64,000 bases of DNA from Granulicella sp. (GTDB lineage: Bacteria; Acidobacteriota; Terriglobia; Terriglobales; Acidobacteriaceae). Position numbers and translations under genes: made by a program. How positions within the stretch are numbered: position 1 is the first letter of the stretch; each line of letters starts with the position of its first letter. The stretch covers positions 16,593 to 80,592 of the forward strand of contig PKWU01000039.1 in NCBI GenBank assembly GCA_003132145.1, given 5' to 3'. Positions 1 to 64,000 of the stretch are shown in pieces. The notes under the pieces are model-generated. The model ran no database searches. It saw only the letters and a list, made by a program, of their open reading frames with translations, and was not told where the DNA came from.

Positions 1-70
1 GCACCGGCGGGCAATACCGCGATGCTGGCGCCGGCGAAGTGAGCCTTCGCCTCGCACTATACTCGGAGAG

Positions 71-841
71 ATGAACGAAACAGCTCACGAGACCGGGTCA
101 ATTCATACGAACAAACCAGATCAGGCGAGCGGAGCGGTGCGCGTGGCGGCCGCGCGGCTGGATGCGGTGTCGAAGCTGTATGGAGGGTTCGCGGCGCTGC
201 GCAAGGTGACGGTGGGGTTCGCGGTGGGCTCGTCCACGGTGGTGCTGGGGGACAATGGGGCGGGCAAATCGACGCTTCTAAGGCTGATTGCAGGTCTGAT
301 TGTGCCGACGCGGGGCACGGTGAAGGTCTTCGGTGATGAGCCGCGCTGGCAACGGCGGCGCATTGCGTATATGAGCCATGAGGCGATGCTTTACGACGAG
401 CTTTCTGCGATGGAGAACCTGCGCTACTTCGCAGAGCTACAGAGCGATGGATGTGGCTGCGTCTGTGGTGCGCCGGAACGGGCGCTGCGCGCGGTGGGGC
501 TGGACCCGGCGCTGACGCGGCCCGTGGGGCAGTACTCGCAGGGAATGAAGCAGAGGGCTTCGCTGGCGCGTGTACTGCAGACTGACCCCGAGTTGCTGCT
601 GCTCGATGAGCCGTTCTCCAACCTGGACGTGGATTCGGCGAGGCACATGGTGGAGCTGCTGATGGAGTTTCGCTCGCGCCCGGTGAGTGCAGCTTCAACC
701 GAGCAGGGCGCGCGAGGGCGAACGATCATTCTGACCACGCACCAGGCGCACCTGGCCGAGCCGCTGGCCGAGACGACGCTGACCATGCGGGCGGGGACGA
801 TTCTGTCTATCGTTGGCGCGGCGCGGGAGGGGGCGCAATGA
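71..841 (+). CDS. ccmA: Heme exporter ABC transporter ATP-binding protein (CcmA-like)
   Basis: Walker A GDNGAGKST, signature SQGMKQR, Walker B LLLLDEP; followed by CcmB and CcmC homologues. Confidence 0.85.
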   Translation: MNETAHETGSIHTNKPDQASGAVRVAAARLDAVSKLYGGFAALRKVTVGFAVGSSTVVLGDNGAGKSTLLRLIAGLIVPTRGTVKVFGDEPRWQRRRIAYMSHEAMLYDELSAMENLRYFAELQSDGCGCVCGAPERALRAVGLDPALTRPVGQYSQGMKQRASLARVLQTDPELLLLDEPFSNLDVDSARHMVELLMEFRSRPVSAASTEQGARGRTIILTTHQAHLAEPLAETTLTMRAGTILSIVGAAREGAQ

Positions 842-1359
842 AGCCTGCCAAGACAGCGAAGACCAACGCGGCGCGGCTGCTGGACTCGCTGGGGATTGCG
901 TATGAGGCGCGGGCTTACGAGGTCGATCCCGAGGACCTGAGCGCGATTGCGGTGGCGCGCGAGGTTGGGCTGCCCGCCGAGCAGGTCTTCAAGACGCTGC
1001 TGACGCGGGCTTCGAGCGGCGAGTACTTCTTCGCGGTGGTTCCCGGCGACTGCGAACTCGACCTGAAGAAGCTGGCGGCAGCGGCCGAGGTGAAGCGGGT
1101 GGAGCTGGCGTCGCTGAAGGAGGTGGAACCGCTGACCGGCTATGTGCGCGGCGGGGTGACGGTGATGGCCGCGAAGACCCCGTTCCCTGCCTATGTGGAC
1201 GAGACGATCGAGCTGCATGAGGTGATTTCGATCTCGGCGGGAGTGCGCGGGACTCAGCTTCTGCTTGCGCCCGCGGACTACCTGCGCGCGAGCAAGGGAA
1301 CGCTGGCCGATCTGACCAAGATTCTGCGGGACGCGGCCGGCGCGGAGGCGGGCGGATGA
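838..1359 (+). CDS. ybaK: YbaK/EbsC-family aminoacyl-tRNA deacylase (Cys-tRNA(Pro) deacylase type)
   Basis: AARLLDSLGIAYEARAYEVDP...VFKTLLTR...GYVRGGVTVMAAKTPFPAYVDETIELHEVISISAGVRGTQLLLAPADYLRA matches the YbaK pattern; ATGA overlap with ccmA. Confidence 0.88.
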   Translation: MKPAKTAKTNAARLLDSLGIAYEARAYEVDPEDLSAIAVAREVGLPAEQVFKTLLTRASSGEYFFAVVPGDCELDLKKLAAAAEVKRVELASLKEVEPLTGYVRGGVTVMAAKTPFPAYVDETIELHEVISISAGVRGTQLLLAPADYLRASKGTLADLTKILRDAAGAEAGG

Positions 1360-2075
1360 GCCGAGTGATGAGCGAGCTACGGAACGACCTGCGCGGGCTG
1401 AGGAGATACTTCGGCCACGTGTGGTGCCATCTGCGGAAGGACCTGCGGCTGGAGTGGCGCTCGCGCGACTCGGTGGTTGGAATGCTCTTCTTCGCGCTGC
1501 TGGTGGTGATAATTTTTTCGCTGGCGTTCGATCCCACGGCGGCTGTCTCGCGCGAGATTGCGGGCGGGATTCTGTGGGTCGCGCTTCTGTTCGCGTCGTT
1601 CACGGCGCTGAACCAGTCGTGGACGCGGGAGCAGCGCAATCGCGTGCTGGATGCGCAGCGGATGTCGCCCGCGCCGGCGTCGGCGCTGTTTCTCGGCAAG
1701 GCGCTGGCCAACCTGATCTTCGTGGCGCTGATCGAGGTGGTGCTGTCGCCGCTGTTCATCGTCTTCTACAACCTTCATGCGCTGGGCGAGGGTTGGATGC
1801 TGGCGATCGTGATGCCGCTGGGGACCTGGGCGCTGGTCTGCAATGGGACATTTTTCGCGGCAATGAGCCTGCGCACGCGCAACCGCGAGCTACTGCTGCC
1901 GCTGATTATGGTTCCGATCTCGATTCCCGCGCTGCTGGGAATGATGCAGGCGACGACCGCGATCCTGACCGGCGAGAGCGATCCGGCGATATGGATTCGG
2001 CTGCTGGTGGCGTACAACATTGCGTTCACGACGGTTTGCCTGCTGCTGTTCGAGACGGTGCTGAGCGCGGAGTGA
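1356..2075 (+). CDS. ccmB: Heme exporter protein B (CcmB)
   Basis: LRKDLRLEWRSRDSVVGMLFFALLVVIIFSLAF; hydrophobic permease; position in ccm cluster. Confidence 0.85.
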   Translation: MSRVMSELRNDLRGLRRYFGHVWCHLRKDLRLEWRSRDSVVGMLFFALLVVIIFSLAFDPTAAVSREIAGGILWVALLFASFTALNQSWTREQRNRVLDAQRMSPAPASALFLGKALANLIFVALIEVVLSPLFIVFYNLHALGEGWMLAIVMPLGTWALVCNGTFFAAMSLRTRNRELLLPLIMVPISIPALLGMMQATTAILTGESDPAIWIRLLVAYNIAFTTVCLLLFETVLSAE

Positions 2076-2256
2076 GCGAACTCGTTGCGGCAGCGGCGAA
2101 GCGGAAGTTTTGCGGGAGAAAGTTGCGTGCGATTGGTGTAGTACGCAGCTCATCGGGGTCCTTCGACTCCGTTTGTCGCAAATGCGCGCCAAACTCCGCT
2201 CAGGTTGACAGCAAGAAGCTGCGGGGTTGGCGTCTTCTTGGTAGACTCATAGAACG

Positions 2257-2991
2257 ATGAGGCACACACGAATCTACCGCGCGGTTGGCATCTGCTGGGT
2301 GGTCCTGACGCTGGCTGCGCTTGTGTATGCCACGCGGCTGGCGCTGGTGGTGGCACCCACGGAAGCGACGATGGGCAACGTGCAGCGCATCTTCTACTAC
2401 CATGTTCCGACGTCGATGCTGAGCCTGCTGTTCCCCTACGTGAACTTCGTTGCGTCGGTCTTTTATCTGGGCTGGCGGAGGCGCGATCCGCTGCGAGCGA
2501 TGGCGGCGGACGCAGTGGCAATTTCGGCGGCGGAGGTGACGGTGGTCTTCAGCAGCCTGTCGCTGCTGACGGGAATGCTGTGGGGGCGCGCGGCGTGGGG
2601 CATCTGGTGGACGTGGGACGCGCGGCTGACCAGCATGTTGCTGCTGTGGCTGCTGTATGTGAGTTACCTGATGCTGCGCAAGCTGTCGGCCACCGGGCAG
2701 ACGCAGACGCTGGCGGCTGTGCTTTCGGTGTTCGCGGCCATCGATGTGCCGATCGTCTTCATGTCGATCCGGTGGTGGCGGACGCAGCATCCCGCGCCGG
2801 TATTCTTCGGCGGACAGGACAGCGGCATCGACCCCTCGATGATGCCGGCCTTCGGATGGAACGTGCTGGGGTGGGCGATGTGGGGCGTCTTCCTGCTGGC
2901 GTTCCGCTACGCGCTGGAACGGCGGCGGCAGGAGAGGGAGCAGGAAGCGGCGCTTAAATCCATCGAAGGGTCGCTGGAGATCGCACAATGA
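2257..2991 (+). CDS. ccmC: Cytochrome c biogenesis protein CcmC (heme lyase/exporter)
   Basis: YHVPTSM...WGRAAWGIWWTWDARLTSMLLLWLLYVSYL WWD-type motif. Confidence 0.88.
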   Translation: MRHTRIYRAVGICWVVLTLAALVYATRLALVVAPTEATMGNVQRIFYYHVPTSMLSLLFPYVNFVASVFYLGWRRRDPLRAMAADAVAISAAEVTVVFSSLSLLTGMLWGRAAWGIWWTWDARLTSMLLLWLLYVSYLMLRKLSATGQTQTLAAVLSVFAAIDVPIVFMSIRWWRTQHPAPVFFGGQDSGIDPSMMPAFGWNVLGWAMWGVFLLAFRYALERRRQEREQEAALKSIEGSLEIAQ

Positions 2992-3167
2992 GACTGAGCT
3001 GGATATTCGGCAGCAGCATGGAGGCGCACCACCTGTTGGCCGCATACGTTGCGGTGTGGCTGATTCAGGGTGGGTATGCAGGGTGGATTGCGTGGCAGTG
3101 GGTGCGCGCCGGGAAAGAACTGCAACCGGACCTCTCGCTCAACTCCGGCGATGACGACGACCTCTGA
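2988..3167 (+). CDS. Small membrane protein, CcmD-like (not in supplied ORF track)
   Basis: ATGA overlap with ccmC stop; translates to MRLSWIFGSSMEAHHLLAAYVAVWLIQGGYAGWIAWQWVRAGKELQPDLSLNSGDDDDL*, one TM segment, position expected for CcmD. Confidence 0.65.
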   Translation: MRLSWIFGSSMEAHHLLAAYVAVWLIQGGYAGWIAWQWVRAGKELQPDLSLNSGDDDDL

Positions 3168-3171
3168 GACA

Positions 3172-3213
3172 GAAAAAAACAACGAAGCCGAAAAGGTTCT
3201 CCCGGCTTCGTTG
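3172..3213 (-). terminator. Intrinsic terminator, minus-strand orientation
   Basis: Perfect 11-bp arms CAACGAAGCCG / CGGCTTCGTTG; A-tract on the left gives a U-tract only on the minus-strand transcript. Confidence 0.6.
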
Positions 3214-3373
3214 TCCGAGGGTTATCGCATCGATGCGTGGATTCTGACTTGTGGCGGAATCACGCGTCATTGATATAGACCCCGATAGCCAGCAAAAAGT
3301 TTCGCGCCCGATATTTCCACTCGATCGTGATGCCCGCTTGCCGATGCGCGCTTGTGCCGCTAGACTCGCAGAG

Positions 3374-4636
3374 ATGCAAAAGATGCGAAAAGTTGGGGCG
3401 GCTGCGCTCGCCGCGCTGCTGCTGTGCGTGGGTTGCCATCGCGGGCGCTTCCCGGATGTGCTCGCGGGATATAGCGAGTTTGCGTATGTCTCAAATGGCG
3501 AGTCGAACACGGTCTCGGTGCTCGACCTGGTGTATCTGCGAGCGGACCGGACACTGCAGGTTGGCATCCAGCCGACCGGCCTGGCGGTAAACCCGAAGCG
3601 GGACGAGGTGTATGTTGTGAACGCGGGAACGGTCGCGGGCACGGGATCTGTGTCGGTGATCGACACGGATGCGAACCGCGTGGTGGCGACCATCCCGGTA
3701 CACAAGCTGCCGTACTTCATCGACGTGGACGCGGCCGGCGGGCGCGCGTATGTGGCCAACAGCGGATCGAACACGGTGAGCGTGATCGACTTGGCGCGGA
3801 GGCGCGTGATCGGCGTGGTGGGCACCGGCGAACAGCCTGGGCTGGCGCGCATCTCGCGCGACATGCGATCGCTGGTGGTGAGCAACCGGGGCGGCGGCAG
3901 CGTCTCAATCTACGCGGTTGAGCCATACGCGACGGCGGAAGGAGCGGGAGCTACCGGCCACGCAACCGCGTCGAAGATTACGGCGAAGGAGCAGTTGCCT
4001 CGTCTGCGCGCGGTCTTTACGGGCTGCCTGGGCGCGACCGACGCGGTGATACTGGACGACTCGTCGAAGGCGTTTATCGCCTGCTCCGGCGGGCACCAGG
4101 TGATGGCGGTGTCGCTGGCCGCGGCGCCGGAGTCGTGGGCGGCGAAGCAGAACGCAACGCTGCTGACCGACCACATGCTGGCGCTGATGGACGTGGGCCA
4201 GACTCCGGTGCAGTTGGCACTGAAGCCGGACGGGGGCGAGATCTTCTGCGCCAACTTCGGATCGGACTCGATCAGCGAGATTGAGACCGGGACGAACGAG
4301 GTGGGCGGAACGTACACCATCGGGAGCAAGCCGGTGTACGGGGTTGTGAGCGCGGACAACGGGACGCTGTGGGTCTCGGACTTCGGCGGCGACTCGATCA
4401 ACCTGTGGAGCATCGATGACGGCAAGCTGGCGGGCAGCGTGCGCACCGGTCATGCGCCGGACGCGCTTGCCTTCTCCGCCGACGAGCACCTGCTTCTGGC
4501 GGTGGACGCGCGCTCGGGCGACGTCTCGGTGGTGCGCACGGCCAACAAGAAGGGCGAGGCAACGCTGTTCACGATCCTACCCGCGGGCGTCTCGCCCAAC
4601 GACATTGTGGTGAAGGCAATGCAGGCCAGGCCATGA
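3374..4636 (+). CDS. YncE/YVTN-type beta-propeller lipoprotein
   Basis: Signal/lipobox LLLCVGC; repeats AYVSNGESNTVSVLDL, AYVANSGSNTVSVIDL; the 461-aa ORF from 3251 has a likely later start at 3374. Confidence 0.8.
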   Translation: MQKMRKVGAAALAALLLCVGCHRGRFPDVLAGYSEFAYVSNGESNTVSVLDLVYLRADRTLQVGIQPTGLAVNPKRDEVYVVNAGTVAGTGSVSVIDTDANRVVATIPVHKLPYFIDVDAAGGRAYVANSGSNTVSVIDLARRRVIGVVGTGEQPGLARISRDMRSLVVSNRGGGSVSIYAVEPYATAEGAGATGHATASKITAKEQLPRLRAVFTGCLGATDAVILDDSSKAFIACSGGHQVMAVSLAAAPESWAAKQNATLLTDHMLALMDVGQTPVQLALKPDGGEIFCANFGSDSISEIETGTNEVGGTYTIGSKPVYGVVSADNGTLWVSDFGGDSINLWSIDDGKLAGSVRTGHAPDALAFSADEHLLLAVDARSGDVSVVRTANKKGEATLFTILPAGVSPNDIVVKAMQARP

Positions 4637-4674
4637 AGAACAGTTGAGCGACTGGCCGCGATAACGGGCGAGGG

Positions 4675-7164
4675 CTACACCTGGCGGGCGAGGACGAGGG
4701 TGATGTCGTCGGGCTGCTCGGCTGCGCCGAGCCATGCGTCGAGGGCGAGCAGGACCTGACGGGAGATGACCTCCAGCGGCTGGTCGCGGTAACGGGCGAC
4801 GATCTCCATGAGGCGGGCTTCGCCGAACTCGCCGAAGTCGTTCTCCGGCTCAGTGATGCCGTCGGAGTAGGCGACGAGGATGTCTCCGGAGTGCATCTTG
4901 AAACGGGCCTCCTCGTAGCGCATTCCGTCCATCAGGCCGACGACAGTGCCTCCGCGGTCGAGGCGGCGAACCACCTTCCCTGCCCGGTTGAGGATGAGCG
5001 GCGGCAGATGGCCGGCGTTGGAGTAGGTGAGCTGCGCGGTGGCCACATCGTAGTGGGCGAGGAAGAGCGTGGCGTACTTTTCCGGCTGCGTGCTGCGATA
5101 GAGATGGCGGTTGAGCAGCGAGAGGATGCGGCCGGGCGACTCGAAGAGCTTGCCGCTGTCTCCGGCCAAGTCCTCGCGGCTGGCGGTAAGGGCGGCGATG
5201 GCGCTCTCGCTGTAGACCAGGTCCTCGCTGGCCAGGCGGTAGGCGCGCACGGCGGAGTGCAGCGTGGCCATCAGCAGAGCGGCGGAGATTCCCTTGCCGC
5301 TGATGTCGCCCAGCGCGATGCCTACGCCGGACTCCGTGCCCTGCGATCCGTCGGGATTGTCGGGGTGATGGAAGATGAGGAAGTCGTAGTAGTCCCCGGA
5401 GACGGTGCGCGCCGGGCGGCAGATGCCAAACAACTGGAGCGTGGGCAGGTCGTGAACCTGCTGCGGGAAGAGGTTGGCCTGCACCTCCTGGGCGATGGTG
5501 AGTTCGCTCTGCATGCGCTCTTTTTCCTGCTGTTCGACGAGCAGGCGTTCGAGCGAGCCGGTCATGCGGTTGAAGGAGCGGGCCAGCTCGCTGAGCTGGT
5601 CGCTCTTGGCGGCGGGCGCGGCACCGATGCGATGCACGAAGTCGCCGCGATCGACGCGCTGGGTGGCGGCGTAAAGTTCCTCGACCGATGTGGTGATGTG
5701 CAGGCTGAGGCGTTGCGCCGCCCACAGGGCAAGCGCCTCGATGAGCGCGAAGAGGATGCAGAGCACGGCCAGGCCAATGCTGATGGCCCGGGTGACGATG
5801 CCTCCGAGCGAGCTGCCGAAGAGCTGGCGGTAGAGTATGGACGGGCGGGAGTGGACCACGATGGGGACGTTGTTGCGATCGCCCGTCTCCCAGTCGCGGA
5901 TGTCCATGGTGGAGATGAAGGGGACGCCGAAGTCGCCGAGGTTGACGGGCTGGGGCTCGGCGCCGCCGTAGACCGAGGTGCGCTCGATGTCGCTGTCGAG
6001 GGAGCGGGTGCCGGTATTTTTCGAGGCAGAGGCTGGAGCTGCGGCGGAGGCGACGGGAGATGTCTGCGGTGCGCCGGTCCTGAGGCCGGAGACGCGCACG
6101 CGTCCAAGCCCCCGCGCGACCACGTCCAGCAGGGCGCTATCGACCGGAAGGCTGGTGATAACGGTGAGCAGGCCGCTACCTTCGGTGTGGCGCTGGTCGA
6201 TGGCGACCAGGAAGAGGTCCTGACCGTCTAGGACCAGGCCGCGGAACTGGTTGCCGTGCAGGTCCGTGGCCCAGAGGGGCAGTCCGAGAGGCAGGCCGGA
6301 GGCGGTATCTTGCGCGGTTGCGGACTGCTGCTCGGCAGTGCTGGATTGCTGTGCTCTGGCGGGCTGTGCGCCGGTTGCGGCAGGCGGCGCGAAAAATTGC
6401 GGCGCAATGTAGGGCGCTCCGTTGAGGTAGACCGCGCTGTGCCGGTGCAGGCGCGCAAGCAGCGGGTCAGGGGCCGATTCGCCCAGCGTCGCGTTCTGGT
6501 TGGTGGTCTGGTTGGTGGTCTGGTTGGTGGTCTGGGCCGCCAACTGGGCCGCGGCATCGGATGCGGTCTGCGCCGCGGAAACCGCCGCAGATCGCGCAGC
6601 AGTTCCGCTGGCCGTAGGACGCGGCCTTCGTTGAAAGCCCGGCGGTCCCGGCGGACGCGGGCCCATCGGCTGCTCGGCACGGTCGCGTATCATGCGCGCA
6701 ATACCCGAGGCGCGTGAGGAACTCATCGCGCCAAGCGTGTCCAACTGCTGGTGCATACGCGAGTCGGCGAGATGGATGGAGAACTGGCCCGCCGCAATGT
6801 AGGCCGAGATGGCCGCCAGAGTCAGGAAGAGGACGACCGGCGCGAGACCGATCAGCAGATAGGTGAGGATGAGCTTGTTGCGCAGGCTCCACAGAAGATG
6901 CTGGTGGAGCAGACGCCAGGCTAGTGGAACCGCCAGGCTGAAGAGCGCCAGACCGGCCAGAAGCTGCATCCAGCCAAGCAGGGTGCTGCCTCTGCTGGGT
7001 GCCAGGCGCAGAAGCCAGATCAGCCCAAAGCCGAGCGCCAGCCAGAAGACCGCGCCGGCCACTCCGGTGGGAGGGCGACGGCGCCACCGGCGGAAGGCGC
7101 GCGCCGCGGGTACTGGGGGCTTATGCCGTCCACCGGATTGAACCGTCTTCTGCATTGGACTCAT
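4675..7164 (-). CDS. PP2C-family SpoIIE-type phosphatase with HAMP domain
   Basis: QEVQANLFPQQ...GDYYDFL...GDISGKGISAALLMATLHS...NAGHLPPL...YSDGITEPEN; likely start MSPMQKTVQSGG rather than the 927-aa extension. Confidence 0.85.
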   Translation of the reverse strand: MSPMQKTVQSGGRHKPPVPAARAFRRWRRRPPTGVAGAVFWLALGFGLIWLLRLAPSRGSTLLGWMQLLAGLALFSLAVPLAWRLLHQHLLWSLRNKLILTYLLIGLAPVVLFLTLAAISAYIAAGQFSIHLADSRMHQQLDTLGAMSSSRASGIARMIRDRAEQPMGPRPPGPPGFQRRPRPTASGTAARSAAVSAAQTASDAAAQLAAQTTNQTTNQTTNQNATLGESAPDPLLARLHRHSAVYLNGAPYIAPQFFAPPAATGAQPARAQQSSTAEQQSATAQDTASGLPLGLPLWATDLHGNQFRGLVLDGQDLFLVAIDQRHTEGSGLLTVITSLPVDSALLDVVARGLGRVRVSGLRTGAPQTSPVASAAAPASASKNTGTRSLDSDIERTSVYGGAEPQPVNLGDFGVPFISTMDIRDWETGDRNNVPIVVHSRPSILYRQLFGSSLGGIVTRAISIGLAVLCILFALIEALALWAAQRLSLHITTSVEELYAATQRVDRGDFVHRIGAAPAAKSDQLSELARSFNRMTGSLERLLVEQQEKERMQSELTIAQEVQANLFPQQVHDLPTLQLFGICRPARTVSGDYYDFLIFHHPDNPDGSQGTESGVGIALGDISGKGISAALLMATLHSAVRAYRLASEDLVYSESAIAALTASREDLAGDSGKLFESPGRILSLLNRHLYRSTQPEKYATLFLAHYDVATAQLTYSNAGHLPPLILNRAGKVVRRLDRGGTVVGLMDGMRYEEARFKMHSGDILVAYSDGITEPENDFGEFGEARLMEIVARYRDQPLEVISRQVLLALDAWLGAAEQPDDITLVLARQV
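6496..6536. repeat. 12-bp tandem repeat (TCTGGTTGGTGG)x3+ in SpoIIE-phosphatase gene
   Basis: Encodes TNQTTNQTTNQN; three perfect units. Confidence 0.85.
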
Positions 7165-8192
7165 TCTACTGCGCGCTGAGCGCTCTGTTGCTCGCGCTCG
7201 GTGCGTTCTTCCTGGCGGGCCACGGAGAGAGCATACCGCGTGGCGGAGAAATGCGCTCCGGCAAGCAGCAACAGGCCGGAGAGGAACGCCCACATCATCA
7301 GGCTGACCGAGACGTAGAACGGGCCGTAGACCGACGGGAAGTCGAGGTGCGGAAGCGCGAGCACGTAGAGGACCTTCGCGCCCTCCCACAGCAGGCCGAT
7401 GACGATGGCCGTTGGCAGCACGGCGCGCGCCGGAACCTTGCGGTTGGGCAGTATCCAATAGATGAGGAAGAAGATCGAAATGCTAACCACCGCGGCAAGG
7501 ACCTGCAGCGTTCCCTCGGTGAGAAATTGGAAGACGATGTTGTCGATGTGGCCGAAGAATATCCAGGTGAGTACCGTCTGCTGCCCGGCGGTGAGCGCGA
7601 CCGAGGTCATCGCCAGCGCACCGACCGCAAACGCCAAGCCCAGCGAGACAATCTGGTTGCGAATGTACGAGCGGTTCTTGGCGACGCCCCAGACCTGATT
7701 CAGCGCGACCTCCAGCGGAAGAAATACGCCGGTGGAACTGATCAGCAGCATCACGATGGAGAAGACCTGCGTGCCCTTGTGCGGGTGCGCCAGCTTGTCC
7801 ATGTTCTTCATGATGAAGTCCTGCGAGGTGGGCAGAAAGTTGCCCATCATCTCGCCGACAACCTTCTCCATGATGCGCGAGTGGAAGACCTGGCGCGAGA
7901 TCGTCAACATCATCACAATGAACGGAAAGAGCGAGAGAATGACGTTGGCCGCAACCGAAAACGCATATGTGTGGACTTCGGTTTGAACCATGTAGTGAGC
8001 CAGTGCGGAGATCTGTGCGCCGGTCCCTTCGCGGCGCACGACCGGGCGCACCTGCGCGATGGGAACGACGGAGGGGGCTTCGTGGGAGTCTTGCGTGGGA
8101 TTGCCTGAGACCATTGGGTTGATAAGCGCTCCAGGACCGGCGAGGAGGAAAGCGGGCCAGCCAGGCTCACGCGCGGCACGGAGACTCTTCAA
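7161..8192 (-). CDS. YihY/BrkB family membrane protein
   Basis: Multi-TM protein; NVILSLFPFIVMMLTIS..., IYWILPNRKVPARAVLPTAIVIGLLWEGAK..., YGPFYVSVSLMMWAFLSGLLLLAGA. Confidence 0.82.
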   Translation of the reverse strand: MKSLRAAREPGWPAFLLAGPGALINPMVSGNPTQDSHEAPSVVPIAQVRPVVRREGTGAQISALAHYMVQTEVHTYAFSVAANVILSLFPFIVMMLTISRQVFHSRIMEKVVGEMMGNFLPTSQDFIMKNMDKLAHPHKGTQVFSIVMLLISSTGVFLPLEVALNQVWGVAKNRSYIRNQIVSLGLAFAVGALAMTSVALTAGQQTVLTWIFFGHIDNIVFQFLTEGTLQVLAAVVSISIFFLIYWILPNRKVPARAVLPTAIVIGLLWEGAKVLYVLALPHLDFPSVYGPFYVSVSLMMWAFLSGLLLLAGAHFSATRYALSVARQEERTEREQQSAQRAVE

Positions 8193-8280
8193 CGAACGAC
8201 CGGCAGAACGTGGCTCTGTTATTAGGCTAGCAGACGGGCGCAGATTGAATGATGAACTCGCATTGCAGGCCGCAAAAGAA

Positions 8281-8342
8281 GATGCGGAGATTCTTCCCCG
8301 TTCCCCTTCGACTTCGCTCAGGGTCAGGGTCAGAATGACAAC
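8281..8342. repeat. Dispersed repeat of the CCTGAGCGAAGTCGAAGGGG family
   Basis: Reverse complement reads TTGTCATTCTGACCCTGACCCTGAGCGAAGTCGAAGGGGAACGGGGAAGAATCT; same core at 22922-22970. Confidence 0.6.
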
Positions 8343-9706
8343 TTACGGATCATCTGGCGCGCCCAGTCCGCTGCATCTGCAAGCACAGGGTCGTCGCCCG
8401 CGGCCCAGGTTTCGAGTTGTGGCAGAAAACGCGCTTCGCCGCTGTTGCCCATGGCGATGGCGACGTTGCGCAGCAGCCGCTTGCGGCCGGTGCGCTCCAG
8501 CGGAGAGCCTTTGAAGCTGCGCCTGAACTGGGGCGCGTCCATCGCGGCCAGCCAGTCCAGCGCAGGATGGATCAGTTCGGGCCGCGGTTGCATTGACTCC
8601 CACCCATTCCGCGCAGGACGTGGGATGGATGGGACACCCGTGCGAAGTGTCTCGCCGGGAGGATTGCCGGGAGCCTCATCAGACGGCTTGCTTTGCTGAT
8701 TGCGAAGCAGCTTGGAGTTCCACGGGCAGACGTCCTGGCAGATGTCGCAGCCGAAGACGTGGCGGCCCATCGGCGCGCGCAGACTAGGGTCGATTGCGCC
8801 CTTCTTCTCAATGGTGAGGTAGGCGATACAGCGCGAGGCATCCATCGTTCGCGAAGCATTGGGGGATTTCGAGCCAAGCAGCGCGCCGGTGGGACAGGCA
8901 TCGATGCAGCGAGTACAAGTTCCGCAACTGTCGTTAGATAATAGTGAAAATGAATGTATTACTGTAAGTTCATCGGGAGTTGATGCGGCGCGCGCACCGC
9001 CCACTTCCCTCGCCTGTTCCTTTTCGGCTTCGGTCAGCTCCACCGGAAGGTCTGTGACGACGACGGCGAGCAGGAGCCATGAGCCGAGCTGCTGGTTGAT
9101 GAGGCAGGTGTTCTTGCCGATCCAGCCGACGCCAGCCTCGGCGGCCAGAGTGCGCTCGACGAGCGGGCCGGTGTCTACATAGCAGCGGGTGGTGCAGGCG
9201 GCGCGCGCGAGCAGTCCCGCCTCGATCGCGCGCAGACGGGCGAGCAGCTCGTTGTGGTAGTCGGTTGGGGCCGAGGTTCCGTCGTTGAGCGTGCGGCCGC
9301 TCCATGCGTAGCGGGCGATCCAGCCCGATCCCGGGGGCGCGGGATCAATCGTGAGTGGAGTTGCGGCGCCCGGCGACTGGGCCAACTGATTCTGGCTACG
9401 CACAGACGGCGCGGCAAAGTTGTAATTCAGCGCGCAGACAATGGCCGAGCGCGCCCACGGCATTACCGCGCGCAGATTGCCGCGGATGAGGGTTCCCGAC
9501 TCGTCGCGGCGCTTGAGATAGTCCATCTCGCCGGCGTGGCCCGCGTCGATCCACGCGGAGAATCGCGCCGCCTCCTGCGTGGCGGCTGGGTCGTCCGACC
9601 CGCGGATCTCGGCGACACCACAGACGTCGAAGCCCGCGGCGCGCGAGGATTCATCGAGCCAGAGGCGCAGCTCCGTGTTCCATCGGGTTGATCTATTTGC
9701 GGTCAT
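8330..9706 (-). CDS. queG: Epoxyqueuosine reductase QueG
   Basis: CGTCTRCIDACPTGAL and CDICQDVCPWNSKL 4Fe-4S motifs; likely start MTANRSTRWNTE. Confidence 0.88.
   Translation of the reverse strand: MTANRSTRWNTELRLWLDESSRAAGFDVCGVAEIRGSDDPAATQEAARFSAWIDAGHAGEMDYLKRRDESGTLIRGNLRAVMPWARSAIVCALNYNFAAPSVRSQNQLAQSPGAATPLTIDPAPPGSGWIARYAWSGRTLNDGTSAPTDYHNELLARLRAIEAGLLARAACTTRCYVDTGPLVERTLAAEAGVGWIGKNTCLINQQLGSWLLLAVVVTDLPVELTEAEKEQAREVGGARAASTPDELTVIHSFSLLSNDSCGTCTRCIDACPTGALLGSKSPNASRTMDASRCIAYLTIEKKGAIDPSLRAPMGRHVFGCDICQDVCPWNSKLLRNQQSKPSDEAPGNPPGETLRTGVPSIPRPARNGWESMQPRPELIHPALDWLAAMDAPQFRRSFKGSPLERTGRKRLLRNVAIAMGNSGEARFLPQLETWAAGDDPVLADAADWARQMIRKLSF
8595..8640 (-). repeat. Palindromic element copy inside queG (GGGTGTCCCATCCATCCC...GGAATGGGTGGGAG)
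   Basis: Sequence similarity to copies at 56588-56669 and 57330-57370; in-frame in queG (TGVPSIPRPARNGWES). Confidence 0.65.
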
Positions 9707-9788
9707 CGGTCTTTGCGGCGTGGACTTCCCTTCCTTGCGGCGCCGCCCATGCGCTGGTTCAAGGGTAAATCGCCTACAATCGAAGGAG

Positions 9789-10535
9789 ATGCTATCTTCC
9801 TCTTCTTCCCCCTCAAAAAACATCCATTCAGCGACTGCGAACGGGGCTAATCGTGCGAACGATGCGAATCGTGCGAAAGACGACGCGCAGTGGCCGGAGA
9901 ACGCCGCGCAGCGCATTGATGCAGTTCTATTCGACTACGGCCAGGTGCTCTCCGGCCCGCCCGATGCGGCGGCGTGGGCCACGCTGCGCGCGGTCAGCGG
10001 GTTGGACGAGGAGCGGCTGCACGCGGCCTACTGGAACTTTCGCCACGACTACGACCGTTGCGCGCTGACCGGCAGGACCTATTGGGATGCGGTCGCCGGC
10101 CACGCGGGAGTTCGCTTCGACCCGGTGCAGATGGATGAGCTGATGGCGGCGGATATCGACCTGTGGACCCAGCTCAACCAGCCCATGGTGGAGTGGGCCG
10201 GGCGGTTGCAGCGCGCGGGGGTGCGGACAGGGATTCTGTCGAACATTGGCGACGCGATCGGCGAGGGAGTGGTGGCGCGGCTGCCCTGGCTGGCAGGCTT
10301 CGACCACTGCGTCTGGTCGCATACGATGCGAACGGCAAAACCCGATCCGGCGATCTACCTGAAGACGGCAGGAGCGTTGAAGACAGCAGTGGACAGGATT
10401 CTGTTTATCGACGACCGCGCAGAGAATGTTGCCGCCGCCGCGAAGCTCGCAATGCAGGCCGTGCGTTACACCACGCACGCGGAGTTCGAGCGCGAGATGC
10501 GCGGGCGGGGACTGGGCTGGCTGCTGGACGCCTGA
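9789..10535 (+). CDS. HAD-superfamily hydrolase
   Basis: AVLFDYGQVL motif I, ILSNIGD, KPDPAIYL, LFIDDRAENVAAA. Confidence 0.82.
   Translation: MLSSSSSPSKNIHSATANGANRANDANRAKDDAQWPENAAQRIDAVLFDYGQVLSGPPDAAAWATLRAVSGLDEERLHAAYWNFRHDYDRCALTGRTYWDAVAGHAGVRFDPVQMDELMAADIDLWTQLNQPMVEWAGRLQRAGVRTGILSNIGDAIGEGVVARLPWLAGFDHCVWSHTMRTAKPDPAIYLKTAGALKTAVDRILFIDDRAENVAAAAKLAMQAVRYTTHAEFEREMRGRGLGWLLDA
9846..9881. repeat. 9-bp tandem repeat GCTAATCGT-GCGAACGAT-GCGAATCGT-GCGAAAGAC
   Basis: Encodes ANRANDANRAKD at N-terminus of HAD hydrolase. Confidence 0.65.
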
Positions 10536-10740
10536 GCGGTTTGGATAAGGGCCGGAGAACAGCTATAGCCGGGCGCGCGAAGACGAACGCGAACTCACAA
10601 AAGTAACTGTACCCATTCACGAATAGACACGGTATAGTTTCGTTTCATTAGAGATTCTCAGATTCGGACAACTTAATCAGTTCGGTTCCATGGATATTGA
10701 GGGCAGGCTGCACTCCGCACAACGCCGCAGCCATAGCACC

Positions 10741-13700
10741 ATGATGAAGTCCGTTCAGACCGTCAATGCTGCGGATCGATTGTCGGACGATGAGCCGATC
10801 CGCGAGAGAGTGCATCCGCCGCCGGTGTTGGATGGAGCGCGCACGAGGGCCGGCGCTCTCGAGTGGGGCCTGGCCTGGACTCTCGCGTGGCTCCTTTCCT
10901 GCGCTCTGACTCTGGCGTTGCATGCGCAGGCGTCGCCCGCGACAGGCCCGCAGCAGCTTGCCTTCAGTGGGCTGCGCGTGGTGCTCAACCAGGGCCAGCC
11001 GCAGGGCCAGATCAATGCGCTGCGGGTTGGCGCAACGGGCAACCTCTATCTGCTGATCGACCAGAAGGACGGAGTGCGTCTTCTGGAGACGGACCCCACC
11101 GCAACCAACATTCTGAACCAGGCGCAGATCGGCGCGAAGAACGACGTCGGACTGGCCATGGCTCTGGACCCGGCGGGCAATGTCTACGTCACCGGGACAA
11201 CCGGCTCCGGCTCGCTCGCGGCGACCTCCGGCGCGGCCTTCCCGAACTTCAGCGGCACAGCGACAAACTCCTTTGTGGCGAAGTTCGGCGCCAGCCTCGG
11301 CAGCCCGATCTTTGTGACCTTCTGCGGCGGCGGGACCATGGATGCCAGCTCGATTGCCGCCACCAGCGATGCGGTCTTCATCACAGGCACCGTCTACCTG
11401 CCGAATGGGACAGTGCCGGTGACGCCTGCGGGGATCATTCAGGCTCCGGCGTTTGGCAGCTCGTGGAATGGATTTGTGGAGAAGTTCTCCGCGTCGGGAT
11501 CTTCCCTGCTCTACGCAACCTACCTGAGCGGGGCAAGCGGCAGCACCGCTCCCGCGGCCATCGTCGCCGACTCCTCCGACAACGCGTATATTGCTGGCAC
11601 GACCACGGCTCCGGGCTATCCGACCGTCGCGGCACTGGTGCCGAACCAACTGGTGACGACGGCGCTGGGCACAACTTCGGGCTTTCTCACCAAGCTGACT
11701 CCGGCGGGCGATGGGATTACGTTTTCAACTTATATTCCCGGCGCTGGGATCAGCTCTCTGGCCATCGATTCCACAGCTAACAACCTGCTGCTTGCTGGAT
11801 CGATTTCGCTGGGGCAGTTTCCCGTGGCCAGCGTCTCCACTCCGCTCACAGCGGTTAGCTACCAGGTGCTGCTGCGGATGACTCTGGACGGCAGTTCAGT
11901 GCTGGGATCGACTGTGCTTGCGCCGGGGACGCAGTCGTTTGTGGCGGCGGGCGCGGCTGGAACGGCGTGGGTGGATGGGAGCCTGGGGCTGCCTCTACTG
12001 CCGTTGACGCCGCTCTCGACCATTGGCAACAGCTTTGCCCTGCGCGTGAACGCGGCGAACCTGGTGGACCAGACAGCCCGCTTCGGCGGCATTGCGGCGT
12101 CGAATCCCAGCAGCGCAAGCGCGCCGGTCGCGCTGACCAGCGTGGCAATCGACGCCAGCGGCAACGCTCTCTTCGGCGGCAGCTTTGCGCCGTCCGCAAG
12201 CCAGAGTTTATTGGCGACCGAGACATACGATCTGCCGTTGAACGATGCGTCAACCACGGCGTTTCCATCGACGGTCCACGGCGCGGTCCTTCCTGTTTCG
12301 GCGTGCAATGGGAGCCTGTGCGCGGGTGCGGCGGCGTATCTCGCCAAGCTGACGATTCCGGCAAGCGCGGCGACGGCCACGGCGGCGCTGGCGCTCTCGG
12401 TGGACGACTCGCCCAACCTGACGCTGCGAAACCTGGGATCGGCGCAGGCGACCGGGGTGCAGATCGCGGTGCCAGGCAGCTTCACCCAGGCCACCAACTG
12501 CGGCTCGACGCTGGCCGCGGGTGGCGAGTGCAGCATTGCGCTCACGGGTACGGGGCCGGGAAGCATCACGGTCTTCGCCACCAACTCCACATCGCAGACG
12601 CAGGCGTTGCCCGCGCTGGCATCGGGCGTGGTGCAGTTTCCGGTGGTCTTCTCGCCCAAGGAGCTGGACTTCGGCGTGGTCAGTTCGGCCAGTGGAGCGG
12701 TGACGCGAACCGTTACGGTGACAAATCTGACGCAGCAGAGCCAGAGCTTCGCCTCCGCGCTCGATGTAAGCAGCAAGACCACGCTGCCCTACATCTTCGC
12801 CGAGAAGACCAGCGACTGCACGCTGGCGGGAAACAATTTTCTGCTGGCGCCGAATGGGGTCTGCCACATTACGATCGGGCTGACGGCGTCGAGCACGGCA
12901 ACCAACGACGGCGCGATCCAGAATAACTGGCTGATCGGCGCGCGCGACGTGCAGATGACGGCCTACGGACAGGCCGCCGCGCTCTCGCTCTCGGCCCTGG
13001 AGATCGACTTCGGAACGCAGTACACGGGCGGGCTGCGGCCGGCGCGCTACCTCTATCTCTCGAACAACTCGACCATCTCTTTTTCTCACTCCGCGGTCAC
13101 GTTGCCCGCCACGTCGCCGTTCAGCGTGACGGACAACTGTCCCTCGACGCTGGAGCCGCAGACCGTCTGCCAGCTTCAGCTTGCGTATCAGAACGCGAAG
13201 ACGCCCGCGGCCGATGCAGACACGCTCTCGCTCGACCAGGGGCTGACGGCGCTGGTCATGGGCCGTTCGCTGCCGCAGCCCGCGGCCAACGGCTCGAGCG
13301 TCAATCCCAACCTCAGCGTTTCATCCTTGTCGCTCAACTTCGCCAACGCGGTGGTGGTTACCGGCGTCTCCAGCAGCACGCAGACGCTGACCGTCACGAA
13401 CACGGGCACGACTGCGTTTGCGCTCTCGCTGGTGGTCTCGGGTGACTTCACGGACAGCACAAATTGCACTGCTACGCTGCTCGGCGGCGCATCGTGCAAT
13501 GTCGTTTTCACCTTTGTGCCATCGCAGCCGGGCACGCGTCAGGGACTGCTGGCCGTCACTGCGGGCGCGGGGACGACGCCGGCCTACGTCGCTCTCTCCG
13601 GCGTCGGCACGGGAATTATATCGCCCGCCAACAACGGCACACTGAACTTCGGCGGCGTCATCGCGGGCCAGCCATCGGTCCAGTGGTACAAGATCACGCA

Positions 13701-16700
13701 GCCCTTCACCAGCTTCGCCGTCGCAACCGCATCGACGACGCTTGGCTTGCCCTACACTGCCGTGATCGTTGAAGACATCGGCTATGGGCATGGTCAACCG
13801 CCCAGCAGCGCGTTCACCACCAGCGCGACGGGCACTTGCTACAACTGCTGGGTGGGCGTGCAGTTCACCCCGCCCGTAACTGGCCTGATTGCCGGAACAC
13901 TCACCCTCACCTCGTCTGCAACCGGAAGCCCGTACGTGCTCTCGCTGACCGGCAACGGACTGCCGCTCACCGGCCTGCTGCTGACGCCGGTGGTGCAGGA
14001 CTTCGGCCCGGTGCCGATCAACAGCGCGAGTACGACGGAGCTGTTTGCGGTGACGAACCTGGTCGCGGGCGGCAGCTCGATCACGGTGGCAACGCCTGCG
14101 GTCACGGGCGACTTCAGCGTCTCGAACGCCATCAGCGGAGGCGCATCCTGCGGAGGCGCGCTGGCCTACACTGCATCGTGCTTTATTCAGATCGACTTTG
14201 CGCCCTCGGTCGCCGGGCCGCGCACGGGCACGCTCACCATGCAGGCGGGCAGCTCGACGGCAATCGCGGTGCTGACCGGATACGGCGGGACTGACCCCGG
14301 CCTCTCGCTCACTCCCAATGCTCTGGTCTTCAACAATGTTCTCGGCAGCTCGTCCACGCAGCAGACGGTCACGCTGCTCAACACCAGCACAACCGCCGAG
14401 TTGGTTGGCACGGTTGTTGCGACGACGACAAGCTCCAGCGCAACCAGCTTCAGCGCCAACGGCTGCAACAACGCCACGCTCGCCGCTGGAGCCACTTGCT
14501 CGATTGCTGTCACGTTCACTCCGGCGACCGCTTCGGCGGCAGGAACGCTCACGGTTCCCGTCACCAGCACGGTGGGCGGCGCACCGGTGCTGACCAACTA
14601 CACGGTGCCGCTGACCGGCGCGTACACCACGGAGGACGAGGGGCTGGAGATCGTCGCCGACGACGCCCAGTACGGGCCGCAGGCGACCGGCGCGACCGGC
14701 GTGACGCGGCAGTTCACCATCGACAACCTCACGGCGAAGTCGCTGAGCCTGGCGATTGCGCTGCCGCGCCAGTTTGTGTTGAGCGGCACGCCCTGCGCGG
14801 GACTTGCGCCGAATGCAAGCTGCAATTTTTCGGTCGCTTTTCTGCCGCTGGACAACGGCGACCTGACGGGCACGCTCTTCGCCACAGGCACGCCCACCGA
14901 TGGCTCGGCCACGCTGGACGGCCTCAGCTATGTCGAGGGCTACGGCGTGGGAGGGGTAACGCTCTCGGTGACGGGGAACATTCTTCCCGGCGTGGGTGAG
15001 GTGCTGAGCCTCGGACAGGTGGCGTCGGGACTATCTTCACAGCCGCAGACACTGACGCTGACCAACGCCTCGACCACTGCGACGCTTACCATTCGACGCA
15101 TCACCAGCGGGTGGCCGTTCCTTTCGACCACGACATGCGGCACAACACTTGCGCCTGCCGCGTACTGCACGGTCACGCTCACCTACACGCCGGTCAACCA
15201 GGTGGCGGCCGGCTCCAACCCGCCGGTCTCGACCACCGACAGCGGCGAGCTGGTGATCGAGAGCGACGCCGCATCCAGCCCGGATCTGATCGATCTGACC
15301 GGCAGCTCCACTCCGGTCACGGTCTCGTCGCCCTCGAATGCCGCGCCGTTGGCCACGATTACGCCATCGCAGAGTTCGCTCACGTTTGCCAGCACCATGG
15401 TGGGCAACGTCAGCGCGCCGCAGACGGTGACGCTGGACAACACGGGCACGGCGACGCTCTACATCAACAACATTCTGACGTCGCCCGACTACACGGTGTC
15501 GACGAGCAACTGCGCGAGCATTGTTCCCGGCGCAAGCTGCACGCTCACCGTGACGTTCACGCCGCAGAGTTCGACGCAGCAGGGATCGGGCAGCGGGATG
15601 CGCGTCAGCTCCATCGAGGTCTCCTCCAACGCCAGCACATCGCTGGAGTTTATCTCGGTGGTTGGCGTCACCAGCCCGTCCTCGCTGACGATCGCGCAAA
15701 GTTCGCTCAACTTCGGCACCGTGCTGGTGGGCGCCAACTCGAACCTCCCATTGGAACTGATTAACACAAGCACCAGCCCAATCACCTTCGGCATTCTCTC
15801 CGCCAGCACCACGCTCACCGCTGCCTCGGGGAGCTACACGGTCGCGCTGGGCAACTGTCCACAGCCCGGCCAACTGCTGCCCGCCAACACAAACTGCACC
15901 CTGCAGGTTGGATTTGCGCCGACCCAGTCGGGGACCCTTACCGGCACGCTCTCGATCGCAAGCTCCGCCTCGACCCTGCCGCTGATGGTCTCGCTGACCG
16001 GCGTGGGCGAGCAGTCGCACCTACAGATTCTGCCCACCAGCCTGAGCTTTGGCTCGATTGCAGTCGGCTCACCGTCCAGCCTGTCGCTGACGCTCTCCAA
16101 CGGCGGCACGGCGCCGATCACCGGCGTTGCGCTTTCCGCTACGGACGACTACGCCGTCACCGTGCCCTGCGCGGTAACCACGCTGGCGCCAGGGGGAAGC
16201 TGCGTGGTCACCGTCACCTTTACGCCGACCAAGACTGGCACGGACAATGGGACACTGACCGTGACCAGCTCGGATGCGACCTCGCCCGACGCCGTGCCGC
16301 TGACCGGAACGGGCTTCGTCAATGGGACGTTCACCCTCACCGTCAACGGCGGCGCGAGCGCATCGGCCACGGTCGCCAGCGGATCGCCCGCGAGCTACAA
16401 CCTGACCGTGACGCCGGGCAACAACTTCAGCGGAACGGTGGTGCTCAACTGCACGCCCATTGCAGCGGCGCAGTACGCCACCTGCTCGCTTCTGCCGTCG
16501 AGCGTGACGCTCGCAGGTGCCGCGCAGAACGCCGTCGCCACGCTGAACACGGTCACCGAGGTCAGCTCCAACTCGCTGCCCGCCACGCCTGGGGGCAGCA
16601 GACGCAGCATCGGCGGCACAGCGCTCTGCCTGCTCTTCCCTGCACTGGTCTTCACCTGGAAGGCGCGCAACTCGCGGCACAAGGCATGGCGACGCGACGG

Positions 16701-16887
16701 TCCAATTGTGTGGGCGATCTTCGCGGCCATTATACTGCTCTCGGCCAGTGGATGCGGCAGCAGCAGCACCAACTCCAACCTGCGCTTTTCGCCGCCCGGA
16801 ACCTATCAGTACCAGGTGACCGCAAGCTCGGTCAGCGGCGCTGTGCAGATCACGCAGACGGTGACGCTGAACCTCACTGTGCAGTAG
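10741..16887 (+). CDS. Giant surface protein: N-terminal SBBP/propeller-like region plus multiple choice-of-anchor-D (ASPM-SPD-2-Hydin-like) domains
   Basis: Repeated pattern NC..L.PGASC.l.VTFTP...G...GTLTV.S; N-terminal YVTGTTGS/AYIAGTT repeats; start 10690 or 10741. Confidence 0.82.
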   Translation: MMKSVQTVNAADRLSDDEPIRERVHPPPVLDGARTRAGALEWGLAWTLAWLLSCALTLALHAQASPATGPQQLAFSGLRVVLNQGQPQGQINALRVGATGNLYLLIDQKDGVRLLETDPTATNILNQAQIGAKNDVGLAMALDPAGNVYVTGTTGSGSLAATSGAAFPNFSGTATNSFVAKFGASLGSPIFVTFCGGGTMDASSIAATSDAVFITGTVYLPNGTVPVTPAGIIQAPAFGSSWNGFVEKFSASGSSLLYATYLSGASGSTAPAAIVADSSDNAYIAGTTTAPGYPTVAALVPNQLVTTALGTTSGFLTKLTPAGDGITFSTYIPGAGISSLAIDSTANNLLLAGSISLGQFPVASVSTPLTAVSYQVLLRMTLDGSSVLGSTVLAPGTQSFVAAGAAGTAWVDGSLGLPLLPLTPLSTIGNSFALRVNAANLVDQTARFGGIAASNPSSASAPVALTSVAIDASGNALFGGSFAPSASQSLLATETYDLPLNDASTTAFPSTVHGAVLPVSACNGSLCAGAAAYLAKLTIPASAATATAALALSVDDSPNLTLRNLGSAQATGVQIAVPGSFTQATNCGSTLAAGGECSIALTGTGPGSITVFATNSTSQTQALPALASGVVQFPVVFSPKELDFGVVSSASGAVTRTVTVTNLTQQSQSFASALDVSSKTTLPYIFAEKTSDCTLAGNNFLLAPNGVCHITIGLTASSTATNDGAIQNNWLIGARDVQMTAYGQAAALSLSALEIDFGTQYTGGLRPARYLYLSNNSTISFSHSAVTLPATSPFSVTDNCPSTLEPQTVCQLQLAYQNAKTPAADADTLSLDQGLTALVMGRSLPQPAANGSSVNPNLSVSSLSLNFANAVVVTGVSSSTQTLTVTNTGTTAFALSLVVSGDFTDSTNCTATLLGGASCNVVFTFVPSQPGTRQGLLAVTAGAGTTPAYVALSGVGTGIISPANNGTLNFGGVIAGQPSVQWYKITQPFTSFAVATASTTLGLPYTAVIVEDIGYGHGQPPSSAFTTSATGTCYNCWVGVQFTPPVTGLIAGTLTLTSSATGSPYVLSLTGNGLPLTGLLLTPVVQDFGPVPINSASTTELFAVTNLVAGGSSITVATPAVTGDFSVSNAISGGASCGGALAYTASCFIQIDFAPSVAGPRTGTLTMQAGSSTAIAVLTGYGGTDPGLSLTPNALVFNNVLGSSSTQQTVTLLNTSTTAELVGTVVATTTSSSATSFSANGCNNATLAAGATCSIAVTFTPATASAAGTLTVPVTSTVGGAPVLTNYTVPLTGAYTTEDEGLEIVADDAQYGPQATGATGVTRQFTIDNLTAKSLSLAIALPRQFVLSGTPCAGLAPNASCNFSVAFLPLDNGDLTGTLFATGTPTDGSATLDGLSYVEGYGVGGVTLSVTGNILPGVGEVLSLGQVASGLSSQPQTLTLTNASTTATLTIRRITSGWPFLSTTTCGTTLAPAAYCTVTLTYTPVNQVAAGSNPPVSTTDSGELVIESDAASSPDLIDLTGSSTPVTVSSPSNAAPLATITPSQSSLTFASTMVGNVSAPQTVTLDNTGTATLYINNILTSPDYTVSTSNCASIVPGASCTLTVTFTPQSSTQQGSGSGMRVSSIEVSSNASTSLEFISVVGVTSPSSLTIAQSSLNFGTVLVGANSNLPLELINTSTSPITFGILSASTTLTAASGSYTVALGNCPQPGQLLPANTNCTLQVGFAPTQSGTLTGTLSIASSASTLPLMVSLTGVGEQSHLQILPTSLSFGSIAVGSPSSLSLTLSNGGTAPITGVALSATDDYAVTVPCAVTTLAPGGSCVVTVTFTPTKTGTDNGTLTVTSSDATSPDAVPLTGTGFVNGTFTLTVNGGASASATVASGSPASYNLTVTPGNNFSGTVVLNCTPIAAAQYATCSLLPSSVTLAGAAQNAVATLNTVTEVSSNSLPATPGGSRRSIGGTALCLLFPALVFTWKARNSRHKAWRRDGPIVWAIFAAIILLSASGCGSSSTNSNLRFSPPGTYQYQVTASSVSGAVQITQTVTLNLTVQ

Positions 16888-18133
16888 GCGCGACGGCGGC
16901 GGAAGCGTCCAGCGGAACCCGCACCTGCTCGACGATCTCGATGCCAAAGCCCTGCAACGCAGGGATGTGGGTAGGAGTGTTGGTGAGCAGGCGGATGCGC
17001 TGAATGCCGAGGTCGGAGAGGATCTGGCTGCCCAGGCCGATCTGGCGCAGGGTGCGGCGCGCGCGCTGCATGCGCTCCTGGCTCAGCTCGCTGGTCCGCG
17101 GATCGCGTTGCGGTTCACGGTGCAATACAAGCCGGTTTGGCGCCATCTCGCCCGACGATGCAATGCCGCTACGGTCGATGCCGAAGCCGCGCGCTCCGTT
17201 GTGCAGATAGATCAGCGCACCCTGGCCGGCCTCGGCGATCATGCGCAAGGAATTGTCCAGCAACGCGCGGCAGTCGCAGAGCGTTGCCCCGAAGACTTCG
17301 CCGGTGAGGCAGTGAGTGTGGACGCGCACCAGCACCGGATCGGCTCCGAACGAGTTGCTGCTCTGGCTGTCAATCTGGCCGCCGATTCCGTAGACCAGAG
17401 CGACGTGCGATTCCGTGACCTCCATCTCGCTCTCGTAGGCAATCATGCGGAAGTCGCCGTACCGAGTGGGGAGAATGGACTCGGCGACGCGCTGGATGTA
17501 ACGCTCGTGCTGCAGGCGGTAGCGGATGAGCGAAGCGACGGTGAGCATCTTGAGGCCATGCTCGGCACAGAAACTGACCAGGTCGGGAACGCGGGCCATG
17601 GTGCCGTCCTCGTTCATGATCTCGCAGATGACGCCGGCCGAGACCAGACCGGCCATGCGCGCCAGATCGACCGAGGCCTCGGTCTGCCCGGCGCGCACCA
17701 GCACACCGCCTTTGCGCGCGCGCAGGGGAAAGACGTGGCCCGGGCGCGCCAGGTCGTTGGCGGTGGAGCTGGGGTCGATGACGACGCGGATGGTATGCGC
17801 GCGATCGGCGGCGGAGATTCCCGTGGTGACTCCCTCGCGGGCCTCGATCGACTCGGTGAAGGCGGTGCCGAAGCGCGAGGTATTCTCCGACGTCATGGGG
17901 GCGAGGCGAAGGTAATCGGCGCGCTCCTCGGTCAGCGCGAGGCAGATGAGCCCGCGCCCGAAGCGCGCCATGAAGTTGATGGCCTCGGGGGTGACGAACT
18001 CGGCGGCCAGCGTGAGGTCGCCCTCGTTCTCGCGGTCCTCGTCATCCACGACCACAACCATCCGCCCCGCGCGAATCTCTTCAACGGCCTCTTCCACACT
18101 GGCGAACGCGCTCTTCTTCAATCCGTCTGGCAT
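16874..18133 (-). CDS. ribBA: Bifunctional 3,4-dihydroxy-2-butanone-4-phosphate synthase / GTP cyclohydrolase II
   Basis: [42 protein letters not shown]...[14 protein letters not shown]. Confidence 0.92.
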
Positions 18134-18192
18134 CTCACACCCTTTATACAGGCCCGGGCAGTTTCACCGTAACTACCGGCAGCAACACAAGC

Positions 18193-18222
18193 AAAAGCGC
18201 CGCCCGTTGAAAGGCGGCGCTT
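18193..18222 (-). terminator. Intrinsic terminator downstream of the 75-aa minus-strand gene
   Basis: AAGCGCCGCC / GGCGGCGCTT arms with TTTTG following on the minus strand. Confidence 0.55.
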
Positions 18223-18258
18223 ACTTAAAATCTTCAAAGGTTCAGCTTCAAGCATATC

Positions 18259-18486
18259 TTACAGCATCGACTCGATCTCGAATCCCCAGGCTTCGAGCAG
18301 CGCCTCCGGGATGTACTTGGAGTTTTTGTTGTGCCTCGCCCACTCACGCAGACGGGTGGAGCGGATGTACTGGTCGGGGGTCAGTTTGAACTCTTTGACG
18401 ACCTGTTCGAAGGAGGTTACGGTGGGGACAACCGGGCCGATCGGCTCGGGTTTGCCCCAGTTTGGGTTTCCACGACGCTTTGCCAT
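18259..18486 (-). CDS. Conserved small hypothetical protein
   Basis: 75-aa [23 protein letters not shown]..., well-formed start, isolated from other coding ORFs. Confidence 0.6.
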
Positions 18487-18666
18487 TATTCTAGGGTCCT
18501 TTGTTCAGTCAGGGCTCTTGCCAGCCGAACGCCGAGCATCGCACGGCATCTGACACATTACTTTCTAGTCTCATTCTAGGGCATTTATGGGCAAAAAGCA
18601 AGGAAAATCGCTACAAATTGGCCCGGAAACAGCGTGACTATCCGAATTATCGGATGCAAATGCAGA

Positions 18667-19509
18667 TCAGAAAATCTGAAAATTCACCTCCATATTCAGT
18701 TCTGCTTCAACGGGTTTCCCATCCAACTGCGCTGGCTTAAAGACGTACTGCCTAACTGTGTTCGCTGCATTTTCATCCAGGCCGAATCCGAGAGGTCTCA
18801 ACAACCAAACCTCATCCACTCGCCCGTTCTCCTAAACATGAAGGTACAATGAAACCGATCCCGATATTTTCTTGTCTCTTGCTTCCTGACTAAAATTCGG
18901 TTCGGCCATCTTGATGACAACTGGGTTAGTGTATTTTGATACGGACTTCTCGACATCGATCCAGTTTCCGTCCTTAAATATGTGGTAGCAATCGCATGTC
19001 GGTTTTGTCGGGCTTTCCGTTGGATGGGTTTTGTCAACCGCAGCTGGCAGCATATGTGCCACCAGATTGGGTAGGCCTGCGATTGCCGTATCCAAATCCG
19101 GGAAAAACAGCAACGCCTGCAACTGCGGAATCACCACCGCCGGGTCTGCCCCTTGCAGTTCGATCTCCAGCTTCATCTTCGAGAGTCCCACCGCAGCCAT
19201 ATTCGTCCCGTTGCGGACCAACGTCACGCGATTGCCCTGTAAGACGATCTTGCCACCCTTGAGTTTAACCGAGTTGTCGTGGAATGCTTCCAATCCATGC
19301 AATGCAACGGGGCCAGGCGCAATCCCGCCGTTGAACCATTTGTACTGCGCCACTGCATCGGCCGAGTAGCTGCGCAACCCCAGTTGCTTGCCGTGCAGTG
19401 CATCCTGCAAGGCACGCGCATCGGTCTGACCATAGGACGAGAAGGGGAGAGATAGCGCCATGGCCACCGACAGTACTGTCGTCCAGATCGTTCTCATGCA
19501 GGCCATCAT
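18667..19509 (-). pseudogene. TonB C-terminal-domain protein interrupted by an in-frame amber codon (TAG at 18834-18832)
   Basis: Track ORF ends AEPNFSQEARDKKISGSVSLYLHV*; same frame continues ENGRVDEVWLLRPLGFGLDENAANTVRQYVFKPAQLDGKPVEAELNMEVNFQIF* (stop at 18667-18669), together a full TonB_C-like domain. Confidence 0.75.
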
Positions 19510-19677
19510 AGCTCAATTGACGGGGATCGTCTGGATTAAGACCGTGCCGACGGGCTTTCCATCCAGCGTTGGAGCGCGGCCTGCCAGTACAAGTTCAGAG
19601 TGAGTGCAAAGCCTATCGCGCCGGCGTGGCGCAGGTGAGTACTCGGACGTCATGGGTACCCGCCATATAATCCACCT

Positions 19678-20421
19678 GTGACCGCCGATTCCGCTCCCGA
19701 ACGCCAGCAGCACATCCAGACGCGCCAGCCGCGCGGCCAGACCCTGCTCTTCGACGCCGACGACACGCTGTGGGAGAACAACATCTACTTTGAGCGCGCG
19801 ATTGCGGCGTTCATCTCCTACCTCGACCATCGCACCCACACTCCCGAGGAGGTCCGCGCCCACCTGAACCGCGTGGAGCACGCAACCATTGCGGCGCACG
19901 GCTACGGCCTCAAGAGCTTTCGCCGCTCGCTGGTGGCCTGCTTCGAGCAACTGACGGACGCCCCCATCACCGCGGAGAAACACGCGCGCATTCTCCGCTT
20001 CGTCGAGTCCATCGCCGAGCATGAGATCGAACCGCTCGCCGGCGTGGCCGCAACCCTGGCCGAACTGGCCACGCGCCACCGCTGCCTGCTGGTCACCAAA
20101 GGCGATCCCGAAGAGCAGCGCGACAAGCTCGCCCGCTCCGGCCTCGCCGCGCATTTCTTCGCCGTCGAAGTTCTTCCCGAGAAGAACGCCGCCGCCTATC
20201 GTGCCCTCGCCGCACAATACACCTGCGACCCCGCGCGCACATGGATGATCGGCAACAGCCCCAAGTCCGACATCAACCCCGCGCTGGCCGCCGGCCTGCA
20301 CGCGGTCTTCCTGCCGCACGATTTCACCTGGGTGCTGGAAGAGGAGGCCGTCCGCGGGCCCGCGACCGGTCAGCACCTGCTCGAACTTGCAGCCTTCGCC
20401 GACCTTATCCGCCACTTCTAG
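19678..20421 (+). CDS. HAD-superfamily hydrolase (GTG start)
   Basis: TLLFDADDTLWENN; LLVTKGDPEEQ; WMIGNSPKSDINPALAAGL. Confidence 0.8.
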   Translation: MTADSAPERQQHIQTRQPRGQTLLFDADDTLWENNIYFERAIAAFISYLDHRTHTPEEVRAHLNRVEHATIAAHGYGLKSFRRSLVACFEQLTDAPITAEKHARILRFVESIAEHEIEPLAGVAATLAELATRHRCLLVTKGDPEEQRDKLARSGLAAHFFAVEVLPEKNAAAYRALAAQYTCDPARTWMIGNSPKSDINPALAAGLHAVFLPHDFTWVLEEEAVRGPATGQHLLELAAFADLIRHF

Positions 20422-20489
20422 GGATGCTATACTGACCCTCGGATTGCACGTCGCTCCTGCCACCGAAGAAGTGTGTGTGCAGGCTCCAT

Positions 20490-20574
20490 GCGGAGGTGGC
20501 GAAATTGGCAGACGCACTAGCTTGAGGTGCTAGCGCCGCAAGGCATAGGGGTTCAAGTCCCCTCCTCCGCACCA
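20490..20574 (+). tRNA. tRNA-Leu (anticodon GAG), CCA encoded
   Basis: GCGGAGG/CCTCCGC acceptor, anticodon arm CTAGC-TTGAGGT-GCTAG, long variable arm, GGGGTTCAAGTCCCC T-arm. Confidence 0.95.
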
Positions 20575-20597
20575 ATTTTTTGCAACAAGCACTTCCC

Positions 20598-20632
20598 AGA
20601 GCCAACCCAATCCGGTTGGCTCTTCGCTTTTT
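20598..20632 (+). terminator. Intrinsic terminator after tRNA-Leu(GAG)
   Basis: AGAGCCAACC / GGTTGGCTCT arms followed by TCGCTTTTT. Confidence 0.75.
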
Positions 20633-20746
20633 GCCGCAATGCCGGGAGTTGACGCGCAAACCATCGCCCGGCGGAGGGAACACGGTACAATTCAGTTGTC
20701 CAAAGCGGACACAAACGACGAAGGAAGTTGCTTCCTTCGACACCAC

Positions 20747-20831
20747 GCGAGAGTGGCGGAATTGGCAGACGCACCAGACTTAGGATCTGGCGGAGCAATC
20801 CGTGGGGGTTCGAGTCCCCCCTTTCGCACCA
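20747..20831 (+). tRNA. tRNA-Leu (anticodon TAG), CCA encoded
   Basis: GCGAGAG/CTTTCGC acceptor, CCAGA-CTTAGGA-TCTGG anticodon arm, GGGGGTTCGAGTCCCCC T-arm. Confidence 0.95.
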
Positions 20832-20883
20832 ACCCACCAACCACGGCCCATCGCCGCAGTTGCAGCATCGCATCGAAAACCCT

Positions 20884-21195
20884 ATGAGCCAATTGAAGCA
20901 GCCCGCAGAACCGCAATCCGTCACGCTCACGAAGACCGAGGACTACCGCAACAGCTACGCCAACAGCGTGCAGGTGCGCATGAGCGTCTGGGACTTCTTC
21001 CTGGTCTTCGGCACCATGCACCAGAACTCGCCCGCCGAGGTGAAGATCGAGAACTTCCAGGGCATCTACCTCAGCCCGCAGCAGGCCAAGGCGCTGCTGA
21101 ACGTGCTCGGCCACAATCTGGCCCAGTACGAGCAGACCTTCGGCGAACTGGCGCTGGAGCCGCGGTTCGTGCCGCCCAACGGTCCCGTCCACTAA
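20884..21195 (+). CDS. DUF3467-like protein
   Basis: YRNSYANSVQVRMSVWDFFLVFGTMHQ...YLSPQQAKALLNVLGHNLAQYEQTFGEL. Confidence 0.75.
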   Translation: MSQLKQPAEPQSVTLTKTEDYRNSYANSVQVRMSVWDFFLVFGTMHQNSPAEVKIENFQGIYLSPQQAKALLNVLGHNLAQYEQTFGELALEPRFVPPNGPVH

Positions 21196-21198
21196 CCT

Positions 21199-22881
21199 GT
21201 GACCGCCCGCTCGCCAAGCCGAAACCTGCTGCGCCACGCGCGCGCCCAGACGCCTCTGTGGCAGCTCTATCCGGTCTTCTTTGCCGCCGTCTATCTCTCG
21301 CACCTGACGCTGCTCCGCCTGCCCTACTTCTGGGACGAGGGCGGCTACTACATCCCTGCCGCGTGGGACTTCTTCCGCACCGGAACGCTGATTCCCGTCA
21401 CCACGGTGAGCAACGCGCACCCGCCGCTGCCGTCGGTTCTGCTGGCGGGCTGGTGGCATCTCTCGGGCTTTGTCCCCAGCGGAACGCGCACCTTCATCTG
21501 CATGGTCACGGCCGCCGCTCTGCTCGCAGTTTTTCGCCTGGCTCGCAACCTGCTGGGCGCGCGCGCCGCGGTTGCGACCACTCTGCTCACTGCCGTCTAT
21601 CCAATATGGTATGCGCAGAGCACGCTGGCCCACGCAGACATCTTCGCCGCTGCGTTCACGCTATGGGGTTTGTCGTTCTATCTGCAACGCGCCAGTTTCA
21701 CAGAAACTCCGCTTGTGGCCACAGACGCGGGTTCCCCACGTCTCGATTCTGAGATGTGCGTTTCGACTCGCACAAAAATCTACGCAGCCACTCTCTTCTC
21801 GCTGGCCGCGCTGTCGAAGGAGACGGCAATCGTCACGCCGGTGGCGCTGGCGATCTGGGAGGGAGTTCTTCTCCTGCGCGACCGCAGCGTCGCCGGAAGA
21901 TCGCGCGCGCGCGCGGGATGGCTGGCCGCGCTTCTCTCTCCCATTCTTCCCCTCGCGGCCTGGTACGCGTACCACTTCCATCGCACCGGATTCGTCTTCG
22001 GCAACCCGGAGTTTCTGCGCTACAACGCCACCGCCAACCTGGACGCGCACCGCATCGCGCTCTGCCTGTACCACCGGCTGCTGCACCTGACCATGCACAT
22101 GAACATGTTTGTGCCAGTGCTGTGTGCCTTGGCCGCGTTTCTGCTGCTCCCGGCCATCGCTGCGCGCGCGCGTCTGGCACGGCCCGTGCTCAACGCCATT
22201 GCCGTGATTCTGCTGGCCAACTGGATCGCCTTCTCTGTGCTCGGCGGAGCGCTGCTCACCCGCTATTTGCTGCCCATGTTTCCGCTCGTCCTACTGGTCG
22301 CGGTGGCCGAGTGGCAGCTCCGCCTGCGCGACTGGGGATGGATCGCCGCGCTCAGCACGGCGGCGTTTCTTGCCGGCATCTGGATCAACCCGCCCTACGC
22401 CTTCGCGCCCGAGGACAACCTCACCTATCGCGACATGATCGTGCTGCACCAGAGGGCGATCGCGCTGATCGCCGAGCAATGGCCGCAGGCAACGGTGCTG
22501 ACCGCGTGGCCCGCCTACTCCGAGCTGGAGCGGCCCGAACTGGGCTACACCAAAGTCCCCATCCAGGCGGTCGCAATCCAGAACTTCTCGCGCGAACAGA
22601 TCGAAGCAGCAGCGCGGATGGAGCAGGGCGCGACCGGTTCTGGCGGCTACGACACTGCCCTGCTCTTCTCCACCAAGTGGGCGCCGCCCTTCGGCCAGGT
22701 CAACCTCGCCCTTCGCAACGCACCGGCAGACGCGCGCTACTTCGACTTCCACGAGGACCTGCTGCCCGCCGAGGCCGCATCCATCCTGCACGGCGATGTG
22801 GTCTGGCAGGCCTCCATCCGCGGCGAGTGGGTGGCCGTCCTGCGCTTTCCCCGCACAAAGGAACAATCAACCAGCCGGTAA
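21199..22881 (+). CDS. Membrane glycosyltransferase, ArnT/PMT (GT39)-like
   Basis: LPYFWDEGGYYIPAAWDF, AHPPLPSVLLA, multiple TM segments; GTG start. Confidence 0.72.
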   Translation: MTARSPSRNLLRHARAQTPLWQLYPVFFAAVYLSHLTLLRLPYFWDEGGYYIPAAWDFFRTGTLIPVTTVSNAHPPLPSVLLAGWWHLSGFVPSGTRTFICMVTAAALLAVFRLARNLLGARAAVATTLLTAVYPIWYAQSTLAHADIFAAAFTLWGLSFYLQRASFTETPLVATDAGSPRLDSEMCVSTRTKIYAATLFSLAALSKETAIVTPVALAIWEGVLLLRDRSVAGRSRARAGWLAALLSPILPLAAWYAYHFHRTGFVFGNPEFLRYNATANLDAHRIALCLYHRLLHLTMHMNMFVPVLCALAAFLLLPAIAARARLARPVLNAIAVILLANWIAFSVLGGALLTRYLLPMFPLVLLVAVAEWQLRLRDWGWIAALSTAAFLAGIWINPPYAFAPEDNLTYRDMIVLHQRAIALIAEQWPQATVLTAWPAYSELERPELGYTKVPIQAVAIQNFSREQIEAAARMEQGATGSGGYDTALLFSTKWAPPFGQVNLALRNAPADARYFDFHEDLLPAEAASILHGDVVWQASIRGEWVAVLRFPRTKEQSTSR

Positions 22882-22887
22882 TCATTA

Positions 22888-23014
22888 CCGGCATTTTCGG
22901 AATTGATATAGACCAATTTTGTTTGTCATTCCGTACCCTGAGCGAAGTCGAAGGGGAAGGAATCTGCTTTTGCTTGCTCCACAATGCTCTGCACCATTAC
23001 CGAAAATGCTCTAA
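22888..23014. mobile_element. MITE-like element related to 62611-62770
   Basis: GGCATTTTCGGAATTGATATAG ... TTGTCATTCCG ... GGAATCTGCTTTTGCT ... CTCCACAATGCTCTGCACCATTACCGAAAATGCTCTAA; imperfect terminal inverted repeats. Confidence 0.55.
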
Positions 23015-23096
23015 GCCTGGATCAAACTGAACCAAATCGGAAGAACGCCGTTCGCCGCGGCGCATCCACCCGCGCGCCTTCTATAATCGAGCCATC

Positions 23097-24767
23097 GTGG
23101 TGAGAAATTTATCTGGCACTATTCGTCGGCTCAGTTCCTTTGCGATTCTGCTTGCCGCGCTGACTTCGTGCTGCCTCGCGCGCGCCCAAAGTCAGGCGAG
23201 TGAGGATGCCAGCTCGGCGGCGGACATTCGCCAGCCCGGCGGGCGGCTGGTTCTGGTTCTGCCGTTTGAGAACCGCTCCGGCCAGGCCAATCTCAACTGG
23301 ATCGGCGACTCGTTTCCCTACACGTTGGACCAGCGGCTCACCTCGGCGGGATTTTTGACCATCAGCCGCGACGACCGCCAGTACGCGATGCAGCACCTGG
23401 GCCTGCCGCCGGACTTCCGCCCCAGCCGCGCCACCACCATCCGCATCGCGCAGACGCTGGACGCGGACTTCGTCGTCATCGGCAGCTTCAACGTCATCAA
23501 CCCCGGGGCCTCGGACAGCCGCATCGAGGTGCAGGCGCAGGTGCTGGAGGTCAACCAGTTGCGCATGTCCGCGCCGCTCGTGGATTCCAGCGAACTTTCG
23601 CGCCTCTTCGACGTGGAGAACGCCATCGCGTGGAAGGTGGCCGGGCGCATGGACCCGCACTTCGCGGTGGCCGAGCAGACGTTTCTGGCGGCCTCCGGCG
23701 GCGTCCGCCTCAGCTCGTTCGAGGACTACATCCGCGGCACCTCCGCGCCCACCCAGGAGGAGCGCCTGAATCGACTTAAGGCCGCCGTCGCCGAGACGCC
23801 CAACTACAGCGCGGCGCTGCTGGCGCTGGGCAAGGAGCAGTATGCGGCGCTCCAATACGAGGCCGCCGCCGCCACTCTGGCCAAGGTGCCGCCCAGCGAC
23901 CGCATGGCGCTGGAGGCCAACTTCTATCGCGGACTGGCGCGCTTTAACATCGCCCACTACGCCGAGGCCGCCGCCGCCTTCGCATTCGTGGCCGCCAGCC
24001 TGCCGCTGCCCGAGGTGGTCAACGACGAGGGCGTCGCCGCCAGCCGCCAGGGTAAGGACGCGACAGCGCTCTTCACACAGGTGATCGCGGCCGATCCCAA
24101 CGACGCCGACTATCACTTCAACCTGGCCGTCGCGCTGCTCGGGCGCAGCGACATTGCCGGAGCCACGCATGAGGTCGAACAGGCGCTGAATTTGCACGGC
24201 GACGACCCCGAGGCCACCGAGATGCTCGCCCGGTTGCAGGCAACGCACGACTCAACCGCCAACCTGAAGTCGATTATGAGTGCGGGCGGATTCGATCCCA
24301 CCACGCGCATCCGCCGCACCTGGTCGGAGGCATCGTTCCGTCAGGCGGCGTTCCAGCTCGATCAGATGCGCGCCCTGCAGATGGCCTCGCTGCCGCCCGT
24401 CCAGCAGGCGGTGCAGTACACGCAACTGGGCGATGAATATCTGGCGCAGGGCCTGCTTCCAGAGGCGGAGCAGGAGTTCCACACCGCGCTTGCAGCCAAC
24501 CCGAGGAGCGCCGCGGCGCGCGCCGGGATCGCCCAGGTGCGCGAACGCAGCGGATCGACCGACGACGCGCGCGCGGAGGCGCAGAGTTCGCTCCAACTGG
24601 CGCCCAACGTCGCCGCCTACCTGGTGCTGGCGCGGATCGACCTGCAGATCAACCAGCTCTCCGAATCCGCCTACAACGTGGCCAACGCGCTGCGGCTGGA
24701 GCCGAACAACTCCGCCGCGCTGGGCATGAAGACCGCGCTCGCGGCCCGCGGACAGAACATTCCATAG
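23097..24767 (+). CDS. TPR-repeat protein (exported)
   Basis: Signal-like N-terminus; LVLPFENRSGQANLNWIGDSFPYTL; TPR-like repeats; GTG start. Confidence 0.7.
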   Translation: MVRNLSGTIRRLSSFAILLAALTSCCLARAQSQASEDASSAADIRQPGGRLVLVLPFENRSGQANLNWIGDSFPYTLDQRLTSAGFLTISRDDRQYAMQHLGLPPDFRPSRATTIRIAQTLDADFVVIGSFNVINPGASDSRIEVQAQVLEVNQLRMSAPLVDSSELSRLFDVENAIAWKVAGRMDPHFAVAEQTFLAASGGVRLSSFEDYIRGTSAPTQEERLNRLKAAVAETPNYSAALLALGKEQYAALQYEAAAATLAKVPPSDRMALEANFYRGLARFNIAHYAEAAAAFAFVAASLPLPEVVNDEGVAASRQGKDATALFTQVIAADPNDADYHFNLAVALLGRSDIAGATHEVEQALNLHGDDPEATEMLARLQATHDSTANLKSIMSAGGFDPTTRIRRTWSEASFRQAAFQLDQMRALQMASLPPVQQAVQYTQLGDEYLAQGLLPEAEQEFHTALAANPRSAAARAGIAQVRERSGSTDDARAEAQSSLQLAPNVAAYLVLARIDLQINQLSESAYNVANALRLEPNNSAALGMKTALAARGQNIP

Positions 24768-24844
24768 GACCGTGCGTTGGAAAGATGCTGAACGAAATGT
24801 CCGCCTGTTGCCGTATGGTTAAGGCGTGGCCCTAAGCCACCGAG

Positions 24845-26179
24845 GTGAGTCCTTTGCTTCGTCTTCCAATCCTTCGCTCGCTCGCAGCTCTCGCCGCACT
24901 CGCAGCGCTGCTTCCGGTCAACACTCCGGCGCAGACCGCAGCCTCGACTCCTCTAGTGGTCAAGCTCAGCATCCACGACACCATTCAGCCCATCACCGCC
25001 GAGTACCTCAAGCGCGGCCTGGACGACGCGGCCAGCCGCCGCGCCGCAGCCGTCCTCATCTCCATGGGTACGCCCGGCGGCCTGCTCGATTCCACCCGTG
25101 AGATGGTCGCCGACATCGAAGCCTCGCCGGTTCCCGTCATTATCTTCATCGAACCCTCCGGCAGCCGCGCCGGTTCCGCTGGTTTCTTTCTGCTGGAAGC
25201 GGCAGACATCGCCGCGATGGCGCCGGGGACCAACGCCGGAGCCGCCCACCCCATCCTCGAAGGCACCACCATGGACCCGGTGCTGAAAGAGAAAATCGAG
25301 AACGACGCTGCGGCCTTTCTGCGCTCCTACGTCACCGTGCGCGGGCGAGACGCCAAGGATGCCGAGGACGCCGTGCGCAACTCGAAGTCGTTCAGCGAGT
25401 CCGAGGCGCTCAACCTGCACCTGATCGACGTGGTCGCGCCCGACGACAACGCTCTGCTGGCGGCATTGAATGGACGCACCATCAAGCGCTTCCACGGCGA
25501 GAGCGAGAAGCTCGACTTCACCCACGCCGTCCTCGTCGAACTTCCGCCCTCCACGCGCGAGCGCCTGCTGACGCGCCTCACCAGCCCCGACCTCGACGTG
25601 CTTCTTCTGCTCTGCGGCGGGCTGCTCATCTACCTCGAATTCAACGTGCCCGGCACCATCGTCCCCGGCGCGCTGGGCACGCTGATGATGCTTCTGGCAA
25701 TCTTCGGCCTGAACCTGCTGCCCGTGCAGCACACCGCGATCCTGTTGCTCTTCGCCGCGCTGGCGCTCATGGTGCTGGAGGCGAAGTTCGCCAGCCATGG
25801 AGTGCTCGGCACGGTCGGCATTCTGTGCCTTGTCTTCGGGCTGGCCACGCTGGTCAACGGGCCAACGCCGGAGATGCGCGTCCACTTCGGCGTGGCCGCT
25901 GGCGCGGGCGTCGGCTTCGGCGTCATCACCTTCGGCCTCGCGTGGATCGCCGTGAAGGCGCGTCAAGCCAAACGTCTCACCGGGCCGCAGGCGATGGTTG
26001 GCCAGGTTGCCATCGCAATGACACCGATCCTGCCCGCCGGTGAGCTTCCCATCGGCCAGGTCGAAGTCCGCGGCGAAATATGGAAGGCCACCCTCCCGCC
26101 CAACACCCCACCCGTCCCCGCCGGCACTCCCCTCACCGTCCGCGCCGTCGACGGGTTGACGCTAACAGTCGCACAATAA
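24845..26179 (+). CDS. NfeD-family protein with ClpP-like serine protease domain
   Basis: MGTPGGLLDSTREMV, PSGSRAGSAGFFLLEAADIAAMAPGTNAGAAHP, C-terminal TM plus OB-fold region; GTG/late start possible. Confidence 0.82.
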   Translation: MSPLLRLPILRSLAALAALAALLPVNTPAQTAASTPLVVKLSIHDTIQPITAEYLKRGLDDAASRRAAAVLISMGTPGGLLDSTREMVADIEASPVPVIIFIEPSGSRAGSAGFFLLEAADIAAMAPGTNAGAAHPILEGTTMDPVLKEKIENDAAAFLRSYVTVRGRDAKDAEDAVRNSKSFSESEALNLHLIDVVAPDDNALLAALNGRTIKRFHGESEKLDFTHAVLVELPPSTRERLLTRLTSPDLDVLLLLCGGLLIYLEFNVPGTIVPGALGTLMMLLAIFGLNLLPVQHTAILLLFAALALMVLEAKFASHGVLGTVGILCLVFGLATLVNGPTPEMRVHFGVAAGAGVGFGVITFGLAWIAVKARQAKRLTGPQAMVGQVAIAMTPILPAGELPIGQVEVRGEIWKATLPPNTPPVPAGTPLTVRAVDGLTLTVAQ

Positions 26180-26215
26180 AAATAGGTCTTAACCAACAAC
26201 AGATAGGGGCTCTCA

Positions 26216-27226
26216 ATGATCTTCTCAATCTCAGGCGCACTCGAAAAAGCTGAAAAGATACAATCTGGAACCTTCGTCGGCTTAAATATCTGGGAACGCC
26301 AACATATTGAGGAGTGGGTTAGGGAGAATCCTGAAATATTGGGTGAAGACCTCCTCGTCCTTACAATTGAATTCGACAGGTTTGTGAACAGCAGCGACCG
26401 TCTTGATTTGCTTGCGCTCGACCGCAATGGCAATTTGGTTGTCGTAGAGCTCAAGAGGGATTCTGCCGCCGGATACGCTGACCTTCAGGCAATCAGGTAC
26501 GCGGCGATGGTTTCTTCAATGACTATCGATAAGCTGATTCCTTATTACACGGCGTATCGGCAGAAATACTATAGTGTGCAGCTTAGTGAAACCGATGCTA
26601 GAAGCCAAATCACCGAATTCATCGAATCAGAACAGTTCACGGAGATTTCGTCTAAACCACGGATCATCCTTTGTTCGGAGGGCTTCTCTCCAGAAATCAC
26701 AACAACGGTTTTGTGGCTTCGAGATTCTCAGATAGACATCAGTTGCGTTAAGATCACCCCGTATAAAGTGGGCGAAAAGATCATCATTGTTCCGAAGATA
26801 GTGATACCTCTAGAAGAAGCGAAGCAGTACCTAATTGACATCAAGGTAAAAGAAGAAAAGATCGAACAGTCGGTGCACAAGAACCGCCCCAGAACAATGC
26901 GGGTCTTGATCGAAAACAAACTAGTCAATGCTGGAGATATTATTTACCTCAAGAATGGGTTGCCTTCTTGGGTTCATTATGTTGATGGCGATCCTACGTT
27001 TGAGGCCACAATCACTGGGAAGCTGGGACAAAAAGATGCCGTCCGATGGAAAAAGGACGGGCTGGAATACTCGGTCTCAGCATTGGCCTGGAACATATTC
27101 AAAGACCTACATCCGGAGCATAAAGATCCCGGCGGAGTGAATGGAAGCTGGCATTGGGTCAATTCTGATGGTACCCCGCTTTGGGATATTGCGGAGAAAT
27201 TCCTCGCCAAACCAGAGGCCAATTGA
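26216..27226 (+). CDS. NucS/DUF91-like PD-(D/E)XK nuclease domain fused to a RAMA-like C-terminal domain
   Basis: LDLLALDRNGNLVVVELKRDSAAGYADLQAIRYAAMVS (D...ExK); C-term LIENKLVNAGDIIYLKNGLPSWVHYVDGDPTFEATI...GVNGSWHWVNSDGTPLWDIAEKF. Confidence 0.7.
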   Translation: MIFSISGALEKAEKIQSGTFVGLNIWERQHIEEWVRENPEILGEDLLVLTIEFDRFVNSSDRLDLLALDRNGNLVVVELKRDSAAGYADLQAIRYAAMVSSMTIDKLIPYYTAYRQKYYSVQLSETDARSQITEFIESEQFTEISSKPRIILCSEGFSPEITTTVLWLRDSQIDISCVKITPYKVGEKIIIVPKIVIPLEEAKQYLIDIKVKEEKIEQSVHKNRPRTMRVLIENKLVNAGDIIYLKNGLPSWVHYVDGDPTFEATITGKLGQKDAVRWKKDGLEYSVSALAWNIFKDLHPEHKDPGGVNGSWHWVNSDGTPLWDIAEKFLAKPEAN

Positions 27227-27241
27227 GCACTTTGGGACGGT

Positions 27242-28858
27242 CTACTCGATAATCCGCGCCACCACATCGTAGTCGTGCGACTCGGTAATCTCCGCGCGAT
27301 AGAAGGTTCCGGGGACGAGCGACTCGTGCGGGCCGAAGTCGTTGATCAGCACTTTGCCGTCGATCTCCGGCGCGTGCAGCGCGGTGCGGCCCTGCCACAG
27401 CAGATCCGTCTCGTCGCTCTCGCCCTCCACCAGCACATCCACTTCCCTGCCCACCCACGTGGCCTTCGCCTTGGCGCTGATCTTCTGTTGCAGCTTCATC
27501 AGCCTGCGTCGGCGCGCCTCGATCGTCCGCTTCGGTACCTTCAGCGCCGCGTCCAGCGCGAAGGCCGCCGCGCCCTCCTCGTCCGAGTAGCCGAACACCC
27601 CCAGCCAGTCGATCTTCGCCGCGGCAACAAACTCGCATAGCTCCTTGAAATCCGCGTCCGTCTCGCCGGGAAATCCGACGATGAAGGTGCTGCGCAGAAC
27701 AATCCCCGGCACAATCGCGCGCGCCTTCTCGATGAGCCGCAGAAAGACCTCCGCCGTGCCGCCGCGCTTCATCCGCTTCAACACGCTGGGTGACGCGTGC
27801 TGCAACGGCACATCGAGATACTTCGCAATCGTCTCGTGCCGCGCAATCGTCTCCAGCAGCCGCGTCGTCACCTTGTTGGGATAGGCGTACAAAAACCGCA
27901 GCCACTTCAACCCCGGCAGCACGGCCAGCGCATCGAGCAGCGTCGCCAGCCCATCGCGCAGTCCCAAATCTTCGCCATAACAAGTCGTGTCCTGCCCAAT
28001 CAGCGTGATCTCTCGAACGCCCTGCGCGATCAGCCGCTGGGCCTCGGCGACGATGGACTCCAGCCGCCGCGAGCGAAACTTGCCGCGCAGTTGCGGGATG
28101 ATGCAGAAGCTGCACGGGTGGTCGCATCCCTCGGCGATCTTGATGTACGCCGACGACCTCGGCGTAGTCAGAATGCGCGGCGTCTCGTCGCTGTAGAGAT
28201 ACTCCGGCAGCGCGGCGGTCGCGCCCTCCCACTGCGCGCGCGAGAAGCGGCCCTGACGCTCGCGCAGATCGCCTTCCGCACGGGAGGTCGGCGCAAGCTG
28301 CGGCGCAACCTCTGTCGAATTGATCGGAAGACTGTGCTGATGCACGGCGCTTGCAGCGCGGCTGACCAGAATATTGAACGGCGAACTCTGAGCCGCAGCC
28401 GGCGTCGCCGGCGCACTCAGCCCGGCGGCTTCCAGAATCGCCTCCAACTCGCCCGTGCCGACCACCGCATCGACTTCGGGAATATTTCTCTGAATCTCGT
28501 CGCGGTAGCGCTCCACCAGGCATCCCGCAACGATGAGCCGCCGGGCTTTTCCGCCGTTCGTGACCTTGTGCTGCGCCATCTCCAGGATCGCGTTCACCGA
28601 CTCCTGCTTGGCCGAGTCGATGAAGCTGCATGTGTTGACGACCAGAATTTCGGCGTCCTCGGCCCGCGCGGTCAACTGGCCGCCGGCGCGGTCCAGCAGT
28701 CCCATCATCACCTCGGAGTCCACTAGATTTTTCGGACAGCCCAGCGAGACGAATCCGATGGTTGGCCGCGCGGAACCATTTGTCCGCGGCGGCGCGGAAT
28801 GCGGCTGCGCGGCATCGTTCAAAAGTTCATTAGACGGTTCGAGGATGGAAGAAGGCAC
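27242..28858 (-). CDS. rimO: Ribosomal protein S12 methylthiotransferase RimO
   Basis: GFVSLGCPKNLVDSE; IAEGCDHPCSFCIIPQLRGKFRSR; likely GTG start (VPSSILEPSNELL); the 725-aa ORF extension is spurious. Confidence 0.88.
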   Translation of the reverse strand: MPSSILEPSNELLNDAAQPHSAPPRTNGSARPTIGFVSLGCPKNLVDSEVMMGLLDRAGGQLTARAEDAEILVVNTCSFIDSAKQESVNAILEMAQHKVTNGGKARRLIVAGCLVERYRDEIQRNIPEVDAVVGTGELEAILEAAGLSAPATPAAAQSSPFNILVSRAASAVHQHSLPINSTEVAPQLAPTSRAEGDLRERQGRFSRAQWEGATAALPEYLYSDETPRILTTPRSSAYIKIAEGCDHPCSFCIIPQLRGKFRSRRLESIVAEAQRLIAQGVREITLIGQDTTCYGEDLGLRDGLATLLDALAVLPGLKWLRFLYAYPNKVTTRLLETIARHETIAKYLDVPLQHASPSVLKRMKRGGTAEVFLRLIEKARAIVPGIVLRSTFIVGFPGETDADFKELCEFVAAAKIDWLGVFGYSDEEGAAAFALDAALKVPKRTIEARRRRLMKLQQKISAKAKATWVGREVDVLVEGESDETDLLWQGRTALHAPEIDGKVLINDFGPHESLVPGTFYRAEITESHDYDVVARIIE

Positions 28859-28887
28859 ACTCTCATGGTAGCAGCGGCCACACAGTT

Positions 28888-29436
28888 CTAGCGGCTTGCG
28901 TAGGACTTGATCCCGGCCAGCAGGCCCTCGGCGAACCGCTTTGCCTGGCCCGCCAGCGAGGCGATCTTCTGCGCGGGTCTGCGGATGCCGTTGCCGATGG
29001 TCTCGACCACCTCGACGGTCGCCGTCAGCGCAGCCGTCACCATTCCATCGACCCGCGCCACCTGGCGCTGGGTGCGCAGGTTGGCGTCGGCCAGCGTCTC
29101 TTCGAAGTGCTGCGCGGTGCCGCGCACCAGATCGCTGGTCTCCAGCAGATTGTCTGCGATGGCACGCACCTTCGGTGCATTCTCGCTGAGCAGATACTCC
29201 GCGGTCTGGCTGATCTGGGTTGCCGAATCGATCAGCGGAAGCACCTTCTGCTTCAGCTCGTCGACCGTCTCCGCCAGGCCCTTGATCGCCTTGACGGACT
29301 TTGCCGCGAGGACGATCAGCGCCGTGACCTGCACCAGCATCGCCAGCGCAACCAGCCCGATAAAGATCGTCAGAAGATTGGTATTTATCTCGGAGACTGC
29401 ATCCGTTCCCTGGAACCACATCGCCAGCATCGTCAT
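28888..29436 (-). CDS. Hypothetical membrane-anchored protein (DUF948-like)
   Basis: MTMLAMWFQGTDAVSEINTNLLTIFIGLVALAMLVQVTALIVLAAK then amphipathic helices. Confidence 0.6.
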   Translation of the reverse strand: MTMLAMWFQGTDAVSEINTNLLTIFIGLVALAMLVQVTALIVLAAKSVKAIKGLAETVDELKQKVLPLIDSATQISQTAEYLLSENAPKVRAIADNLLETSDLVRGTAQHFEETLADANLRTQRQVARVDGMVTAALTATVEVVETIGNGIRRPAQKIASLAGQAKRFAEGLLAGIKSYASR

Positions 29437-29510
29437 TCGTCCCCTTCCGTACGCTAGGCCGCAGCCTGTCCGGCGCCCAACAATGCGACGCCGGAGCTCA
29501 ACCCAAGGAA

Positions 29511-29900
29511 CTAAGCCTGCGGCTCGGTGGTTGTGTTGATATAGGCTTCCTTGCCCGCGTCGACCGCGGCCTCGACCTTGGCCTGCTGCTCGTTGATCAG
29601 GCTCTTGCCCTTTTCCACGTACTGGGTCCACTGGGTGCGGCCCTTGTCGTAGTACTCGCGCCCCTTGTCGATCGACTCCTTGGCCTGGCGCTTGCCTTCC
29701 TCAACCAGCTCAGAGGCCTTCTGCTTGCCCTGCTCGACCAGTTCCGCGGCCTTGTCCCTGGCCTCGCGCGCGCCGTTCAACAGTTCCTCGCGGGTCTCTT
29801 TGCCGGCCTTCGGCGCATACAGCACCCCGATCACCGCGCCGATTCCCAGCCCGGCTAGGAACCATCCAATCCCACATGATCCGCATTCGTTGTCTGCCAT
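29511..29900 (-). CDS. YtxH domain-containing protein
   Basis: WFLAGLGIGAVIGVLYAPKAGKETREEL. Confidence 0.85.
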   Translation of the reverse strand: MADNECGSCGIGWFLAGLGIGAVIGVLYAPKAGKETREELLNGAREARDKAAELVEQGKQKASELVEEGKRQAKESIDKGREYYDKGRTQWTQYVEKGKSLINEQQAKVEAAVDAGKEAYINTTTEPQA

Positions 29901-30192
29901 CGTCTTCTCCTGTCCAGCCTTCTGGTAAGTCGTTTGTCCTTCTCCGTTATACGATGCACATTATGCCACTGGTGTGAATGCGCAAACGGAGAATGCGCAT
30001 TGTCTGCACACCTGCCTAGGATGCTAAGTATAGTACCTCTTGGGGCGTCATTCCGACTGTGGATGGGAGAAAATGCCGCCCTGGAGCGAAGCCGTGGAGG
30101 CGGCGCGGCGGTGGGAGCGATCCTGGGCGCCATCTTCGGCGGAGGCAAGGGAGCGGCCATTGGCGCGGCGGACGGCGGAGCGTGGCGGAGGG

Positions 30193-31353
30193 TTAGTTGG
30201 GCGAGGGCTTCTCGACGTGGTCGATGGCGATCACATCCACCGCTGTCTTCTGCGCCGTCAGCTTCAGCCCAAGCTGCTGCTGAATCGCATCGAAGAGGTT
30301 CGGCGCTTCCGATACATCCGACGCATTGACTTTTGGCGGATGTCCGTTGAACTGCCAATCTTCGGGAGTGAACGTGACGTTGTTGTCGAATCTGCCCGGT
30401 ATGTCTGTCCGGTTCACCACTGGCTTGTCCAGAACCAGCATTTGCAGAAAGTCGGTGAAGTCCGTCATCGTCCCATTGACCAGATGCAGCGTCAGGCCGC
30501 CGGTTCCTTGCGCGTAGTAGAAACCGGGGAGTGTCCCTTTCACTTGCGTAGGCGTCAGCTTTTGTCCCGTCTTCCCGACGGTCAGCACATACGCCGCAAG
30601 ATCCCGCTTATCGTGATGAAACTTCAACGCGAAGCGGTCCGCCAGCAGCTTCCGAACCATGATTCTCATCTGGTCGGTATTCGGCGTGCCCGGTTGGTCC
30701 GGATTCGCTTCGATGTCGTATCGATCGCTGTCCATCCATCCCGGCCCGTTCACAACCTGCTTCACCTGCAAGCTGTAGGCAAAGGTGACCAGATCGTTCA
30801 GCGATCCGTTGCGGACCACCATGCTGCGTCCCTGGAGCACGAGGCCTTGCAAGCTCGACCCTCCCGAGGGGTTCGGCTTGATGGTCGCGACTTCGAACGA
30901 CGGGTCTGCATCCGCCGCCATCGGCTTATCCGGCTTGGGTGGCTCGGGGATGTCCCACGCCGTCTCTGGCGTGGCGAGCAGCAGGGTCAGCGGAAACGGC
31001 TGTCCGCCCTGGGTCCATGTCCCGCTGATGCTCTTGCCGCTGGCGTCCAGCTTGCCCTCGAAACTGCCGCCGAGCATGTCGACCGCAATCTTTACAGCAG
31101 AACCCTGCCGAGTCACCGACGTGACCGGAATCGGCTGCGGAGTCTGATCGATGCTGTACATCTTCGCGCTCCAGCCGTCCTTGTCTCCCTTGTAGATATT
31201 GAAGATGATCCGCAGGTCCTTACCGACCTTCAATGTTCCCTGCCAGTTGCCCGAGAGGTCGCCCGGCGCAGAGGGAGCAGCGGCCTGCGCGCGCAGGGCG
31301 GGGGTTGCGATCAACGCAGCGAGTGCAACGAGGCTCAGCATCAATTTCTTCAT
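30193..31353 (-). CDS. TIGR03435-family protein (Acidobacteria-typical)
   Basis: FEVATIKPNPSG...GRSMVVRNGSLNDLVTFAYSL...DRYDIEA...MRIMVRKLLADRFALKFHHDKRDLAAYVLTVGK...PVVNRTDIPGRFDNNVTFTPE. Confidence 0.85.
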   Translation of the reverse strand: MKKLMLSLVALAALIATPALRAQAAAPSAPGDLSGNWQGTLKVGKDLRIIFNIYKGDKDGWSAKMYSIDQTPQPIPVTSVTRQGSAVKIAVDMLGGSFEGKLDASGKSISGTWTQGGQPFPLTLLLATPETAWDIPEPPKPDKPMAADADPSFEVATIKPNPSGGSSLQGLVLQGRSMVVRNGSLNDLVTFAYSLQVKQVVNGPGWMDSDRYDIEANPDQPGTPNTDQMRIMVRKLLADRFALKFHHDKRDLAAYVLTVGKTGQKLTPTQVKGTLPGFYYAQGTGGLTLHLVNGTMTDFTDFLQMLVLDKPVVNRTDIPGRFDNNVTFTPEDWQFNGHPPKVNASDVSEAPNLFDAIQQQLGLKLTAQKTAVDVIAIDHVEKPSPN

Positions 31354-31539
31354 CGAACGATCTCCTCGAATAACGGATGGACTGCATGGCCCACAGCCCA
31401 CCGTTAACCGGCAAGAAGGAGCCGTGCTCCATAATACGCAATCCCGCCGCGGCAGGTTCAAGTGAATTGCCGGGCACTATCAAATTCATTGCATGAGCAG
31501 AGATTGCGCCGTACTGTGTGCCCGGTGCGCGGGCGGGCC

Positions 31540-33354
31540 TTATTTTTTTGCCTTGGCGGCTGATTTTTTGGCGGGGGACTTTGCCTGCGGCTTTGGCTTG
31601 GCAGCTTTCTTCGCGGCTTGCTTTGCCGGTGACTTGGCGGCAGGCTTTGGCTTTGTCTCCGATTTCGGCTTGGCGGCGGCCCTTGCTTCCGGCTTGGCGT
31701 CTGCCTTTGGCTTCGCCTCCGGCTTCTGCTTGGCTGCCGGTTTCGCAACCGTCTTGGCCGACGGCTTTGGCTTTGTCTCCGGCTTCGACTCGACGGCTTC
31801 GGCGGCGGCTTCCGCCTGCTGGCGCAGCGCGTGAAGCACCACGCGGAACATCTCTTCCTCGGGTGCGGGCTTACCGGTCCATATCTCGAACTGCCGCGCG
31901 CCCTGGTGGACGAACATCTCCACGCCCGTGATGATGGGGATCGACAACTGGCGCGCGAGGTGGAGCAGCGGCGTCTCCAGCGGGTTGTACACCAGGTCGA
32001 AGACCAGCCTGGTATTGAGGTCCCTGGCCTCCAGCAGGGGCGCGGTCTTGTTGCCCGCCATGCCGACCGGCGTGGCATTGATGATGGCGTCGAAGGACGT
32101 CTTGGCCAGGGCCTCCTTGCGGATGGTCTTGGAGCCGGACTGGCGCGCCAGCTTCTGCGCGGTCTCGGCTGTGCGGTTGAGGATGAAGACGTTTGCGCCC
32201 TTCTCGCGCAGGCCGAAGACGGCGGCGCGCGCCGCGCCTCCCGCGCCCAGCACCAGGACCTTGGCGCCGGCCAGCGGCATCCGCTTCTCCAGCGGGCCGG
32301 TAATGCCCGCCACGTCGGTGTTGAAGCCGTAGAGCTTGCCGTCCTGCGCGCGCAGCACCGTGTTGCATGCGCCGATCCTGGCCGAGAGCGGGTCGGTGCG
32401 CTCCAGATGCGCCATGATCTCCTGCTTCAGCGGCATGGTGACGCTGACGCCCTGGATGGGGATGTCGTACACCAGCTTCAGCAGGTCGGAGAGCCGGGCG
32501 GTCTGCAGTGCCAGATAGACGGCGTTGACCGTCTCGCGGCGGAAGGCCGTATTCATCATGATGGGCGAGAGCGAGCTGCGGATCGGGTTTCCCGCCACGC
32601 CGTAGATCTTGGTGGCCGCGTCAACCTGGTCGATGCGGTAGGTCTCGATCAGCGTCCGCGAGGCGATCTGCCCCGGCCCGGTCTCCTCGCCCACGGTGGC
32701 GGCGGCGAAGGTGAAGGCCGATCCGGCGCGCACGCCCAGCACGCGCGAGATGATTCCAGCGTCGCCCATGCAGATGCCGATGAGGTTCGAGTTGTCGTTC
32801 ATGCGCTCCAGAAAGCGGATCAGCGTGACGTTGTCGTAGAGCGCCTTGGCGGTGGGAACGACTTTGATGAAGTCGGGGCTGAAGGCCTCGCTGCGGTTGA
32901 ATATCCCGTCCAGATCGTGCGTTCCCATGAAGTCGTGATAGCTGATGAGCAGGCCGATCCCGGTCTCGCGCAGCTTCTGCAGGTCGGCCTTCTTCATTGC
33001 CTCGGCGGATTCCAGTTCAAGGTCCACCAGATGGAACCCCGCAGCCGCGCATTTGGTCAAAATCTCCAGTTCGGCGGCCAGTGATCCGGCGAACTTGCCG
33101 CCATTCACGGTGCGTCGACAGGTTGCGATCACGGTGGCCGCCGTATTTTCGGCGAAGAACTGCTTGAACCGCGGCAGCGCAAGCAGCGGTTTCTCAAGAT
33201 AATCCAGGCGAAACTCGAGGAACGGCGTCTCTTTGACCGCGGAGGTCGCCTTTTCGATCATCTCAGCGGGAGTGGCGCCTGCGATGGCCACGCACACTTT
33301 GGCAATGCGGGAGCGGAGAAACTGGGAAGCGTGACTGGGTACGTTCAAACTCAT
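31540..33354 (-). CDS. Fused type I 3-dehydroquinate dehydratase / shikimate dehydrogenase with K/A/P-rich C-terminal tail
   Basis: AroD part FLEFRLDYLEKPLL...IATCRRTVNGG...ISYHDF; AroE part IYGVAGNPIRSSLSPIMMNTAF...VLVLGAGGAARAA; tail ESKPETKPKPSAK...AKKSAAKAKK. Confidence 0.9.
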   Translation of the reverse strand: MSLNVPSHASQFLRSRIAKVCVAIAGATPAEMIEKATSAVKETPFLEFRLDYLEKPLLALPRFKQFFAENTAATVIATCRRTVNGGKFAGSLAAELEILTKCAAAGFHLVDLELESAEAMKKADLQKLRETGIGLLISYHDFMGTHDLDGIFNRSEAFSPDFIKVVPTAKALYDNVTLIRFLERMNDNSNLIGICMGDAGIISRVLGVRAGSAFTFAAATVGEETGPGQIASRTLIETYRIDQVDAATKIYGVAGNPIRSSLSPIMMNTAFRRETVNAVYLALQTARLSDLLKLVYDIPIQGVSVTMPLKQEIMAHLERTDPLSARIGACNTVLRAQDGKLYGFNTDVAGITGPLEKRMPLAGAKVLVLGAGGAARAAVFGLREKGANVFILNRTAETAQKLARQSGSKTIRKEALAKTSFDAIINATPVGMAGNKTAPLLEARDLNTRLVFDLVYNPLETPLLHLARQLSIPIITGVEMFVHQGARQFEIWTGKPAPEEEMFRVVLHALRQQAEAAAEAVESKPETKPKPSAKTVAKPAAKQKPEAKPKADAKPEARAAAKPKSETKPKPAAKSPAKQAAKKAAKPKPQAKSPAKKSAAKAKK

Positions 33355-33595
33355 AGGCGCAATCGCGTATCTTACACAGCAATCGCTCAGGATGCAACTT
33401 TTCCAGTAAATATCTGCGATTGCGGAGGTTAGCCGCCAAACCGAGCGGTTTGGCGAACGCTCAACATTAACCTCCAAAAGAGACGGAAAGTGCGGCTAAA
33501 AGTTGCATCCAACAGGGGAAAAATCTCGATGGACGAGAAACTTACCTGTCCTGCCAAGGCACGGCGCACGGGTGAAACCATAAAATGGGTGAGGG

Positions 33596-34786
33596 ATGAA
33601 GCGACCGAACGATGCACAGGCGACCGGCGAGGTGGACGATCTGCTGGCCTCCGTTGGCCTGGGCCACGGACGGCGCAAGACGCTCGCCGGCTCCTGGCAG
33701 AATGGGGAGCGGCTGGCGAAGACTACGCGTGCCCGCCAAAATGCGCAGTCTGGACCTGCCGCGGCGCACAGGGGCGAGGGAACGCGGAGCGACAAGGCGG
33801 CGAAGCGAGTCGAACCGGTTCGCGCGCCGGGCTGGCTGCGCTACGCCTGGCTGCGCCACGGTTTCAGCACGCGCGCCACGGGTGTCTCCTCCATCTACGG
33901 TTCGGGTGCAGGCGTTGGCTCGCTCAACCTGGGTTGGACCCAGCAGGACGACCCGGCCAATGTGGCCGAGAACCGTCGCCGATTTATGGCCGCGGTCTTC
34001 AGCCAGCCAATAAACTCTGGCACCCCATCCATTTCCGGGCCATCTGATCCCTGTTCCCTGTTGCCTGATCCCTCTCTCGTGACCCTGCGCCAGTTCCACT
34101 CAGGAATGTTGCGCACCGTAGAGCGCGAAGACCTCGCCCAGCCCGCCCGCCTCCAGACCGCCGACGGGCGCGCCGTACTGCGTGCAGACGGGATGATGAC
34201 CGACGTACCCGGCGTCTTTCTCGGCATTCAGACCGCCGACTGCGTCCCGGTGCTGGTGGCCGACGTGCGCCGGCGCGCTGTGGCGGCCTTCCATGCGGGC
34301 TGGCGCGGCACGCTGGCCCGCATCGTCGAGCGCGGCATCGGCGCCATGCGCCTGCGCTACGGCTCGCGCCCCGAGGACCTGGTGGCCGCCATCGGCCCCT
34401 CCATCGGCCCCTGCTGCTACGCGGTCGGCGAAGAGGTGCGCTTCCAGTTCGAGTCTCAATTTGCCTACGCGCCCGATCTCTTCAGCGAGGTCTTCGACTC
34501 CGACCCCGTGCGCGACAAGTACCCGCTCCTCTTCCTCACCGCGCGCGCGCCGGGCCACAGCAACATCGGCCCACAGATCCATCTCGACCTGTGGCAGGCG
34601 AACCGCCGCCAGTTGCTCGACGCAGGCGTCCCCGCCAGCCGCATCACCGTCGTCGGCGAATGCACCGCCTGCGCCGGCCTGGGGACCGCCGCCGGAAGAA
34701 AGTACTTCTCCCACCGCGCCGAAAGCGGCTTCACCGGCCGAATGATGGCCGTCATCGGCGTGGCAGAGGCAGCAAGCAATAAATAA
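33596..34786 (+). CDS. pgeF: PgeF/YfiH-family (laccase-domain) polyphenol oxidase / purine nucleoside phosphorylase
   Basis: LGIQTADCVPVLVADVRRRAVAAFHAGWRGTLARIV...IGPSIGPCCYAVGEEV; N-terminal ~70 aa uncertain. Confidence 0.82.
   Translation: MKRPNDAQATGEVDDLLASVGLGHGRRKTLAGSWQNGERLAKTTRARQNAQSGPAAAHRGEGTRSDKAAKRVEPVRAPGWLRYAWLRHGFSTRATGVSSIYGSGAGVGSLNLGWTQQDDPANVAENRRRFMAAVFSQPINSGTPSISGPSDPCSLLPDPSLVTLRQFHSGMLRTVEREDLAQPARLQTADGRAVLRADGMMTDVPGVFLGIQTADCVPVLVADVRRRAVAAFHAGWRGTLARIVERGIGAMRLRYGSRPEDLVAAIGPSIGPCCYAVGEEVRFQFESQFAYAPDLFSEVFDSDPVRDKYPLLFLTARAPGHSNIGPQIHLDLWQANRRQLLDAGVPASRITVVGECTACAGLGTAAGRKYFSHRAESGFTGRMMAVIGVAEAASNK
34045..34073. repeat. Heptameric tandem repeat TGATCCC-TGTTCCC-TGTTGCC-TGATCCC inside pgeF
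   Basis: 7-bp period read directly. Confidence 0.75.
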
Positions 34787-34799
34787 GTTTGCGGAACGA

Positions 34800-35828
34800 T
34801 CAGTGCGATGCGGTTGCCGCAGGCGTAGGTACAGGAGCTGCGACCGGAGTGGCCGTAGGATCGTTCTTCGCATGTCTGTGGAAGAGAATCCGAATGATGT
34901 CGGGCGCGAACTCGTACATCTGCCCGCCCAGCGCGCCGAACAGCGTCACCTCGCTGCCGTTCTCCAGCGTCAACCCGATGCCCCGCTGGTTGGCTGGGTA
35001 GTATGCATTGGAGATTGCGCCCGATATGTAGTTGCCCAACACGTTCGATGTATTGAACTGGTTCTTCCCGTTGTCGCCGTGACATTCAACCGTGGATAGC
35101 GCGGCAACCCAGATGCGGCTCTTGATGGAGCCGGTCCCCTTGCGGAAGTAGCGCGGATCCTGATGCAGCAACTGGGGCAGAAGGGCGTTGCCGATCAGCG
35201 CGCCGTTGACATTATCGGCATAGCTGGCGCCGACGCGCTTGAAGTATCCGGTAGGCCCCCAGCCGTAGCCGCTGTTGCTGTCGACCAGTTCGCTGTATCC
35301 TCCGCCGACCACAAACGCCCAGCCGAAGTAGAAAGGATCGATGGTGCTGTGCAGCGCGAGATTCCACTTCTGCTTGCCGGAGAGCGGGGTGGCCTGCCCG
35401 TTCATCACCACATTGAAGTTGGGCACCACGCCCAGCAGACGCTGCTGCTCCTCGGCCTTCAACTCGCGCTCGGACTCGTCGTGCTGTTGCTGCTTCGCAT
35501 CCGTTGGGCCTGGCGTAGCAGCCGGAGGCGTGGAGTTTGGTGCAGGCGCAGAAGCCGGTGCAGTTGCCGACGGAGGAGTCGCGGCCGAAGCAGGCACGCT
35601 CTGCGGCGACGAAGAAGACGTGGATGCAGCCGGAACGCTGTTCTGTGGCTCCGGTGCCTCCGGCAGCGCGAGCGCCGCCGACTCCACCGTCTGCGCGACG
35701 ATGGACAGAGTGGGTTGCACCGCAGCCGTCTGCGTGAGATGTGTCTGTGCCTGCATCGAAGTGGCAAACGAAAGAGCCAGAGCCATAAACGTGGCTGAAA
35801 TAAAAATGGGGGGAAAGAGTGGTCTCAC
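34800..35828 (-). CDS. Exported hypothetical protein with A/P/S-rich linker
   Basis: Signal-like N-terminus FISATFMALALSFATSMQAQ; linker PAASTSSSSPQSVPASAATPPSATAPASAPAP. Confidence 0.6.
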   Translation of the reverse strand: MRPLFPPIFISATFMALALSFATSMQAQTHLTQTAAVQPTLSIVAQTVESAALALPEAPEPQNSVPAASTSSSSPQSVPASAATPPSATAPASAPAPNSTPPAATPGPTDAKQQQHDESERELKAEEQQRLLGVVPNFNVVMNGQATPLSGKQKWNLALHSTIDPFYFGWAFVVGGGYSELVDSNSGYGWGPTGYFKRVGASYADNVNGALIGNALLPQLLHQDPRYFRKGTGSIKSRIWVAALSTVECHGDNGKNQFNTSNVLGNYISGAISNAYYPANQRGIGLTLENGSEVTLFGALGGQMYEFAPDIIRILFHRHAKNDPTATPVAAPVPTPAATASH

Positions 35829-35967
35829 TTCATTAGTCTATCGCACAGAGCTGCGCACAAACCCTTTGGCAGCAGGCGGCGCAGGGGCCTGCACCTGACT
35901 TGCAACTGGGGATAGAGTCTGTGCGTTCGCGCGCGGTGCGGTAGGCTGGATCGATGAGGACAATGCG

Positions 35968-36621
35968 ATGAAATTCGAGATGGAAAAAACTCCCGCGCGC
36001 CAGATCTACAACCTGCTGATCGGCCTGGTGGCCCCGCGGCCCATCGCCTGGGTCACCAGCATGGATGAAAATGGCCGCCTGAACGCCGCGCCATTCAGCG
36101 CCTACAATTACCTATGCACCGATCCGCCGATCGTCGGCATGGGCGTGATGAACCGCCCCGGCCGCGGCTTCCTCCCCAAGGACACGGCGCGCAACATCCG
36201 CCGCACCGGAGAGTTTGTCATCAACGTGGTGACGGAAGACCTGATCGAGAAGATGAACATCTGCGCCACCGACTTCCCCGCCGAGGTCAGCGAGCTGGAG
36301 ATGGCGGGCCTGACCACCGCGCCCTCGTCGGTCGTCAAAGTCCCGCGCATCGCCGAGGCCCACGCCGCGCTCGAGTGTAAGGAGTTCACCACCATGGAGA
36401 TCGGCCGCTCGCGCATCGTTCTGGGTCGCGTCGTCGCCATGTTCGTCGAAGACCAATTCATCGTGCCGGAGCAGAACGGCGCCGGCCCCTACATCAGGTC
36501 CGAAGAGCTGCACGCCATGGGCCGCATGAACGGCCTCGGCAGCTATGTCAAGACGCGCGACGCCTTCGTCACCGTCCCCCGCATCTCGTTCGAAGACTGG
36601 GAGAAGGGCAAGCGCTCATAA
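35968..36621 (+). CDS. Flavin reductase-like domain protein
   Basis: LIGLVAPRPIAWVTSMDENGRLNAAPFSAYNYLCTDPPIVGMGV. Confidence 0.82.
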   Translation: MKFEMEKTPARQIYNLLIGLVAPRPIAWVTSMDENGRLNAAPFSAYNYLCTDPPIVGMGVMNRPGRGFLPKDTARNIRRTGEFVINVVTEDLIEKMNICATDFPAEVSELEMAGLTTAPSSVVKVPRIAEAHAALECKEFTTMEIGRSRIVLGRVVAMFVEDQFIVPEQNGAGPYIRSEELHAMGRMNGLGSYVKTRDAFVTVPRISFEDWEKGKRS

Positions 36622-36668
36622 ACCATCATCCTCAAATAAACCGTGAACCTCCAATAAACCGTCATTCT
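36620..36668. repeat. 18-bp-period tandem repeat (AAACC(A/G)T...)
   Basis: AAACC recurs at 36620, 36638 and 36656 with similar flanks. Confidence 0.5.
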
Positions 36669-36717
36669 GGCGCAGCCAGAATCTCTGTATTTTCTTTTGC
36701 CTGTTCTCGCTTCGCTG

Positions 36718-37584
36718 CTATTCCAGATAGCGCTTGACCCACGGATCGTCGGAGCGCACCAGCTCCTCGGTCGTTCCGTGGAAGACAATCTTCCCCTCGT
36801 TGAGCAGAAGAAACTTCGTGCCTTCATCGATGCCCCCGTCCGCACCGTCCTTGGGCAGGAGCTTCATGCCGCCAGTCGCTGGATCGAAGCGGTGGGTGGC
36901 AAGGATGAACGCGTCCTGCAGGCGGTGCGTCACCACCAGCGAGGTGGTATGCCAGACGTCGCGCTGCTTCATCACCAGCTCGATAATGGTGGTCGATGTG
37001 ATGGGGTCGAGCCCGCCGGTGGGCGAGTCGTAGAGGATCAAATCGGGATGGCTGATGATCGCGCGAGCAATCGAGACGCGCCGCCGCATCCCGCCCGAAA
37101 GCTCAGACGGAAACTTGTCAATCGCCGCCTCCAGCTCGACGAACTTCAGCGCCTCCACCACGCGCGTGTGCGCCTCGGCCTCCGGTACGCGCTCCTCGTG
37201 CAGCCGGTACGCCACGTTGTCCTCGACGTTGAGCGAGTCGAACAGCGCCGACTCCTGAAAGACCATGCCGATGCGCGCGCGCAACGCGTAGACCTCTCGC
37301 CGCCGCAGTTTGTCGATCTCCTCGCCGAAGACGCGAATCGTGCCCGAATCAGGCTTGAGCAGGCCATTCGCCAGCTTCAGCAGCACCGACTTGCCGCATC
37401 CCGCCGGGCCAAGCAGCACCAGCGTCTGTCCGCGCTCCACCGAGAAAGAGACCTCCTGCAACACCGGCTTGCCGTCGAAGGCAATCGACACATCCTCGAA
37501 CTGCACCACGGCACTCCCGTCGCCGGCCGCGCCGGCGGTTGCCGTGCTGGAACTACTGCCCGGGTTGGCGTGGTCTTCAGGCAT
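36718..37584 (-). CDS. mlaF: MlaF-like ABC transporter ATP-binding protein
   Basis: LLGPAGCGKSVLLKLANGLLKPDSG; LSGGMRRRVSIARAI; LILYDSPTGGLDPITS; start MPEDHANPG. Confidence 0.85.
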   Translation of the reverse strand: MPEDHANPGSSSSTATAGAAGDGSAVVQFEDVSIAFDGKPVLQEVSFSVERGQTLVLLGPAGCGKSVLLKLANGLLKPDSGTIRVFGEEIDKLRRREVYALRARIGMVFQESALFDSLNVEDNVAYRLHEERVPEAEAHTRVVEALKFVELEAAIDKFPSELSGGMRRRVSIARAIISHPDLILYDSPTGGLDPITSTTIIELVMKQRDVWHTTSLVVTHRLQDAFILATHRFDPATGGMKLLPKDGADGGIDEGTKFLLLNEGKIVFHGTTEELVRSDDPWVKRYLE

Positions 37585-37592
37585 GGGCGCTC

Positions 37593-38372
37593 TCAACTGC
37601 CGAAGATGCCGATCATCAGGCGGGTAACGATGAAGTCGACGATGATGATGAACACCGACGAGACGACCACCGCCTGGGTCGTCGCGCGTCCCACGCCCTG
37701 CGTCCCGCCCGTGGTCCTCATGCCGAAGAAGCAGCCCACGGTGGCGATGATGAACCCGGAGAAGATTGGCTTGGTCAGTCCCTGCACGATGTCGCCATGC
37801 ACCAGGCTGCTGTAGGAGCTGTGCAGATAGGAGCTGGCGTTCAGCCCCAGCATGTTGACCGCCACCAGCGTTCCGCCCACAATTCCAGAGAAATCGGCGA
37901 TGATGGTCAGGAAGAAGAGCATGAAGACGGTGGCGATCAGGCGCGGCGTCACCAGCTTGCGGATGGGATCGGTCCCCAGCGCGCGCATGGCGTCGATCTG
38001 CTCGGTCACCTTCATCGAGCCCAGCTCCGACGCCATGCCCGCCGCGTTGCGCCCGCTGACCATCAGCCCGGTCAGCACCGGCCCAAGCTCCTTCACCATG
38101 GAGAGCGCGACCAGCGATCCGGTCATGCTGACCGCGCCAAACTCCTTCAGCGCGGTCACCGATTGCAGCGCCAGAACGCATCCGGTGAAGAACCCGCTCA
38201 TGATGATGATCGGCATCGAGCCGGCGCCGATCGAGTCCATCTGGGTGAAGATGTCGCCCCAGTAGAGCGGGCGCGAGAAGATGTCGGCAATCGCCCTGCC
38301 CGACAGGATCGAGTACTCCTGCACGGCGGCGACCTGCTTCTTGATGAAAACCTCTGGCGACAGGATGGGCAT
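37593..38372 (-). CDS. mlaE: MlaE-like ABC transporter permease
   Basis: LVALSMVKELGPVLTGLMVSGRNAAGMASELGSMKVTEQIDAMRALGTDPIRKLVTPRL. Confidence 0.9.
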   Translation of the reverse strand: MPILSPEVFIKKQVAAVQEYSILSGRAIADIFSRPLYWGDIFTQMDSIGAGSMPIIIMSGFFTGCVLALQSVTALKEFGAVSMTGSLVALSMVKELGPVLTGLMVSGRNAAGMASELGSMKVTEQIDAMRALGTDPIRKLVTPRLIATVFMLFFLTIIADFSGIVGGTLVAVNMLGLNASSYLHSSYSSLVHGDIVQGLTKPIFSGFIIATVGCFFGMRTTGGTQGVGRATTQAVVVSSVFIIIVDFIVTRLMIGIFGS

Positions 38373-38517
38373 ATCTTCTGTGGCTCAGACTATCAGATGC
38401 ACGAGTCACCCCGCTAAGCGATTGCTTCTCCCGTGAGTCGCTCAAGCCGGAGACCACACCGTTGCTCCCCACTCGTCTGCATGGCTACAAAGCGGTTGAA
38501 GGTGAGAAGATGGAGGG

Positions 38518-39609
38518 ATGATTGCTGAGGGCACGGCGCGGACGATGTTGGCTGCGGTGTTGTATGGCAGCGAGGACCTGCGCATGGAGCGGATTCCCAT
38601 ACCGGGAATCGGCGCGGGCGAACTCCTCCTGCGCGTGGGTGCGGCTCTCACCTGCGGCACCGATCTCAAGGTCTACCGCCGCGGCTACCACGCCATGATG
38701 CTGAAGCCGCCGGTGGTCTTCGGCCACGAGCTGGCCGGAGTTGTGGCCGAGGTGGGCGAAGGAGTGACGAAGTTCCGCGTGGGCGACCGCGTGCTGCCGC
38801 TCAACTCCGCCCCCTGCGACAACTGTTTCTTCTGCCGTCACGCTCAGCAGAACCTCTGCGAGAATCTGCTCTTCAACAACGGCGCCTACGCCGAGTACAT
38901 GCGCATCCCGGCGCGCATCGTGGAGAAGAACACGCTGCTTGTGCCGGACAATGTGCCGTTGCAACACGCCGCGCTCACCGAGCCGCTGGCCTGCGTCATC
39001 CTCGGCCTGGAGGCTTCGGGCGCGCGCGCCGGCGACACCATGGTCGTCATCGGGGCCGGACCCATCGGGTTGATGTTTATCCACGCGGCCCAACTGAGCG
39101 GCGTGCGCGTCATCGCGGTGGTCAAGCGCGAGGACCAGATCGCCGCCGCGCAACACTTCGGCGCAACCGATGTGGTGCAGATCACAGCAGGCGTAGACAC
39201 CGTGGCCGCGGTGCGCGCGCTCACCGGCAACGCGCGTGGCGCGGACGTCGTCATCGAGGCCGTGGCCCGGCCCGCCACATGGGAGCAGGCCGTCGGCATG
39301 GTGCGCAAGGGTGGACTGGTCAACTTCTTCGGCGGCCCGCCCAGCGGCACCGTCGTCGGCCTCGACACCAACCGCCTGCACTACGGCGACATCACGCTGA
39401 AGGCGACCTTCCACCTGACGCCGGAGACCGCGCGCACGGCCTTTGGGCTGATCGCCAGCGGGCAGTTCAAATCCGCCGAGTTCATCACGCGCACGGCAAC
39501 TCTGAATGATGTGCCCGCCGTCTTCAAGCGCATGATGACGCGCAGCAGCGACAACCTGCACGACATCAAGACCGCCATCCTTCCCAATGGCGGCGGGACC
39601 GGGCAATGA
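38518..39609 (+). CDS. Zinc-dependent medium-chain alcohol dehydrogenase
   Basis: CGTDLKVYRRGY, VFGHELAGVVAEVG, PCDNCFFCRHAQQNLC, VIGAGPIGLM; ATGA overlap with hpnC. Confidence 0.88.
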   Translation: MIAEGTARTMLAAVLYGSEDLRMERIPIPGIGAGELLLRVGAALTCGTDLKVYRRGYHAMMLKPPVVFGHELAGVVAEVGEGVTKFRVGDRVLPLNSAPCDNCFFCRHAQQNLCENLLFNNGAYAEYMRIPARIVEKNTLLVPDNVPLQHAALTEPLACVILGLEASGARAGDTMVVIGAGPIGLMFIHAAQLSGVRVIAVVKREDQIAAAQHFGATDVVQITAGVDTVAAVRALTGNARGADVVIEAVARPATWEQAVGMVRKGGLVNFFGGPPSGTVVGLDTNRLHYGDITLKATFHLTPETARTAFGLIASGQFKSAEFITRTATLNDVPAVFKRMMTRSSDNLHDIKTAILPNGGGTGQ

Positions 39610-40580
39610 GCGAGTGGATGGAGGCGACCGGCGACGCCCACGCCTGCGACTCGCTCGAAGGCGCGCCAGCCGGCTACTGGACGCCGCAGGACCGGCCCAC
39701 GCTGGACCAGGCGCGCGCCTGGTGCCACCAGCTTGCCACCTCGCACTACGAGAACTTCCACGTCGCCACCTTCTTCCTGCCTCGTCTCATGCGTCCGCAC
39801 TTCGAGGGCCTCTACGCCTTCTGCCGCGTCTCGGACGACCTCGGCGATGAGGTCGGCGACACCGCAACCGCCCTTCGCCTGCTCAACACATGGGGCGCAA
39901 TGCTCGACCAGTGCTACGACGCGCCTGCTCAGTCGCGCCATCCCGTCTTCGTCGCATTGCGCGAGACCATCGTCGCCTGCGATCTGCCGCGCACCCTCTT
40001 TCACGATCTGCTGCGCGCATTTAAGCAGGACCAGATCAAGACCCGCTACGACACGTGGGACGAGGCCGTGGACTACTCGCGCTACTCGGCCAACCCCGTC
40101 GGCCGCCTGGTGCTGATGGTCTGCGGCTACCGCGACGGGCCGCGCGCGCTGCTCTCCGACAAAATCTGCACCGCGCTGCAACTGGCCAACTTCTGGCAGG
40201 ATGCGGTGCGCGACTCAGAGATTGGGCGCAGGTATATTCCCACCGAATACATGCTGCGCTTCGGCGTGGCCGAGGGCCAGATCGAAGGCCGCGTCTTCAC
40301 CCCGGAGTTCGCCGCCATGATGCGCGCGCTGGTTGACCGCACCCGCGCGATGCTGCACCAGGGCGCCGCGCTCAGCATCACCGTGGACGACGAGCTGCGC
40401 GTCACCCTCGACCTCTTCCGCAAGGGCGGCGAGGCGGTCCTCGACGGCATTGCCGCGCAGCACTACGACGTGCTGCGCGGACGGCCCGTGGTGACGCGGC
40501 GCAAGAAATTAATGCTGCTCTTCGGCGCGTTGCTGGACAAACTGCGAACGCGCCGCACGGATGGGGTCCGGGCAACATGA
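39606..40580 (+). CDS. hpnC: Squalene synthase HpnC-like
   Basis: HYENFHVATFFLPRLMRPHFEGLYAFCRVSDDLGDE; LANFWQDAVRD; adjacent to HpnD/HpnE homologues. Confidence 0.82.
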   Translation: MSEWMEATGDAHACDSLEGAPAGYWTPQDRPTLDQARAWCHQLATSHYENFHVATFFLPRLMRPHFEGLYAFCRVSDDLGDEVGDTATALRLLNTWGAMLDQCYDAPAQSRHPVFVALRETIVACDLPRTLFHDLLRAFKQDQIKTRYDTWDEAVDYSRYSANPVGRLVLMVCGYRDGPRALLSDKICTALQLANFWQDAVRDSEIGRRYIPTEYMLRFGVAEGQIEGRVFTPEFAAMMRALVDRTRAMLHQGAALSITVDDELRVTLDLFRKGGEAVLDGIAAQHYDVLRGRPVVTRRKKLMLLFGALLDKLRTRRTDGVRAT

Positions 40581-41569
40581 GCGATGCGGGCGATCTGCGC
40601 GAGGTTGGCAGCGTGATGGCAGCGGACGGCAGCAACGTGGATGCGCGGACGGCCGCGGCCTACGCCTTCTGCCGTGCCATCGCCCGCCGCGAGGCGAAGA
40701 ACTTCTACTGGGCCTTTCGCGTCCTGCCGCGGCCCAAAAGCGACGCAATGTGCGCCGTCTACGCCTTCATGCGCCGCGCCGACGACATCAGTGACGACGA
40801 ATCGAAGCCCATCGAAGCCCGCCGCGAAGAGATGAAGTCGTGGCTCGAAGCATGGCGCGCGTCGAGAATCTCCGCCTTGAATCAATCCTCGCCCAACACA
40901 AATGAAGACCCCGTCTTCCTCGCGCTCAGCCACACGCAACGAGCCTTCGGAATTCCAGACGAGCTGCTGGAAGAGTTAGTCGCCGGAACCACGATGGACC
41001 TTGAACCTCGAACCTCTGCCCTCGAACCGATTCAGACCTACGCCACCTTCGACGACCTCTACCGCTACTGCTATCTGGTCGCATCGGTTGTCGGCCTGGT
41101 CTGCATCCGGATCTTCGGATACAGCGACGCGCGCGCGGAAATATTCGCCGAAGAGACGGGCGTCGCCCTTCAGCTGACCAACATTCTGCGCGACGTGAAG
41201 GAGGACGTGGATCGGGGCCGCGTCTATCTCCCACTCGATCTGCTCGACGAGTTCGGCGAGTCGCTCGACGAGCTGCGTAGCCTCGCCGCCGGCCGCTCCA
41301 TGACGGAGCGCGAGCGCTCCATGTTGGCGACGCTTGCCATCCGCGCCGAGAAGTACTATCTCGCCGCCGGCAAGCTCACTCCGCTGATCGACCGCGACAG
41401 CCGAGCCGCATTGTGGGTTCTGGTCACCATCTATCACCGCCTGCTCGCCCGCATCGCGCATCGCAAGATGAATGTCTTCGGCGAGCGCATCGCCCTCTCC
41501 ACCGCCGAGAAGCTTGCCGTCCTTCTCCGTGGAGCTACAATGGCCGCATGGAACCGCGTGACAGAGTGA
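40577..41569 (+). CDS. hpnD: Presqualene diphosphate synthase HpnD-like
   Basis: KNFYWAFRVLPRPKSDAMCAVYAFMRRADDISDDE; VALQLTNILRDVKEDVDRGRVYLPLDLL. Confidence 0.85.
   Translation: MSDAGDLREVGSVMAADGSNVDARTAAAYAFCRAIARREAKNFYWAFRVLPRPKSDAMCAVYAFMRRADDISDDESKPIEARREEMKSWLEAWRASRISALNQSSPNTNEDPVFLALSHTQRAFGIPDELLEELVAGTTMDLEPRTSALEPIQTYATFDDLYRYCYLVASVVGLVCIRIFGYSDARAEIFAEETGVALQLTNILRDVKEDVDRGRVYLPLDLLDEFGESLDELRSLAAGRSMTERERSMLATLAIRAEKYYLAAGKLTPLIDRDSRAALWVLVTIYHRLLARIAHRKMNVFGERIALSTAEKLAVLLRGATMAAWNRVTE
40998..41028. repeat. Heptameric tandem repeat ACCTTGA-ACCTCGA-ACCTCTG-CCCTCGA-ACC inside hpnD
   Basis: 7-bp period read directly. Confidence 0.7.
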
Positions 41570-43014
41570 AGCGCGCCTCCGATCTTCGCCGCCGCGCCGC
41601 CGACGCGCGCCCCACCGACGTGACCGTAATCGGCGCGGGCGTGGCCGGGCTCGCCGCCTCCGTTGCGCTGGCTGGCGACGGTGCCTCGGTGACGCTGCTG
41701 GAGAAGCGCTCCTTTGTCGGCGGACGCGCCTACTCCTACCCGCATCCCGCGCTGGGCGAGACCATCGACTCGCAGCATGTCGTCCTCGGCTGCTGCACCA
41801 ACTTCACGAATCTGATGGAGCAGGCCGCCGCGCAGTGGTCCATCCGCTGGTACGACGAGCTTTGCTTTCTCGAACCATCGGCCTCGGGCAACCCGCGCCG
41901 CAGTTGGATCAAACCCGGCCGCCTGCTTGCGCCCGCGCACCAGGCCATCAGCTTCCTGCGCGCGCCCATGTTGGACCTGCGAGACAAGGCCGCCATCGCA
42001 TCCGGCCTGGCGCGATTTCTGCGCGGCTATCCCGCAAGCGACGCGGAGAGCTTTGCCTCATGGCTCAAGCGCACCAATCAGACCAGCCGCGCCATCCGCC
42101 ACTTCTGGGAACCCATCGTCTCCGGCGCGTTGAACGATACCGCGGAAAATTGTTCCGTGAAGTACGCGGGCAAGATCTTTCACGAGTCCTTTCTGCGCTC
42201 GCCGCAGGCTGGGCGTCTTGGCATCCCCACCAAGCCGCTCACCGAATTCTTCGAGCCAGTCGTAAAGCTGGCGCGCCGCCTCGGCGTCGATCTGCGCCTG
42301 AACTCCGGCGTCGACGCAATCGCGCGCACACCCGAGGGCCGATGGAAGGTCCGCACCGGCGAAACCGAGTTGGAGACCGGCGCAGTCGTGCTGGCCACCG
42401 ACCTCCGCCAGACCGAGCGTCTGAGCAACACGCTGGCCGGGGCAGGCGCCACTCCCGGCGCGTCGAAGCCCTTCCAGTTTGACCGCTTTGTCTCCGCGCC
42501 CATCACCACCATCCATCTCTGGTACGACCGCGAGGTCGCCGACATCGACCACGCCGTGCTGCTCGACACGCGCATCCAGTGGCTCTTCGCCAAGTCCAGA
42601 ATCCGCGGATGGGAGCCCGAGCGCGGCAGCTACCTGGAGCTTGTCATCAGCGCATCGTGGCCGGAGATCGCCATGACGCGCGAGCATCTCCTCGCCTTGG
42701 CCCTGCGCGAACTTGTACTCTTCTTCCCCGCCGTGCGCCAGGCCCGCCTGCTGAAGTCCGCCGTGCTCAAGGAAGCCCGCGCAACCTTCTCCGTCACGCC
42801 GGGCCTCGACGCCTTCCGCCCGCCGCAGACCACCCCCTACCCGCGCCTCTACGTCGCCGGAGACTGGACCGCAACCGACTGGCCCTCCACCATGGAAGGG
42901 GCCGTCCGCAGCGGACGCCTCGTTGCCGGCGAAGTCGCCGGCGACCGCACCCTCTTCCTCGCCCCCGAAACCCCCGCCTCCGGCCTCATGCGCTTCCTCA
43001 GCCGCAACCAATAG
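41548..43014 (+). CDS. hpnE: Hydroxysqualene dehydroxylase HpnE-like
   Basis: VTVIGAGVAGLAASVALAGDGASVTLLEKRSFVGGRAYS; QHVVLGCCTNF; LYVAGDWTATDWPSTMEGAVRSGR. Confidence 0.88.
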   Translation: MEPRDRVKRASDLRRRAADARPTDVTVIGAGVAGLAASVALAGDGASVTLLEKRSFVGGRAYSYPHPALGETIDSQHVVLGCCTNFTNLMEQAAAQWSIRWYDELCFLEPSASGNPRRSWIKPGRLLAPAHQAISFLRAPMLDLRDKAAIASGLARFLRGYPASDAESFASWLKRTNQTSRAIRHFWEPIVSGALNDTAENCSVKYAGKIFHESFLRSPQAGRLGIPTKPLTEFFEPVVKLARRLGVDLRLNSGVDAIARTPEGRWKVRTGETELETGAVVLATDLRQTERLSNTLAGAGATPGASKPFQFDRFVSAPITTIHLWYDREVADIDHAVLLDTRIQWLFAKSRIRGWEPERGSYLELVISASWPEIAMTREHLLALALRELVLFFPAVRQARLLKSAVLKEARATFSVTPGLDAFRPPQTTPYPRLYVAGDWTATDWPSTMEGAVRSGRLVAGEVAGDRTLFLAPETPASGLMRFLSRNQ

Positions 43015-43058
43015 ATACCGCCTTTGTCGGACAAGCGGGAAAGAGGTAGGTTGGAAGG

Positions 43059-44966
43059 ATGAGCGATGTGGAGAAGGTCCTTTTAGAAATCACCCGTGCG
43101 AAGAAGAGCAAGGCTCGGCTGGTGTTGGTGGGTGCATTCGCGGTTGTTCTGGTGGTTTGCCTGACGGCGAGCTATCTGACGCAGGGAGCGATGTCGGGCC
43201 GGCCGCGTCAGAGAGTCCAGCCGGGACTGGTGGACCAGCAGCCGTGGCAGACGGCGTCGGCGTTGTCCGGTCTGGCGGTGTCGGCGGAGGAGAAGCAGTT
43301 TGCGCGGCAGGCGGAGCGCCTGGCGGACCACGAGGTGGACCAGGCGTTTGCAATGGCGTTGCGTCAGGCGGAGATGGAGACAACGGTGCTCACCGGGCCG
43401 GCGCTGGAGATTCAGCAGAAGATGAACGCGCTGGCCGGGCAGGTGAAGGATGACCAGGCGGCGGTGGATGGCCTGAACGCGCAGGTGGAGGCGGCGGCCA
43501 AGCGGGGAGGCGCGGCTGCGGCTGCGCTGGGCGACGAGCTGGATGTGGCGAAGGCGCGCCTACAGCTCGACACCGATGAGATGAATGACGCCAGCGAAGA
43601 CCTGGCGCGGGCGAGCGGCGACAAGCGTGCCCAGATTCAGCAGGAGTTGACGGCACGCGAGACGTCCATGCAGAAGTACGACTCACAGGCCAACAACGCG
43701 GGCGAGCCAGCGGCGATCTCGGTGAAGCGGTATGGAACGCTGGCCGGGCGGATTGGCGGGTGGTTCGATCAACGAAGCCGGCAGGATTCGATCGAGCAGG
43801 CGCAGGCGCAGACGCAGGCGGACGCCGCGTCGTTGACAGCGCAGTACGCGGCGCTGCATGAGCAGTCGACAGCGGCGGCGACGACGATCAGGGATGAGAA
43901 TGCGGGCGCGGCGGCCAACGGCGCTGCGCAGTCGAATGCAGCGGTGGGCGGCTCCGACGCGAAGGGCAAGCTGGCGAGAATGGCGCACGTGCATGAACTG
44001 GCACAGATCCACTCGATTCTGGAAGACAGGCTGGACACGGACAAGCAGCTCTCCGCGGTGTATGCGAAGTGGATTGCGCAGGTCGACTCGCAGCACCGGA
44101 TTGTGCTGCACCTGGTCCTGCAGTCGATGGCGGGAATTGCGGCGCTGCTGCTGGGTGCGGTGCTGGTGTGGTGGCTGGTGCAGGCCTTGCTGGACCGCGC
44201 CGTGGACCGCGCCGTTGTGGACGCGCGAAGCATACATACATTGCGCACGGTTGCCAGCCTGGCTATCGAGGGGGTGACGCTGGTGCTGGTGCTGCTGTTC
44301 GTCTTCGGCGCGCCCAGCCAGATGCCGACCATCCTGGGACTGTGTGTGGCGGGACTGACGGTGGTCTTTCAAAACTTCATCCTGGCGTTCTTCGGCTGGT
44401 TTGTGCTGATGGGCCGCAATGGGGTCCGCGAGGGCGACTGGGTGGAGATCAACGGCGTGGCAGGCGAGGTCGTCGATGTCGGGCTCTTCCGCACCACGCT
44501 GCTGGAGACGGGCAACGGAACGGACAAGGGACATCCGACCGGGCGGCGGGCCAGGTTCCTCAACAGCTTTGCGGTGACCGGCCAGTTCTTCAACTTCTCC
44601 ACCACCGGCCAGTGGATGTGGGACGAGATCAGCGTGAATGTGCCGCCGGGCGAGGGTTCGTACCAGACCATCGAGGCGATCCACAAGGCAGTGGTGCAGC
44701 AGACGGAGAAGGACGCGACGCTGGCGGAGAAGGAGTGGCAGGGCGTCTCCAGGCAGCATGTGCTGGGACAGATGTCAGCCGCGCCGTTGGTGAACCTGCG
44801 CCCGGCAGCTTCTGGCATCGACATCCTGGTACGCTATGTGACGCGCGCCAAAGACCGCTTCGAGATGCGCAACAAGCTGTACCAGACCGTAATCGAGCTG
44901 CTGCATAAGCCGGCGGGCACGGCAGCGGACGCGGACGCGGCAGCGGCGGGCGCGGCGGGCGCGTAA
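43059..44966 (+). CDS. Mechanosensitive ion channel (MscS family) with N-terminal coiled-coil region
   Basis: LGLCVAGLTVVFQNFILAFFGWFVLMGRNGVREGDWVEINGVAGEVVDVGLFRTTLLET. Confidence 0.85.
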   Translation: MSDVEKVLLEITRAKKSKARLVLVGAFAVVLVVCLTASYLTQGAMSGRPRQRVQPGLVDQQPWQTASALSGLAVSAEEKQFARQAERLADHEVDQAFAMALRQAEMETTVLTGPALEIQQKMNALAGQVKDDQAAVDGLNAQVEAAAKRGGAAAAALGDELDVAKARLQLDTDEMNDASEDLARASGDKRAQIQQELTARETSMQKYDSQANNAGEPAAISVKRYGTLAGRIGGWFDQRSRQDSIEQAQAQTQADAASLTAQYAALHEQSTAAATTIRDENAGAAANGAAQSNAAVGGSDAKGKLARMAHVHELAQIHSILEDRLDTDKQLSAVYAKWIAQVDSQHRIVLHLVLQSMAGIAALLLGAVLVWWLVQALLDRAVDRAVVDARSIHTLRTVASLAIEGVTLVLVLLFVFGAPSQMPTILGLCVAGLTVVFQNFILAFFGWFVLMGRNGVREGDWVEINGVAGEVVDVGLFRTTLLETGNGTDKGHPTGRRARFLNSFAVTGQFFNFSTTGQWMWDEISVNVPPGEGSYQTIEAIHKAVVQQTEKDATLAEKEWQGVSRQHVLGQMSAAPLVNLRPAASGIDILVRYVTRAKDRFEMRNKLYQTVIELLHKPAGTAADADAAAAGAAGA

Positions 44967-44989
44967 GTGCAGAAATAGGGAGAAGCAAC

Positions 44990-45184
44990 TGGTTTGCAAC
45001 CGGCTGGCCCTCCATCATGGAGAGCGCGCCGCGCGAATGGGCCTACGCAAAGCACTGGACCGGCTCCGAGCAACGCGATGCCAGCCTCTGACCATGGACC
45101 GACGACTACAACCACCACCGGCCCCATGGTAGCCTCAGCTACATGCCGCCCATCAGCCGCTCCCAGGCCGGTACAACGTCTTGA
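44990..45184 (+). pseudogene. Remnant of IS481-like transposase C-terminus
   Basis: In-frame translation ...WPSIMESAPREWAYAKHWTGSEQRDASL*PWTDDYNHHRPHGSLSYMPPISRSQAGTTS*; HHRPHGSL...PPISR hallmark; one internal TGA. Confidence 0.7.
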
Positions 45185-45241
45185 CTTCTACAGGCACCCA
45201 CCTGGACAGTGGAAGCTTCAAGGTGTCAATCCCGCATTAAT

Positions 45242-46183
45242 TTATTGTCCATCCCCATGGGCTACTGGAGACATTTTGCGCACGACATTAGTCATTGCTG
45301 CAACCATGGAACCCACGTCGCTGATATTCAAAGGTAAAACGAGGGTATTGCCCGCTTTTGCAAGCTTTCCAAACTCGGGGATGTACTGTTCGGCAACTCG
45401 AAGCTGCACAGCCTCAAACCCACCAGGGCTTTTAATAGAGTTTGCAACTAGCTGGATCCCCTCAGCAGTTGCTTGGGCGACTGCAAGAATTGCGGCGGCT
45501 TGACCTTCAGCTTGGTTAATCTGCTGTTGTTTATATCCTTCAGATGCCTTGATGACTTTCTGCTTATCGCCTTCGGCAGCGTTGATAACAGAATCACGTA
45601 CGCCTTCGGACTGGAGTATTACAGCACGTTTCTCGCGTTCCGCTCGCATCTGCTTTTCCATTGCCGCCAACACATCCTGAGGCGGCATGATGTTTTTAAT
45701 CTCGTACCGCAATACCTTCACGCCCCATGCTTCCGACGCCTTGTCCAGTTCCGTTACAACTGCGATGTTAATATGCGTTCTCTCCTCGAACGTTCGATCC
45801 AGTTCAATCTTTCCGATTTCACTTCGTAGCGTCGTCTGGGCAAGCTGCGTTATAGCAAATTCGAAACTGGCAATTCCATACGATGCATTCTTGGGATCGA
45901 AAATCTTGAAATACAGGATGCCATCGACCTTAACTTGTACATTATCGCGAGTGATGCAGATCTGTTCCGGAATTTCCATAGCTCGTTCTTTAAGTGTTTG
46001 CCGGTAACGAATAACATCCATAAAAGGCAACAAAATGCAGAAACCCGCGCCCAGCGTGGAGTGGTATTTGCCCAAACGTTCAACAACATACGCACTTTGT
46101 TGTGGAACAACTACAGCCGTCTTGGAAAGCAGGATAAGTACGAAGACGGCAGAGATTAGAGCGATGACTAAAAGAATGGGCAT
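45242..46183 (-). CDS. SPFH/band-7 (stomatin/QmcA-like) membrane protein
   Basis: VVPQQSAYVVERLGKYHSTLGAGFCILLPFMD...RSEIGKIELDRTFEER...LRYEIKNIMPPQDVLAAMEKQMRAEREKRA. Confidence 0.9.
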   Translation of the reverse strand: MPILLVIALISAVFVLILLSKTAVVVPQQSAYVVERLGKYHSTLGAGFCILLPFMDVIRYRQTLKERAMEIPEQICITRDNVQVKVDGILYFKIFDPKNASYGIASFEFAITQLAQTTLRSEIGKIELDRTFEERTHINIAVVTELDKASEAWGVKVLRYEIKNIMPPQDVLAAMEKQMRAEREKRAVILQSEGVRDSVINAAEGDKQKVIKASEGYKQQQINQAEGQAAAILAVAQATAEGIQLVANSIKSPGGFEAVQLRVAEQYIPEFGKLAKAGNTLVLPLNISDVGSMVAAMTNVVRKMSPVAHGDGQ

Positions 46184-46190
46184 ACTCCTC

Positions 46191-46670
46191 CTAAGAAGTA
46201 GCTGAATTCGGTTCAACTGCATCTGCGTTAGAGTTTACAGAGAGCGGGCAAACCTCCAGAGCAATACCGATACTGCGCACAACCCGACATCGCTGACCCA
46301 TTACCAAATCGCTGGGGCCAAGGTTGCGAGCGCTCCAAGTGGTGCCTCTCATTTGTACCTGTCCCTTGGTATCTAGAGAAATATTTTCAGCCGCTATCGC
46401 AATCTGACCACTGAGGTCGTCAATATCCGGCAAGCTAGAATGTGGCCTGAATCTTTGGACTAATTTGGGACGGAATAGGATGGCGGAAGTGAGCGATATG
46501 CTTGAAAATAGCAGCCACTGCAACCACGCCGGACCGCCTAAACCAAGTCCAGCTATAGCACCGATAATAATAGCGGTGCCTCCGAAGAATACAAAGTAAA
46601 AGCCGCCTGCTCCCGACAACTCAATAACAAGCAAGACAAAGCCGAGTATTACCCATATCCACCAATCCAC
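46191..46670 (-). CDS. Short NfeD-family protein (YbbJ-like)
   Basis: MDWWIWVILGFVLLVIELSGAGGFYFVFFGGTAIIIGAIAGLG...LSGQIAIAAENISLDTKGQVQMRGTTWSAR; pairs with SPFH gene. Confidence 0.82.
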   Translation of the reverse strand: MDWWIWVILGFVLLVIELSGAGGFYFVFFGGTAIIIGAIAGLGLGGPAWLQWLLFSSISLTSAILFRPKLVQRFRPHSSLPDIDDLSGQIAIAAENISLDTKGQVQMRGTTWSARNLGPSDLVMGQRCRVVRSIGIALEVCPLSVNSNADAVEPNSATS

Positions 46671-46850
46671 TTTTCACCTGACCTTGTAAAACGAGATAGC
46701 AATATTCGTGAAGAGGCTCAACGGTGCCTACCATACGATTCATCTGAGATGATTTGGATAATTCGATGTGCCACGAAGTCTATATCCTTCTTTCTACTAT
46801 GTAAAGGTTTAAGCAAAGCGTTTTTTTAGACAGATCCAAGGCCGGGTGCG

Positions 46851-46874
46851 CCAGGTCTCGATTTTGAGACCTGG
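46851..46874. repeat. Perfect inverted repeat CCAGGTCTC-GATTTT-GAGACCTGG
   Basis: 9-bp perfect arms read directly from sequence. Confidence 0.7.
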
Positions 46875-46898
46875 GATCGCTGACATCAGCCTCTCCGC

Positions 46899-46950
46899 GT
46901 GCCCCATTTATGCGCGTTGTTTGCGCCTGGGTGGGGTCGATGGGTGGGCA
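46899..46950 (+). repeat. Intergenic divergent copy of the palindromic GGTGCCCCATCC element
   Basis: GTGCCCCATTTATGCGCGTTGTTTGCGCCTGGGTGGGG. Confidence 0.45.
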
Positions 46951-46987
46951 TTCGCGCAGCGAACCCCTCCCGCCCAAACTCGTCGAG

Positions 46988-47422
46988 TTACGCGCTCTCG
47001 CCCTTGGCCGAGGCCAGCTTTTCTTCTGCCTGGCGTGTCATGGCGTTGGCGTAGTCGTACTTCGCGGCGTCGTCGCCTGCCTCCTGCCACATCTTCTCGC
47101 CCAGCGCCAGTTCCTGTTGGGCTTCGGCTGTGTCGATCTCGCTGGGAAGCACCGCCGTCTCGGCCAGAATCGTCACCCGCTCGGGAAGCACCTCGACGAA
47201 TCCCCACGCGACGAAGAACTTCTGGTCGCCCGAGGTGCCGCCGTGCAGCCGCACCTCGCCCGCGCCTAGCTCCGCCAGCAGCGGCGCAGCGCCGTACAGC
47301 GCCTCCAGATAGCCGGAGCTCGACGGCAGCTCCACCGACTCCGCCGTGGCGTCCAGCAGCAGCCGGTCCGGGCTCACCAGCCGTACCGCCAACAACCCCG
47401 AATTTGCAACCGCCTCAGCCAT
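46988..47422 (-). CDS. atpC: F1Fo ATP synthase subunit epsilon
   Basis: LAVRLVSPDRLLLDATAESVELPSSSGYLEALYGAAPLLAELGAGEV; downstream of atpD. Confidence 0.88.
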   Translation of the reverse strand: MAEAVANSGLLAVRLVSPDRLLLDATAESVELPSSSGYLEALYGAAPLLAELGAGEVRLHGGTSGDQKFFVAWGFVEVLPERVTILAETAVLPSEIDTAEAQQELALGEKMWQEAGDDAAKYDYANAMTRQAEEKLASAKGESA

Positions 47423-47431
47423 CTCGTCCTT

Positions 47432-47465
47432 CAACTGACAACCTGCAACTGACAACCTGCAACTG
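47432..47465. repeat. Heptameric tandem repeat CAACTGA-CAACCTG-CAACTGA-CAACCTG-CAACTG
   Basis: 7-bp period read directly; between atpD and atpC. Confidence 0.8.
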
Positions 47466-47467
47466 TA

Positions 47468-48943
<1,476 letters not shown>

Positions 48944-48977
48944 CTACGCGAAGCAAAATTCAAGCCACTGCACGAAC

Positions 48978-50069
48978 TCATAGCGCCGCAGCGCCGCTTA
49001 CAATCTCAATAATTTCCTTGGTAATCGCCGCCTGACGCAGGCGGTTCATGGTCAAGCTCAAGCTGTCGATCAGGTCCTCTGCGTTCTTGCTCGCCGCGTC
49101 GGTCGCCGTCATGCGCGCCGCATGTTCCGCCGCCGCCGATTCCAGCAGCGCATGAAATATCTGCGTGGTCACATACTGCGGCATCAGGTTGCGGAACAAC
49201 TGTTCCGGCGGCTGGTCGTAGATGTAGTCCACCTCGGCGGTGCCGAACTTCTTCGCCTCCGACTCGGCGGCCGCGTCGTCCGCCGCGAAGACCGAGACGC
49301 CGGAGGACTGCGCAGCGCGCGCCGCCGCCTCCCTCTGTTCTTCGGTCATCTCTTCGGCCGCGGTAATCTCCTGCGCGCCCAGCTTGCGGATCGGCAACAG
49401 CTTCTCCACCACCAGGCGCTGCGAGATCACGCTCTTGAACTCGTTGTAGACGATGTAGACCGAATCGATCTCCGCCCGCTCGTAACGCTCGACGATGGAG
49501 TTGACCATCCGCAGCACATCGTTATAGTCCACCCTCAGCAACAGCCCCGCGTGCTCCGCCGCCACCTCGACCGGCTGCGCGCGATGCCGCACCGTTTCGT
49601 AGTGGGTCGAGAGGTCGTTGTCGTAGTGCTGCTCGGTCGTCTCGTAGTTTGCCGCAGCCACCTTCTTCTTGTAGAGCGCGATCGCCTTCTTGCCCACCGG
49701 TTCCAGGTCGACGGTCTGGCCCAGAGCGCGCCGCTCGTCGATAAACCGCTGCGCCGCCTTGCCGATGTTCGCGTTGAACGCCCCGGCAAATCCCTTGTCG
49801 CCCGCGACCACAATCGCAAGCACGTTCTTCTCCGCGCGCTCGATCAGCAGCGGGTGCAGAATCTCGCCCGTCTGCTCGTTGTAGAGGTCCGTCCGCCGCA
49901 CCAGCGACACCAGCACATTGGCCAGCATCCGCGCGTATGGTCGCGCCTTCATCGCGCGGTCCTGCGCCCGGCGCAGCTTGGCCGCCGACACCATCTTCAT
50001 GGCCTTGGTGATCTGCCGCGTGTTCTTCACACTGCGGATGCGGCGCCGAAGATCGAGTACATTCGCCAT
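48978..50069 (-). CDS. atpG: F1Fo ATP synthase subunit gamma
   Basis: LRRRIRSVKNTRQITKAMKMVSAAKLRRAQ; C-terminal MNRLRQAAITKEIIEIVSGA. Confidence 0.96.
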   Translation of the reverse strand: MANVLDLRRRIRSVKNTRQITKAMKMVSAAKLRRAQDRAMKARPYARMLANVLVSLVRRTDLYNEQTGEILHPLLIERAEKNVLAIVVAGDKGFAGAFNANIGKAAQRFIDERRALGQTVDLEPVGKKAIALYKKKVAAANYETTEQHYDNDLSTHYETVRHRAQPVEVAAEHAGLLLRVDYNDVLRMVNSIVERYERAEIDSVYIVYNEFKSVISQRLVVEKLLPIRKLGAQEITAAEEMTEEQREAAARAAQSSGVSVFAADDAAAESEAKKFGTAEVDYIYDQPPEQLFRNLMPQYVTTQIFHALLESAAAEHAARMTATDAASKNAEDLIDSLSLTMNRLRQAAITKEIIEIVSGAAAL

Positions 50070-50072
50070 GGT

Positions 50073-51719
<1,647 letters not shown>

Positions 51720-51808
51720 CTAGCCCTCAATCCAGCCCTGAATCTGCTTTCAATCTCAACTAAATCCTGCGTCCTGAAAACTACGTTCAGCCCATCCAAC
51801 TCTGCGAC

Positions 51809-52348
51809 CTATGCGTTCACCAGCCTCTGCTTGAGCTGCTGCAACTGGGCGCGCAGCGATCCATCGTAGACCGTCGATCCAATCTCCACCACGGCCCCGC
51901 CCAGCAGCGTGGCATCTTCCGCGTACCGTGCGCGTACGCGCGCTCCGGCCAGCTTTGCGATCTGCGCCTCCAGTTGTGCGCGGTCCTCCGCGTTCAGCGG
52001 ACGCGCGCTGGTGATCCGAGCCTCGGTCGCGCCCGCATGCTCGTCCACCACCTGCTTGTACTCGTTGAGTATCTCGTCCAGCTCAGCTAGGCGATGGTGC
52101 TCCAGAATCACCGCGATAAAGTTGCGCACCTGGGGGAACATCGCGATGCGTCCCGCAATCCCGTCCAGCACCTTCAACTTCCCTGTCATTTCTATCGACG
52201 GGTTCTCCAGCACCTCGCGCAGCACGCTGCTCTCTGCCAGGGTCTGCGCAAAATCGTGCATCTGCTGCTGGGCCGCGCCTGCATCCAGACGCGCCGACTC
52301 CGCAACCTCGGCGAAGGCGCGCGCGTAGCGTGGTGCGGAGCTGGCCAT
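51809..52348 (-). CDS. atpH: F1Fo ATP synthase subunit delta
   Basis: RYARAFAEVAE...LGGAVVEIGSTVYDGSLRAQLQQLKQRL. Confidence 0.9.
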   Translation of the reverse strand: MASSAPRYARAFAEVAESARLDAGAAQQQMHDFAQTLAESSVLREVLENPSIEMTGKLKVLDGIAGRIAMFPQVRNFIAVILEHHRLAELDEILNEYKQVVDEHAGATEARITSARPLNAEDRAQLEAQIAKLAGARVRARYAEDATLLGGAVVEIGSTVYDGSLRAQLQQLKQRLVNA

Positions 52349-53094
52349 CAGTTCTGTCCCTTCTTCGGCTCGCCGCCCGTCAGCCGCTCGGCGAAGCCCT
52401 GCACCAGCAGACGGTCCGTCTCCGCCGTGACCGCCAGCTTGTGCGCCGCCTGTTCGATCGCAAGTCCAGCCGCGTACTGCTGTAGTTTCTTCTGCGCATG
52501 GCCGGTCGCGGCCGTAATCTCCTGCTCCGCGGCCGCCAGAATCTTCTTCTTCTCGTCATCGACCGTCGCCTTGATGCGTTGCTCTTCGCTCGCCGAATCC
52601 TTCTCCGCCAACTCACGCATCGCGGCAATCTCGCCGTCCAGCTTGCCCAGCCGCTCTTCCACGCCGCTCAGCCGCTCGCGCGCCTCTTCGGTCGCTGTCC
52701 GCGCGTCCACCAAATTCTTCTGGATCGTTGTATTCCGCTCGCGAATGATCTTCGGCAGTAACTTCACCAGCAGCCACGCGATCCCGACCGCCAGCAGCAC
52801 GAAGTTCCCAACCACCGACAAATTCGAGACCATGTCGGTGCTGATGCCCAACTTCTTGCCCAGCCAGACCACGGAGGGAGACTTGAGATACTGGTCGTCC
52901 TCGTTCTGCTCCTGCTGGTTCTTCTCCGGCGTACTCGCGGCCTTCTCCGGCCTATTCGCAGCCGCAGCAGTCTCCTGCCGCGAAGCCTCCGCTGCCTGCG
53001 CCCGCACCCGTGTCTCACGCAGATGCAAACCAATCCCCAGCACCAACGCCAGCGTCAATCCGCCCAGCACACTCCGCCGAAACAAACTTTTCAC
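52348..53094 (-). CDS. atpF: F1Fo ATP synthase subunit b with N-terminal hydrophobic extension (GTG start)
   Basis: VVGNFVLLAVGIAWLLVKLLPKIIRERNTTIQKNLVDARTATEEAR; overlaps atpH and b' genes. Confidence 0.8.
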   Translation of the reverse strand: MKSLFRRSVLGGLTLALVLGIGLHLRETRVRAQAAEASRQETAAAANRPEKAASTPEKNQQEQNEDDQYLKSPSVVWLGKKLGISTDMVSNLSVVGNFVLLAVGIAWLLVKLLPKIIRERNTTIQKNLVDARTATEEARERLSGVEERLGKLDGEIAAMRELAEKDSASEEQRIKATVDDEKKKILAAAEQEITAATGHAQKKLQQYAAGLAIEQAAHKLAVTAETDRLLVQGFAERLTGGEPKKGQN

Positions 53095-53555
53095 TGCGCC
53101 GCCTCCGGTCGAGTCCCGGACGGCATCACCGCTCGCACAATCTGTTCGCTCAACTCCGCGCACACCCCGTCGATCTGAAGTTGCGCGATGGCCACGCTCT
53201 GTTCGATCTCGCCCTTCGCCGCCTTCACCTTCTCCGCGGTCGCCGCGCGCGCATCCGCCAGGGCCAGATCTCGCTGCGCGCCCCACTGCTTCAATTTTTC
53301 CTCGCGCGAAGCCAGGTTCTCCGCCCGCGCCCCGCGCAGCTTGGCTTCGTACTCCGCCGTCCTGGCCTCGGCCGCAGAGATCGCTCCCCTCGCCTGCTCC
53401 ACCGCTCCGCTTGTCCGCGCGCGCCGTTCGGCCAGCACGCGGTCCAGAGGACGCCGCACCAGCAAGCTATAAGCAACCACCAGAAGCAGAAACAGCACCA
53501 TGGTCGGCACAGAGCCGAGCACAAGTCCACCGAGTTGATTCAGTATTTCATCCAT
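53091..53555 (-). CDS. F1Fo ATP synthase subunit b' (second b-type stalk subunit)
   Basis: MDEILNQLGGLVLGSVPTMVLFLLLVVAYSLLVRRPLDRVLAERRARTSGAVEQAR. Confidence 0.8.
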   Translation of the reverse strand: MDEILNQLGGLVLGSVPTMVLFLLLVVAYSLLVRRPLDRVLAERRARTSGAVEQARGAISAAEARTAEYEAKLRGARAENLASREEKLKQWGAQRDLALADARAATAEKVKAAKGEIEQSVAIAQLQIDGVCAELSEQIVRAVMPSGTRPEAAQ

Positions 53556-53747
53556 GACTGGAGCGGGCGTGGGGGCTGCAAAACCCCCTTGAAACGCAGG
53601 CGAAAACGCTGCCTTGCACACTTCGGGTACAGCTCTTTTCTAACAAAGCGCGAAGGGGAGTGTCAAACCCCCATAGAGCGATAATCGGCTAATCAATGCG
53701 GTATTCGCGCAAATCGCTCCGCTTGACTCACCCTCAAAAAATAGCCT

Positions 53748-53870
53748 TTGACAATCCCACAAAGAAGCCTAGACTTTAAATACCACCAAGACCCGATGTC
53801 CTGGGTCGTACAGGTCGCGTGCACTGGGGACACCACCTCCGCTCCCCGACAGGCGGCCTGTTCTGTTTAA
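53748..53870 (+). ncRNA. Candidate structured RNA region with sigma70-like promoter
   Basis: TTGACA (53748-53753), 16-nt spacer, TAGACT (53770-53775); predicted hairpins GACCC/GGGTC (53790-53807) and ACAGGTCGC/GCGGCCTGT (53810-53861). No family motif identified. Confidence 0.3.
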
Positions 53871-53935
53871 CCCCGCCCCCATACTTGCAACCACACCTTC
53901 GGGCCGTTTGCCCGCATCTCTCCGCTGGCTGCTTA

Positions 53936-53970
53936 CAACTCACAACCTGCAACGCACAACCTGCAACCGC
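53936..53970. repeat. Heptameric tandem repeat CAACTCA-CAACCTG-CAACGCA-CAACCTG-CAACCGC
   Basis: 7-bp period; abuts hflX stop codon. Confidence 0.8.
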
Positions 53971-53971
53971 T

Positions 53972-55576
53972 TCAATTCTGCTCGCGAAACCGCCGATAGC
54001 GCTCCAGCAGCGACGCCGGCCCGCGCGCCGTCAACACCACCAGGTTCCCCTCGAAGCTCTTCTCCCCCACCACCGCGCCCGCCTCCAGCGCGGCCAGCAA
54101 TGCCCCCTCCGACTGCGGCACCCTCAGCCTCGCATCCACCAGAGGGTCCACCATCAGGGCCTCGTCGATGGCCGCCAGCAGCTCATTCAGCCCCGTCTTC
54201 ATCAGCCCAGAGACAGGAACCGCAACCGGCCCGCCGCTTACCGCACAACCGCCCGCAAGCCGCGCGAGCGCATCCTGCGGCAGCAGGTCGATCTTGTTCA
54301 TCACCTCGATCACCGGCTTGCCCTTCACATCCAGCTCGCCCAGCACCCGCTCCACCTGCATCTTCTGCTCGTCAACCATCGCGCTGGATGCGTCCCTCAC
54401 ATGCAGCAACACCTCGGCCCGCTCCACCTCTTCCAGCGTCGCGCGAAAGCTGGTCACCAGCGTGTGCGGCAGGTTGCGAATGAAGCCCACCGTGTCCGAC
54501 AGCAGGATCTTCCGCCGGCTCGGCAATTGCAGTTGCTTCAGCTTGGTATCGAGCGTGGCAAACATCTTCGACGATTCCAGCACTCCCGCTTCTGTCAGCG
54601 CATTGAAGAGTGTGCTCTTGCCTGCATTGGTGTATCCCACCAGCGCGACCACCGGCACCGGTACAGACTCGCGTCTCTGCCGCTGCTGACGGCGAATCCG
54701 CCGCACCGCCTCCAACTGCTCCTTCACGTGGTCGATGCGCAGGTTGATCTTGCGCCGGTCGGTTTCGAGCTGCGTCTCGCCCGGCCCGCGCGTGCCAATC
54801 CCGCCGCCCAACTGGCTCATCGACTTGCCCCGCCCCGCCAGCCGCGGCAGTTTATATTCCAACTGCGCCAGCTCCACCTGCAACTGCCCCTCGCGCGTCC
54901 GTGCGTGTCTTGCAAAAATATCCAGGATTAACTGTGTCCGGTCGATCACGCGGCACGGCAGCTTTGCATCCAGGTTGCGCAACTGCGAGGGCGTCAGGTC
55001 GTGGTCGAAGAGCACCACGCTCGCCCCGGTGGACGCCACCACGCCCGCAATCTCCGCCAGCTTTCCCTGCCCTACCAGGGTCGCCGCATCCGGCCGGGCG
55101 CGCCGCTGCACCAGCGTCGCCGCAATCTGCGCGCCTGCGCTCTGCGCCAGTTCCTCGAACTCCGCCAGCGATGCGTCGAAGTCAAGCTCGCCAACCGCGC
55201 CGCGTTGAGACGCAGGTTCCTTCGCGGAAGGGACCTCTGTGTTGCCGGATTGTTGAGCGTCCCCTTCGTCTGCGGAGAGATCGGCCTCGGTCGAAACCGC
55301 GGCCGCATCCCGCGCCAGACGCGCCGACGCGCTCAATCGCCGCCGCTGCCCGCTAAACTCCACCGCAACCAGCACGGCGAGCTCCTGGCCCGCCGCCGCG
55401 CGCGCCGCTGTCATAACACGCGCCGCCGCCGCATCCTCCACAAGGCTCACCTGCGGCCTCCGGACCGTACCGCATCCGCTCGTGCCGCATCCGCTCTGGT
55501 CGAGACCAGCCTTGTCTTCATGGTTGGGACCTTCACCTTTGCAATATCGATCGCCCGCCAGGAAATCTCTGCACAA
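53972..55576 (-). CDS. hflX: GTPase HflX
   Basis: [68 protein letters not shown]-terminus uncertain. Confidence 0.92.
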
Positions 55577-55602
55577 GCTCGCGTTTTGAAAGGGCGGGAC
55601 TG

Positions 55603-55675
55603 GTAGCCCAAGGCTTTAGCCTTGGGTCTCCCCGCCGCAAACCGCCTATTTAAATGCGGCTTTAGCCGCCGAGGG
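55603..55675. repeat. REP-like pair: CCCAAGGCTTTAGCCTTGGG and GCGGCTTTAGCCGC
   Basis: Two adjacent palindromes sharing GGCTTTAGCC core. Confidence 0.6.
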
Positions 55676-55691
55676 AATCTTGAGAACTTGT

Positions 55692-56000
55692 TCAGACATT
55701 TCCTGGAGCGGCCTCGTCCAGCGCCCCGCCCGGCCCATTCTGCGTCCGCAACTCCGGCTTACCCGCGGCCTGGCCTTCTGTGTGCGGTCCCACCCGGCCG
55801 CTCACCACGGTCGAGATCGCGTGCTTGAAGATCAACTGCTCCTGAGCGTTGTTCTCCAGCAGCACCGAGTACTTGTCGAAGGACCGGATCTTGCCCGTCA
55901 GCTTCACGCCGCTCACCAGATAGATCGTGATCGGGCTCTTGTCCTTGCGGACCGTGTTGAGAAACGTGTCCTGAATATTCTGTGCCGGCTTCGATTCCAT
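55692..56000 (-). CDS. hfq: RNA chaperone Hfq
   Basis: [56 protein letters not shown]. Confidence 0.95.
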
Positions 56001-56355
56001 GATTGCCGATCTCCTTGCGGTGGTTTCTTAGGTAGTTTCTTAGGTGGTCTCTCTTGAAAAAAGTAAAGTAAAGGAACGCAGCGCTCTATCGCTTCTCTCC
56101 GAGTTCAGTCCCCACAACGGACATCCCACCAAATGCATCTTCCAAGAAATTCAGAATACAGGCCTTAAGCACGATTATCAACTCCACCAGCCCACTCCTC
56201 CGCGCAAGCAATATACATTCAAGCAGTTGCGCCACGCGAAAATCCCATCCCTCACGTTCTTTTCTTGGTTAGACGCATTGCAGATGCAATGGATTCAGCC
56301 GTCCTGCGTTGTACCATGGCAATCAGTGCCCACCCTCAATCCGCAACCCGTCCCC

Positions 56356-57714
56356 ATGCTCGACTTCAGCCGCCAGTACGCCCCGCTACGGCAGGAGGTT
56401 CTCTCCGCCCTCACCGCCGTCTGCGACTCGCAGCACTTTATCCTCGGCCCCCAGGTCGCCGCATTCGAGAAGGCCGCAGCCGCGGCCTGTGCCGCTCGCC
56501 ACGCCATCGGCTGCGCCAGCGGCACAGACGCCCTCTGGCTCGCGCTCGCCGCCTGCGGCATCGGCGACAGTACTGCCAGCACTCGACTGGGTGCCCCATC
56601 CATCGCGGCGACCGGGGTCCCCGGCGAGCGGACTTTGCTCGCTGGGGTGACAGAGCTATGGGTGGGTTCCGACGCCGTCGTCACCACCCCCTTCAGCTTC
56701 TTCGCCACGGCCAGCTCCATCCTGCGCGCCGGAGCGCGTCCCCTCTTCGCAGACATCGACCCCCGCACCTTCAACCTCTCGCCGAACTCGGTCGCCGAAG
56801 TTCTCGCCAGCCCAGCAGGCAAGAACGTCAAAGCCGTCCTCCCCGTCCATCTCTACGGCCAGTGCGCCGATTGGGATGCCTTCGCCGCTCTCCAGCGCGA
56901 CCACCCCGGCCTGCTCCTCATCGAAGACGCGGCCCAGGCCTTCGGAGCGTCGTGGACTACGCCCGGCCAGCCAGCAGGCCGTCCCGCTGGCTCTCTCGGC
57001 GACGCCGCAGCCTTCAGCTTCTACCCCACAAAAAATCTCGCCGCCATGGGAGACGCGGGCCTCGTCACCACCTCCAGCACCGTGATCGACCGCCGCGCCC
57101 GCTCTCTGCGCGCCCACGGAATGACTCGCCGCTACTTCCACGACGAGGTCGGCTGCAACTCCCGCATGGACGACCTGCAGGCCGCCGTCCTCAACGTCAA
57201 GCTCCGCCACATCGACGAGTGGAACCAGCAGCGCCGCACCCGCGCCGCCCGCTACGACCAGCTCTTCCGCGAAGCCAACCTCGCCGTCGAATGGTCCCCC
57301 CCCGAAGCGCTTCACTCAAACAAAGAGTCGGGTGCCCCATCCATCGCAGCAACATCGCGATGGGTGGGATCAGCAGCCACAATCCCATCCGCAGTCACAC
57401 CCTCCACCAAAGACGGCGTCGTTCTCCCCTACACCGACCCGCGCGCCACGCCGGTCTTCCACCAATACGTCATCCGCGCCCCGCGCCGCGACGCTCTGCG
57501 TGCCCGCCTCACCGCGCAGCAGATCGGCAGCGAGATCTACTACCCGGTCCCCATCCACCTACAGGCCGCGCTGCGCGACCTCGGCCACAAGCCGGGAGAC
57601 TTCCCCCAAGCCGAGCGCGCCGCTGCCGAAGTCCTCGCCCTTCCCCTCTACCCCGAACTGCGCGACGACGAGCAGCAAACCGTAGTCGCCGCCATCCGCA
57701 CCTTCTACGCCTGA
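56356..57714 (+). CDS. DegT/DnrJ/EryC1/StrS family PLP-dependent aminotransferase (carries two repeat insertions)
   Basis: MLDFSRQYAPLRQEVLSAL...CASGTDALWLALAACGIGD...AVVTTPFSFFATASSIL...LLIEDAAQAFGA...DAAAFSFYPTKNLAAMGDAGL. Confidence 0.88.
   Translation: MLDFSRQYAPLRQEVLSALTAVCDSQHFILGPQVAAFEKAAAAACAARHAIGCASGTDALWLALAACGIGDSTASTRLGAPSIAATGVPGERTLLAGVTELWVGSDAVVTTPFSFFATASSILRAGARPLFADIDPRTFNLSPNSVAEVLASPAGKNVKAVLPVHLYGQCADWDAFAALQRDHPGLLLIEDAAQAFGASWTTPGQPAGRPAGSLGDAAAFSFYPTKNLAAMGDAGLVTTSSTVIDRRARSLRAHGMTRRYFHDEVGCNSRMDDLQAAVLNVKLRHIDEWNQQRRTRAARYDQLFREANLAVEWSPPEALHSNKESGAPSIAATSRWVGSAATIPSAVTPSTKDGVVLPYTDPRATPVFHQYVIRAPRRDALRARLTAQQIGSEIYYPVPIHLQAALRDLGHKPGDFPQAERAAAEVLALPLYPELRDDEQQTVVAAIRTFYA
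56588..56669 (+). repeat. Palindromic element copy with nested CCCCGGCGAGC...GCTCGCTGGGG hairpin, inside degT
   Basis: GGGTGCCCCATCCATCGCGGCGACCGGGGTCCCCGGCGAGCGGACTTTGCTCGCTGGGGTGACAGAGCTATGGGTGGG. Confidence 0.75.
57330..57370 (+). repeat. Palindromic element copy inside degT
   Basis: GGGTGCCCCATCCATCGCAGCAACATCGCGATGGGTGGGA. Confidence 0.75.
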
Positions 57715-57715
57715 C

Positions 57716-57743
57716 TTACCACTTACCACTGACCACTTATCAC
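57716..57743. repeat. Heptameric tandem repeat TTACCAC-TTACCAC-TGACCAC-TTATCAC
   Basis: 7-bp period, between convergent degT and SH3-protein genes. Confidence 0.8.
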
Positions 57744-57749
57744 TGCCTT

Positions 57750-58916
57750 TTACTTCTTCTTCCCCTTCTTATCCTTCTTCACCTCAACCACGGGATGCGC
57801 CTCCGCATCCGGCGCGCTTCCCGCCGCCTGAATCCGCCGCACCAGGTTCCCTTCCAGCCGATAGGTCTTCTCGATCGTTCTCCCCGGCGTCACCATTCCC
57901 GTCGCCGCATCGGGAACCACCGCGCCCGCGTCCGCCGCCAGCACCTTATAGGTAAACGTCGGCAGCTCCATCTGCGCCGTCGCCGACCTGCCGTACGGGT
58001 CCGCGCTCATCCGGATCGTCACCGGAAGATACCCCTCCATATTCTTCTCGCGGTACGCCGTCTCGTAGCGATGCATCTTCAGGTTCCAGGTAAACACCCG
58101 CACCTGGTCGAAGTCGTAAGCCAGCCCCGCCGTATAAGGAGACAGAACCGTCAAGTAGATCGGAATGTCTTTATTGTCCTGCTGGGCGCCGTCGTCGTGG
58201 ACGGTGGTCAGCACATACGCGCCCACGATCCGCTGTCCTTCCGAGTACTTTGCCACCGAGTCGGGCACATCCACATCCACATAGTGAGAGAGCAGCCAAC
58301 CGGCGCGCCCTTTGGCGTCGCGCGCCAGCCACCAGTCCTCCATCGCAATCGCAGGCACGGTCTCAGTTCCCTGCGCATCCGCCGTCTTTACCGGGGCCGC
58401 GCCCGCCGGCATCGGCTTAGGCAGCGTCGCCCGCTCCAGCAGTTGCAGCTTGTCGCCCTCCGCCAGCCGGTAGAAAGTCTCGGTTACCCGGCCCGGCCTC
58501 AGGTGCAGGTTCACATCGTCGCGCACCACCGCCGACGCCACCGCAGGATCGTTCTTGTGCGTCTGGGCTAGGGCCTTGAACTGGTCGAAGACATCCTCGG
58601 TGGCCACCGCCTTCTCGTCGATCCAGCCCACCTCGCCCTTCTCCGTCTTCACATGGTAGAAGCGGCGTCCATGCTCCAGCACGTCGAGCCGCTGGCCGTT
58701 CTCCACCGTCGCGGTGCGGTTGGAGACGGCAGCCACGCGGTCGCGAAGATACGTCTGCTTCACCGTCACATACACCGATCCGCCCGCCGGCCTGGGCCGC
58801 AGATGCGAGCACCCGCTCAACATCGCAAGCCACAGCGCAGCCGCGAAAACGCATGACCCGAAACCACGTCCGGCGGCCCGGCGCGCCGCGACGCGGCAAC
58901 ATAATCCACGGAACAT
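57750..58916 (-). CDS. Lipoprotein with bacterial SH3-like domain(s)
   Basis: LAMLSGC lipobox; VTVKQTYLRDRVAAVSNRTATVENGQRLDVLEHGRRFYHVKTEKGEVGWIDEKAV. Confidence 0.68.
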   Translation of the reverse strand: MFRGLCCRVAARRAAGRGFGSCVFAAALWLAMLSGCSHLRPRPAGGSVYVTVKQTYLRDRVAAVSNRTATVENGQRLDVLEHGRRFYHVKTEKGEVGWIDEKAVATEDVFDQFKALAQTHKNDPAVASAVVRDDVNLHLRPGRVTETFYRLAEGDKLQLLERATLPKPMPAGAAPVKTADAQGTETVPAIAMEDWWLARDAKGRAGWLLSHYVDVDVPDSVAKYSEGQRIVGAYVLTTVHDDGAQQDNKDIPIYLTVLSPYTAGLAYDFDQVRVFTWNLKMHRYETAYREKNMEGYLPVTIRMSADPYGRSATAQMELPTFTYKVLAADAGAVVPDAATGMVTPGRTIEKTYRLEGNLVRRIQAAGSAPDAEAHPVVEVKKDKKGKKK

Positions 58917-59074
58917 GGACCTCGGAGAATCAGGTCGCAGGGAGTAATTGGAAGATTTGGATCTCTTGTCCGGCACATCTTCCAGCATAGCAGCGCAAAA
59001 TCCCCGGTGCGTACGTTGCTTCAGAGTGAAAGCGCCCCCACGCCATTCCAGCCCGCCTCAATCACGCATACTCC

Positions 59075-60265
59075 TCAGTGCGTGGCAGCGATCGCCACCG
59101 GCCCGGTCGGGTCCGTCCCCGTCGCGGTTGCCGCCGAAAGATCCAGCTTCCCCGTTGTAGTCGAATCGTAGCTGTACATGGTCAAGTCGGACGATCCGCC
59201 GTTGGCCGCCGCCAGCAGATAGTCGCCGCTGTTGTCCACAGCCAGCCCAATCGGCGCTGAACCGCTGTCAATCGTGCCGGTGCCCAGCGAGGGAAGTAGA
59301 CCGCTGCTGTTTGCGGTTGTGCTGAACTCCGAGATCGTGCTCGTAGTACGGTTCGCCACATAGACGTCCGTGCCGGCGGCGTTCAGTACCACCGCGGAGG
59401 GCTGAACCCCCGTCGTACCCTGCGCCACGGGAACAGGATTCAAAACCCCACCCGACCCAATGCTGTACGCCGCAATCGCTCCGACCGAAGTGCTGTAGCT
59501 CCGCGCAATATACAGGATCGTGCTGTCCGAATTCACCGCCAGCGCATTGTCCATTGTGGACGTCGGAAGCGATGCCAACGTCATCTGATTGGGATTCGAC
59601 ATAGCCCCGCTCGACGCAGCGGTATTGAACTGGATCGACAGATCGCCCCCCGTTCCCAGCGCCACAAACACAAACTCTCCATTCGGGGACACCTTGATCG
59701 CCGATGAGTTAGTCACAGTCGTCCCCCCGGTGATGCCGCTGATGTTTGCACCCGCCTCCGGTGTCAGCCCTCCCGTACTGGAGTCGATCTGATACTCATA
59801 CACCGTCACGACACCCGAGGAGAAGCTTCCATCCAGCGCAAACAGCCACTGCCCATCCGGAGAGATGTCCATCGCAACCACGTCCGTCAAGCCCGAAGTG
59901 ACGCCACTGGTCAGCGAACCCAACACCCCGCCCGACGCAATCGAAAACGCCGCAATCTGGCTGCTCCCTGCCACAAACAGGATCGAGTCCGCGGGATTCA
60001 CCGCCAGCGCCGTCGGCGAAAACCCCAGCGAGACGGGCGACCCCGATACCGCGGTCAGCGTACCCGTCCCCACCACGAACCCGCTCACCGTATCCGCCGT
60101 TCCGTTCGCCACATACACAATATCGCCGCTGGTACTGCTGCTGCTGCTCGAGCTGTCCACAGCAACCCAGAACCCAGCGCATCCCGTCGTCCAACAGAGG
60201 GCCGCCACGCCCAAAGCCCCCGCCACTCGCCGAAGCAATCCCATCATCGTTCCGTTCCCTTCCAT
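59075..60265 (-). CDS. Beta-propeller (lactonase-like/YVTN) lipoprotein
   Basis: LCWTTGCAGF lipobox; DIVYVANGTADTVSGF..., DVYVANRTTSTISEF. Confidence 0.75.
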   Translation of the reverse strand: MEGNGTMMGLLRRVAGALGVAALCWTTGCAGFWVAVDSSSSSSSTSGDIVYVANGTADTVSGFVVGTGTLTAVSGSPVSLGFSPTALAVNPADSILFVAGSSQIAAFSIASGGVLGSLTSGVTSGLTDVVAMDISPDGQWLFALDGSFSSGVVTVYEYQIDSSTGGLTPEAGANISGITGGTTVTNSSAIKVSPNGEFVFVALGTGGDLSIQFNTAASSGAMSNPNQMTLASLPTSTMDNALAVNSDSTILYIARSYSTSVGAIAAYSIGSGGVLNPVPVAQGTTGVQPSAVVLNAAGTDVYVANRTTSTISEFSTTANSSGLLPSLGTGTIDSGSAPIGLAVDNSGDYLLAAANGGSSDLTMYSYDSTTTGKLDLSAATATGTDPTGPVAIAATH

Positions 60266-60371
60266 CTTCTCTCTATTCGACTCTACTCCCGGCAAAACAT
60301 CACCCGCCTCTGCTGCCTGTAAACCCAAAAAAGCGGCCCATCGCTGGACCGCTCTGCCCTTCCCTCTGGGA

Positions 60372-62582
<2,211 letters not shown>

Positions 62583-62610
62583 TCACCTCGATTTCGTCTT
62601 TGCTGTTCCC

Positions 62611-62770
62611 CTAGAGCATTTTCACTATTGCTATAGAGAGACAAGAATTGTCATTCCGCAGCGCATCCGCGGTCCCCGGCGAGCGATCTTTGCTCGCTGG
62701 GGTGGAGCAGCGGAGGAATCTGCTTTTGCTCGCACTGTGAGACTCCACACCATTACTGAAAACGCTCTAA
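62611..62770. mobile_element. MITE-like element, ~160 bp
   Basis: CTAGAGCATTTTCACTATTG ... CATTACTGAAAACGCTCTAA near-matching terminal inverted repeats; internal GGTCCCCGGCGAGC-GATCTTT-GCTCGCTGGGGT hairpin. Confidence 0.6.
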
Positions 62771-62786
62771 CAACCAACAACCGTCT

Positions 62787-63224
62787 CTAGTTCAGCCGTT
62801 CCTTCTCCGTCTTGCCCGTCCGTCCAGCCAGCGGCTTGCGCCCGGCAAATCCATCCTCCGGGGTATGCCAGTAGCCGATCTCACGCTCGCCCAGTTGCCA
62901 GCACAGCAACACGTCCTGGCCCTCCATCACCGAGGGAAAGTCCAGCAGTCCCTTCTCCAGATCCTTCACCTGCACTCCGATCTCGTCCATCTCGGCCAGC
63001 GTATCGCGCGCCTCCTGCAAAGCCTTCTCGCGCTCTGTCCGCCGCCGCGCCGCCTGGGCCACATCCACGCGCATTCCGCCCGCCAGGAAGATCCGCTGGT
63101 TCAGCTCGTGCATCTCCCGCTCCAGCTCGCCGGCGCGCGCTCCCGCCGCCTGCGCCCGACGCAACAGCGCCTCCACCACCGGCAGCAGAGTCTGCGCCTC
63201 GCTCAATGTGAACGTCCTGCTCAA
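62787..63224 (-). CDS. DUF2203-like protein (TTG start overlapping nadA stop)
   Basis: FTLSEAQTLLPVVEALLRRAQ...GVQVKDLEKGLLDFPSVMEGQDVLLCWQLGEREIGYWHTPEDGFAGRKPL. Confidence 0.78.
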   Translation of the reverse strand: MSRTFTLSEAQTLLPVVEALLRRAQAAGARAGELEREMHELNQRIFLAGGMRVDVAQAARRRTEREKALQEARDTLAEMDEIGVQVKDLEKGLLDFPSVMEGQDVLLCWQLGEREIGYWHTPEDGFAGRKPLAGRTGKTEKERLN

Positions 63225-64000
63225 CCTTTGATCTCCAGCATCCGCTCCAGCGCCGCGCGCGCCCAGTGCTTCACTTTGTCTTCTACTTGGATGCGGTTCA
63301 CAACCCGCCCTTCGATTAGATTCTCCAGGGCCCACGCAAGATGCTGCGGAGAGATGCGATACATCGTCGTGCACAGGCATCCCGACTCATCCAGCGTAAT
63401 CACCCGCTTGCCCAGAGGCCGGAAGCGCTCGGCCAGCCGGTTCACCAGATGGATCTCCGTGCCCACCGCAAAGCTCGTTCCCTTCGGCGCCTGCTCGATC
63501 AGCTCGACGATCCGTTCGGTCGATCCCAGTGCATCCGCCTTCTGGCACACCTCCCAGCGGCACTCCGGATGCACCACCACCTGCATTCCCGGCTCCTCGC
63601 GCCGAACTCGGTCGACGTGCTCCGGCAGAAACCGCTGATGCACGCTGCAGTGTCCCTTCCACAGGACCACGCGCGCCGCGCGCAGCCGCTCCAGCGTCAC
63701 TCCCCCATTGATCTGGTAAGGGTCCCAAACCACCATCTCGCTCAGCGCAATCCCCATCGCGTACGCCGTGTTGCGCCCCAGGTGCTGGTCCGGCAGGAAC
63801 AGGATCTTCTCCGCGCGCGCGAAGGCCCACTCGAACGCAGCCCGCGCATTCGACGAAGTACACACCAGCCCGCCGCGTTCGCCGCAGAACGCCTTGATCT
63901 CCGCCGCCGAGTTCATATACGTCAGCGGCAGGATGCCTTTGCCGCTGTCGTTGTTTGCTGTTCCCTGACCCGTGTTCCCTGTCGGGGTCCCCGGCAAGCG
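63221..64000 (-). CDS. nadA: Quinolinate synthase NadA, 5' part outside window
   Basis: YMNSAAEIKAFCGERGGLVCTSSNA; LFLPDQHLGRNTA; WKGHCSVHQRF; VVHPECRWEV; GTEIHLVNRL. Confidence 0.88.
   Translation of the reverse strand, partial: RLPGTPTGNTGQGTANNDSGKGILPLTYMNSAAEIKAFCGERGGLVCTSSNARAAFEWAFARAEKILFLPDQHLGRNTAYAMGIALSEMVVWDPYQINGGVTLERLRAARVVLWKGHCSVHQRFLPEHVDRVRREEPGMQVVVHPECRWEVCQKADALGSTERIVELIEQAPKGTSFAVGTEIHLVNRLAERFRPLGKRVITLDESGCLCTTMYRISPQHLAWALENLIEGRVVNRIQVEDKVKHWARAALERMLEIKG
63952..63986. repeat. Heptameric tandem repeat TGTTTGC-TGTTCCC-TGACCCG-TGTTCCC-TGTCGGG inside nadA
   Basis: 7-bp period read directly. Confidence 0.7.

Follow-up and report, generated by a model that had tools for sequence, protein, structure and literature searches.

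A REP-family palindrome lies within genes of a Granulicella sp. genome, mostly in one preferred reading frame

The window analysed here, a stretch of 64,000 nt from a Granulicella sp. genome, carries copies of one short palindrome inside queG and inside a degT-family gene, together with a possible partial copy in pgeF. The features on which the analysis is based are the following:

8330..9706, minus strand: queG (tRNA epoxyqueuosine reductase), host gene; TIGR00276, 252.8 bits (cut-off 200), and codon-model call
8599..8639, minus strand: REP copy in queG, 41 nt (42 with the 3' A at 8598)
34018..34038, plus strand: candidate relic of the 5' half in pgeF, reading GTPSISG in the same frame and strand; partial match
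56326..57714, plus strand: DegT/DnrJ/EryC1-family aminotransferase gene with two copies; PF01041, 329 bits in three stretches, and gene call
56589..56666, plus strand: REP copy 1 in degT, 78 nt, frame GAPSI, its loop carrying a second palindrome
56612..56656 (right end approximate), plus strand: nested palindrome of a second family, CGGGGTCCCCGGCGAGC..GCTCGCTGGGGTG, from sequence and family scan
57330..57368, plus strand: REP copy 2 in degT, 39 nt, frame GAPSIAATSRWVG

The queG open frame reaches an ATG at 9916 (ORF 8330..9916, minus strand) and reads ...LRTGVPSIPRPARNGWESMQ..., with a product that contains the QueG_DUF1730 and Fer4_16 domains. A previous sequence-only reading had described a palindromic element lying in frame in this gene, and both the sequence and the translation are as it described them: the copy is read GGT.GTC.CCA, giving G-V-P-S-I. 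Its stem is partly decayed and the DNA hairpin is weak (z = -1.1), and an Rfam search of window positions 8300-9000 returned no match. The comparison with QueG homologues, which the same reading had proposed, revealed an insertion in the linker behind the Fe-S domain. The insert is missing from 27 of 29 congeneric orthologues, which rules out a conserved QueG segment; in those 27 the Fe-S domain (CDICQDVCPWN) is followed by a short linker and then by the C-terminal part, one protein being truncated there. At that linker the QueG of the relative G021 has a GAPS..GWDSM remnant of the element, in a copy that has lost 12 nt in length but keeps the frame, and the QueG of G016 has a different insert.

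Both copies in degT translate as GAPSIAAT, in agreement with the earlier description. The second palindrome family, nested in the loop of copy 1, occurs at 20 further places in the sampled genome. The half copy previously reported in pgeF, a gene identified by PF02578 (217 bits), does show the described peptide (GTPSISGP, at 34019, plus strand) and frame; however, it is a partial match that is absent from the profile matches above the decoy-derived threshold, and it is therefore regarded as a possible relic of the element and not as a proven copy.

The segment in queG is a member of a family of imperfect palindromes dispersed in the genome, of the form YGGGTGCCCCATCCAT..loop..ATGGGTGGGA. Its consensus is Y-GGGTGCCCCATCCAT-variable stem-loop-ATGGGTGGG-A/T, with a length of 37-43 nt and a foot of YGGGTGC in essentially all copies. 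Searching the whole genome for GTGYCCCATCCATC with at most one mismatch gave 101 matches, against 1 for the reversed-pattern control, and searching the window for GGTGTCCCATCCATC with at most two mismatches gave 5 matches against 0.13 expected, two of which (18713 and 33881) are probably fortuitous. The inner stem covaries in a set of 129 distinct, complete copies taken from several genomes, with 97% of cells paired in comparison with 78% when shuffled, and compensatory changes were found at stem pairs 12, 14, 16, 17 and 18 (pair 14 occurs as A-T, T-A or G-C, pair 16 as C-G, G-C or T-A, and pair 17 as G-C, C-G or A-T). The outer stem is nearly invariant across these copies, partly since the search motif demands it. 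Typical copies form hairpins of 12-14 bp, with z values from -3.1 to -5.9 for three of them.

Contig ends often coincide with copies of the element. The window also holds a perfect 24-nt inverted repeat (TTCCCCTTCGACTTCGCTCAGGGT, at 8301-8324 and 22935-22958), which is probably another dispersed repeat; short tandem arrays of a 14-nt unit like CAACTGACAACCTG, at 47418-47477 and 53922-53967; and a 57-nt direct repeat (AGGAATCTGCTTTTGC..., at 22958-23014 and 62714-62770, 79% identical), possibly belonging to another repeat family.

The palindrome is a REP family, because its stem covaries and its copies flank RAYT genes, both in its own genome and in the relative G003. In its own genome the transposase gene is located as follows:

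Contig C16 of the focal genome (G000), 109-630: RAYT gene (REP-associated tyrosine transposase); NF047646, 114.6 bits, cut-off 80

This gene is bracketed by inverted copies at 14 (plus) and 639 (minus), and the protein displays the motifs EHVHLL and YIHRNPVQRGL; in G003 the RAYT is likewise bracketed by copies of the same palindrome family. A search of 61 genomes found at least one copy of the element in 31, of which 30 are from the same genus, and the named carriers include Terriglobus, Edaphobacter, Granulicella and a few MAGs under other labels. In the relatives G012 and G003, 81 of 85 copies are intergenic, and location within genes therefore looks like a trait of the focal clade. Many copies of G012 form inverted pairs about 100-130 bp apart, and about 70 of its 151 copies lie on contig C6, at about 10-300 kb, in single-orientation runs. 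As a separate observation, when L231 was compared with L056/L057, a bog_405 contig was 98.9% identical over 5.7 kb, the rest of the two genomes differing by roughly 10-15%; the change point in identity falls near an element copy and may reflect a recent transfer or a binning artefact.

Copy placement was analysed on 1.49 of the 3.17 Mb of the genome, including the window, and genes were called with a home-made three-periodic codon model in which the element was masked during scoring. The sample held 102 copies, 60 of them intergenic, 39 within genes and 3 at gene edges, with densities of 37 copies per Mb in genic and 167 in intergenic DNA (4.5 times higher between genes). Most in-gene copies stand alone or in direct tandem, and the host flanks around them are more hydrophilic than the genome average (p = 0.001). 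Named by their profile family matches, the hosts include recG, ligA, mutS, dnaX, ftsK, AddA/AddB-like nucleases, mnmG, a truA-like gene and ilvB, as well as maf, queG, the degT-family gene and genes for PEP carboxylase and a penicillin amidase. For MutS, LigA, IlvB, MnmG and QueG the profiles match across the insert or on both its sides. Repair genes are frequent hosts, and mutS (L050 12606-15521, minus strand) contains three antisense copies, all in one frame. Frame-breaking insertions were sought among the intergenic copies and only 2 candidates were found. Alignments to empty sites in relatives, at 75-90% identity, were ambiguous and no clean empty site fixed the insertion boundaries; two apparently empty sites carry GGGTGC in the same phase, as either target or relic.

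The common sense orientation noted by the sequence-only reading holds for the copies in the window, but genome-wide it is just a bias, with 30 sense and 9 antisense in-gene copies. Sense frames are designated S2 (GGT.GCC.CCA, GAPSI), S1 (GTG.CCC.CAT, VPHP) and S0 (GGG.TGC.CCC, GCPI), and antisense frames A0 (..GCA.CCC), A2 (..CAC.CC) and A1 (the third). The frame shared by unrelated genes, which had been proposed from the few copies in the window together with a genome-wide check against random expectation, goes well beyond chance: 27 of the 30 sense copies are in S2, 3 in S1 and none in S0, and 7 of the 9 antisense copies are in A0, 2 in A2 and none in A1. Counted per host gene, the sense ratio is 20:3:0 (S2:S1:S0; 23 genes; p = 1.6e-7 against 1/3). 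With a profile search, a few more copies, diverged in sequence, were recovered in these frames, including the third antisense copy in mutS. The relative G021 contributes 3 S2 and 2 A0 copies, and named contigs, mostly from Acidobacteriaceae, contribute 7 S2, 2 S1 and 2 A0, counts that are not fully independent because close relatives there share some insertions.

Only the 5' entry has a fixed phase. Because the S2 copies measure 37, 39, 41 or 43 nt, their 3' ends exit evenly in the three phases (10:8:9). If insertion were precise and of one length, not all of these hosts could remain open, and therefore selection for open genes acts on the exit; alternatively, only open genes are detected, as broken genes would go uncalled. 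Cysteine is always present in the S0 peptide and never in the S2 peptide, and stops are frequent in A1; S1 is seldom used even though its peptide (VPHPSQSHRDGWD) is hydrophilic and mostly free of stops. Stops were rejected as the cause of the bias, given that S0 is open in all 39 in-gene copies and S1 in 34 of them. Gene-caller bias was also rejected, as the element was masked and the second palindrome family of this genome (CGGGGTCCCCGGCGAGC..), taken as a control, occupies all six frames with its 11 in-gene copies; this speaks both against the caller and against any rule that would hold for inserted palindromes in general.

A further candidate is the codon phase of the insertion target. A YYGG or YYGGG target predicts fractions of about 0.51 for S2, about 0.55 for A0 and about 0.3 for S0. 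Under YYGGG, 52% S2 is expected where 20 of 23 genes were observed (p = 5e-4), and therefore selection must supply the rest; this fit is post hoc, because the target was chosen after the flanks were seen. A GGGTG or YGGGTG target was discarded, as its null predicts S1, the wrong frame. The frame-specific insertion mechanism suggested by the sequence-only reading may play a part: the frame is fixed only at the 5' end, and a YYGG(G)-like target would favour the same frames, albeit with about 50% S2 and not 90%.

After insertion, the peptide drifts, apparently unconstrained. The same inserts are present in orthologues from other assemblies, and those in queG, ligA and others persist in frame where DNA identity is roughly 75-90%. 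Across five in-gene copies that are shared, a small sample, 16 nonsynonymous and 5 synonymous changes were counted (pN/pS 1.14), in comparison with a pN/pS of 0.41 in the rest of queG. With a value of about 1.1 from few sites, no peptide function is therefore indicated, and the inserts are apparently a harmless extra linker peptide, a tolerated filler. The alternative suggestion of the sequence-only reading, selection for a tolerated peptide, agrees with the higher density between genes, the hydrophilic sites and the unused cysteine frame; only toleration is supported, because of this drift.

Neither target phase nor selection alone explains the frame skew, and we consider that it probably arose from both, through insertion by the RAYT at a short target on the 5' side whose codon phase is biased, and through the purging of harmful insertions. 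The RAYT, a Y1/HUH single-strand transposase, presumably mobilises the REP copies, and the element would have spread from intergenic DNA into coding sequence in this Granulicella-like lineage. Insertion would occur beside a short YYGG(G)-like sequence on the 5' side; in GC-rich genes the codon phase of such targets favours S2 and A0. Selection would remove other frames, among them GCPI with its constant cysteine and those that contain stops, so that the entry frame would most likely be set at the 5' end by target phase and selection together. Insertions that break the gene, add a stop or strike structured parts would be purged, leaving stop-free, frame-keeping inserts of some 13-15 residues that lie for the most part in hydrophilic stretches. 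This combination does not account well for the rarity of S1, and the second palindrome family, which shows no frame bias though genes tolerate it, counts against it. In a bolder form, which we hold to be unlikely, the RAYT's 5'-side target recognition would pre-set the frame in GC-rich coding DNA and make this REP a natural one-frame linker inserter; if true, insertion chemistry would predispose a mobile element to harmless translation.

Selection by itself, with phase-random insertion after which only GAPS (sense) or ..DGAP (antisense) reads survive and other peptides are harmful, is a possible but rather doubtful account. It would accommodate the depletion of copies in genes, their location in hydrophilic stretches, the cysteine of S0 and the stops of A1, but not the scarcity of the hydrophilic, mostly stop-free S1 peptide, the tolerance of the 3' half in all three phases and of the second family in six frames, or a pN/pS of about 1 after insertion. 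It is quite improbable that a transposase target fixes the codon phase and selection merely keeps the gene open: YYGG(G) favours exactly both observed frames, S2 in sense and A0 in antisense, with the phase fixed solely at the 5' end, but the predicted fractions for S2 and S0, about 0.5 and 0.3, compare with 0.9 and 0 observed, and GGGTG or YGGGTG targets predict S1. The persistence of in-frame inserts across species could be read as positive retention of a functional GAPSI..WVG/GWD peptide, for example as a linker or interaction motif; the ratio of 16 nonsynonymous to 5 synonymous changes (pN/pS 1.14), the unrelated host genes, the shortened G021 queG copy and the lack of the insert in most congeners make this very improbable. 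We give almost no credence to an artefact by which mis-called ORFs or mis-assembly make intergenic repeats seem genic. Contig ends do fall at copies and the gene caller was home-made, but the masking, the profile matches of many hosts to known families, spanning or flanking the insert, the same inserts in orthologues of other assemblies and the unbiased control family all speak against it.

These results describe palindromic mobile DNA that enters housekeeping proteins at scale, outside Rickettsia and with an identifiable transposase, and a frame preference sharp enough to test. With this element one can ask by what route selfish repeats turn into protein sequence, and whether insertion chemistry or selection determines the frame. 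As a caution, a GAPSI or VPHPS peptide in a protein of Acidobacteriaceae may derive from an inserted mobile element.

Among known systems, the closest likeness is to REP/RAYT (TnpA_REP, REPtrons), which in the available portions of PMC3733652 are short high-copy imperfect palindromes that occur singly or as inverted pairs on either side of a gene for a Y1/HUH transposase. The same portions report intragenic REPs, abundant in repair genes, and a distinct Acidobacteria group of RAYT-like transposases, 'TIRYT'; the element resembles such REPs in being mostly intergenic in relatives and, when in genes, often in those of DNA replication and repair. As expected of a REP, it is an imperfect palindrome of 20-50 nt with a conserved stem and many dispersed copies, and it brackets a RAYT; the location is predominantly extragenic in G012 and G003 (81 of 85), but only 60 of 102 copies are intergenic in the focal genome. 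Its 5' foot is YGGGTGC instead of the tetranucleotide GTAG or CGTC, which makes it a REP with another tag, outside the superfamilies of those names. The focal genome departs from the REPs described in those portions by having about 40% of copies in genes and a strong bias to one entry frame, a kind of bias of which the available portions of PMC3733652, PMC3767692 and PMC10969869 make no mention. The inverted pairs of G012 resemble REPINs (PMC3116915), from which the mostly single or direct tandem in-gene copies of the focal genome differ. Finally, the palindromic elements reported in frame in Rickettsia genes (PMC3767692, PMC10969869, in the portions available) share with this one the presence in unrelated housekeeping genes, the same site in orthologues and the tolerated peptides; by their description they are set apart at about 100-150 bp, whereas the element described here is 37-43 bp long, tied to a RAYT and found in Acidobacteriaceae, a family of another phylum.
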